The notes under the pieces are model-generated. The model was given only the letters and a program-made list of their open reading frames with translations, did no database searches and had not been told where the DNA came from. 34,852 nt of DNA from a virus. Below are positions 1 to 34,852 of the stretch, piece by piece. Location: positions 1 through 34,852 of the IMG/VR virus record IMGVR_UViG_3300046534_000098; one strand, 5' to 3'. A program made the translations under genes and the position numbers. Every line of letters starts with the position of its first letter. The first letter of the stretch is position 1.

Positions 1-957
1 AACCTTGGAGCGCTGTTGGCGGTTTATATCAAAGAAAACACGGTCGTGCACTTCACAGCTAATTGGCTCGACAGATGAGCCGTTGAAGTAATAGAAGCCA
101 GCCTCGCCCATCCAAAATGCACCTTCAGCCACGGCCACGCCAGACATACGTGAGATTACTCCACACGCCACACCAACACGCTCAAATCCGTACACGGTGG
201 GTGGGCCTGAGTATGTCGCAATGTGCGCATCAGTCGTTGTCAAAAGCAGAGTACGCCCTCGCACTTGCAGGCCAGACATGATTTCGCCGTTGGTCTGTAG
301 TTCGATGTCGCCAGCCTCATTTGTAGCTGCCGGAGTCCAAGCTGTGTTGTTTTCTCTGTCGCACCACTGCACCTTGCGTGGTATGCCACCAGCCCCCAGC
401 GCAAACAAGAAGCGCTCTGCGGTCACAACTACTGACGTAGCCGTTGGCGCATTGGCCACAGGCGTTGCAACACCAGTCAGAATGTATTCGTAGATGGTTT
501 GATCGGCTGAACTACAGGCAATCAGGTACTCACCAAAGTTGGCCAACGACCACGTAGTTGCATCACCCAGAACACCGTCAGTCGGGCGTTGGATACCAAA
601 GAACCCAGTGCCGAATGGTTTACCGCCAAAGCCGACAATCTCAGTTGCGTCAGGATAACCAACAGCCAAGCCTGCGGTCGGCGTGATGTCTGTAATGTTG
701 CCACCGGACGTAATGGTGTACAGCGCATTAGCATCACCCATTGCAATGTGCGGGTCGTGGTCGTTGTCCAGCCATACCAATGCACCACGTGGCGGCTCAG
801 TTGTTGCTGCTGTGTGACGCACCTGCCAGCCGCTAATAGGACGTATGGACTTGCCTTCCCAGCGAACTAGGTTTGAGTCATGCCAACGACCAGAAGACTG
901 GTAATCAGTGCCGTGGCTGTAGACACCCGGTGGAAGTTCAAGTTTGACTAATGCCAT
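1..957 (-). CDS. Phage structural protein, N-terminal part (cut by window edge)
   Basis: This reading frame opens with ATG at 957 and stays open to base 1, giving 319 residues without a stop. It begins MALVKLELPPGVYSHG and contains motifs such as GRWHDSNLVRWEGKSIRPI and GEAGFYYFNGSSVEPI, which look like repeated beta-propeller-type strands of podovirus tail or stabilisation-like proteins of about 500 aa. The adaptor gene ends two bases upstream, so it is in the head-tail connection block. Its missing C-terminal half appears to be the gene at the other end of the window. Family recall is from memory of phage structural proteins; the exact role (tail nozzle or stabilisation) is inference. Confidence 0.8.
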   Translation of the reverse strand, partial: MALVKLELPPGVYSHGTDYQSSGRWHDSNLVRWEGKSIRPISGWQVRHTAATTEPPRGALVWLDNDHDPHIAMGDANALYTITSGGNITDITPTAGLAVGYPDATEIVGFGGKPFGTGFFGIQRPTDGVLGDATTWSLANFGEYLIACSSADQTIYEYILTGVATPVANAPTATSVVVTAERFLFALGAGGIPRKVQWCDRENNTAWTPAATNEAGDIELQTNGEIMSGLQVRGRTLLLTTTDAHIATYSGPPTVYGFERVGVACGVISRMSGVAVAEGAFWMGEAGFYYFNGSSVEPISCEVHDRVFFDINRQQRSKV

Positions 958-959
958 TT

Positions 960-1586
960 TTAACCCAGTCCACGTACTTTAAGTTTGAGATTGCTGCCGC
1001 TGTGCTTGGCGCTGTTTGATGCCTCATTGAGCCGGGTGACACCAGCGCTGTACAACTGCGCCCACACTGCTACACGTTGGTCATCCTGCAAGTAAGGCGC
1101 TGAGTGCAACAGTGAGCCGTACAGATATACGTCAGGCGCATAAGACAGCAACCAGTTGGTAGTGTTTGTGGCCAAATCAGGTATCTGCGCAGTGTAAATC
1201 AATTCAACGTTAGTCTCTTCAATCGGCGTTGGGTACAGATGGAACTGGCCAGCCTCAAGCGTGTATGAGGTCGGCGTGCCGTACTGGTCGTTGTACTTAG
1301 CCCTGTTCTCAGCCATTGTGGTTGAGTCACTCATTGCAATAGGTGACGTACCCTTGTCTGTGACGCTGAAACGAACTGTCTCCACCCAGTTGGCTGGGAC
1401 TTGCATATAAGCGTCACCAGCGTCCTGTACGCCGTTAGAGCGCGTCTCCATGCGCCAGTGTCGGATGTCCCTGCTCATCTGGGCTTCAGCCATCGCAATA
1501 AACGTTTGGATGACTGATGTCACATCATCCCTGTTTAACGTGTCTGCAATAGTTGTTTGCAGATCGGTGTAATTTGTTATTGCCAT
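960..1586 (-). CDS. Head-tail adaptor-like phage protein
   Basis: A 208-residue protein starting MAITNYTDLQTTIADTLNR, a start shared by many podovirus adaptor proteins that sit between the portal and the tail nozzle. The N-terminal third is helical with an acidic/arginine stretch (AEAQMSRDIRHWRMETR), followed by beta-rich segments (FHLYPTPIEETNVELIYTA) and a helical C-terminus with a basic tail. Such proteins form a dodecameric ring under the portal. It lies immediately before the split structural gene and after two tiny basic genes. I infer adaptor function from family resemblance and context; no catalytic motif is expected. Confidence 0.75.
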   Translation of the reverse strand: MAITNYTDLQTTIADTLNRDDVTSVIQTFIAMAEAQMSRDIRHWRMETRSNGVQDAGDAYMQVPANWVETVRFSVTDKGTSPIAMSDSTTMAENRAKYNDQYGTPTSYTLEAGQFHLYPTPIEETNVELIYTAQIPDLATNTTNWLLSYAPDVYLYGSLLHSAPYLQDDQRVAVWAQLYSAGVTRLNEASNSAKHSGSNLKLKVRGLG

Positions 1587-1598
1587 CTTTGTACCACT

Positions 1599-1757
1599 TT
1601 ACTTTTTGGTCTTCTTCTTGACCGTTTTAGCGGCCTGCCTGAAGTCATTGGCAGACGGTGCACCCTTAGCACCAGCCTTCTTCATCTTTTCGCCGCTGCC
1701 GTCTTCGATGCGCTGACGCTTTGCAGCAATGTTTGAGTAGAGTCCAGCCTTAGCCAT
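1599..1757 (-). CDS. Small basic conserved phage protein (52 aa)
   Basis: ATG at 1757 overlaps the upstream stop as TAATG, indicating coupled translation. The 52-residue product starts [20 protein letters not shown], continues GSGEKMKKAGAKGAPSANDF and ends in a lysine run (KTVKKKTKK). The same kind of short GLY-N-I-K-R-I-GSGEKM-GAKGAP protein is common next to phage head-tail genes; its function is unknown. The strongly basic composition suggests nucleic acid contact or packing inside the virion, which is only inference. It lies between TerL and the adaptor in the same orientation. Confidence 0.75.
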   Translation of the reverse strand: MAKAGLYSNIAAKRQRIEDGSGEKMKKAGAKGAPSANDFRQAAKTVKKKTKK

Positions 1758-1924
1758 TACTTGCCTGCCTTGTTCTTTGTCGCACGCATATTGCGCACTG
1801 GCATTGGTCTGGCCGCTTTGCTCATAGCAATGGCAACAGCCTGCTTTTGAGGTTTACCAGCCATCATCTCAGTCTTAATGTTCTTAGATATTGTCTTGGC
1901 GCTAGAGCCTTTTTTGAGCGGCAT
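1757..1924 (-). CDS. Small basic phage protein (55 aa) of the [10 protein letters not shown] type
   Basis: ATG at 1922-1924 follows an AGGA ribosome site (minus strand, ATAGGAATTAACC before the start). The 55-residue product reads [20 protein letters not shown] and contains [17 protein letters not shown] near residues 24-40, a short motif seen in many tiny phage proteins of unknown role. It is lysine-rich and has no hydrophobic segment. It is the first gene after TerL and appears to be read from its own promoter at 1958-1986. Function unknown; possibly a DNA-associated virion or regulatory peptide. Confidence 0.75.
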
Positions 1925-1957
1925 GGTTAATTCCTATTGAAAAAATAGTCACTTTTG

Positions 1958-1986
1958 ATTATACAGACTGCCTGATTCTTACACAA
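1958..1986 (-). promoter_or_regulatory. Candidate sigma70-type promoter for the small-protein/adaptor genes
   Basis: On the minus strand TTGTGT (1981-1986) is followed after 17 bases by a perfect TATAAT (1958-1963). Transcription would begin near 1951, about 27 bases upstream of the 55-aa gene. The -35 overlaps the last codons of TerL. The -10 and spacing are ideal and the -35 matches at only three of six positions, so I rate it plausible rather than proven. Confidence 0.5.
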
Positions 1987-3256
1987 TACCTTTTAGATTA
2001 CGCCTGATTGGGTTGCCCCAGCCTGATGTAACCCTATGCCCAATGGCCAGATACCTAAACGCATCAGAGGCGTGTGAGGCCCAATCGTGTGCTGGTCGTG
2101 AGCGCCACACCTTTCCGTTGTCGTCATACTCCCTGTGGTACTGCCTCAGTGCGTGTACACCACGGTCGCATTTCTCAGCATCGAACCAACAGTTGGCCAA
2201 CATAGAGCGAACTGCTTGGATGCCGTCATCTACCCCCAATGACGGTGCAATGCTGACAGGACGCGCCCCCAAGCTATCCAGCACTTCCAAGCGACTCTTT
2301 CCAGAGCCGAGTTCACGTACTCGCACATCGTGTGGAAGTATGTGATTGCCGTACACGTAGCCCTTTTCATTAAGGACGCGAACGTAATGGTCAAGCCCAA
2401 CGCCAGAAGACTCGTAAAAATCAATGAGTCGAACCTCTGCGCCCACGTGCTGCGCGAACCAAATAGCCGTTGAGTCACCAATGCCCAAGTCCCACGCAGT
2501 CGTGACCGGAACGCTTGGGTCATAAGCAACAGTTCCAACCCGGCCTTGATCTTTGCAATTTCGCATCTCAGTAGCGTAATACGCACCTTCAGCATGGATG
2601 AGGAAATCACCCTCCCAAACGTGGTCATAAATGTCTGGCCTTTTTCGTTTGTCTTCGAGCCGCTCAGTCTCCAGCACATCTGGAAACCACGGGTTGTCCC
2701 GCCAGTTCATATCAACAAGAATTGAGTCGTCTGGCGTTTGCTCAACGAATCGTTTATGCGTTGCGCTCTCTTTGGACTCAGGGTTGTACGTCACCCAGAT
2801 TTCGCTGTTGTCTTCCCGTACCGTTGGAATCAGTTTGCGCCAAGCTGTTTCACTTACCGTCTCAGCCTCGTCAATCCATGCAACCAATATGCGTGCCTTT
2901 GACTTCAGACTGTCCAGTGACCTGCGCAAGCCTGCGAACGTGTAACTGATTGCCCCATCCTTGCTCTTGATGTACCTGTCACCCAGTTCGTAGTAGTCCA
3001 AGAGCCAAGGCACACTGCGAATAGCTGCCTTGACCTCTTCCAGTGATGAGTCTTCCAGCGAGTTCATAAACTCACGGCCACATAGTATCTGGCCAGTCTT
3101 GCCTTCCATTCCCCATTGGTAACCGCGAACCGCAGTCATCAGAGCAAAGGTGCGAGTCTTAGCGCTGCCTCGTCCACCCTTAGCAATCCTGTACCGCGCC
3201 TTCTGTGTGAAGACTGGTATTAGCTTTGGTGGAATCGTTAGATTGGCTTCATTCAT
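1979..3256 (-). CDS. terL: Terminase large subunit (packaging ATPase/nuclease)
   Basis: A 425-residue terminase motor that drives ATP-dependent genome packaging through the portal and cuts the concatemer. Walker A is GGRGSAKT at residues 27-34; Walker B is ILVAWIDEAE at about 123-132 with the DE pair at 129-130. The C-terminal RNaseH-like nuclease shows TTAWDLGIGDS near residue 252 and HASDAFRY near the C-terminus, both carrying the expected metal-binding aspartates. Length and layout match the Terminase_3/PBSX-XtmB-like group. Its start overlaps the TerS end by 8 bases, so the two are translationally linked. No defect is seen. Confidence 0.97.
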   Translation of the reverse strand: MNEANLTIPPKLIPVFTQKARYRIAKGGRGSAKTRTFALMTAVRGYQWGMEGKTGQILCGREFMNSLEDSSLEEVKAAIRSVPWLLDYYELGDRYIKSKDGAISYTFAGLRRSLDSLKSKARILVAWIDEAETVSETAWRKLIPTVREDNSEIWVTYNPESKESATHKRFVEQTPDDSILVDMNWRDNPWFPDVLETERLEDKRKRPDIYDHVWEGDFLIHAEGAYYATEMRNCKDQGRVGTVAYDPSVPVTTAWDLGIGDSTAIWFAQHVGAEVRLIDFYESSGVGLDHYVRVLNEKGYVYGNHILPHDVRVRELGSGKSRLEVLDSLGARPVSIAPSLGVDDGIQAVRSMLANCWFDAEKCDRGVHALRQYHREYDDNGKVWRSRPAHDWASHASDAFRYLAIGHRVTSGWGNPIRRNLKGIV

Positions 3257-3629
3257 CTGGGCCGACTAGCCGAATGACCATAGGAGCGGTAGCTAATGGC
3301 TTGCTGTCAGACGTTATGTCCTGCCTGTCGCTGTAGCCATGCTTAGTCATCATCATCTTCGCAAAGCCAGCGTGATAGTCTCCCACTAAAGCGCCTTTGG
3401 CTAGCTTCACCTCTTGCTTGGCCATGACTTTTTCAATAATGTCGGAAAATTCTTGCTTGTCAGGCTCTAAAGCCCATGCATAAAGCGTGTCACGGCTTAC
3501 TTCTAACTCAAGCGCTAGTTCGGCAATCATTGGGAAGTCGTGATTGTTGTCCGCGTACTCTTGTGCTTTTGCTATCAGTTCAGGCGTGTATTTTGTTGGT
3601 CGCCCTACTGGTCGTTTGTCGTCTGTCAT
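3249..3629 (-). CDS. terS: Terminase small subunit (gp3-package-like DNA-recognition protein)
   Basis: A 126-residue protein with an N-terminal GRPTKYTPELIAKAQEYADN and a following helix-turn-helix (residues about 32-52, ALELEVSRDTLYAWALEP). This layout matches P22 gp3-like small terminases, which recognise the pac site and load DNA on the large subunit. The C-terminal part (YHAGFAKMMMTKHGYSDRQD) is the usual segment after the oligomerisation helices. It directly precedes and overlaps TerL. A P22-like headful mechanism would be expected if the similarity holds, which agrees with the circularly permuted appearance of the window. Confidence 0.88.
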   Translation of the reverse strand: MTDDKRPVGRPTKYTPELIAKAQEYADNNHDFPMIAELALELEVSRDTLYAWALEPDKQEFSDIIEKVMAKQEVKLAKGALVGDYHAGFAKMMMTKHGYSDRQDITSDSKPLATAPMVIRLVGPDE

Positions 3630-3657
3630 GTTGTTCTCTCTGTAAAACAGGTGGAGA

Positions 3658-4539
3658 TTACTTACCTAATACTAAGCCTTGCTTGTCTAACAAGTCGATT
3701 AAGCCTTCTCTAGCGTCATACCAATTTGCTTTGCTCGTTGGTACTTGTCCAAGTGGACGCAACTCATTGAAATATTCTGGGAATATTGAAGTTGCTAACT
3801 CTGGCTGGTCACGGCTGTATTGCCAAGTCTTGGCAGGTATACCCATGTCAGCCAATATCTTCTCAGACCCTTCAATGCCATAGCGCCTGCGCATGACTTC
3901 GTTGGCCGCAAAGTTTGACATCAAATCATCTGATGAGGTTTTTAGTCCCCTCTCTACTGCGTCAGCGTGTAAGTTTCTAAACTCTGCAATAAGCATATCG
4001 CGCAACTCAGGGTCTTTTTGAGCCAGAGTGCCAATTGTGCTTTTCAACTCAGCGCTCATTGGCTCGTTTATGCCACCAAGCCTTAGCGATTTATTGTACA
4101 ACTCATCTGGAAAGTCAAAGAGCGATATGACACCAGCCCCCTCATCGTTCTTTGTTGCGAACCGTTGTGGCGTTGGGAAATCATTGGTTACATGAAACCC
4201 TTTGCTAATTACACCTTGCGTTAGGAATTCTTTGGCTGGTTTCAATACAGCGCTCTTGCCACCATGAGCCAAGACCATCCCAACAGGGTTGTAAGCATCT
4301 GCCATCATCTGTGTCAGTTGCTGGCTCTCAGGCGTGTCAGGCATCAGTGAGCCGCCTGCCTTGATGCTATCCTTAGTCTGGTCTGCTACTTGGCCAGTTA
4401 GCTGGTTCAGCACACCAGCACGGTCATTAGCGTTGCCGACAATCTGCTGCGCTGACGCAACTGGGTTTGTCAGTATGTCCAGCAAAGACCTCTTTGCAGA
4501 GTCTACTTTGCTAAAGATGGATGCTAGTGGCGAGGCCAT
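3658..4539 (-). CDS. Putative internal virion protein with weak ADP-ribosyltransferase-like segment
   Basis: A 293-residue protein I do not firmly recognise. The N-terminus (residues 1-75) is helical, resembling the N-terminal part of large phage internal proteins (SKVDSAKRSLLDILTNP). At about residues 112-155 SKGFHVTNDFPTPQRF followed by GAGVISLFDF resembles the start of ADP-ribosyltransferase-like folds (an H-x-T motif then a beta strand), but the rest of the catalytic signature is not clear. The remainder is alpha-helical (LRDMLIAEFRNLHADAVERG). Start overlaps the upstream stop as TAATG. It sits just upstream of TerS, in late orientation. Virion location and ART relationship are inference. 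Confidence 0.55.
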   Translation of the reverse strand: MASPLASIFSKVDSAKRSLLDILTNPVASAQQIVGNANDRAGVLNQLTGQVADQTKDSIKAGGSLMPDTPESQQLTQMMADAYNPVGMVLAHGGKSAVLKPAKEFLTQGVISKGFHVTNDFPTPQRFATKNDEGAGVISLFDFPDELYNKSLRLGGINEPMSAELKSTIGTLAQKDPELRDMLIAEFRNLHADAVERGLKTSSDDLMSNFAANEVMRRRYGIEGSEKILADMGIPAKTWQYSRDQPELATSIFPEYFNELRPLGQVPTSKANWYDAREGLIDLLDKQGLVLGK

Positions 4540-6089
4540 TACTTCTTGACCTTCTTCTTTGGTGCAGTCGGCCTAGTCATTTCTGGCATTCCATACTTGT
4601 CCTCAAACGCAAGCATGGCATCAAGCAATCCGCGCTCTTTTCGCAACTCTTGGAAACCTTTTACCCTGTCCACAACTTCAGGCGTTATCAACTGGGATGC
4701 GCCTTCTTTTCGTCTAGCCAGCGAGGTCAACAAAGACGACCTATTAAATGCGTTGTCCTTTTTGTTTTCAGCAGCAAAGGTGTAACGCATATCGTTAATC
4801 GCGTCCGGCATAAATACCTCGGCAGGCATATTGCCACCCGTTCCCAAGTAAGTTCCAGAAAAGTCTGTGTCGTATGTCCGGTTGTTTGACCTGCTTAGTG
4901 TTACAGGGTCTTTGCCATGCGTGATAACCGTATTCATCCCAAAACCAGATGGGATACCAATCAGATCAGGGTCTGATATGGCGTTGTATAGATCAGCCTT
5001 GTTGTAGCCAAAAAACTGCTCATTAGGCTTGCTACGCATGATTGCCATTAACGCTTTACGGTAATCGCCGCCATTTGGACTTTTTAATTGAGCTTGGCCA
5101 ATTTGAGTGGCAATACCAGCAAACGGCGCTTTTTTGGCCAGCAATTTATGGCCAGCCATTGCGTCATCAATTTCAACAGCTTTTGCGTTGGTTAGCTTTG
5201 GCAATATAAAGCTGTCCATCATTACGTCTAACGGCTGTACTGAAAAGTCCTCACCAAACGCCCCCATTGTCATGGCAGACTGGTCTATTTCTCCAGTGCC
5301 ACCAGCAGCAAGGTTTTGTTTTCTAGCCACTGTAACGCGGTCACGAATTCGTTTGGAAATACCCTCGTTTGATGACCCACCAATCTTTGCATCAATGTGG
5401 CCCATGTCTCTCGCAAACATCTGGCCACCATGCGTAACCTCTTGGGTGTTTACTGGCTCATCAGAAACCGAAAGCACACGGCGGTTTCTGCTTGAGTTGT
5501 CCCAAGGCATCAAAAGCATACTTGCGCCTTCGCGGTCTTCTATGTTGAAGTCCTTTTTTGGGGCAATGCCGCCAACATCTTCAGTGGTATAGCGAGTGCC
5601 TGCGCGGTTGCCTTTTTTGGCAGTGTTTTCGTAAATTGCAGGTCGCAACCCACTTGAGTCCATATAGTCATCTATTTTGTCGGCAATGTAAGGGCCAGCC
5701 TTACGCCCAACAGCAGCCCCCGCACGCCCAATACCGCCAGCTACCGCATACGGGTCGATGCCACCGGATGCTATTTCAGCACCAAGTCGAACGTTTCTCA
5801 AAGTTGGGTCATTTGACTCTGGTGGGCGAATGCCATACTGGGTCGCTAAATCTTTAAACCAGTCGCTACCGCCAGCAGTTTTACCAATATCTGCACCAAG
5901 CGCCGCCATGAGGCCAGAACTTAGATCAACAGGCCCACCCGCTACATCGTAGGCGAGGTCACCAAAGCCAGCAAGTAATGCGTTAAGTACATCGCGGTTT
6001 GCAGGCTTTCGGCGTGTATCTTGACCAACAGGATCGGCAAAAGCCATAGCCTCTGGGTCGCCAAGTAGATCAAGTAAATTTTTAGCCAT
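4539..6089 (-). CDS. Putative internal virion protein (516 aa, function unknown)
   Basis: A 516-residue protein starting MAKNLLDLLGDPEAMAFADP. An Ala/Gly-rich segment at about residues 35-125 (LLAGFGDLAYDVAGGPVDLS, IDPYAVAGGIGRAGAAVGRK) is typical of ejected phage proteins with amphipathic or membrane-active helices. The middle and C-terminal parts contain RTYDTDFSGTYLGTGG and a basic end (PTAPKKKVKK). I have seen similar segments in phage polyvalent or internal proteins but cannot name a function. It is the first gene after the terminator at 6114-6135 and so probably opens the late transcription unit. Confidence 0.55.
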   Translation of the reverse strand: MAKNLLDLLGDPEAMAFADPVGQDTRRKPANRDVLNALLAGFGDLAYDVAGGPVDLSSGLMAALGADIGKTAGGSDWFKDLATQYGIRPPESNDPTLRNVRLGAEIASGGIDPYAVAGGIGRAGAAVGRKAGPYIADKIDDYMDSSGLRPAIYENTAKKGNRAGTRYTTEDVGGIAPKKDFNIEDREGASMLLMPWDNSSRNRRVLSVSDEPVNTQEVTHGGQMFARDMGHIDAKIGGSSNEGISKRIRDRVTVARKQNLAAGGTGEIDQSAMTMGAFGEDFSVQPLDVMMDSFILPKLTNAKAVEIDDAMAGHKLLAKKAPFAGIATQIGQAQLKSPNGGDYRKALMAIMRSKPNEQFFGYNKADLYNAISDPDLIGIPSGFGMNTVITHGKDPVTLSRSNNRTYDTDFSGTYLGTGGNMPAEVFMPDAINDMRYTFAAENKKDNAFNRSSLLTSLARRKEGASQLITPEVVDRVKGFQELRKERGLLDAMLAFEDKYGMPEMTRPTAPKKKVKK

Positions 6090-6105
6090 ATATAGCTATT
6101 TTACC

Positions 6106-6135
6106 AAAAAAAACGCCCACCGCAAGGGGTAGGCG
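6106..6135 (-). terminator. Rho-independent terminator closing the NinG operon
   Basis: On the minus strand a GC-rich stem-loop (6114-6135, arms of 8 bases with one G-T pair, around a short loop) is followed by eight T residues (6106-6113). It lies 32 bases after the NinG stop codon and before the 516-aa virion gene, so it separates the early minus-strand block from the late block. It is the clearest terminator in the window together with the one after the capsid gene. Confidence 0.85.
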
Positions 6136-6137
6136 CA

Positions 6138-6155
6138 AGTTGGGTTGAACCAACT
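6138..6155. repeat. Short inverted repeat between ninG and the terminator
   Basis: AGTTGG and CCAACT form a perfect 6-base inverted repeat around a 6-base loop. It is next to the terminator stem and could extend the 3' end structure of the NinG transcript or bind a protein. It has no T-run on either side, so it is not itself a terminator. Confidence 0.4.
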
Positions 6156-6166
6156 GGAGAGTGCTG

Positions 6167-6718
6167 TTAGTCTAACCGTTCTTTGTTCAGCCGTCTAGCC
6201 TCTGCGTTGTAATGCCTTGCTATTTCAATCAATCCGTCTTTATCGCACTTGCGCAAGACAGAATCCGACTCAAGCAGGTCTAGCTGGCGCTCACCTATGC
6301 GTTCAAGCAACCGCAGCCGATATTGAACGTGATTGCCTGAAAGCCAATTGTTGCAGTGTTTGCATTGGCCATGCACGTTGTCCTCAACAAACCGCATATG
6401 GGGCGCAGAACCAACTGAGCGGTAGTGGCCAGCGTCAAAGCTGTTTGGGCCACCGTCCAAGGGCTTGTCGCAGCTTATGCAAGCCTTACCTACATCCCTA
6501 GCCCTAATGAATGCGTTAAAGGCTGTTTGAGCTTTTTTTGTCAATTGTGGCTTGGTCTGCAAAGCATCCAGCTTTATCTGGGTCTCTTTTTTGTCAGCCT
6601 TGACCGCTTTGGCCGTCATTTTTTTAGATATGTCCATTGCACACAGGTAGCTGCACACTACCTGCATGGGTCGGTCTGCTGTGAACACTTCACGGCATCC
6701 TTTGCATCTCTTAGTCAT
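6167..6718 (-). CDS. ninG: NinG (Rap)-family recombination nuclease
   Basis: A 183-residue NinG-family protein; lambda NinG/Rap (about 204 aa) is a structure-specific endonuclease acting on Holliday and D-loop junctions in Red-type recombination. Visible features: N-terminal zinc-like pairs CKGC (5-8) and C22/C26, a lysine-rich helical linker (30-75), then CISC (80-83), FDAGHYRS (94-101) and CKHC (119-122), the cysteine/histidine core of the family. The C-terminal helix is charged. It overlaps NinB by 8 bases, as expected for a nin-type pair, and is followed by a terminator. Confidence 0.93.
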   Translation of the reverse strand: MTKRCKGCREVFTADRPMQVVCSYLCAMDISKKMTAKAVKADKKETQIKLDALQTKPQLTKKAQTAFNAFIRARDVGKACISCDKPLDGGPNSFDAGHYRSVGSAPHMRFVEDNVHGQCKHCNNWLSGNHVQYRLRLLERIGERQLDLLESDSVLRKCDKDGLIEIARHYNAEARRLNKERLD

Positions 6719-7118
6719 TTATCGTCACTCCATTTTGAGCCGCCCAAGCCATGCAGAACTCTGTGAATTCACTAGCCTGCAACGGGCTAAAACTTCTGGT
6801 TTGTTTGCCAAGCTGGACTATTCCATCAGCAGTCAAGTTTGGCACAACGCGGCCAACACGTTTACCTTTTTCAGATAAATAGGCATCAACTAACAGCCGC
6901 TTCCAACTTTCCACGTCCCACTTGCACCCAGCGTGTTCAGCTTGCGCACTTATTTGGCTGATAATTACGTGAAACATAGCGTTTTGTTCGCTAGAACGGC
7001 TGACCAGCCTGACATCCACTACTAACTCAGAGCCACCGTCCAGCGCTACTTTTATCTTGTTCCACAGTTGTCGCATCTGCGACACTGCATCTTTGCTATT
7101 GCGTAAGATTATTTTCAT
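6711..7118 (-). CDS. ninB: NinB (lambda Orf)-family recombination mediator
   Basis: A 135-residue protein of the NinB/Orf family, whose lambda member binds SSB and single-stranded DNA to replace RecFOR in phage recombination. Typical family segments include RSSEQNAMFHVIISQIS (about 41-57), WDVESWKRLLVDAYL and an end like EFTEFCMAWAAQNGV. The length matches the family (about 140 aa). It overlaps the upstream 101-aa gene by 23 bases and NinG by 8 bases, so the three are one tight operon. Confidence 0.93.
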   Translation of the reverse strand: MKIILRNSKDAVSQMRQLWNKIKVALDGGSELVVDVRLVSRSSEQNAMFHVIISQISAQAEHAGCKWDVESWKRLLVDAYLSEKGKRVGRVVPNLTADGIVQLGKQTRSFSPLQASEFTEFCMAWAAQNGVTIND

Positions 7119-7401
7119 ATTCCGTCAACCTCACCTTTGTCATGCAACTGCGGATGCGCTCCATCTGAGACGCACCGCTGGTTTTTATAATTTTTAGGAA
7201 CGCGCCTTGCAGCCACTCGCGCTGGATGTCTTTGTGTTTTGAGTGGTAAATCTGAACCAGCAGCCTTGCATCAGCCATGTCGTTAATTTGCCGTTGCTCA
7301 ATAGCAATGCGCTCGTAGTTTGCTCGTTGCTCATTCGTAAATTTCGGCCAAGTCGCCCGTTGTTTTGAGGGCTTCGGAAATAACGAAAGTGCTGTACTCA
7401 T
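7096..7401 (-). CDS. Conserved hypothetical phage protein (101 aa)
   Basis: Not recognised with confidence. The N-terminus has KPSKQRATWPKFTNEQRANY followed by a charged helical stretch ending at WLQGAFLKIIKTSG, so it is likely an all-helical cytosolic protein. It precedes ninB with a 23-base overlap, placing it in the replication/recombination operon. Its first 71 bases overlap the 40-aa gene at 7331-7453 in another frame, so a later start (for example Met at residue 42) cannot be excluded, though that would lose the well-conserved-looking WPKFTNEQRA segment. Confidence 0.65.
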   Translation of the reverse strand: MSTALSLFPKPSKQRATWPKFTNEQRANYERIAIEQRQINDMADARLLVQIYHSKHKDIQREWLQGAFLKIIKTSGASQMERIRSCMTKVRLTEYENNLTQ

Positions 7402-7453
7402 GTGAGCCGTCCTTTACTTGGTCAAGAATCTTACGGGCTATTGTGATGCTCAT
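7331..7453 (-). CDS. Small helical phage protein (40 aa)
   Basis: ATG at 7451-7453 overlaps the stop of the 78-aa gene as ATGA, the coupling used throughout this genome. The product starts MSITIARKILDQVKDG and ends EALKTTGDLAEIYE, matching a recurring phage microprotein pattern of the form AR-ILD-V-DG followed by AL-TGDL. Its function is unknown. It was easy to miss because it is short and because 71 bases overlap the next gene in a different frame. The start coupling and the family-like pattern make me think it is real. Confidence 0.65.
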   Translation of the reverse strand: MSITIARKILDQVKDGSHEYSTFVISEALKTTGDLAEIYE

Positions 7454-7686
7454 AAACCCTTTGGTGGTGATGCGTAGAAAGGCGTAACAGGCCAACCTTT
7501 ACACTCCCATCGGTACGCCATTTCTTTGCTATAAGTGGTAGCAGAACGGTCAGTCAGGTGGTCTTCAGTGTGCCAGCCCAGAGGCTCTTGCACAGGTTGA
7601 ACCGTAGTACCGCCTCCACCCGCACAAACCTTTTTGCCATTCTTCAGCGCCTTAAACGCCATCTTCAGTGCTTCATCTTTAGTCAT
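7450..7686 (-). CDS. Conserved phage hypothetical (78 aa)
   Basis: An N-terminal helix (MTKDEALKMAFKALKNGKKV) is followed by a short glycine run and a C-terminal segment TTYSKEMAYRWECKGWPVTP with FYASPP near the end. This C-terminal pattern (A...RW..KGWPV.P.Y..PP) recurs in many small phage proteins in replication regions, where its role is unknown. The stop at 7450 is coupled to the 40-aa gene; the start lies directly after the stop of the membrane protein gene. No catalytic motif is apparent. Confidence 0.7.
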   Translation of the reverse strand: MTKDEALKMAFKALKNGKKVCAGGGGTTVQPVQEPLGWHTEDHLTDRSATTYSKEMAYRWECKGWPVTPFYASPPKGL

Positions 7687-7884
7687 TTAAAACCATTTAA
7701 AAGCAAATCCGTACAGCACGCCAGCAACAAAGCTGACTACGCCGACCGCACAAGCAAACGCAGTTAAAAAATAAAAATCAATGCTTGACGGGTGATTCAA
7801 GTACTTTAAAACCAAGTTGCCAAACTTGTAAATGCCGCTTTTGTGTGTCATAAGGTTTGTTCTCCAAAGTGTTAGTTGAATCAT
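7687..7884 (-). CDS. Small membrane protein (65 aa)
   Basis: The C-terminal half contains one strong hydrophobic helix (FYFLTAFACAVGVVSFVAGV, about residues 38-57), so the product is probably an inner-membrane protein. The start at 7884 overlaps the upstream wHTH gene stop as ATGA, which favours this start over an internal Met at residue 12. I do not recognise a family. Such small membrane proteins in phage early operons often alter host physiology or superinfection, but nothing in the sequence shows this. Confidence 0.6.
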   Translation of the reverse strand: MIQLTLWRTNLMTHKSGIYKFGNLVLKYLNHPSSIDFYFLTAFACAVGVVSFVAGVLYGFAFKWF

Positions 7885-8201
7885 TTGCCTGCCCTCGCAA
7901 TTTCCATCTTGATTCTGTAAGCACGCCTACGGTCGTACAGCGTCCTTTTGGGTTTGGGCTTGTCTAGCTTGTCTCCAGCAGAATAGATGGGTGTGTTGTA
8001 GCGGCCCAGCGTGTCTGCCCGCCAGCCTGATATATGAATAAGGTTATGTTCGTGAATCGTCCTAACCCATCTGTAAGCCGTCACCATTCCGATTTCTAAC
8101 TCATGCGCCAAATCATGGGCGCTCATCTCCCGCTCTGAAAACTGAAACAACTTCCAAGTCTTGGCCAACAAGTGGTGGTTGACTGATATAACTTTACGCA
8201 T
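7881..8201 (-). CDS. Winged-helix DNA-binding protein (106 aa)
   Basis: Residues about 22-60 read as a helix-turn-helix: SEREMSAHDLAHELEIGMVT then AYRWVRTIHEHNLIHISGW, which is the recognition helix followed by the first strand of a wing. The C-terminus is very basic (KPKPKRTLYDRRRAYRIKME). It could regulate the phage early promoters or act in replication; no partner is shown by sequence. It overlaps its neighbours by 8 and 4 bases, inside the replication operon. Confidence 0.65.
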   Translation of the reverse strand: MRKVISVNHHLLAKTWKLFQFSEREMSAHDLAHELEIGMVTAYRWVRTIHEHNLIHISGWRADTLGRYNTPIYSAGDKLDKPKPKRTLYDRRRAYRIKMEIARAGK

Positions 8202-8664
8202 CTTGAATTACCTTTGCCCGTTTTGCCTTGAGTGTGCTGAAGACCAGCTTGATTGCAGCTTCAAGCGAACCAACCGTGGCCACCTCTAGCTGCGCCGTGT
8301 GTACTTCAAAACCAGCTTTTATCAACTCAAACTCATTTCCTTGGCAAATGAACTTACCGTCTGACGTTAAAGACCTCACACAAACGTCCTGAAGGGCTTT
8401 TAGCGCGTTTAAAACATCTTGTCGGTACTCGCGCCCCACATTCATCATGCAATACGCCTCACAGACGTTTAGAGCCTCAATAACGACATCAGCTTCTAGC
8501 TTGGTTGCAGTACCTTTGCCAAAGCTGTCCAACGCGCTCATGTTCTTCAAGTTCAGTGTTGTGTAAAAAGATTTCATGCCCGAAATGGGTGAAATGCTTT
8601 CAGTGACAAACGCCATCGTGTTTATTCGCACAGGCTTGGGTACGTACTTTGACTTCTTACGCAT
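8194..8664 (-). CDS. Conserved phage hypothetical following the replication gene (156 aa)
   Basis: Starts MRKKSKYVPKPVRINTMAFV, a start I associate with a frequent but uncharacterised protein of phages of Burkholderia and related bacteria. The body is helical: EADVVIEALNVCEAYCMMNV and GFEVHTAQLEVATVGSLEAA are typical segments. No enzyme motif is visible. It overlaps the DUF1376 gene by 8 bases upstream and the wHTH gene by 8 bases downstream. Its constant position beside a replication gene suggests a role in replication or host takeover, which is inference. Confidence 0.7.
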   Translation of the reverse strand: MRKKSKYVPKPVRINTMAFVTESISPISGMKSFYTTLNLKNMSALDSFGKGTATKLEADVVIEALNVCEAYCMMNVGREYRQDVLNALKALQDVCVRSLTSDGKFICQGNEFELIKAGFEVHTAQLEVATVGSLEAAIKLVFSTLKAKRAKVIQDA

Positions 8665-9427
8665 TTTTTACTCCTAGAATTCCACGCATCATTTCTCTGA
8701 TGTGTGCTGGTGGCGGTGCGCCTGTTTTGTGGTCGTCTTCAACCTTGCGGAGCGCTGCGTCTTGGCTGTAAGGCACAGTGCTGCGAACAACGTCTGAAGC
8801 CTGTTGTGCAAACGATGCCTTGGCAGCAGTTTGCTTGCGAACCCAATTGCGCCATGTTGCGTCCCATTTGAGTTTTACACCCGAACTACCAGAGACTGAT
8901 GACCAGTAGTCTTTAAACTCCTCAAACACCTTGCGTAAATCCAAATCTGGTCGTTCGGTTTTTGACCATGCAACCAATTCAGCGTTAGGCTTCCAGTCTG
9001 ATGGCAACCGCGTACCACGCGTTGCTGTCTTATCTTTGGTTATTGGTTTATGGTTATTAGTTAATGGTTCTTGGTTTATGTTTAGTTGAACGTCCGTTGA
9101 GCGGACGTTAGACCTACGTTCAGCAGACGCTTTACCTGCGCGTGACGCTTGCTCAATTTTGCCCTTGAAGGCTTGTATTTCTTTGTCGGCACGCGGGTGT
9201 ACAAAGTCACCATCAATGAGTTCAAAGAATTCGTTAAGAACAATATCCACAATGTCTGCGTGTTCGCGCATACCAATTTGCCTAGCAACCATAGTGCTAT
9301 CAAGGTTCATTGGTTTTTCGTGAAGGTAGTAGGCATCAAGTAAACGCCTGTACGCCAAGTCCTCAAGCAAACTGAGGTGGCGTGTGTGACTTGCGTAGTC
9401 ACCGATGTTAAATTGGTAGTAGTGCAT
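8657..9427 (-). CDS. DUF1376 (YdaU-like) replication initiation protein, lambda O-like
   Basis: A 256-residue protein with the DUF1376 signature at its N-terminus (MHYYQFNIGDYASHTRHLS, then LEDLAYRRLLDAYYLHEKP), a low-complexity linker at about residues 105-140, and a C-terminal segment (FEEFKDYWSSV... WDATWRNWVRKQ, about 168-195) like that of lambda O-type initiators. Family members bind the phage origin and recruit a helicase or loader. The linker codes an AT-rich array of heptamers and an adjacent hairpin that look like the replication origin. No separate helicase or loader is visible, so the host's would be needed. A promoter with extended -10 lies about 93 bases upstream. Confidence 0.85.
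   Translation of the reverse strand: MHYYQFNIGDYASHTRHLSLLEDLAYRRLLDAYYLHEKPMNLDSTMVARQIGMREHADIVDIVLNEFFELIDGDFVHPRADKEIQAFKGKIEQASRAGKASAERRSNVRSTDVQLNINQEPLTNNHKPITKDKTATRGTRLPSDWKPNAELVAWSKTERPDLDLRKVFEEFKDYWSSVSGSSGVKLKWDATWRNWVRKQTAAKASFAQQASDVVRSTVPYSQDAALRKVEDDHKTGAPPPAHIREMMRGILGVKNA
9038..9109. other. Candidate replication origin: six tandem heptamers plus hairpin
   Basis: On the minus strand six AAC(C/T)-containing heptamers repeat with exact 7-base spacing at 9038-9079 (consensus near AATAACC), AT-rich, inside the linker of the DUF1376 gene. Ten bases away is a perfect 8-base inverted repeat (AACGTCCG at 9089-9096 and CGGACGTT at 9102-9109, loop of 5). In lambdoid phages the origin iterons lie within gene O, so this placement fits. 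The heptamers also encode an NxxPxT-type heptapeptide, which alone could explain the period, so function is inferred. Confidence 0.55.
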
Positions 9428-9444
9428 ACAGCCGCTTTTTTAAG

Positions 9445-9477
9445 CCCCTTTGAAAGAAACAACGGCAGAAGAAGGGG
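9445..9477. repeat. Leader inverted repeat upstream of the replication gene
   Basis: CCCCTT (9445-9450) and AAGGGG (9472-9477) form 6-base arms with a 21-base loop in the untranslated leader of the DUF1376 gene. No T-run follows on the minus strand, so it is not a terminator; it may fold the 5' leader. The rest of 9428-9527 contains the promoter and operator-like palindrome but no gene. Confidence 0.35.
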
Positions 9478-9489
9478 TAACTTCGTTCA

Positions 9490-9508
9490 ATCGGGTAATT
9501 AATCCGAT
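9490..9508. promoter_or_regulatory. Operator-like palindrome downstream of the replication promoter
   Basis: ATCGG and CCGAT are 5-base inverted arms around an AT-rich 9-base centre. The site lies about 12-30 bases after the predicted start of the minus-strand promoter at 9527-9556, a position where a bound repressor would block elongation or initiation. Candidate binders in the window are the wHTH proteins and the ribbon-helix-helix protein. Confidence 0.4.
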
Positions 9509-9526
9509 CTAGCCGCGTCTGTAGAA

Positions 9527-9556
9527 ACTATACCACTGTTTTTTTGCGTCTAGCAA
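9527..9556 (-). promoter_or_regulatory. Candidate extended -10 promoter for the replication operon
   Basis: On the minus strand TTGCTA (9551-9556) is separated by 18 bases from TATAGT (9527-9532), and TGG directly precedes the -10, giving an extended -10. It overlaps the end of the DUF3310 gene. Transcription would start near 9520 and produce a leader of about 93 bases before the DUF1376 start codon. Confidence 0.5.
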
Positions 9557-9740
9557 TTTCTTTTTGAATATACCAAACAGCTTTTTCGAGGTCTTGAACT
9601 GCATCATTTTTAAGGTCGGCACGCCAGATATATTTGACCGCGTTGCCAAGACAGAAGTTCATGGACTGCGTGATGTCTATGCACTCCACGCCGCTTGGAT
9701 GTCCGGTGTAGTGCGCCGGATGGTTTACTGGGTCATGCAT
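9528..9740 (-). CDS. DUF3310 (SaV-like) putative nucleotide kinase
   Basis: A 70-residue protein matching the DUF3310 pattern: VNHPAHYTGHPSGVECIDI (about 5-23), FCLGNAVKYIWRADLK (29-44) and DLEKAVWYIQKEI (50-62). The family includes the core of T7 gp1.7, a thymidylate kinase-like enzyme, and is widespread in phages; the kinase role in this shorter form is inferred. Its start overlaps the stop of the 58-aa gene upstream as TGATG. The end of the gene carries a promoter for the replication gene. Confidence 0.85.
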   Translation of the reverse strand: MHDPVNHPAHYTGHPSGVECIDITQSMNFCLGNAVKYIWRADLKNDAVQDLEKAVWYIQKEIARRKKTVV

Positions 9741-9916
9741 CAGTCTGTGCCTCCAAAGTTTTCTTTGTTCAGGTCTACACGCTGAATTTCTTCAGCAGCC
9801 ATCACGCAGTTGAACTGCAAGCTGTTAAGCCACAGGACAGCTTCAATATCTCCATGGGGTAGCTGACGCATCAGCACATGGAGGTCTTCAATAAATGTTT
9901 GAAAAGTTGTGTTCAT
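9740..9916 (-). CDS. Hypothetical protein (58 aa), first gene of leftward early operon
   Basis: ATG at 9914-9916 reads MNTTFQTFIEDLHVLMRQLP and ends EEIQRVDLNKENFGGTD; the stop overlaps the DUF3310 start as TGATG. It is likely helical and soluble. I do not recognise a family. Its position at the edge of the divergent control region makes it the first translated product of the minus-strand early transcript. Coupling to a recognised gene is the main support. Confidence 0.6.
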   Translation of the reverse strand: MNTTFQTFIEDLHVLMRQLPHGDIEAVLWLNSLQFNCVMAAEEIQRVDLNKENFGGTD

Positions 9917-9951
9917 ATCTCATTATTTGTGTGCAAATTTATTTTACACAA

Positions 9952-9968
9952 TTAGGGAAAACCCCTAA
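9952..9968. promoter_or_regulatory. Operator-like palindrome 1 in the divergent control region
   Basis: TTAGGG, a 5-base centre ending AAC, and CCCTAA form perfect 6-base arms. A second site of the same design lies at 10227-10243. This one sits between the leftward gene at 9916 and the rightward promoter near 9972-9999, so a bound protein could control both directions. The binder is unknown. Confidence 0.5.
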
Positions 9969-9971
9969 ACA

Positions 9972-10012
9972 TTGCTGTGTGTTTTCTATGTCATAATAAA
10001 CACATACCAACC
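9972..10012 (+). promoter_or_regulatory. Candidate rightward early promoter 1
   Basis: TTGCTG (9972-9977) and TAATAA (9994-9999) are spaced by 16 bases. The sequence ATAAACACATACCAACC (9996-10012) overlaps the -10 and is repeated exactly at 10269-10285 in front of the next gene, so the start-site region is duplicated. It would drive the 63-aa gene at 10029. Confidence 0.5.
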
Positions 10013-10028
10013 CCACAGTAGAGACAAG

Positions 10029-10220
10029 ATGACCGCACAAGAACAGATGACAGCAAAAAGAATATCAGTCGGTGATGACGTTTGGGTCAACTACCAAGGC
10101 ACAGTTTGCACTGGTGTAGTTTTCGGCTTTACACCTAAGCGTGTCTTAGCAACCCATGACGGTCGCTGGTGTGGTGATGTACCACAGCCTTACTCACCAA
10201 AAAACGTTGAAAAAAAATAA
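10029..10220 (+). CDS. Hypothetical protein (63 aa), first gene of rightward arm
   Basis: I chose ATG at 10029 because it lies just downstream of the promoter region; an upstream ATG at 9972 lies in the -35. The 63-residue product contains RISVGDDVWVNYQGTVCTGV and FGFTPKRVLATHDGRW, which look like a small beta-barrel (SH3-like or Tudor-like) module. I do not recognise a family. It is followed by an AT-rich gap with the second operator and promoter. Early host-takeover proteins are often of this size; that is inference. Confidence 0.6.
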   Translation: MTAQEQMTAKRISVGDDVWVNYQGTVCTGVVFGFTPKRVLATHDGRWCGDVPQPYSPKNVEKK

Positions 10221-10226
10221 CAAAAA

Positions 10227-10243
10227 ATAGGGTTAACCCCTAT
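10227..10243. promoter_or_regulatory. Operator-like palindrome 2
   Basis: ATAGGG, TTAAC and CCCTAT form 6-base arms of the same architecture as the site at 9952-9968, located 25 bases before the repeated ATAAACACATACCAACC element (27 bases in the first copy). The repetition of palindrome plus downstream element at matching distance suggests one regulator for both promoters. Confidence 0.5.
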
Positions 10244-10285
10244 TCAAACGTGTTTATTTAGGTTTAAGATAAACACATACCAACC
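10243..10285 (+). promoter_or_regulatory. Candidate rightward early promoter 2
   Basis: TTCAAA (10243-10248) and TAAGAT (10265-10270) are 16 bases apart, followed by the 17-base repeat 10269-10285 that also occurs at 9996-10012. An AGGAGA ribosome site then precedes the ATG at 10302. The -35 overlaps the last base of the palindrome. Confidence 0.5.
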
Positions 10286-10301
10286 AAACAGGAGAATCCA
10301 A

Positions 10302-10604
10302 ATGAACGTTACACAAACTCTTATTGCACGCATTGAAGACTACCGCACAACAAACAAGTCTCCTTGCAAGTCTTACGCAACAGAGGCCAAGGCTGACGCA
10401 GTAGCCGCCCGTCTGTCTGTCCGGTATGCCACCTACTTCACAATCAATGGCCGCGAGGTCGTGCCTTGCCGCTACATTGTGGCCTTCAATGAGGCATGGG
10501 GTCGCTGGATTGTTGGCTTTGACTTTGGCGAGTTGCTCCAGCGCTCTACTTCTACTGGCGGCTACCTTGGCATTGCAAGCGCAGACGGCTTTTACAGCTA
10601 CTAA
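10302..10604 (+). CDS. Hypothetical protein (100 aa)
   Basis: Preceded by an AGGAGA ribosome site seven bases before ATG and by promoter 2. The protein starts MNVTQTLIARIEDYRTTNKS, has a KADAVAARLSVRYATYF segment, then a compact beta-like part (REVVPCRYIVAFNEAWGRW). No family is recognised. Its strong translation signal suggests it is abundant early. A hairpin seven bases after its stop may limit read-through to the next gene. Confidence 0.65.
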   Translation: MNVTQTLIARIEDYRTTNKSPCKSYATEAKADAVAARLSVRYATYFTINGREVVPCRYIVAFNEAWGRWIVGFDFGELLQRSTSTGGYLGIASADGFYSY

Positions 10605-10610
10605 CCAATC

Positions 10611-10624
10611 GGGGCGCAAGCCCC
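10611..10624 (+). promoter_or_regulatory. GNRA-tetraloop hairpin between two early genes
   Basis: GGGGC-GCAA-GCCCC is a perfect 5-base GC stem closed by a GCAA tetraloop, followed only by a weak ATCTTT. It lies between the 100-aa and 98-aa genes, 18 bases before the next ATG. It may be a leaky terminator or an mRNA-stabilising element. Confidence 0.5.
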
Positions 10625-10642
10625 ATCTTTAAGGAAAACGAA

Positions 10643-10939
10643 ATGAGCAAAATGCTAGAACTTAGTGCCAAGCGCCTTGAGGACATCAGGGCCAAGTGGC
10701 GTACAGACACTGGTGACGTTGAAATGGTTGAGATGTACCTAAGCATGGGTCGCACACCTAAAGGCTACACAGACGACCAAGCAGGACGTACAGCACGCAT
10801 CTTGGATTTGAACGGCAGACTCACATCAGCGCAGGTCGCAAACATCCGCAACGCGCTGTTGACCTTGGCCAAAGAGACACCGCCAACTGAGCCGGAAGAA
10901 AAGACAAAAAGAAAGTACACACGCCGTCTTGCATCCTGA
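10643..10939 (+). CDS. Hypothetical protein (98 aa) with basic C-terminus
   Basis: An AAGGAA ribosome site lies 8-13 bases before ATG at 10643. The product begins MSKMLELSAKRLEDIRAKWR, is largely helical (GRLTSAQVANIRNALLTLAK near residues 60-79) and ends with a charged, basic tail (KTKRKYTRRLAS). The family is not recognised. The tail suggests DNA or RNA contact. The gene is in the rightward early arm upstream of the annealase. Confidence 0.65.
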   Translation: MSKMLELSAKRLEDIRAKWRTDTGDVEMVEMYLSMGRTPKGYTDDQAGRTARILDLNGRLTSAQVANIRNALLTLAKETPPTEPEEKTKRKYTRRLAS

Positions 10940-10976
10940 TTTGTGTGTTATATTTAAATCTAATTGGAGAGTAAAA

Positions 10977-11192
10977 ATGACTGAGCATCTAAAAAACGTC
11001 TACACTTTAAACAGCCAAGGCGAACGCAAACTAGGCCAGCTTCTTGGCCAAAACAAGTCCGATTTTTATATCGATTGCCTGCTCGACTTAGAGGCATTGA
11101 AAGATCAAAACGATGCAGCCGTCATCGTTTATGAAGGAACTACCGTTCATTTTGACGATAGTGATTTTGATACTATTTTAGTATCGCAGTAA
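10977..11192 (+). CDS. Hypothetical acidic protein (71 aa)
   Basis: ATG at 10977 follows a TTGGAGAG ribosome site; an upstream ATG at 10929 would overlap the previous gene and lacks such a site, so I prefer the shorter form. The product MTEHLKNVYTLNSQGERKLG carries an acidic end (VHFDDSDFDTILVSQ). No family recognised. Soluble, with no membrane segment. Confidence 0.6.
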   Translation: MTEHLKNVYTLNSQGERKLGQLLGQNKSDFYIDCLLDLEALKDQNDAAVIVYEGTTVHFDDSDFDTILVSQ

Positions 11193-11206
11193 AAAAGGGA
11201 AATTTT

Positions 11207-11545
11207 ATGTCTATACAGAATATTGCAATTGAGAAAGCCATTAGGCTGCTTGAGGCTGGAGGTGCTACCTACCACATTAAGACAGCCGACAAAGAGTGGG
11301 GCGCACCTATCAAAGCCGTCAAACTGAAGCGTAATGCCAAGTACGGCTACGGCGCGTTGACTAACCACTTTGCACCCTTTGTCAAAAACACCAAGGTCAA
11401 TGAAGTTGCTTACGTGCCGTATGGCGACTTTGACATGGAGTCAATTCGGGGCGCTTTATGCGGCCACCTGAGTCACAACTGGGGCAACGGCTCTTACATG
11501 ATTCACAAGACACCCACCAACATTGAAGTATTGAGATTAGCATGA
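11207..11545 (+). CDS. Hypothetical protein (112 aa) upstream of Erf
   Basis: Begins MSIQNIAIEKAIRLLEAGGA after a weak GGGA ribosome site and ends overlapping the Erf gene by 4 bases (ATGA). Segments include KEWGAPIKAVKLKRNAKYGY and HLSHNWGNGSYMIHKTPTN, suggesting a mixed alpha/beta fold. Not recognised. Coupling to the annealase gene suggests a function in the same recombination step, but the sequence itself does not show one. Confidence 0.6.
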   Translation: MSIQNIAIEKAIRLLEAGGATYHIKTADKEWGAPIKAVKLKRNAKYGYGALTNHFAPFVKNTKVNEVAYVPYGDFDMESIRGALCGHLSHNWGNGSYMIHKTPTNIEVLRLA

Positions 11546-12150
11546 GCGTACACATAAAACTGATGCAGGCCAGAATAGACCTGCAAAGCGTTGTTATGAA
11601 AAAGAGTGGCACTAATAAATTTGCTGGCTACTCTTACTTTGAACTTGGCGATTTCTTGCCTCAGATTCAAGGCATTTTTTTTCGCATAGGCTTGTGCGGT
11701 TACATATCCTTTAGCAAAGAACTGGCCACGCTGACCATCACAGACGTACACGACCAGACCGAAATTGCCATCACCAGCCCGATGGAGCCTGCAAACTTAA
11801 AAGGTATGCACCCAGTGCAAAATTTGGGCGCAGTGATTAGTTATATTCGCCGTTACCTCTGGATGACCGCCTTGGAGATTGTGGAGCATGACATATTAGA
11901 CGCAGGCAAGCCGCTAGAAGCCAAGAAAGACCCAATCATTACGCCCAACCAAGGCGCAAGGGAACTGGTTACAGATGACGAAATGAGCGAACTGGTAGAA
12001 CTGGCTGATGTACTGAGAGAGGCGGTCACAGAAGACCCAGCCAAGGCTAGACAGATTGTCATTAGCGCTAACTTAGAAGAAGCCCAGAAACTTGCTCTGT
12101 GGACGCTGCTGGACTCTAAGACCCGCGCATCACTCAAGAAGAAAGACTGA
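11542..12150 (+). CDS. erf: ERF-family single-strand DNA annealing protein
   Basis: A 202-residue member of the ERF family; P22 Erf promotes single-strand annealing for genome circularisation and recombination. Signatures: KFAGYSYFELGDFLPQI (26-42) and QNLGAVISYIRRYLW (93-107), the latter equivalent to the family GA-x-YxRRYxL motif. A helical, charged C-terminal region (about 135-202) is like that of other Erf proteins and may interact with SSB. The start overlaps the preceding gene as ATGA. It lies with HTH_39 and SSB-like genes, a common arrangement. Confidence 0.92.
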   Translation: MSVHIKLMQARIDLQSVVMKKSGTNKFAGYSYFELGDFLPQIQGIFFRIGLCGYISFSKELATLTITDVHDQTEIAITSPMEPANLKGMHPVQNLGAVISYIRRYLWMTALEIVEHDILDAGKPLEAKKDPIITPNQGARELVTDDEMSELVELADVLREAVTEDPAKARQIVISANLEEAQKLALWTLLDSKTRASLKKKD

Positions 12151-12152
12151 TT

Positions 12153-12350
12153 ATGAAAACAGCAACTGCTGGTATTTTGGCGCACCTCAAGCGCAAATCA
12201 ATTACACCGCTGGAGGCACTCAACAAGTTTGGGTGCTTACGACTGGCGGCAATAATCTACAACCTGCGCAAGCGGGGTGTTTTAATCAAGACCGTGAACA
12301 AAACGGTCAATGGCAAAACTTTTGCTCAATACTCTTTATTTAAGGAATAA
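12153..12350 (+). CDS. HTH_39-type winged-helix protein (65 aa)
   Basis: Residues 17-47 (ITPLEALNKFGCLRLAAIIY then NLRKRGVLIKT) match the HTH_39 pattern of small phage winged-helix proteins, with the recognition helix followed by a basic turn. It is only two bases after the Erf stop and three before the SSB-like gene, so the three form one cluster. A role in replication or regulation is likely but not shown by the sequence. Confidence 0.8.
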   Translation: MKTATAGILAHLKRKSITPLEALNKFGCLRLAAIIYNLRKRGVLIKTVNKTVNGKTFAQYSLFKE

Positions 12351-12353
12351 ATC

Positions 12354-12617
12354 ATGGCTTTCGAACAGCGGGACAATTCAGGTTCTATATTTCGCAATGA
12401 AAAGAAAGAAAAAGAAAATCACCCAGACTACAAGGGTTCATGCATGGTCGGTGGCGTGGAAATGTGGATGAGTTCATGGCTCAAGACAGGCGCAAACGGC
12501 ACAAAGTTTATGTCGTTCAGCTTCCAGCCTAAAGAGCAACAGCAAGCCCAACCTGCTGCAAGAGCAAAGCCAGCGCCAGCGGCTGCGCCTGAGTTCGATG
12601 ACGATATGCCGTTCTAA
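12354..12617 (+). CDS. SSB-like protein with acidic DDDMPF tail
   Basis: The N-terminus MAFEQRDNSGSIFRNEKKEK, then HPDYKGSCMVGGVEMWMSSW and KTGANGTKFMSFSFQPK, resembles a small OB-fold phage family with a strand-rich core. The C-terminal region is Ala/Pro/Gln-rich and ends EFDDDMPF, closely like the DDDIPF tail of bacterial SSB, which docks partner proteins. At 87 aa it is much shorter than a classic SSB. Placement after Erf supports a single-stranded DNA role. OB-fold assignment is inference; the tail is directly visible. Confidence 0.8.
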   Translation: MAFEQRDNSGSIFRNEKKEKENHPDYKGSCMVGGVEMWMSSWLKTGANGTKFMSFSFQPKEQQQAQPAARAKPAPAAAPEFDDDMPF

Positions 12618-12628
12618 AGGAATACATC

Positions 12629-12775
12629 ATGGACAAAAAAGACCCAAAAAAATACTGCTCAGTGCGTATGTCGCTCGACCTTTTTAACCGCATCACCGCG
12701 CTGGCAGGCAAAGAGCAACGGTCGTTCACAGGGCAGGTGCTGTTCCTACTTGAAAAAGCGCTTGCTGCAAAGTAG
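12629..12775 (+). CDS. Ribbon-helix-helix (Arc-like) DNA-binding protein (48 aa)
   Basis: ATG at 12629 follows an AAAGGAATACATC ribosome site. The 48-residue product shows the RHH layout: a basic strand (KKYCSVRMSLDLFNRI, residues 7-22) whose alternating residues would enter the major groove, then helix A (LFNRITALAGKEQ) and helix B (FTGQVLFLLEKALAAK). Arc-type proteins act as dimers or tetramers on operators. It is the only RHH protein here and a good candidate for binding the palindromes at 9952 or 10227; that link is inference. Confidence 0.75.
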   Translation: MDKKDPKKYCSVRMSLDLFNRITALAGKEQRSFTGQVLFLLEKALAAK

Positions 12776-12806
12776 GGTAATCACTTAGAAATGAGTTGAA
12801 AGTTTA

Positions 12807-12835
12807 TTCACTTTGTGTTGCCATGTGTGTAGAAT
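12807..12835 (+). promoter_or_regulatory. Candidate promoter for the second rightward operon
   Basis: TTCACT (12807-12812), 17-base spacer, TAGAAT (12830-12835), preceded by TGTG so a TG lies close to the -10. It lies in the only real gap of the rightward arm (12776-12868) and is followed by an AGGAGA ribosome site before ATG at 12869. This leader resembles that of the gene at 10302. Confidence 0.55.
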
Positions 12836-12868
12836 GACATACATTGCAACACAATAGGAGATTCCAAA

Positions 12869-13066
12869 ATGACCAAAGAACCCGTATTTGTTCGTCAGCA
12901 CAAAGACGACCCAGAAATAATTGAGGTGTACTCAATGCGCAAGACCAGCCAAGGTCCACAGTTAGTTTTGTGGGCAGCAGTTCACCTAGACCTTTTAGAC
13001 AGCCTTGGTTTCGATTGGGCCACAGATGACCTTGCTGACTTCCAACTGGCGCTGGTTTCCAAATGA
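12869..13066 (+). CDS. Hypothetical protein (65 aa)
   Basis: Strong ribosome site (AATAGGAGATTCC) before ATG. The product MTKEPVFVRQHKDDPEIIEV continues QGPQLVLWAAVHLDLLDSLGF and is soluble; no family recognised. It heads the second rightward operon behind a promoter and its stop is coupled (ATGA) to the next small gene, the first of five such overlaps. Confidence 0.65.
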   Translation: MTKEPVFVRQHKDDPEIIEVYSMRKTSQGPQLVLWAAVHLDLLDSLGFDWATDDLADFQLALVSK

Positions 13067-13227
13067 AAGGCTACAACACTGGCAAGGTAGTCATAGGATG
13101 CCGCCATGAGCCACTCAGACGGTCGCACATGGACGATTTAAACATTTGGTGGCAGGTTATGCTACTTGCACGCAAAGAATCGCTCTGGACGCGTTTCAAG
13201 CGGTTTGCAATAGGAGACACCGCATGA
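13063..13227 (+). CDS. Small basic protein (54 aa), coupled gene
   Basis: ATG at 13063-13065 overlaps the previous stop (ATGA) and the stop at 13225-13227 overlaps the next start (ATGA). The product begins MKGYNTGKVVIGCRHEPLRR and has an amphipathic, Trp-rich helix (MDDLNIWWQVMLLARKESLW). The family is not recognised. It reads like a real short gene because of both couplings and its Arg/Lys-rich composition. Confidence 0.65.
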   Translation: MKGYNTGKVVIGCRHEPLRRSHMDDLNIWWQVMLLARKESLWTRFKRFAIGDTA

Positions 13228-13781
13228 CAACTGAACAACTGGCAAAAAACCTGTTGGCCATTATTGACTCTGAGATGTACGTCAACGATTTTGGTGGGCT
13301 TCAAGCTGGCCGCGATGCGACTACAGACATACACGCTGCAATGGCTAAGTTGCAATCGTCCTTGGCAAAGCCTGTACTGCAAGACATTGAGCAGTATCGG
13401 ATGCAGATGGCTGGCATTTGTGCTGCTGCCATTGGCTACTGGAAAGATGGCGACAACATTGACCCAGACTACAACACCTTGGCCTTGCGCGATGTTGCGG
13501 GGCTGTACCAAAAATATGATGTGCTTTACAAGGTTCAGTCAGAGATGAAAGACTGGGAAGCCATCGCAGCAGACCAAGCCATAACGATTGCTCTTTTGAG
13601 GCTAGAAGCCATTACCCAAGACATTCCTCAGATCCCTCAAACGGATTCCTCAAATAAGCAATGGGTAGCACTGACCAATGAGGAGCATATTCAGGTAGCA
13701 ATGAAAGCTGGCTGTATGAGTGCTGACTGGCTGTTTTATGGAGCTGCCGTTGAACAGGCTTTGAAGGATAAAAACACATGA
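13224..13781 (+). CDS. Hypothetical helical protein (185 aa)
   Basis: The start at 13224 overlaps the previous stop as ATGA and follows an AGGAGA ribosome site; an in-frame ATG at 13146 lies inside the 54-aa gene and lacks such a site. The protein is helical (MTTEQLAKNLLAIIDSEM, then DIHAAMAKLQSSLAKPVLQD) and its last third contains EEHIQVAMKAGCMSADWLF. No enzyme motif is seen. The C-terminal part resembles generic phage coiled or helical accessory proteins of the early region; function unknown. Confidence 0.65.
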   Translation: MTTEQLAKNLLAIIDSEMYVNDFGGLQAGRDATTDIHAAMAKLQSSLAKPVLQDIEQYRMQMAGICAAAIGYWKDGDNIDPDYNTLALRDVAGLYQKYDVLYKVQSEMKDWEAIAADQAITIALLRLEAITQDIPQIPQTDSSNKQWVALTNEEHIQVAMKAGCMSADWLFYGAAVEQALKDKNT

Positions 13782-14002
13782 GGCTTGACTCGCCATGCAT
13801 CGCCGTTTGCACAACACTATTTGATGAGGTCTGCAAAGGGTGCGGACGCACGTACATTGAGGTGTCGCAGTGGCCATTTTTTACTAAAGATGAGCAAGAG
13901 GTAGTCTGGCAGCGTATAGACGCAGAGGCTTCTTCTTGGCGGTACACAACTTACAAAGACCGGGTGCAGCAAGTACCCACAAACCCAAACACAGACAAAT
14001 GA
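13778..14002 (+). CDS. DUF1289 cysteine-rich protein (74 aa)
   Basis: Contains the DUF1289 pattern: SPCIAVC (residues 5-11) then CKGCGRTYIEVSQW (19-32), with Cys 7, 11, 19 and 22 likely forming one metal site. In bacteria such short proteins are of unknown function, often redox or iron associated. Start and stop both overlap neighbours as ATGA. A phage copy in an early operon suggests transfer from a host; base composition does not differ visibly from its neighbours. Confidence 0.85.
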   Translation: MRLDSPCIAVCTTLFDEVCKGCGRTYIEVSQWPFFTKDEQEVVWQRIDAEASSWRYTTYKDRVQQVPTNPNTDK

Positions 14003-14190
14003 ACGAACGACAAAAACTCCTAGACGAAATTTCTATTGCACGCAGCATGACCTTCAGCAAAATGGATGGCGTTTATAACGAACCGCCCAAGCCAGCCGTT
14101 CGAGTCGGTGCTGATGACCATGACAGGTATCCAAGCAGAGTTGGCAATAACCTGCACTTCAAAGACGGCAAACAGGACAAAGTTAAATGA
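13999..14190 (+). CDS. Hypothetical protein (63 aa)
   Basis: ATG at 13999 overlaps the DUF1289 stop (ATGA). The product starts MNERQKLLDEISIARSMTFS, continues MDGVYNEPPKPAVRVGADDH and ends KDGKQDKVK. It is hydrophilic and possibly partly disordered. Its stop is coupled to the zinc-ribbon gene. No family is recognised. Confidence 0.6.
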   Translation: MNERQKLLDEISIARSMTFSKMDGVYNEPPKPAVRVGADDHDRYPSRVGNNLHFKDGKQDKVK

Positions 14191-14375
14191 TATGTCCAGA
14201 ATGCCGCGCTTGGTGCGAGGTCAAGGAAACCAGACAGCGTGCGAATGGCTCTACCTACAGGCGTTACGTCTGCGCAAACGGCCACCTTTTTTCAACAAAA
14301 GAAGTGGTCGTTGTAGGTCGGTCAAAGAATCCCGTTGCTGTATTGAGTGCGACCGTTAACCCGTCTCGCGGTTAG
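14187..14375 (+). CDS. Zinc-ribbon protein (62 aa), last gene of the rightward arm
   Basis: A zinc ribbon is visible: MICPECRAWCEVKETRQR (Cys 3, 6) and RRYVCANGHLFSTKE (Cys 29, His 33), similar to the N-terminal ribbon of NrdR-type regulators and to short phage proteins with the V-ETR...RRY-CANGH-FST-E pattern. It could bind DNA or RNA. The start overlaps the preceding stop as ATGA. Its final 54 bases overlap the endolysin gene on the opposite strand, so the rightward and late transcripts converge here. Transcription-factor function is inference. Confidence 0.75.
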   Translation: MICPECRAWCEVKETRQRANGSTYRRYVCANGHLFSTKEVVVVGRSKNPVAVLSATVNPSRG

Positions 14376-14780
14376 CGTCTGGCACTTCAAGTCCGTTGCG
14401 TCATAGGAGCAATGCACCCAGCCGGAGTCTGGGTCGCCATTGTAAAATTCAAGTATCAACTGTGTAAATTCTGCCAATTCATCTCGAATAAAAATGGCTA
14501 ACTCACGGTTGTCCATTGACAGAACGGAAAAATCAGCAGCATACCCAAAGCAATGGTGGCTAGTTGAAGAGCCCCCAACAGCTTTGTTGACCTCTGGCGA
14601 ACGGTAGCCGCTGGTAACAATGACTGGGCCAAACTTGTCGCGCAGCGGTTGCAAGATGTTGTCAGTCAAGGCTTGTAGCTTTTCAATGACCAGCGCTGAT
14701 GGCGTGTTAAATATGCCATTGCGGGTGGCAACCTCAGACTTGGTGAGTTCGTTAAGTGAGAAATTTGCTGATAGTTTCAT
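14322..14780 (-). CDS. Peptidase M15-family endolysin
   Basis: Start at 14780 is favoured because ATG overlaps the stop of the upstream gene (ATGA); a longer form from 14810 is less likely. The 152-aa protein has M15-type zinc peptidase motifs: SGYRSPEVN (57-65), SxHxxGxAxD as SHHCFGYAAD (74-83; ligands His76, Asp83) and GWVHCSY with His123. Such enzymes cut peptidoglycan cross-links or peptide bridges. No signal peptide, so export depends on the holin. It is the last gene of the late transcript. Confidence 0.9.
   Translation of the reverse strand: MKLSANFSLNELTKSEVATRNGIFNTPSALVIEKLQALTDNILQPLRDKFGPVIVTSGYRSPEVNKAVGGSSTSHHCFGYAADFSVLSMDNRELAIFIRDELAEFTQLILEFYNGDPDSGWVHCSYDATDLKCQTLTARRVNGRTQYSNGIL
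14354..14377. repeat. Stem-loop in the convergent overlap
   Basis: Arms 14354-14361 and 14370-14377 pair over 8 bases with one G-T pair and an 8-base loop, ending two bases after the zinc-ribbon stop and lying inside the endolysin coding end. No T-run follows on either strand, so a full terminator is doubtful; it could still slow converging polymerases. Confidence 0.35.
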
Positions 14781-14971
14781 ATGAATTGGTCTTTCTTTAT
14801 TTGTATGCACGAAAGTTCAAAACTTGCTACATCTAGGTCTGTGGTCAGCTTCTGTCTGACCGAATAGTTCTTCTGCTCACACTGACTGGCTGTTGCCATT
14901 AGTTTGCCGTTAGCAAAGCCGCAGTTGCCGCTGGTGAGGCATATAAAAGCAACAGGTAGCCAGAATGACAT
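14777..14971 (-). CDS. Small exported lysis-cassette protein (64 aa)
   Basis: Residues 1-20 (MSFWLPVAFICLTSGNCGFA) form a hydrophobic signal-like segment, with Cys11 and Cys17 and no canonical lipobox before Cys17. The remainder is polar with two further cysteines at about residues 31 and 55, so a periplasmic disulphide-linked domain is possible. Similar short proteins appear between holin and endolysin genes in other phages, but I cannot assign spanin or another role. Its stop is coupled with the endolysin start. Confidence 0.6.
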   Translation of the reverse strand: MSFWLPVAFICLTSGNCGFANGKLMATASQCEQKNYSVRQKLTTDLDVASFELSCIQIKKDQFI

Positions 14972-14985
14972 AACGTACTCCCAAA

Positions 14986-15486
14986 TTATTTGACGGCGTT
15001 CCGTAGTTGGTCGCCCTTGTCTTTACTGCCCACGCTTGAGCCAAAGTAATACGACAGAATTTGTGTTACCGCAGCAGACAAAACACCCAAAATATAAATC
15101 AGGATGTCTTTGGCTTCAGGCTTTACTTCCACGAAGATGAGTACCGCAAACAGAATGAACGACAGGCCCACAACACCTAGCGCCAAAGCGGGCGTGACAA
15201 TCTTGTTAAGCAGAGGGGCATTTGCACTGGAGGCAATAGCCATCTCACGCTCACGTGCGCTGTTTTTATCTGCAAGGATAGCTTTAAATTTATCGTGTTC
15301 AAGCTGCTTTATTTTTGCCTCTGCCTCTGGGTCTTTGCTAATGGCCTGCATTACGGCGTCCATTTCATCTTTGACGCCAAGTTTTTTAGAAAGCGCAGTA
15401 ACTGCCATCCCAGCCAGAGGGCCACCAAGTACAGTAGCAATACCGGGCGCGAAGCCTTTGACCATGCTGATAAGTTCATTCATCAA
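14986..15486 (-). CDS. Holin-like protein (three transmembrane helices)
   Basis: A 166-residue protein with a hydrophobic N-terminal region (about 11-32), a charged central helical stretch (45-85) and two strong C-terminal helices (96-120 IVTPALALGVVGLSFILFAV and 127-148). The final KILSYYFGSS-like sequence (ILSYYFGSSVGSKDKG, 143-158) matches the GTA-type 3TM holin family. It would form the membrane lesion that releases the endolysin. It overlaps the upstream gene by 4 bases (15483-15486). Confidence 0.8.
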   Translation of the reverse strand: MMNELISMVKGFAPGIATVLGGPLAGMAVTALSKKLGVKDEMDAVMQAISKDPEAEAKIKQLEHDKFKAILADKNSAREREMAIASSANAPLLNKIVTPALALGVVGLSFILFAVLIFVEVKPEAKDILIYILGVLSAAVTQILSYYFGSSVGSKDKGDQLRNAVK

Positions 15487-15923
15487 ATACCTCTTTTAAC
15501 TATTAACCAAACTAGCCCAGCAATGACGATTACGCCTGTCAGCACCGCCACGCCGACCAGTATGCCATTTATCCAAGACCAGACCAACTGCCTGCGCTTA
15601 TACACTGCAAGGGCTTTGTCGCGTACTTCTTGCTCACGCTCACGCTTTTTTTGACTTTGGAAAAGTAAAAAATCGTCATACAGGCCCGGTCGTCCTGAGT
15701 AAATAAGCATGGTTTTTAACTCAGATTCCGCTTCTCGCAAACTTTCCATTGCCCAGAATGCTTCTGAGTCGCTGCCCTTGCTTGATGCCTGCTTTGCAAT
15801 GTCAGCCTTGAGGCCAAAATACTCCCCTAATTTTTCAGCGCATTGGGCCAGTTCCTGCCCATTTTTTAGCGCAAGTTTGACGGTTGCAAAGGCAGCATTG
15901 GCGGCAGCTAATTCCAGCAGCAT
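15483..15923 (-). CDS. Membrane-anchored coiled protein of the lysis region (146 aa)
   Basis: The first 80 residues are helical and Ala-rich, followed by a long charged helix (FQSQKKREREQEVRDKALAV, 88-107) and a C-terminal transmembrane span (about 113-142, IVIAGLVWLIV at the end). This layout resembles proteins that accompany holins in lysis cassettes, but I do not recognise a named family; spanin-like or anti-holin roles are possibilities only. It shares overlaps with both neighbours. Confidence 0.65.
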   Translation of the reverse strand: MLLELAAANAAFATVKLALKNGQELAQCAEKLGEYFGLKADIAKQASSKGSDSEAFWAMESLREAESELKTMLIYSGRPGLYDDFLLFQSQKKREREQEVRDKALAVYKRRQLVWSWINGILVGVAVLTGVIVIAGLVWLIVKRGI

Positions 15924-16126
15924 TACCTAGTCCACGTGGATACAAACCACGCCACAAAAGCACTTAGGGCAGACGCAATTGCAATCCCCATCCAGAAGCC
16001 GCCCTTAGATTTATTGGCTAAAGCAAGCAACTCTTTGACATCAGAATCCATGCCATCAACTTTCCTAGTAAGGTTTTCCACTTGGGCAATAAGTCTTCCA
16101 TATTGGATTGGGTCGATTGATTCCAT
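15923..16126 (-). CDS. Small coiled-coil membrane protein, XhlA-like (67 aa)
   Basis: Residues 10-40 form a coiled-coil (GRLIAQVENLTRKVDGMDSD), then GGFWMGIAIASALSAFVAWF (42-61) is one transmembrane helix. The layout is that of XhlA/hemolysin-like accessory lysis proteins. The start is preceded by 34 bases after the tail-tip gene, and its stop is coupled to the next gene (1-base overlap at 15923). Confidence 0.6.
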   Translation of the reverse strand: MESIDPIQYGRLIAQVENLTRKVDGMDSDVKELLALANKSKGGFWMGIAIASALSAFVAWFVSTWTR

Positions 16127-16160
16127 CAGATGTGATTTCCAGAAATAAATATTTAAGACG

Positions 16161-17009
16161 TTAAGCCAAAGAGCCGTAGCGCGTGCCTGTGGCTACCCAT
16201 GTGACATAACTGTTGCCGGAAACAGCAGCACCGCCTGCTGCGCCAGCTTGAGGTGAATTCCAAACAGGGTCGGAGCCGTTTATACCAGTTGCACCAGTTG
16301 CACCCCAAGTACCACCAGCACCGCCACCGCCACCGTAAGGAGGGTAGCCAGCACTTCCACCAGCACCGCCACCATTAAAATTACCACCCGCTCCAGCAGA
16401 GCCGGGGAATACTACACCTCCTTGGCCAGCACCACCCGATGACGCAGTTAAGCCTGTCCGACCACCACCACCACCACCGTAACCACCTAAGTTACCACCA
16501 GTGCCGCCGGGCGTACCATAACCACCACCACCGCCACCACCAGCCACTGTCCCACTGTTATCAATACTGATTGCGACAGATGCTGTTAGAGCAACACCGC
16601 CTACGCCTCCGTTACCATTGCCACCACGCCCAACAATATATCCAGTGTTTATTAATGAGACACCACCGGGGAAAGAGCCATTAACGGTTAAAGCCGCAAC
16701 GCCTGTTGAGTTAGAACTGATAATACCAGTATTAGTAAACACCACAGGTGCAGACTCATCCCAGCCAGCCGCAATAGCCATTGTCCTTAAATTCGATGGC
16801 TCTATTAATTCTGCGCCTGATGTAAAAGCAAACTGCCTGACAGCGCCGTAAAAGTTGGCCAAGCTAATAGCACCGCTAGTGGGCACACCAGTGTTGTTGT
16901 CAGTTACGCCAACGCCACGGTAATATTCACTTATAGATATTGGATTACTACCCGTAAACTCAGTTTGAATTTCGGAAAGACTAATCGCGCCTGAGCCGGG
17001 TAATGCCAT
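16161..17009 (-). CDS. Glycine-rich tail-fibre tip (Gp38-type adhesin candidate)
   Basis: A 282-residue protein with an N-terminal module GSGAISLSEIQTEFTGSNPI and TSGAISLANFYGAV, common in phage fibre proteins, a beta segment (about 60-140), then a long Gly-rich part (140-265: GGGGGGGYGTPGGTGGNLGG and similar runs). Repeated glycine motifs are typical of polyglycine-II receptor-binding tips like phage S16/T2 Gp38. The last residues (WVATGTRYGSLA) are the likely tip end. It is the last fibre gene before the lysis cassette and overlaps the preceding fibre gene by one base. Confidence 0.75.
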   Translation of the reverse strand: MALPGSGAISLSEIQTEFTGSNPISISEYYRGVGVTDNNTGVPTSGAISLANFYGAVRQFAFTSGAELIEPSNLRTMAIAAGWDESAPVVFTNTGIISSNSTGVAALTVNGSFPGGVSLINTGYIVGRGGNGNGGVGGVALTASVAISIDNSGTVAGGGGGGGYGTPGGTGGNLGGYGGGGGGRTGLTASSGGAGQGGVVFPGSAGAGGNFNGGGAGGSAGYPPYGGGGGAGGTWGATGATGINGSDPVWNSPQAGAAGGAAVSGNSYVTWVATGTRYGSLA

Positions 17010-17449
17010 TAAACGCTCCCGTAAGCTGTAACGTTGCCGACAACAGTAAGATTGCCACTAGCATCTAGCTTTGCCTTGTTAACGCCAGACACCTTGAAGT
17101 ACAAAACTCCAGCGACTTCAGACACCGACCATGTCGCAGCAGCAAGGCCGACCGCAGTGGTCGCAACTGTTGCCGTACCAGCGTTGCCAGTAACATTTAT
17201 GGCCCACGTACCAGAAGCACCAGTACCAGTTGGAGACGGCACATCTGTACCAATTACTACGCCAAGGTTTGTACGCGCCGCTGAAGCGGTTGACGCTCCT
17301 GTTCCACCGTTAGCAACAGCTAGGTCGCCCGATGGAAACAATAAGTCAATAGCATCAGAATTATCGTTTATCTTAGTACCCCATGAGTCGGCACTAGCAC
17401 CCACTTCAGGTTTTGTAAGACTAAGGTTTGTAGTTGAGGTATCTGCCAT
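17009..17449 (-). CDS. Tail-fibre repeat protein (146 aa)
   Basis: Starts MADTSTTNLSLTKPEVGASA and DSWGTKINDNSDAID, a pattern shared by many phage fibre domains that attach along the fibre shaft, followed by [20 protein letters not shown] and Ala/Thr/Val-rich strands typical of triple beta-helix fibre. The end (ASGNLTVVGNVTAYGSV) is a fibre repeat. Probably one part of a modular receptor-binding assembly; exact attachment is unknown. Confidence 0.75.
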   Translation of the reverse strand: MADTSTTNLSLTKPEVGASADSWGTKINDNSDAIDLLFPSGDLAVANGGTGASTASAARTNLGVVIGTDVPSPTGTGASGTWAINVTGNAGTATVATTAVGLAAATWSVSEVAGVLYFKVSGVNKAKLDASGNLTVVGNVTAYGSV

Positions 17450-17451
17450 GA

Positions 17452-17907
17452 TTAGTTCCAGTTTTCAGACTGTGCAGGTATCACAGTCCAGATTTCGCTT
17501 GTCGGGTCAACAGTTGACCATGCTTCTGTGGCTATTGCTTCATTTTCCCACTTTTCGCGGATATTAGCAATAAAGGATGAGTAACCAGCCACCAAGGTAG
17601 CGCCATTTGTCGTGTAGGCAACCGTGGCAGCAAAGTCTGACGCTGAGTCAATGCTAAATTGCGTTCGCAAGATTGTGACTGTATGCACATCAGGAATGAC
17701 AGACTCACCAGTAATCAACACTGATGAGAAAGTAAGCCTGTTTGTGGCCACATCCAAAACAGACTCACCAACTATAGTCGCACCACCAAAGGCATATCGA
17801 ATCCCGTATGCTGACGCGGTGCTTTCGGACGTTAGAGCAAAGCTGACATTGTAAAGAGGCCGAACTGCTGAAAGAGGTGTTTGAGCAAAGGTGGAAAAGC
17901 CAAGCAT
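17452..17907 (-). CDS. Tail-fibre associated protein (151 aa)
   Basis: Starts MLGFSTFAQTPLSAVRPLYN and is Thr/Ser/Val-rich with beta-strand periodicity (SVLITGESVIPDVHTVTILR), ending in an aromatic/acidic segment (REKWENEAIATEAWSTVDP) with repeated Trp. The N-terminal pattern (FAQ.PLS... ) recurs in short phage tail proteins. The start overlaps the 51-aa gene stop as TGATG. Function beyond tail association is not visible. Confidence 0.65.
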   Translation of the reverse strand: MLGFSTFAQTPLSAVRPLYNVSFALTSESTASAYGIRYAFGGATIVGESVLDVATNRLTFSSVLITGESVIPDVHTVTILRTQFSIDSASDFAATVAYTTNGATLVAGYSSFIANIREKWENEAIATEAWSTVDPTSEIWTVIPAQSENWN

Positions 17908-18062
17908 CAGTCAGCAGCCTCTGGGACATTACCCTCTGCCAGCCACTCTAAATATTGCTGGTAGTCGGTGTTGGCTGGGTCAAAGGGGATGAAGGCGTTG
18001 TCGGCGAGGCGTTGAACACAGTTAATTTGTTTAGTATCTGGGTGTATTGATAATTTATACAT
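17907..18062 (-). CDS. Small tail-fibre accessory protein (51 aa)
   Basis: ATG at 18060-18062 reads MYKLSIHPDTKQINCVQRLA and ends with IPFDPANTDYQQYLEWLAEG (residues 25-44), a short motif found at the end of or beside many phage tail-fibre genes. It is coupled to the next gene and follows the 338-aa fibre gene by nine bases. The small size suggests a fibre chaperone or capping factor; this is inference. Confidence 0.65.
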   Translation of the reverse strand: MYKLSIHPDTKQINCVQRLADNAFIPFDPANTDYQQYLEWLAEGNVPEAAD

Positions 18063-18071
18063 GTGTAAACT

Positions 18072-19088
18072 TTATAATTCGCTTGTAGCAGTGTATGTAA
18101 AATAATTCCCACTACTTGCATTTGTTGAAGTTGAATACGCAACAAAGCCATCTAAGTTTGGGCCAAGATAAAAGCCACCTAGACCGCCCTGTGCTCCTGA
18201 TGCAACATAACTAACACTAGGGTTAGCTCGTTTTGTTGTTTTAAACACACCAGCATAAATGCCATAATTATCTGAATTTCTTGAACCAGCGCCGGTAATG
18301 CTAGTTTCATAATACCGCTGACACATCTGCAACTGCCGACCATAATCCACGTATTCAAAATCTGTGGCGGTTGAGCCTTTTTCTAGCTGCACTCCTGTTA
18401 GGTAGAAGGTTGCTCCAGATGTGCCGACTACGCTTGTACCACCTGTTGCTGAGAGGTAGTTTGCACCAGCCCATGCACCAGCAGCACCACTGCTAGTAGC
18501 ACCCACTCCAATACCATACCTAACAATAATTCCAACACCATTTGTTGTTAACCATGTTCCGCTTGTATCCCCAGCTATAGTTATTGTTTTGTATTCAAAT
18601 GTGTTTGCAGCTAATATTGTGTAAGTAAAAGGATATGAGCGGTTTGTGGCTGCATTTTGAATTGAGCCACCAAATGTACCTGTCAAAGAACTACGAACCC
18701 AAAAAGACAACGTAATTGCTGCGGCAGAAGCTGTTCCCCATCCAAAATCCGCTGTGTTAAAACCTTCTATGCTTTGAGAGAAAAGAAAGTTTTCTCCTGC
18801 ACCTACTGTGTAAGCAGAGAGTGAGGTAATGAGAGCGGAATTAGTAAACCCATCAGGAGTAATAGAAGACTGTTGCACAGTAAATTTACTGTTTTGAGAG
18901 CCACCACACTGCCACCTATCTAGTGTGTAAGGATACGCATTTGTTTGAGTAACAGCAGCCCCAGCGTTCCTTTGGTCAATCCGCATATCTCCATTGATTA
19001 TCCGGTTAACCATGCCCACCCGCGGCGCTGTAGCTTGCACCGAATTGTCTGGAAATGTAATGCCATCTCCGCTGTATGCTGTGCTCAT
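18072..19088 (-). CDS. Tail-fibre protein with carbohydrate-binding-like domain (338 aa)
   Basis: Begins MSTAYSGDGITFPDNSVQAT, a short N-terminal fibre cap also seen in the gene at 20563, then GMVNRIINGDMRIDQRNAGA and YPYTLDRWQCG, the opening of a beta-jelly-roll module frequent in phage fibres. Later LTGVQLEKGSTATDFEYVDY (about 233-252) is a strong family segment. The C-terminus is variable. Likely receptor-binding; ligand unknown. Confidence 0.8.
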   Translation of the reverse strand: MSTAYSGDGITFPDNSVQATAPRVGMVNRIINGDMRIDQRNAGAAVTQTNAYPYTLDRWQCGGSQNSKFTVQQSSITPDGFTNSALITSLSAYTVGAGENFLFSQSIEGFNTADFGWGTASAAAITLSFWVRSSLTGTFGGSIQNAATNRSYPFTYTILAANTFEYKTITIAGDTSGTWLTTNGVGIIVRYGIGVGATSSGAAGAWAGANYLSATGGTSVVGTSGATFYLTGVQLEKGSTATDFEYVDYGRQLQMCQRYYETSITGAGSRNSDNYGIYAGVFKTTKRANPSVSYVASGAQGGLGGFYLGPNLDGFVAYSTSTNASSGNYFTYTATSEL

Positions 19089-19366
19089 TTAGGGAACTCC
19101 TCTTTCACTGCTGTTATTGTTGCCTTCCAAGCGTCAATGCCGCTGTGGTAGATTGTGTCAAGCTGGTCAGCAATGCTTGGGTAGGCTGCGGCTCGTTGTG
19201 CTGTGTATGGGACAACTAGTTCTAGGGGCGCAGTTATTACTCCGTCTACAATTAGCCAACCAGTTTGACATCCTTCAGGGGCATCTGCCCATGACATAGA
19301 TGGACTAACTTCAAAAGTGGTTTCAACAATATCAACCACTTTGTTTTTAAATATCAACGCTTTCAT
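19085..19366 (-). CDS. Tail-fibre assembly-type small protein (93 aa)
   Basis: The end RAAAYPSIADQLDTIYHSG, then IDAWKATITAVKEEFPK, is a recurring phage motif (YPS-x-DQLD-x-YH-x-x-DxW) found as a C-terminal fibre segment or stand-alone small gene next to fibre genes. The N-terminal half (MKALIFKNKVVDIVETTFEV, GWLIVDGVITAP) forms a small beta sheet. It overlaps its neighbours by 4 and 1 bases. Chaperone or fibre component cannot be told apart from sequence. Confidence 0.7.
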   Translation of the reverse strand: MKALIFKNKVVDIVETTFEVSPSMSWADAPEGCQTGWLIVDGVITAPLELVVPYTAQRAAAYPSIADQLDTIYHSGIDAWKATITAVKEEFPK

Positions 19367-20127
19367 TACGCATACTCCTCTATATAAACAACACCAGCGC
19401 CACCGTTAATAATTGCTGAGTATTGTGAACTGCCGCCGCCCCCACCAAACTCGCCGTGTTGAAATACGGTAGCAGTAGTACCAACGTCATGTGCGCCTAC
19501 ACCGCCACCTCCAAAGTATGAACCAGCACCACTTATTTGAGAGTTCGTATTAGCACCACGCTGCCCTCCATTGCCCCTTTGGTTAAATGCGGACAACACC
19601 GCCCCACCAACGCTTGTTGTACCAACACCACCCCGACCGCCGTTATATGGAGCGCTTGATGAAAGACCGCCCTCACCACCTGTTGATGAGGCGTAACTAC
19701 CAAAAGAAGAAGTACCACCTGTGTTGCCTCTTACACCACTTGTGTTAGAACCTCCTCCCCCATTGCCAATAGTTACAGTTGTTGATGAAATACTTGAAAC
19801 ATCAATTATTGCAATAGATAAACCACCTGAGCCCCCAGTAGCCATTACGTTAGAGGCAACGTTTTGACTACCACCGCCACCACCAACTACATAGACACGA
19901 ACCTTTGTAACTCCGGCTGGCTTTGTCCAAGTGTAGGATGTGCCAACTGCAAGTGAACCTGTAAATGATTGCATTGAAACAAGACCGCCCGGAGCCGTCT
20001 TTGCATTAGTCAATATTGTCCCAGCCTCATCAGGCAGCGTCAGTGTCCTATTAGTATTTCCATTCGGCGCTGCAATGGTGAATACGCCTGTTCCATTTAC
20101 ATCACCAGCGATAGTCACCTTTGACAT
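19366..20127 (-). CDS. Glycine-rich tail-fibre tip protein 2 (253 aa)
   Basis: N-terminal fibre cap: VNGTGVFTIAAPNGNTNRTL and LPDEAGTILTN (11-44), then a beta module ending in KPAGVTKVRVYVVGGGGGSQ, and a C-terminal half rich in Gly/Ser with motifs such as GGAGVVYIEEYA at the very end. The layout matches glycine-rich phage adhesins with a TWTKPAGVTKVRVYVVGGGG start. Together with the gene at 16161 it gives two different Gly-rich tips in one genome. Confidence 0.75.
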   Translation of the reverse strand: MSKVTIAGDVNGTGVFTIAAPNGNTNRTLTLPDEAGTILTNAKTAPGGLVSMQSFTGSLAVGTSYTWTKPAGVTKVRVYVVGGGGGSQNVASNVMATGGSGGLSIAIIDVSSISSTTVTIGNGGGGSNTSGVRGNTGGTSSFGSYASSTGGEGGLSSSAPYNGGRGGVGTTSVGGAVLSAFNQRGNGGQRGANTNSQISGAGSYFGGGGVGAHDVGTTATVFQHGEFGGGGGSSQYSAIINGGAGVVYIEEYA

Positions 20128-20128
20128 A

Positions 20129-20356
20129 TTACAAGCCCTCTACAATAGTCTTCAGTGTTTCCACATCAGTAGCAGCAGCAATAGACACTTGCATATCGTC
20201 ATACTTGGTACGAATGACAGCACGGGCTTCTTCGGCAGCTACAGCCTCACTGGGAATGGTTGCCTTTACGTCTAGCGGAGCGAACTCAGCAGAGCGAGCA
20301 GCACGGCGCATATCGTGTGCAATGTCTTGTGCCTTAGCAATATTTACTTTAATCAT
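20129..20356 (-). CDS. Small helical tail-region protein (75 aa)
   Basis: Mostly helical (MIKVNIAKAQDIAHDMRRAA, then ATDVETLKTIVEGL), with an acidic/basic mix that suggests a soluble chaperone-like protein. Starts directly after the 59-aa gene stop (zero spacing) and ends just before the glycine-rich tip gene. Recurs in fibre regions of other phages; function not known. Confidence 0.65.
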   Translation of the reverse strand: MIKVNIAKAQDIAHDMRRAARSAEFAPLDVKATIPSEAVAAEEARAVIRTKYDDMQVSIAAATDVETLKTIVEGL

Positions 20357-20536
20357 TTACATCTCCCAAGCGTTACGGAAAGTACGGTCAGATGGCACAT
20401 CGTCCACGCTGACAATCTCATATGCAACACCTGCTGGTACTGCTTTTAAAACCTGCTCCAGCGTTGCGCCGGGTGCTGGTACGATGATAGCTACGCCGCC
20501 TTTGGCTGTAGAATAAATTACACGTTGATTAATCAT
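20357..20536 (-). CDS. Small conserved tail-region protein (59 aa)
   Basis: Starts MINQRVIYSTAKGGVAIIVP at ATG 20534-20536 and ends AYEIVSVDDVPSDRTFRNAW. The last pattern (V-x-x-x-D-x-P-x-DR-x-FRNAWE) is a recurring phage motif of unknown role beside fibre genes. It is too short to be easily spotted but fills the gap between two fibre genes with proper coupling to the 75-aa gene. Confidence 0.65.
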   Translation of the reverse strand: MINQRVIYSTAKGGVAIIVPAPGATLEQVLKAVPAGVAYEIVSVDDVPSDRTFRNAWEM

Positions 20537-20562
20537 ATAAGTCCTTTTGTTTGATTAGTTGG

Positions 20563-20952
20563 TTAACGGAAAACAGAAACGTTGACATATTTAGGATCAA
20601 ATGCTACGCTGGTTGAAATTGCTATATACATACTACAAGAAGAAGTAGTGGGAGCTACCTCCGCACCACCAATACCAGTGTTTATACCCGGAGAAAATAT
20701 ATTATGTTGGGTAAAAGATAAAGAAGCATTAGACAGTAATACATAGTCCGCATCCACCATAGCCGTAGTAAAATTAACTGCAAAAACTCCAGCCCCGCTG
20801 TCTGTAATTGAACTTACGTTATATCCAGCCCTAATAGCCACCACCCCAGTCCCATTAAAGTTCACCCAAGCCTTTACCGCCTGTTGACCCGTCTGCATTG
20901 ATGTGGCATCTGGGAAGACAATGCCATTACTTCCACTTATTGTTGTTGTCAT
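20563..20952 (-). CDS. Tail-fibre tip paralogue A (129 aa)
   Basis: N-terminal cap MTTTISGSNGIVFPDATSMQ, then the module KAWVNFNGTGVVAIRAGYNV, SSITDSGAGVFAVNFTTAMV (about residues 26-67), and a variable C-terminal half ending VNVSVFR. The same module occurs in the two genes at 20961 and 21345. Single-domain fibre-tip proteins of this type are likely alternative or stacked receptor-binding parts. Confidence 0.75.
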   Translation of the reverse strand: MTTTISGSNGIVFPDATSMQTGQQAVKAWVNFNGTGVVAIRAGYNVSSITDSGAGVFAVNFTTAMVDADYVLLSNASLSFTQHNIFSPGINTGIGGAEVAPTTSSCSMYIAISTSVAFDPKYVNVSVFR

Positions 20953-20960
20953 ATGAATCC

Positions 20961-21335
20961 TTATGAGAAGATGGTGACAGAAGTAGACGGGGCGTCTACT
21001 AAAGACCCATTAGCGTATGTCGTTTGTACCCTAACCGCCACTGTAGTGGGCGCTGTTAGTGCTTGTGGTTGAGCAACAGAGACAAGGGAGGTAGTGGAAC
21101 TGCCGCTAGTTCCGATGGTGGCATAATAACCATCAGTCATTGCTGTAGTGAAATTAATTGTATAGTCACCAGCCCCGTTATCAGTAATACTGCTTACGCC
21201 AAAAGCTCTACGGATAGCCACAACCCCAGCGCCGTTGAAGTTAACCCACGCCTTTGCAGTGCCATTAACCACGGTGTCCACTGGGACTGTTGAGCCACCT
21301 TGGGTGCTTAGTGTTGTTGTTTTAATTGTTGACAT
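20961..21335 (-). CDS. Tail-fibre tip paralogue B (124 aa)
   Basis: A different N-terminal cap (MSTIKTTTLSTQGGSTVPVD) leads into the same core KAWVNFNGAGVVAIRRAFGV then SSITDNGAGDYTINFTTAMT. The C-terminal half is unrelated in detail to paralogues A and C but ends in a similar strand (TSVTIFS). The gene is nine bases from its neighbour at 20952. Tandem duplication with tip divergence is the simplest reading. Confidence 0.75.
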   Translation of the reverse strand: MSTIKTTTLSTQGGSTVPVDTVVNGTAKAWVNFNGAGVVAIRRAFGVSSITDNGAGDYTINFTTAMTDGYYATIGTSGSSTTSLVSVAQPQALTAPTTVAVRVQTTYANGSLVDAPSTSVTIFS

Positions 21336-21344
21336 ATATACCCT

Positions 21345-21701
21345 TTAGCGGAAGATTGCTACGTTAATAATTGAACAGTCCTGTGGAGTTATATTACTAG
21401 CAATGTCATTTATTACTCTAACTAATGATGCAGTTTGGGCTGTAGCAGTTTGGTATAGGACAATCTTTCCTGTATTTGCAGCAACTGAACCCATTCCTAA
21501 AGTAGAATAATTTGAATCCACCATGGCTGTCGTAAAGTTAACCGTGTAGTCTCCAGTTCCATTATCCGTAATACTGCTTACATTCCCACTTGCTCTTATA
21601 GCAACAGTGCCTGTGCCATTAAAGTTAACCCAAGCCCTACACTTGTAGTTCTCAGAGTTGTCGTCATTGATCCATTTGTCAAACTTAACATTGCCGCTCA
21701 T
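21345..21701 (-). CDS. Tail-fibre tip paralogue C (118 aa)
   Basis: Start chosen at 21701 because ATG overlaps the upstream stop (ATGA); an ATG at 21713 also exists. The cap is MSGNVKFDKWINDDNSENYK, followed by RAWVNFNGTGTVAIRASGNV and SSITDNGTGDYTVNFTTAMV, the shared core. The C-terminus ends CSIINVAIFR. It is the upstream-most of the three tandem paralogues. Confidence 0.75.
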   Translation of the reverse strand: MSGNVKFDKWINDDNSENYKCRAWVNFNGTGTVAIRASGNVSSITDNGTGDYTVNFTTAMVDSNYSTLGMGSVAANTGKIVLYQTATAQTASLVRVINDIASNITPQDCSIINVAIFR

Positions 21702-21916
21702 ACAACCGTCCAATACGCACCCGTAGGCACAGTTACAGTGACACCTGTATTAACAGTTATGTCACCAACGCTCATAGCGTTCTTGTTAGTTCCAATTGTG
21801 TAGTCAGCAGATATAACATTGTCAGTTTCGTAGAAGGCAACGTTAGTACCGCTGCCACCTTTACCAACCCCTGCCGCCCCTGTAATGAAGCCATCCCCAT
21901 TTAATGTGATTGCCAT
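21698..21916 (-). CDS. Stand-alone copy of a fibre C-terminal domain (72 aa)
   Basis: MAITLNGDGFITGAAGVGKG is a fibre-like start; residues about 30-72 (NVISADYTIGTNKNAMSVGD, ITVNTGVTVTVPTGAYWTVV) closely resemble the last 45 residues of the 551-aa fibre encoded just upstream ([39 protein letters not shown]). It reads as a duplicated end domain with its own gene, coupled to paralogue C. Confidence 0.75.
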   Translation of the reverse strand: MAITLNGDGFITGAAGVGKGGSGTNVAFYETDNVISADYTIGTNKNAMSVGDITVNTGVTVTVPTGAYWTVV

Positions 21917-21924
21917 ATAAACCC

Positions 21925-23580
21925 TTAAACTATTGTCCAGCGAGAGCCGCTTGGAATTGTTACTGACACACCGCTGTTAACTACAATTGGGCCAGCACTC
22001 ATCGCATTGTTGCCAGATGTAATTGCGTAGTTGGCGCTAATTGTGTTAGCCATCTCGTACAGCCCTTTGGTCGTGCTATTTGCATCTGTGTCTAAAACGC
22101 CCCACGTAGCGGCAGAGCCATCAGTAGTTAAATACTTCCCGCTGTTACCTGTTTGACTTGGCAAGGCATCCACTGCCGCCCAAGCCGTAGAAGAGCCGTT
22201 AGTGGTTAAAAACTCACCACTGTTACCTGACTGGGCAGGTACAGCCAAAAGGACAGCAGCCGCTGTTGTGGCTGGCGTAGAGTAGTCTGTGGCCGCTGTG
22301 GTAGCAGCCGTACCCAATCCCAAGTTAGTACGCGCAGCAGAGGCATCAAGCAAGTCAGAAAGGTTGTTACCTTTAAGCAAACACCCGGCCAAGCTGCCGG
22401 AACTACCGCCTTGGATACCAATTGTGTACTCACTGAAGCTGGTCAATGAACCGTTTGTGGTAGTTGCGGTGCTCTCAATAAACCACCAACCAAAAAAGGT
22501 TGCGTTTTCTAATTGCGGGTTTAGTACATAATTTTCTAACACCGCACCAGATTTTGCAAGGGTGAGGTTGGCATAATTGCCTTGTCCGTATTGCAATACA
22601 AAGTTGCCGTTACTAAAACGATACAGTCTATGCCCAACAACAGTAGTAGACCCCAAAGCAGTAAGAGTCCCAGCGTTGTCCCAAACCTTGGGAAGGTCTG
22701 TATTCCCACCCGCGTCAAATCCTGTTCGCGTTGATAAGAAAAACTCAGCATTCGATACCGCATCGAAAGAAAGAATGTTTGCATTGTTGATGTCGCCTGT
22801 ACCGCCAAACTCCATTAGCGTTCCAGCGCCAACGTTAAAGCCTAAGTCGCCCCTACCAGTAACTGTTTGGTTTTGCTTAAACGGTACGCCGTTGGCCAGA
22901 AGAAACGTGTACAAATCCCGTATTGAATTTGCATAGCGCCCAATCGGGTTGTTCAAATACTCAAACCCTAAAATTAAATTAGTCGAAACGTCTACGGCAA
23001 TGCGCATCGTAAAGATTTTTCTCGACCAGTCGTCTCTAGTAGGCTCAGTAACTTGCTGCTGTAAAGCGCCTGTGTTGTCTATGTAAACATAAGTAGACGG
23101 TGAAGTTAGCGTGGCAACGGTAATCCCAGTTGCGCCTGCGTAGTTGATTGAAAAGTAACCTTGGTCGGATTGTATTTCACCGTCTACTGCTGGTTGCGCA
23201 AAGGTTGTACCCCCAACCGCAACAGTGGATACATAAGTAGAAGTTACGCCAGTGCCTCTGTCTGACAATGTGGACAGTGCAGCAACAGCTGGGTATGTAA
23301 CAAATACGTCTTTTGGGCCAATGCCAAAGTTGATTGCCGCGCCGCCACTGGATGAAGAAAGAACCGTAGTCCTAGCCAAGGTTGTGCCAGATGCTGTGTA
23401 AGTACCCAGCCCGACTTCCCAGTCATCAGTAGTTGCCGCCGTTATTGCGTAATATGTCGTGTTGCCATCGCCAATAACCGAAAACGACTGGAAACCCGGA
23501 GACGCACCACTAAGGGTGACCGTACCAGTACCAGTCGTTGTCGTGGTTTCTTTGACGCGGTCTTTTACTACCAATGTCAT
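21925..23580 (-). CDS. Main tail-fibre protein (551 aa)
   Basis: N-terminal module (1-95): [40 protein letters not shown], and [13 protein letters not shown], the attachment domain shared by many phage fibres. Middle: [16 protein letters not shown] (about 138-153) and [20 protein letters not shown] (185-204), then shaft-like Ala/Thr repeats ([20 protein letters not shown]). The end (505-551) is the domain repeated alone at 21698-21916. Likely trimeric, with the N-terminus bound to the tail and the C-terminus to accessory tips. Confidence 0.85.
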
Positions 23581-23589
23581 AAGAATCCT

Positions 23590-23988
23590 TTAGGTTAATG
23601 TAATGTCGAGGTCGCCAACAGGTACACGTAAGATGTCGCCGTCATTGATTGTTCTGCCAGTCGTCAAGGTGGCATGGCCAAGCATATTGCCACTTGTAGC
23701 TGCGTCAAAGATGGCCACGTGGGTGATAGTACCCCAGTTGCCACCTGATGCAGCAACAAACTCAATGGCCGCGCTGTTGGTGCAATTGGTTGGACTTGTG
23801 CCAGACACCGCCATAGTTCCTGTGGCCTTGCGCACATACGCGCTACCAGTTACCTCAGTGCCGCCGCCTGCATCGTTTGGAGCGGCTGTAAACAGTCCTA
23901 CGTACCAAGCTGTTGGTCGCGTGACCGAATCTGTTGTGAATAGGTACTTGAGCGTCAAGTTTTCTGCGTAGTCGCTAAATGATGACAT
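23590..23988 (-). CDS. Gp80-like phage tail-fibre/tail protein (132 aa)
   Basis: Starts MSSFSDYAENLTLKYLFTTD and has TAWYVGLFTAAPNDAGGGTE, then AYVRKATGTMAVSGTSPTN and WGTITHVAIFDAATSGNMLG, the standard layout of a short tail-fibre family (phage_tail_fib-like Gp80). It ends in VPVGDLDITLT, a common beta-strand end. Placed upstream of the main fibre gene in the same transcript. Confidence 0.8.
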   Translation of the reverse strand: MSSFSDYAENLTLKYLFTTDSVTRPTAWYVGLFTAAPNDAGGGTEVTGSAYVRKATGTMAVSGTSPTNCTNSAAIEFVAASGGNWGTITHVAIFDAATSGNMLGHATLTTGRTINDGDILRVPVGDLDITLT

Positions 23989-24006
23989 AGGTCACTCCGT
24001 TTCTTA

Positions 24007-24198
24007 CTACCGCTCTGCGGCTAATGATCGTTCAAAAATCCGCAAGAAGGCATTACGGCCAACGTGCATCTGGTCTACGTTAAAACGTGCAGAACTTAGC
24101 TTGCGGTCGAGGTCTGCAATATGATTTGCCAAAACCTTTTGCTCCGGGCCAAGTTTGTCAAAGTCATAGTCAACACCGTCAATCGTAACGTTCTTCAT
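24007..24198 (-). CDS. Hypothetical protein, DUF6447-like (63 aa)
   Basis: Start at 24198 chosen as TGATG coupling to the upstream gene; an upstream ATG at 24216 is within that gene. The product begins MKNVTIDGVDYDFDKLGPEQ and continues into one long helix with ARFNVDQMHVGRNAFLRIFE. The short T-I-DG-x-Y-D-x-x-x-L start and a heptad-containing helix resemble DUF6447-like phage proteins. Function unknown. Confidence 0.65.
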   Translation of the reverse strand: MKNVTIDGVDYDFDKLGPEQKVLANHIADLDRKLSSARFNVDQMHVGRNAFLRIFERSLAAER

Positions 24199-24482
24199 CA
24201 AAAAGTGCCTTTCCAAACTCTAAATTTGTCAAAGTCACCAGACAACAACTTACGCTTGATAACGTCCTTCATAGCTGGGTCGCCCCATTTGATTCCAGCT
24301 TCTTTAGCCCACATCTCAACAATGTGCAAAGGAATCTCGCCAGCCAGTCTGCTTTCACCAAGAATGCCGCCGTTCAACTCTTTGATTGCTTCGACTCGTT
24401 TTATGTACGAATCATTATCGAATTGACTTTGGACAACAAAAGTGCCGTCATGGTTGTCTATAAACTTTTCACCAGTTTTCAT
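24198..24482 (-). CDS. Conserved phage hypothetical (94 aa)
   Basis: Contains EIPLHIVEMWAKEAGIKWGD and KDVIKRKLLSGDFDKFRVWK, a recurring pattern in short proteins near podovirus capsid genes, of unknown function. The N-terminus is polar (MKTGEKFIDNHDGTFVVQSQ). It lies after the capsid terminator and before the fibre cassette. Confidence 0.7.
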   Translation of the reverse strand: MKTGEKFIDNHDGTFVVQSQFDNDSYIKRVEAIKELNGGILGESRLAGEIPLHIVEMWAKEAGIKWGDPAMKDVIKRKLLSGDFDKFRVWKGTF

Positions 24483-24511
24483 TGCGTCACCCGTTTTTGT
24501 TTTTAGTGATT

Positions 24512-24543
24512 CAATAAAAGGCAGAGAGCCGTAGCCCCCTGCC
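24512..24543 (-). terminator. Rho-independent terminator after the capsid gene
   Basis: On the minus strand a 9-base stem (24520-24543, G-rich left arm with two G-T pairs, 6-base loop) is followed by TTTTATT (24513-24519). It begins nine bases after the major capsid stop codon. This is the expected place for a strong 3' end on an abundant capsid mRNA, while fibre genes downstream are read at a lower level or by read-through. Confidence 0.85.
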
Positions 24544-24552
24544 GTTTAACAA

Positions 24553-25512
24553 TTAGCCTGTAATTGTGTTGTCAAAGATACCACCGTTGGCAGCTTCGTT
24601 CTTACAAACCAAGGTCAACTCGGTTGTAACTTGACGCTTGCTTGAGTCACCAGTCTTGGCCAACTCAATGTTCTTTGTTGGGCGCAGAACACCAACACAC
24701 CACATATCTTTTTGCATGATGAAGACATCACGTGAACGGTTTTCACGTGTAGGAACAAACTCAACTGTGCCCCAAGGTGTCACATATACTGCTAAAGACT
24801 TAATTACCTTCTCGTCACCAGCTTGAACACTAGAACGTTGGTTGTTGTTACCAGTGAAGCCAAGGGCTTTATTCATCTGGTAAGCAGACAAGTACACGGT
24901 GTCAGGACGGCCACCGCTTTCCCAGATTGACTGCATCACTGAGTCAAACTTGGTTTGCGTAAAGGCGGTCAGAGCGGTCGTCTCATCAGTACGTGCGTCA
25001 GTGCCGTCACCAGTTGGGTCAGCGCCTTCGTTAGCACCAAATGAGGTGTTGGAAATCAACCATGAAGAAGCGCCAGCCAACTCGCGTGCGGTAGTGCTGT
25101 TGCCAGCGACACGTGCGTTGTTGTCAAACAGTGCTTTCTCGATGTCCAATTTCTGCTCTTTTGCAACTTTCAAAACAGCGTAAGCCATCTCAGCAGCGCG
25201 TCCGGCTTTCTTCAGGCCAGAGTCTGTGTCGGCTACGGTCACAGCATTCTTGAAAATCTGTGTGTAGTTACCCAAACGGCTAGTGGCAGTACGGGCTTCA
25301 GCAACAGTGTCATCGCCTTCAATATGGGCGTTTGTTGCGCTTGCGCGTAACGTGCTGGTCTGCCATTCGTGCAGTGTGTTCGTGGCCTTTACTTTAGCAA
25401 CGCTAGAGTAAAAAGGAGTTTCTGTGGGACTCACGTCATAAATGATGTCTTCCAAATCCTCGCGAATGCCGACTGCGTCATATGAGTCAAAAGTATTAGT
25501 AGGTTGTGCCAT
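24553..25512 (-). CDS. Major capsid protein (SU10 family)
   Basis: A 319-residue protein with the SU10-type capsid start: MAQPTNTFDSYDAVGIREDL and IIYDVSPTETPFYSSVAK. Central segments include VADTDSGLKKAGRAAEMAYA, and the end MQKDMWCVGVLRPTKN then QVTTELTLVCKNEAANGGIF matches the family C-terminal half. The HK97 fold is expected from the family. The length is normal for SU10-type MCPs. It is preceded by the scaffold gene (13-base gap) and followed by a terminator. Confidence 0.92.
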   Translation of the reverse strand: MAQPTNTFDSYDAVGIREDLEDIIYDVSPTETPFYSSVAKVKATNTLHEWQTSTLRASATNAHIEGDDTVAEARTATSRLGNYTQIFKNAVTVADTDSGLKKAGRAAEMAYAVLKVAKEQKLDIEKALFDNNARVAGNSTTARELAGASSWLISNTSFGANEGADPTGDGTDARTDETTALTAFTQTKFDSVMQSIWESGGRPDTVYLSAYQMNKALGFTGNNNQRSSVQAGDEKVIKSLAVYVTPWGTVEFVPTRENRSRDVFIMQKDMWCVGVLRPTKNIELAKTGDSSKRQVTTELTLVCKNEAANGGIFDNTITG

Positions 25513-25525
25513 GATAAGTATCTTT

Positions 25526-26521
25526 CTAAGATTTAAGCATTAAACTGAGCGCGTCTTCGATGCGTCCAGAATTCTTTAGGTTGGTCTTCTTTTGCAAAAC
25601 TTCTTTGTTGCTTTTCGTAAGATTCTTTGAGCCTGCTCGTATCGGTGCTGATTTAGGGCGTGCCGACTGTGCTTTCTCATCCGCTTTCTTCTTGCCACTC
25701 ATAATCTCGCGGTACTTCATCGCATCACGTAAAACGTGGAGTGCGCGACTTTCTACCACTTGACTAATCTCTTCTGCCGTGTAGCCGTATGCTTGGCCAG
25801 CAATCAGGATTTGCTCCTTAAACTTGCCAGCCCGCTCTGGGTTGCCAAGTTCAGGGATAACGGTCTTCAGGGTTTCTACCTCACGCATGAGATATGCCTG
25901 TCGAGCCGATTGCTCTGCCTGACTTTGCTGTGCCGACAACTGCTGAAATTTCTCATGCTGTTGCTGGTACTTAACTACATCTTCATCGTAGTTCATCTTT
26001 GCTTCCATGTACCCCAATGGGTCGGATTCAAACATTTCCCTAGATGGTGCTTTCGGAGAGGTAGCAATCTGTCCACCTTGAATCTGTTGATACAACTGTG
26101 CGATTTGCTGTCTTTCATTCAACAAGGCTGCGTAGACTTCTTCTGCCTGCTTTCGCTGGCCAGCCGCCTCTTGCATACCCTTTTGGACAAATTGTTGACC
26201 ACTATACCCACGCTTGAGTTCGCTCAGAGTAACCTGCTTATCTGTTCCGTCAATTTTGACGGTGAACACAGGGTCTTGCTTGCCAGCACTGTCAGTGTCT
26301 TCTTTTTCGTCCTCCTCTTCGTCATCAGATTCGTCTTCAGATTCTTCATCATCAGATTCGTCTTCAGCTTCAGAGCCTGACTCTTCGGTTTCTTCTTCTT
26401 CCGATTCGTCATCTTCGTTAGTGCTGTTGTCTTCGTTTTCAACACCTTCAGGTTCAATCATAGCACTTACTGCACTATTAAGCGAACCATAAATACCTAC
26501 ATCCTCAGTCGTTTGTTCCAC
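25526..26521 (-). CDS. Scaffold protein with long acidic N-terminus (331 aa)
   Basis: Residues about 25-82 are almost entirely Glu/Asp/Ser (DDESEEEETEESGSEAEDES and similar), followed by a typical scaffold-like helical, Gln-rich region (EVYAALLNERQQIAQLYQQI, about 125-145) and a basic end (KKADEKAQSARPKSAPIRAG). This composition fits a phage scaffold that is expelled on maturation. It sits directly upstream of the MCP, as usual. The unusually long acidic stretch may interact with basic capsid or portal surfaces. Confidence 0.8.
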   Translation of the reverse strand: MEQTTEDVGIYGSLNSAVSAMIEPEGVENEDNSTNEDDESEEEETEESGSEAEDESDDEESEDESDDEEEDEKEDTDSAGKQDPVFTVKIDGTDKQVTLSELKRGYSGQQFVQKGMQEAAGQRKQAEEVYAALLNERQQIAQLYQQIQGGQIATSPKAPSREMFESDPLGYMEAKMNYDEDVVKYQQQHEKFQQLSAQQSQAEQSARQAYLMREVETLKTVIPELGNPERAGKFKEQILIAGQAYGYTAEEISQVVESRALHVLRDAMKYREIMSGKKKADEKAQSARPKSAPIRAGSKNLTKSNKEVLQKKTNLKNSGRIEDALSLMLKS

Positions 26522-26760
26522 GGTACTGATTCCTTCTGTTGTTTATCAAAAAATGCCTCGTCTGTAAGTACAGAGTTGAAGTAAGTTTCAATGTTGCCCA
26601 GCGCACGAATAATGTCGTGCGCATCGACCAAAGCGTCTTGAGACGACTCTGGATTCAAAAACAAGCCCACTTGCTTGTCCCGAATTGCTTGCATCACTTC
26701 TTGAAATACGCTGTCGTTTTGTAGCTGGCGTATTTTTGATGCTTGATCTTTGATATTCAA
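26497..26760 (-). CDS. Conserved small protein beside the portal (87 aa)
   Basis: Contains FQEVMQAIRDKQVGLFLNPE and HDIIRALGNIETYFNSVLTD, with EAFFDKQQKE near the end: a helical protein often found between portal and scaffold genes of podoviruses, function unknown. Starts immediately after the portal stop (zero gap) and overlaps the scaffold start by 25 bases. Confidence 0.7.
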   Translation of the reverse strand: MNIKDQASKIRQLQNDSVFQEVMQAIRDKQVGLFLNPESSQDALVDAHDIIRALGNIETYFNSVLTDEAFFDKQQKESVPWNKRLRM

Positions 26761-28860
26761 TTAAAACCTTCCACCGATTACTGCTTGTGCAGGTGCTTCT
26801 TGCGGATACCTTGGCTGTGCTTGTGCAGCCTTTACACCAGCCACATCAACCGTGGTCTGGTACTGGCCATAAATCTTAGCTGCGTCAGTGAGTAGTTCCT
26901 GATCCATTTTATCGCGTGCGCGGTCATCTTCAGCAATAGCCTTCTGAGCCTCAATTTGCAACTTAAGCGTCTGCACTTTTTCGTTTGCAGCAGCCTTGAT
27001 TTTCTCTGCCTCAATAATTGCTTGCGCCTGCTGGTCAACTGGCGGTTGCTTTTGTTGCTGTGCTGCCATCTGTTGCAGTTGCTGTTCGCGCTCCATGTCC
27101 ATTGGTGAGAAGTAGCGGTCGGCGTTGCGTACACCCTGCACTGCCAGCATATCTGCGACCGTGTTGCGGATGTTTGTCATGGTCACTACGCCGTTGTTTG
27201 GGCCATAGTTCTGGTAAACCTGCATTTGTAGCTGTAGAGCCTGTGCAAGCGCAGCAGAGCGCTGGTCTTCACGACCAGTACCCAAGCCAACGTTTGCGGC
27301 TACATCCATCTTGGCGTTCCAATGGCGTGGGTCAACAGGCTGGTAGTCACCGCCTGCCATGCGCATCATTACAGCCTCGTCAACGTTTTCGACCATTAGC
27401 TTCAGCATCAACTTAAACAGTCGGCGCATACCGCCCTCTGCCAAGTTCCTAGCCATGACCTCGACCTGACCCGCTGCCGCCTGTATGGTGGCGTTTACAG
27501 CCGCCGCAGTAGTAGACTGCATGGCATCAGGATTTAAGCCGCTAGAGGCCCGTGTAACGCCTGTCTTGGACTCAATCTCAGCATCCATGTACTGGATTGC
27601 CACCAAGGTCTGGCCAGCCACAAATGGCACAGCCAAGTCGCGAACCATGCCGGGTGCTTTAACCCGGACGATTCCACCAATCTCGTTGTTCAGCAAGTCG
27701 TCAATGTTTACCTGCCCGTCAACAATTTCTCGCTGTGGGCTATTGGTCAATGCAACGTTGTCCAAGACACCGCGCAGCATCATTGTGCTGGCATCTTGCT
27801 CATTCATCAGCAAGTCAGCAACTGAGCGGCCAAAGAAGGTGTGCGGCTCTGGGTCAATCTCGAACACGGCAAATGGTATATCGCTGCAAGGCTCAATGCT
27901 CAACAGGTCGTAGTCATCGCCACCCAACAGGCAGCGCTGCATCTGGGCTACACCAGTGCCGTCAACGTCAATACGCATATAGGCTTCAGTGATGGCCACC
28001 AAACGCATAGATGGGTCTTGGACGTTTTCCTGAGCGTATGCTGTGTCGTAGCCACGGCGCTCAAACTCTTCTTCGTTGGCGGTTGTGTTGTAGTTGCTAA
28101 AGCCTGACAGCTTTGACACCTCTTCAAACTCAAAGCCCATTGCCACGACATCACTGACACGCATCTGTGTACGGTGAGCCACCACGTAAGCGTCTTCAAG
28201 ACGTTTAGCGCCACGGTCAACAAAGAACTCTTCAGGCGGCACTGACTCAATACACATATCGCCACGCTCAGTCTGGCGTGAGATTTTCAGGTAATGACGC
28301 GGCATCTCGACTTCCATGCCCATCTCATCGATGTCAATTTCCATCGTGACAGAATGCTCAATAACGTCCACGTTGTCATCATTCACAATGACTGAGTATT
28401 CTTGGTCGTTGATGTCGTTGTACTCGTAGATTTCCTGATCTACAACAGTGTCCCAAAAGACTTTGACAATACCGACCTTTTTGACCAGTGCGTCATGGAA
28501 TGCGTCATTGATTATGCGGTAGCCACCAAGTTCACTGAACTTGTATTGCATATACCGTGTGGCCAACTCAGCAAACTTTACGTCTCTTGGCCCAGTAGGA
28601 ACGTACTCGACAGCGCGGTCTGTAGACAAGAACACACGCATCAGGCTGGGCTTGATGGCCCGTACTGTGTCGCGCACCTTAGTAGCTACAACTTTGCTGC
28701 GGCCCTCTTCCTCGCCAATGTCCACCTCGCCGTCAAAGTAACGCTGTGAGCGGATGCGGTCTGGCGCAATCTCGCTCTCAACAAAGTCAACAGCGTCTGT
28801 CAGCGCATCGCGGACAATCCCATTGATTTCTGTTTCGGTCATTGGGGTTGGCTTAATCAT
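26761..28860 (-). CDS. Portal protein (P22-type)
   Basis: A 699-residue protein with the P22-portal type layout. Segments: FDGEVDIGEEEGRSKVVATK, ATRYMQYKFSELGGYRIIND, AFHDALVKKVGIVKVFWDTV (about 118-137), EEFFVDRGAKRLEDAYVV, and a C-terminal Gln-rich coiled region (QQLQQMAAQQQKQPPVDQQA, about 595-614) like the barrel helices. It forms the dodecameric ring at one vertex through which DNA is packaged and released. The gene follows a long ejection gene with no spacer. Confidence 0.93.
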   Translation of the reverse strand: MIKPTPMTETEINGIVRDALTDAVDFVESEIAPDRIRSQRYFDGEVDIGEEEGRSKVVATKVRDTVRAIKPSLMRVFLSTDRAVEYVPTGPRDVKFAELATRYMQYKFSELGGYRIINDAFHDALVKKVGIVKVFWDTVVDQEIYEYNDINDQEYSVIVNDDNVDVIEHSVTMEIDIDEMGMEVEMPRHYLKISRQTERGDMCIESVPPEEFFVDRGAKRLEDAYVVAHRTQMRVSDVVAMGFEFEEVSKLSGFSNYNTTANEEEFERRGYDTAYAQENVQDPSMRLVAITEAYMRIDVDGTGVAQMQRCLLGGDDYDLLSIEPCSDIPFAVFEIDPEPHTFFGRSVADLLMNEQDASTMMLRGVLDNVALTNSPQREIVDGQVNIDDLLNNEIGGIVRVKAPGMVRDLAVPFVAGQTLVAIQYMDAEIESKTGVTRASSGLNPDAMQSTTAAAVNATIQAAAGQVEVMARNLAEGGMRRLFKLMLKLMVENVDEAVMMRMAGGDYQPVDPRHWNAKMDVAANVGLGTGREDQRSAALAQALQLQMQVYQNYGPNNGVVTMTNIRNTVADMLAVQGVRNADRYFSPMDMEREQQLQQMAAQQQKQPPVDQQAQAIIEAEKIKAAANEKVQTLKLQIEAQKAIAEDDRARDKMDQELLTDAAKIYGQYQTTVDVAGVKAAQAQPRYPQEAPAQAVIGGRF

Positions 28861-30789
28861 TTATTTTGCACCTCGTTTGAGTAATTCTTCCAATGAGCGA
28901 TAGGCGTTGTAGTCATCAATGTTGCGCATACTTCTAAGTACACTGCCAGCTTTATCAGCCACACCAGAAACGGTCGCAGCAGTTACACCGCCCTGCGCAG
29001 CCATCGCTCCAAATTTCACAGCACGTTCACCAGCGCCCTCAAAACTTGTCTTAGCAACTGTACCAAATTTATCATCAAGAACGTTAGCGAATCGAGCCAA
29101 ATCAACAATGCTGTCGTTAAAGCTAGGAGATGTCATTGACATTGGGCCACCACCGTATGGGCCAAGTTCACGTGAGTCACTGGTTGATGCAAACTTCTTG
29201 GCCAATTCATCCATTGCCTTTAGCGCTACGTCCAAGTCTTGGCGGCTACCGTAATTTGAGAACAACTTGCGCAGTTCAGTACCCATGCCGCGTGAATCGT
29301 CCAATGTCTTACGAACCGTAATCTTTGATGCGGTTGCGTCATCCAACTGGTCGAACAGTTGCAATGATTGTGAGATGGTGTCATTTACACGTGCGTAGCT
29401 TGGGTCGGCATTGCGTAGCGACTCATTCAAGGCGCGCCTAACGTCTCTCAAAACAGCTTGGCCACTAGATGTCATGCCGCGCTGTGGACTCTTGTGGTAC
29501 TCAACTAACGTGTCAATCTGGCGCTTTAAGTTGTGTGCTTTAAGTGCATCTGGCGCACCATCGTTGGCCATTAAATTGGCCAAGTCTTTTAAGACCCGCT
29601 GTGCAGACCTATCCACCTGAACAGCAGAACCTTTAAATTCAAACTGCGGCTTGCCGTCAACCATCTCAAAGCCAATGTCCAACTCATTTAGCTTGGACAT
29701 AAAAACTTGCTCAATGGGTGATGAGTCAAAGGGCTTGCCCTTCAAGTTGGTTTGGGCAATTTTGTTTAGTTCTTGGCGTGCAGTGTTAGACCGCTGGGCA
29801 ATAAACTTCAAGCGCTCTGCCGCCGCGTCACCAACAATGTTTGATGGACGCTTGTCAATGTCGTTTGCAGAATTGGCAGCGATTGACTCTCTGTCTCTAA
29901 CCATTTGCAGCATCTTGGCCTGTGTCGCAGGCGTTGATGACTTCATCATCTGCACATCGCCTTCAGGGAACTGTTGTTTGATAGCTTCTTTGGCCAAAGC
30001 ATCAGCAGTGAGGTTTTTACTTGCTGTAGCAGAATATGGGGCCAGCCCACGTTGGCGACCGCCGCCTTCTATCTCAGTTACTATCCCGCCCTCAACAGCG
30101 CGTGAAGTGCCGCTTGTGCCAATCATTGTTCGTGGAGCAACGTCAGGTATGGCTTGTTGTGCCGCTGGTGACAGTTCGCTGTAAACAATGCCGTGTTCGT
30201 TTAGCGCGTCCATCAACTCACGTGTTGGCACGTTGTTGCTTTTTAAAGTAGTGCCACCCTTTAGCCTCTTGAATGCTGACAAGCCAAACAAGCCGCCCAA
30301 TATGTCAGGAGCGACTTGCGCGGCAGTTCCAAGAGCGGGTGAGCCTGTGGCATCTGTGACGTAGTTACCAACTGATTGCTGCGCGTCTGCAATGGCCTGC
30401 ATTGGCTTGGAAATCGCGCCCATGATCTGCTTGCCAGCATCTGTTCGTGGCTCGTAGGTGGCTGCGCTTTGGATTGCATCAATAATCCCAGTGCTACCCT
30501 CTGCGCCAACAAATGGCATTGCGGCCAAGCCAGCCAAGCCAGCAAATGGCGTTGCAACCGCACCAGTAGCCATTGACAGAGCCGTCTCACCAAGTCCAAG
30601 CATTCCTTGGCCAAAGCCGACCTCTTCTGTTTCAGGTGACTGCGCACGCACAGCAGGTTGCTGGCTCATGGCCGCAGCCTCTTCTGCCTTGGCCTCCATG
30701 TACGCTTGCCTTACGGTTTCAAATTGCTCAGTGCCTTTTTTGTCCTTGTTTGTGACAATCCACTCCGCATATTTATCTGCTGTTGCCAT
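28861..30789 (-). CDS. Large ejection-type internal virion protein (642 aa)
   Basis: The N-terminus ADKYAEWIVTNKDKKGTEQF is a frequent start of phage ejection proteins and is followed by a Gly/Ala-rich amphipathic region (60-110, MLGLGETALSMATGAVATPF, AGLAGLAAMPFVG) that could insert into membranes. The remainder is long, alpha-helical and coiled (about 280-640) with segments such as KAMDELAKKFASTSDSRELG. I do not recognise a catalytic domain. Probably injected with DNA like P22 gp7/16/20 or T7 gp14-16; this is by resemblance only. Confidence 0.7.
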   Translation of the reverse strand: MATADKYAEWIVTNKDKKGTEQFETVRQAYMEAKAEEAAAMSQQPAVRAQSPETEEVGFGQGMLGLGETALSMATGAVATPFAGLAGLAAMPFVGAEGSTGIIDAIQSAATYEPRTDAGKQIMGAISKPMQAIADAQQSVGNYVTDATGSPALGTAAQVAPDILGGLFGLSAFKRLKGGTTLKSNNVPTRELMDALNEHGIVYSELSPAAQQAIPDVAPRTMIGTSGTSRAVEGGIVTEIEGGGRQRGLAPYSATASKNLTADALAKEAIKQQFPEGDVQMMKSSTPATQAKMLQMVRDRESIAANSANDIDKRPSNIVGDAAAERLKFIAQRSNTARQELNKIAQTNLKGKPFDSSPIEQVFMSKLNELDIGFEMVDGKPQFEFKGSAVQVDRSAQRVLKDLANLMANDGAPDALKAHNLKRQIDTLVEYHKSPQRGMTSSGQAVLRDVRRALNESLRNADPSYARVNDTISQSLQLFDQLDDATASKITVRKTLDDSRGMGTELRKLFSNYGSRQDLDVALKAMDELAKKFASTSDSRELGPYGGGPMSMTSPSFNDSIVDLARFANVLDDKFGTVAKTSFEGAGERAVKFGAMAAQGGVTAATVSGVADKAGSVLRSMRNIDDYNAYRSLEELLKRGAK

Positions 30790-30801
30790 TTTATGCCTTA
30801 G

Positions 30802-32013
30802 TTATCCACCGCCATTAAGGATTGCGTCCGCAGCATCGCGAACACTTCGTGCGGCTGGCGCGGCTGGCGCAGGAGGGCTTGCGCTTCTACCTGCTGGGTT
30901 TGCGCTTGCACCTGCTGGGTTTGCCCGATTAAGGCCACCGCCCATCCCACGGCCATAGATTGAAATGTCAAACTGTGGATTTTGCAGCTTCAAAGAGACT
31001 AGCATTTTTACGCTGTCGAGCGCCTGAGACGCTGCCTCTGGTGTCATGCTCCTTGTGGGTAACATTGCTTCAAGCGTCTCTTGGTCTTTGTCTGTAAACA
31101 CGCCTTCACCAGCACCGCGAAATACACTTTTCATTATTGGCAGTAACAGCGCCTTGGCGTTATCGGCAATTTGCGCACCAGTTGTTAGACCGGGTATGTT
31201 GCCCAAAATCTTACCAGTCTGACCAGTACCGCCAAGCGCTTGCTCAAGTGCAGAAAAGCCAAACTCAAATTGGTCGCGCAGTGGCTGGTTATTCATCGCT
31301 GCTTTATTAACTTCGCCCTCTGCTGCTGCCGCCGCAGTTCCAGAACCGCCAGCGTATGAGCGGTCAAAATATACACTAGCAGGCAATTGCGCTCTTGGAT
31401 TCAGGCCAAGTTTAATGCGGCGTGCCAGCTTCTGCTCATCTTCACTCAGGTCTTTCATCAAGTAATCAAAACTCTGCATTTCAGCCGTTGGCTCGACACC
31501 GTTTTTGGCTTTTAGCATAGCCGTAAAGATTGGCACTGCTAATTCCGGGTTGGCTTCAATTAAGCCAGCTTCTTGGAACATACCCATGTTCTTCAACTGT
31601 AGCGAAACTTGCTCAGTAGTACGGTTTTGCTTTCGTTCAGCGCCAATGCTTTTTACGCGGTCGTTCAAGACTTGCGCCAAGCCTGCGTCTGGGTTCAAGC
31701 GCATGGAATTGAAGCCAATGCCAAGTTGGGCTATGGCAGCGGGGTCGTTAATCAGGCGCTTGTACCAAGGCTCTTCAACTTGTGCAGGCTTTGCAAAGTT
31801 CTGGCCGTTGTACATCTTGCCCTCCGCATTGGCCACAAACCGACCGCCGCCAGCTTGCATCTCAGGAAATGCTATTGGCGCTTGTGGTTGCTCTGGTTGC
31901 GCAAAAGCAGGCGCAGAGCGGGTCATTGGCGCGGCTTCTAGCGCAGGAACAATCCTGTCTAATAAACCCGCTCCTGCCTGCTGCACCAGTGGTAACAATC
32001 TGCTTGTAGCCAT
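30802..32013 (-). CDS. Ejection-type protein (403 aa)
   Basis: Contains PIMKSVFRGAGEGVFTDKDQ then ETLEAMLPTRS (about 295-325), a short motif recurrent in phage DNA-transfer proteins, and a Pro/Ala-rich C-terminus (NPAGASANPAGRSASPPAPA). The N-terminal part is Gln/Pro-rich and helical. Adjacent to two other ejection-like genes. No enzyme motif seen. Confidence 0.7.
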   Translation of the reverse strand: MATSRLLPLVQQAGAGLLDRIVPALEAAPMTRSAPAFAQPEQPQAPIAFPEMQAGGGRFVANAEGKMYNGQNFAKPAQVEEPWYKRLINDPAAIAQLGIGFNSMRLNPDAGLAQVLNDRVKSIGAERKQNRTTEQVSLQLKNMGMFQEAGLIEANPELAVPIFTAMLKAKNGVEPTAEMQSFDYLMKDLSEDEQKLARRIKLGLNPRAQLPASVYFDRSYAGGSGTAAAAAEGEVNKAAMNNQPLRDQFEFGFSALEQALGGTGQTGKILGNIPGLTTGAQIADNAKALLLPIMKSVFRGAGEGVFTDKDQETLEAMLPTRSMTPEAASQALDSVKMLVSLKLQNPQFDISIYGRGMGGGLNRANPAGASANPAGRSASPPAPAAPAARSVRDAADAILNGGG

Positions 32014-32016
32014 TAT

Positions 32017-32733
32017 TTAACTTCCAAAGTTAGAGCCACTCGCGGCAGTTGCCGCAAGCGTCAAGTAGTCAAACAAGCCGGGGTCTTTGGTTTGCGTAGT
32101 AGTCGTTGGCGTTGGTGTGACACCAAGCGCTGCGTTGTTGTACTGCAATGCTTGGGCAGGTGCGCCCGTGTAGCCTGCGTACTGATTCTTCGCAGCGTCT
32201 AGTATCAACTGGTTGATGCCTTGCTCCAATGCGCCCTGTTGCATCGACTGCTGTTGTAATGCCATGCCCTGACCAAAGCCGAGGTTAGACAATTGGCCAA
32301 GGTTAGTAGCTGCGTTCTGACGGTTAGCTGAACCAGCCAAGCCAGTTTGAATGTCCTGACCAGCCATCTGCTGCGCGTTCTGGTAACCAGCTTGGCGCAT
32401 CTGTGCAGACGTATTGGCCATCTGCTGGCCAAAGTTGCGGCTTAGTTCAGACTGCATCAAAGCATCGCGTGAACCACCGAATGCGCCACGTGCTGATGCC
32501 TGCGCACCCAACTGGTTCGCTTGAATCTGACGCTGCCTGTCCAAGTCGCCCATTGTGTTTTGGACAACTTGATCTTCAAACGGGTTCATGTACTGACTCA
32601 TGTCAGTGCCAGCAATGGTAGATGGCTGGTACATGGTTTCCATGCCTGCCGTTATACCAGCCTGACCCATGCCTTGAGCCGATGCGTTAAACACGCTTGG
32701 CTGTTGATTTTGCGGGTTACCTGAGCCTGCCAT
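32017..32733 (-). CDS. Conserved virion protein, DNA-injection type (238 aa)
   Basis: The segment YMNPFEDQVVQNTMGDLDRQ, then ARGAFGGSRDALMQSELSRN, is a well-known pattern of short podovirus virion proteins thought to be ejected with DNA. The protein is Gln/Ala-rich and helical until a Thr-rich linker (TPTPTTTTQTKDPGL) near the end. No signal peptide. Order with neighbouring genes matches other phages of this type. Confidence 0.8.
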   Translation of the reverse strand: MAGSGNPQNQQPSVFNASAQGMGQAGITAGMETMYQPSTIAGTDMSQYMNPFEDQVVQNTMGDLDRQRQIQANQLGAQASARGAFGGSRDALMQSELSRNFGQQMANTSAQMRQAGYQNAQQMAGQDIQTGLAGSANRQNAATNLGQLSNLGFGQGMALQQQSMQQGALEQGINQLILDAAKNQYAGYTGAPAQALQYNNAALGVTPTPTTTTQTKDPGLFDYLTLAATAASGSNFGS

Positions 32734-32787
32734 AATTTATTCCTTACCTTGTCTTAAACTGGGAATTACAATTCACCAGAATAGCTA

Positions 32788-33396
32788 CTAATAACCGCCA
32801 GCGGTGTCACTGCCATCTGCCGCGCCGCCTGAGCCTTCACTGTTACCTGATGTAGCACCTGCGGCTGTACCTGCGCCCGGAGCGCCCATACCACTCCCAA
32901 AGTTTCCACTGTCATTGGCAGAGGGGTCGCCAAAGCCGCTAAATACGCCGCCGCTGACAATACCAGTCATATTGTTAAGCAAGCCTTGCATAAGCTGCGA
33001 TTGTGGAGGTGGTGGCCGGACAACTGGAGCCATTGCGCTCGCGTAACGTGCGGCCAATTCAGGGTTGCGCCGTCCCAACTCAGCAACAGCAGCGTCAAAT
33101 AGATTGCCAGAGCCGTAGCCAGATACACCGCCCATTGAGGTCTGCTCTGGTAGGCTGCTTTGGTACTGTGAACCTTGTGGAGCAAGTCCATAAGCTGATA
33201 GCGCGTCTTGAGTGCGCTGCATACCTTGTGTTTGCATTGGACTTAGTCCAGCCACTTCAGGCCCATAATACGGCATATAGCCGATTTCACCAGCTAACTT
33301 AGCCTTGGCCAAGTTGTCTTGTGCCGGGCCTTGAACCCAATCTGGGATTGATTGTGCGGATGTATTTGACCCGCCTTTACCGCCGCCACCGCTCAT
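32788..33396 (-). CDS. Gly/Ser-rich virion protein (202 aa)
   Basis: Starts MSGGGGKGGSNTSAQSIPDW and contains YYGPEVAGLSPMQTQGMQR and PELAARYASAMAPVVRP, features of virion proteins that pair with the downstream injection protein. The C-terminus is Gly/Ala/Ser-rich and low complexity, ending GGAADGSDTAGGY. It lacks recognisable enzymatic motifs. Confidence 0.7.
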   Translation of the reverse strand: MSGGGGKGGSNTSAQSIPDWVQGPAQDNLAKAKLAGEIGYMPYYGPEVAGLSPMQTQGMQRTQDALSAYGLAPQGSQYQSSLPEQTSMGGVSGYGSGNLFDAAVAELGRRNPELAARYASAMAPVVRPPPPQSQLMQGLLNNMTGIVSGGVFSGFGDPSANDSGNFGSGMGAPGAGTAAGATSGNSEGSGGAADGSDTAGGY

Positions 33397-33397
33397 A

Positions 33398-33763
33398 TTA
33401 AATCTCCACGCTCATAGTTGCGAATTTCTCTTCCCAGCCAAGTTGGGCTAGGGCTTTAACCCAGCCTCTACGTCCGGCTAAGGTCATGTTAGAACACCCG
33501 TTGAGTTTGGCAAAGTAGATTGCCGAATCGCTGAAGCTCCTGATTTGGTCTAGGTCACCGCCAGCGAGGAAGATGTGGAACACCTTCTTTTGCGGGTACT
33601 CAATTATTTCGGTAACCATACAGCCTTTTGGTGAGTTCCACAACTGCATAGTTCCCAGTTTAACACATTCAACTACATCTTGGAATAGGTGCGTACCACC
33701 AGAAAGTTTTAACGCAGACTCAATCCAGCCCCTGCATTGCTCGAACTCTTCATCCAATGTCAT
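33398..33763 (-). CDS. GNAT-like protein in the structural module (121 aa)
   Basis: Segments EFEQCRGWIESALKLSGGTH, then GCMVTEIIEYPQKKVFHIFL and YFAKLNGCSNMTLAGRRGWV (residues about 83-102) resemble short phage proteins with an acetyltransferase-like (GNAT) fold. The RxxGxG-type cofactor loop is not evident, so activity is uncertain. It lies between two virion genes and overlaps the upstream stop by ATGA. Its constant place in such phages suggests a structural or chaperone role. Confidence 0.6.
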   Translation of the reverse strand: MTLDEEFEQCRGWIESALKLSGGTHLFQDVVECVKLGTMQLWNSPKGCMVTEIIEYPQKKVFHIFLAGGDLDQIRSFSDSAIYFAKLNGCSNMTLAGRRGWVKALAQLGWEEKFATMSVEI

Positions 33764-34416
33764 TGCATAAATCTTGTAATTGACAGGGTTGCGGCTGTAC
33801 TGGCTGGCGCAAATGCCGTTGTAGCCGGAGCGGTAATCGTGATGTCCACATCACTCACAGCAAACATGGCTTGTAGGTACTGACCAGAAACTATTTGAAG
33901 TATTGCGGTGCGGCTAACAAAAATCTCTGCATTGTTTACATTGAGAGATGTCTTCATTGTGCTTCCAGCAGAGTCAGCGCCATTAACTCGTGGCCAAAAC
34001 CAAATGCTTTTAGCGTTGCTCGAACCTGATTTCAACTCAGCAGAAAAAACCACAATAAACTTGCCACCTTCTGCAAAAACAATCTTTGTGCTGTCAGCAG
34101 GGTTTATGGTGATGCCGTCACCAAACGTAATGTTATTCCAAGTAAGGGCGTATGCCGTGTCTGCTGTAGCTGCTGTTTGGTCTGCTGTCTTTAACACTTG
34201 CGCGTACCCGTCAGCAAGTATTACCTGCCTGAATACACCTCCCTTAGATACTACAGGGTAGCCCGTTCTGTTCCAAGCAATTACGCCATCATCAGTAGCT
34301 TTGTCGCCAGCAATAAAAGTGACTAACTGTGAGCGAACACGCGTCATGTAAGACACCAGCCGCTCACCCCAAGGCTTCCAATCTGGGCCTAATGGGGCTG
34401 GAGGTGTTGCGCTCAT
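33760..34416 (-). CDS. Jelly-roll-like virion protein (218 aa)
   Basis: After a short N-terminal helix (LGPDWKPWGERLVSYMTRVR), the C-terminal 130 residues are beta-rich with a C1q/TNF-like appearance: FAEGGKFIVVFSAELKSGSS, SIWFWPRVNGADSAGSTMKT and ILQIVSGQYLQAMFAVSDVD. Such trimeric domains are common in phage tails and decoration proteins. The start overlaps the C-terminal half of the split structural gene by ATGA. Confidence 0.65.
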   Translation of the reverse strand: MSATPPAPLGPDWKPWGERLVSYMTRVRSQLVTFIAGDKATDDGVIAWNRTGYPVVSKGGVFRQVILADGYAQVLKTADQTAATADTAYALTWNNITFGDGITINPADSTKIVFAEGGKFIVVFSAELKSGSSNAKSIWFWPRVNGADSAGSTMKTSLNVNNAEIFVSRTAILQIVSGQYLQAMFAVSDVDITITAPATTAFAPASTAATLSITRFMQ

Positions 34417-34852
34417 CGCTTGCCGCCCTGACTTATATCAACACGCATCGTGCCAATACGCCAGCTAGTTAACGCAGTGCCAGTCAGCCTGACACGTATC
34501 TGTCGGCCAGTCATGCGCAATGATGTTGGGTTTGACATTGAGAACGGCCCATATGAACGTTCCACACCGTTTGGGTAAAACCTTGTCTTAAAAATAGCAG
34601 TAACATCGCCCTGCGTTTGCTCATCAGGAATCATTTGGGTAACGTGCATAACGTTATCGCCATTGCCAATATTGACTGGGCCTGACTCCACAAATGGCGT
34701 GTCGCCATCATAGTCATAACCTAAATCATGGTTGTAAACCGTTCCATCTGGGCCAAACCAGATCGGAGTGGTAAACACGCCCACATCACAGGCTGATGTT
34801 CGTGACATCGAGCCAATGTGCCAGATATTTTCTTTGTAGTCGTATGCAACGT
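34413..34852 (-). CDS. Phage structural protein, C-terminal part (cut by window edge)
   Basis: Open at the right edge; the first full codon is at 34848-34850 and the frame reads VAYDYKENIWHIGSMSRTSA, continuing FTTPIWFGPDGTVYNHDLGY and QIRVRLTGTALTSWRIGTMR to a stop at 34413. An internal Met at 34808 is not a likely start because the frame continues upstream with family-like sequence. In related podovirus proteins such a segment lies some 25-35 residues after the sequence that ends the gene at 1-957, so the two are most likely one gene. Confidence 0.8.
   Translation of the reverse strand, partial: VAYDYKENIWHIGSMSRTSACDVGVFTTPIWFGPDGTVYNHDLGYDYDGDTPFVESGPVNIGNGDNVMHVTQMIPDEQTQGDVTAIFKTRFYPNGVERSYGPFSMSNPTSLRMTGRQIRVRLTGTALTSWRIGTMRVDISQGGKR

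Follow-up and report, generated by a model that had tools for sequence, protein, structure and literature searches.

Leftward and rightward genes diverge near position 9,930 of the window, the 34,852-base virus record of a tailed freshwater phage whose terminase shares 40-55% identity with those of the closest named phages. The leftward side encodes a DUF1376 primosome-type protein and a DUF3310 protein, and the rightward side an Erf recombinase, a wHTH protein and an RHH protein. Two of the rightward genes are each preceded by a palindrome and an identical 17-base element, which raises the question of whether these two parts form one control unit, and whether the protein that reads the palindrome is encoded by the phage or by its host. 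A separate palindrome, ACGTCCGTTGAGCGGACGT, lies at 9090-9108, inside the leftward primosome-type gene.

Repeated elements upstream of two rightward genes

The original prediction placed the palindromes TTAGGGAAAACCCCTAA and ATAGGGTTAACCCCTAT upstream of two copies of a 17-mer, ATAAACACATACCAACC (9996-10012 and 10269-10285), with gaps of 27 and 25 bases and an overlap between the 17-mer and a candidate -10. All of this is correct, and the overlapped -10 boxes are those of the promoters that we term P1 and P2 (Table 1). Plain 6-N5-6 palindromes are frequent, with 23 in the window, so the weight rests on the shared sequence and spacing rather than on symmetry. Neither the palindrome pair nor the 17-mer repeat is a chance match: WTAGGGN5CCCTAW occurs twice in the window against 0.00 expected, with two occurrences in 0 of 100 shuffles, and the 17-mer with up to three mismatches occurs twice against 0.11 expected. 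The -35 boxes at both promoters are poor. No leftward promoter could be placed with confidence; the P1 palindrome is a possible candidate control site for the leftward operon.

Table 1. Features of the divergent region and of the three promoter modules
Feature	Position	Strand	Remarks
Leftward gene 1, divergent from P1	9740..9916	-	ORF
P1 palindrome TTAGGGAAAACCCCTAA, centre -44 from predicted start	9952..9968	+	Kept in L114, L116, L139, L112
P1 -10 CATAAT, TG one base upstream (extended -10)	9992..9997	+	Same place in relatives
P1 discriminator and 5' leader AAACACATACCAACC, predicted start A10004	9998..10012	+	Leader comparison
P1 leader element AAACACATNNCAAC	P1 leader
Rightward gene 1, 63 aa	10029..10220	+	Weak phrog_2251 match
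P2 palindrome ATAGGGTTAACCCCTAT, centre -42 from predicted start	10227..10243	+	Pattern match
P2 -10 TAAGAT	10265..10270	+	Conserved in L114 and L139
P2 discriminator and 5' leader AAACACATACCAACC, predicted start A10277	10271..10285	+	Leader comparison
Predicted P2-driven gene, 100 aa	10302..10604	+	phrog_3633
Arc-like RHH protein gene, candidate regulator	12629..12775	+	Stop codon overlaps P3 palindrome
P3 degenerate palindrome TAGGGTAATCACTTA, centre -62 from predicted start	12773..12787	+	Overlaps RHH gene stop codon
P3 inverted repeat, -10 box at loop	12814..12853	+	Predicted read-through RNA hairpin, dG -24.9, z -4.0
P3 -10 TAGAAT, sigma70 type	12830..12835	+	Relatives also have a P3 -10
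P3 ribosome site AGGAG	12856..12860	+	Start codon 12869

Conservation and helical phasing of the palindrome

The palindromes are conserved in related phages, with the consensus TAGGG[T/A]AAAC[A/C]CCTA. Relatives of the window (L112, L114, L116, L139, L083, L004 and others) keep the palindrome at P1 and/or P2, and carry a weaker form behind the RHH gene, at a third promoter, P3. Measured from predicted starts, the palindrome centre in these relatives lies at -42 to -44 at P1 and P2 and mostly at -62 to -64 at P3; in contigs with another leader variant it lies at -63, with one case at -53. Relatives and other-leader contigs together give 16 centres at -42 to -44, one at -53 and 13 at -62 to -64. 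When the P2 protein was used as a query for relatives, no matches were returned. With the palindromes conserved and their spacing matched, sequence comparison supports the single regulator that had been suggested for P1 and P2; the outcome named in advance as refuting it, palindromes not conserved in related phages, was not seen.

An independent viral scan for TAGGGTAAACACCTA returned at least 120 stretches, with 99 non-redundant sites listed. Many of the other phage sites among these 99 adjoin TTGAC, which falls at +8 from the palindrome centre in 12 cases (background 0.2) and at +19/+20 in 13, and -10-like boxes fall at +30/31, +40-42, +50-53 and +61/62. For the phasing test, one representative was taken from each flank-independent cluster, giving at least 55 phage loci. 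Among the 55 loci listed, 42 boxes were in phase and 22 out of phase, with 20 in-phase and 34 out-of-phase positions available, and the power at a 10.5-bp period was 10.4 (jitter 0/4000). The reverse orientation, used as an internal control on the same listed loci, had 12 boxes in phase and 23 out of phase, a power of 0.2 and a jitter result of 3366/4000. Distances to the predicted start cluster at about 42, 53 and 63 bp, in one orientation only. Placement that is both phased and one-sided points to an activator touching RNA polymerase; we read this as activator geometry from general knowledge of CRP-like activators. Counting against activation, a good TTGACA adjoins some of the palindromes, and such promoters would have less need of an activator.

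The matched spacing could also reflect common descent rather than regulation, if palindrome and leader had spread as one mobile promoter cassette. Tandem palindrome and leader copies do occur within the window's family, and promoter cassettes that shuffle modules are reportedly on record for T4-type phages. We consider this explanation very improbable, since the 55 listed loci have no detectable flank similarity and yet keep the phasing without keeping the exact distance, and since the leader is present at one of these 55 independent loci (among the matches listed). It is more improbable still, to the point of being hardly credible, that the palindromes are RNA hairpins or terminators. Their arms are GGG/CCC, and a terminator-like structure is predicted on the minus strand at 10245-10225, but on the plus strand the arms at 9952 and 10227 lack the following T-run that, with a G+C stem, makes an intrinsic terminator, and such a reading leaves the promoter phasing unexplained.

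A literature search for the palindrome string found no phage paper, and a search of plasmids gave weak unrelated matches only. The named phages in which a near-exact site was found have Limnohabitans and Xylophilus as hosts.

The 17-mer as part of a promoter and leader

The suggestion that palindrome and 17-mer make up a single control unit was not borne out, as the two parts occur separately: a leader of the 17-mer type is present in many phages that have no palindrome. A role for the 17-mer as an operator was likewise rejected, because unrelated phages without the palindrome still have it next to a -10 box. By sequence comparison, the 17-mer is the end of a sigma70-type -10 followed by a discriminator, a predicted start site and a leader. 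Its general form, from a looser viral scan, is TATAAT-AAACAC-A(+1)TNNCAAC, followed by a ribosome site. The last 15 bases occur exactly at 117 or more sites in viral contigs, in at least five groups without flank similarity; among the matches listed, a -10 hexamer lies directly upstream at 38 of 117 sites against about 2 expected, and 32 of these 38 have a ribosome site and start codon downstream. For the variant AAACACATCGCAAC, again among the matches listed, the -10 is present at 45 of 53 sites, every one of the 45 with a ribosome site and start. This variant, which relatives of the window use at P2 and P3, falls into at least 13 independent groups and frequently follows a full TTGACA.

In leader variants with a frame-opening ATGACA or ATGGCA, the first base of the start codon is the seventh one after the -10, pointing to this base as the transcript start. 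These variants, in which AAACAC runs directly into ATGACA or ATGGCA (L313, L323, L326, L342 and others), have the look of leaderless mRNAs whose start codon coincides with the predicted start of the transcript. A further multi-copy promoter, TTTTACTTTTATTC-N-TGTTATAATAAACACATACCAACC, was seen in L027, L070, L091, L097 and other phage contigs, on one strand per contig.

A single genome may hold as many as 13 leader copies, almost all of them on the same strand, compared with 0-3 control matches per genome. Named carriers are Krischvirus GEC-3S, Brandy and RB49, Synechococcus phage ACG-2014f and Stenotrophomonas phage RAS14. The leader is absent from nine well-known phages that were examined (T4, KVP40, Aeh1, Syn9, SPO1, Felix O1, P-SSM2, N4 and HTVC008M), and those without it, such as T4, SPO1 and N4, rule it out as a universal phage feature. 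In 257 Gb of bacterial and archaeal genomes, the exact 17-mer had 14 matches, of which none lay behind TATA and none had a ribosome site and start codon; with 0 of 14 in promoter form, the 17-mer was rejected as a host promoter signal. No phage paper was found in a literature search for the leader string. What a phage gains from fixed first bases that recur in E. coli, Synechococcus and Stenotrophomonas phages, and at none of the scanned bacterial promoters, is a question that these results raise.

A third module and its predicted hairpin

A third, degenerate module, P3, occupies 12773-12869 and was absent from the original prediction. Its -10 lies at the loop of an inverted repeat, and relatives likewise have a long inverted repeat whose loop contains the P3 -10. 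The read-through RNA of the relatives is predicted to fold at -23 to -33 kcal/mol, with z mostly between -4 and -6.5, and in most of them the P3 ribosome site is paired in this predicted structure; the hairpin of the window ends just before AGGAG. RNA beginning at the predicted P3 start is predicted to have an unstructured leader. On these folding models, read-through RNA would have its P3 ribosome site covered by the hairpin. The upstream arm is variable, partly through changes that preserve G-U pairs, and the arms match in both leader variants, a pattern that fits selection on the RNA as far as sequence comparison goes.

Candidate regulators

The RHH protein encoded at 12629 had been named as a candidate regulator, as had the two wHTH proteins at 7881 and 12153. 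The RHH protein is indeed present across the window's family: the 30 fetched loci that carry it belong almost entirely to this family and its close kin. The candidacy does not extend to other site-bearing phages. PF03869 was too insensitive, missing even the window's own RHH protein, and a family HMM was used instead; this found none in Limnohabitans phage DC31 or Xylophilus phage Lumi, both searched as whole genomes, nor in the other unrelated site-bearing phages examined, with one distant Arc-type match of another kind in Xylophilus phage Lumi. No protein family common to all site-bearing phages was found, many of these being partial contigs in which small proteins are easily missed. Because unrelated phages without a common gene carry the site, its regulator is more likely a host than a phage protein, and a host-encoded regulator is favoured by these comparisons.

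In the competing explanation, which we think rather unlikely, the Arc-like RHH protein that the phage itself encodes (12629) would bind the palindromes, and through them repress or autoregulate P1-P3 in the style of an early-to-late switch. It would account for the presence of the RHH gene in P3-bearing relatives and for the overlap of its stop codon with the P3 palindrome, and the site of the Arc-type RHH protein AmrZ, GGC-AAAAC-GCC (PMC3325190), has the same 5-bp linker as GGG-AAAAC-CCC at P1. Against this, an equally phased palindrome is found in phages where this RHH family was not found, helical phasing is unnecessary for simple repression, and a comparison of the window's protein with solved RHH proteins found no homology by sequence. 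By analogy, an RHH protein of either phage or host would be a fair candidate for the regulator.

We took the likely phage host from the two named phages. In support of a host factor, TAGGGWAAACMCCTA with at most one mismatch has 122 matches in 121 genomes of one Burkholderiales family against 36 for a reversed control, a 3.4-fold excess. Against it, 399 Burkholderiales genomes showed no enrichment of the exact palindrome (2 matches, 2 in the control), and the placement of the host form differs. Many of these 122 matches are TAGGGAAAACCCTTA. About nine of the host sites read precede one orthologous acetyltransferase-like gene, mostly with 25-base spacing, and TAGGGAAAACCCTTA together with this gene would form a host regulon. 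In the Burkholderiales sequences L553, L554, L557, L561, L562, L564, L567 and L590, TAGGGAAAACCCTTA stands exactly 25 bases before the acetyltransferase-like start; in L571 and L588, a sensor-kinase-like gene, by eye resembling DctB, has palindrome-like sites upstream. The host form lies beside the -10, a promoter geometry different from that of the phage sites. As the same site in phages, TAGGGAAAACCCTTA was rejected, being weakly phased and having many apparent chance matches in coding sequence. Given its differing geometry and little phasing, it may belong to another protein.

These host sites bear on a further explanation, improbable in our judgement, in which the palindrome is the repressor operator of another protein and its spacing is set by RNA polymerase contact. 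Promoter-adjacent palindromes are often operators, and the related sites in host genomes adjoin the -10. Upstream positions of -42, -53 and -63 with strict orientation are, however, typical of activators, and we know of few operators phased in this way.

Proposed mechanism

The explanation that we prefer, and regard as moderately probable from the sequence evidence, is that P1-P3 are sigma70-type early promoters sharing one regulator, most likely an activator and more likely a host protein. Host RNA polymerase would read all three as sigma70-type early promoters, and the same regulator would bind TAGG-N7-CCTA at each (degenerate at P3). It would most likely activate, given centres at the class II and class I positions of -44, -42 and -62 and the poor -35 boxes here, though many of the other phage sites adjoin TTGAC. 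The downstream part would be separate: the -10, the discriminator AAACAC, the start A and then a leader without structure that runs up to a ribosome site. Phages of many kinds have this form in common. With the P3 promoter in the loop of an inverted repeat, the P3 ribosome site should be hidden in RNA that reads through from P1 or P2 and accessible in RNA started at P3.

We also put forward, tentatively and as a possibility that may well prove wrong, that phages commonly hijack an undescribed freshwater Comamonadaceae-like transcription factor: dozens of them, unrelated to one another, would carry helix-phased TAGGGTAAACACCTA to switch on early promoters, besides a cross-host phage form, TATAAT-AAACAC-ATNNCAAC, that is apparently unused by bacteria. 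If so, one short sequence would predict promoters across many uncultured phages, narrow their likely hosts and serve as bait for the regulator.

Comparison with known systems

CRP-type class I and class II activator sites are palindromes near -42 or -62, helix-phased and on one side of the promoter. The window-type site is alike in lying near -42 or -62 of predicted starts on one helical face; to our knowledge, its sequence is unrelated to any known activator site.

The AmrZ/AlgZ operator amrZ1 of Pseudomonas, bound by an Arc-type RHH protein, has two half-sites around an AAAAC linker (PMC3325190). Two G-rich half-sites and a 5-bp A-rich linker are also found at P1, whereas the half-sites here are GGG/CCC with TA flanks, and the AmrZ sites lie at -93, -161 and -282 whereas the phage palindromes are phased at -42. 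An RHH protein is encoded alongside the site in the window's family, but none of this family was found in the unrelated site-bearing phages examined.

In the T4 gene e and I-TevI leaders, the promoter lies inside a hairpin that hides the ribosome binding site (PMC3014915). P3 likewise lies within an inverted repeat of which both arms are present only in read-through RNA, and in the relatives its ribosome site, or the edge of it, is predicted to be closed in that RNA and free in its own transcript; it differs in having a sigma70-type TAGAAT where T4 uses a late promoter. Early promoters of RB49 prefer C at -3 to -1 (PMC1524935). These Krischvirus promoters have other -35 regions and belong to an unrelated phage, but share with the window a -10 followed by a ACACATACC-type leader.
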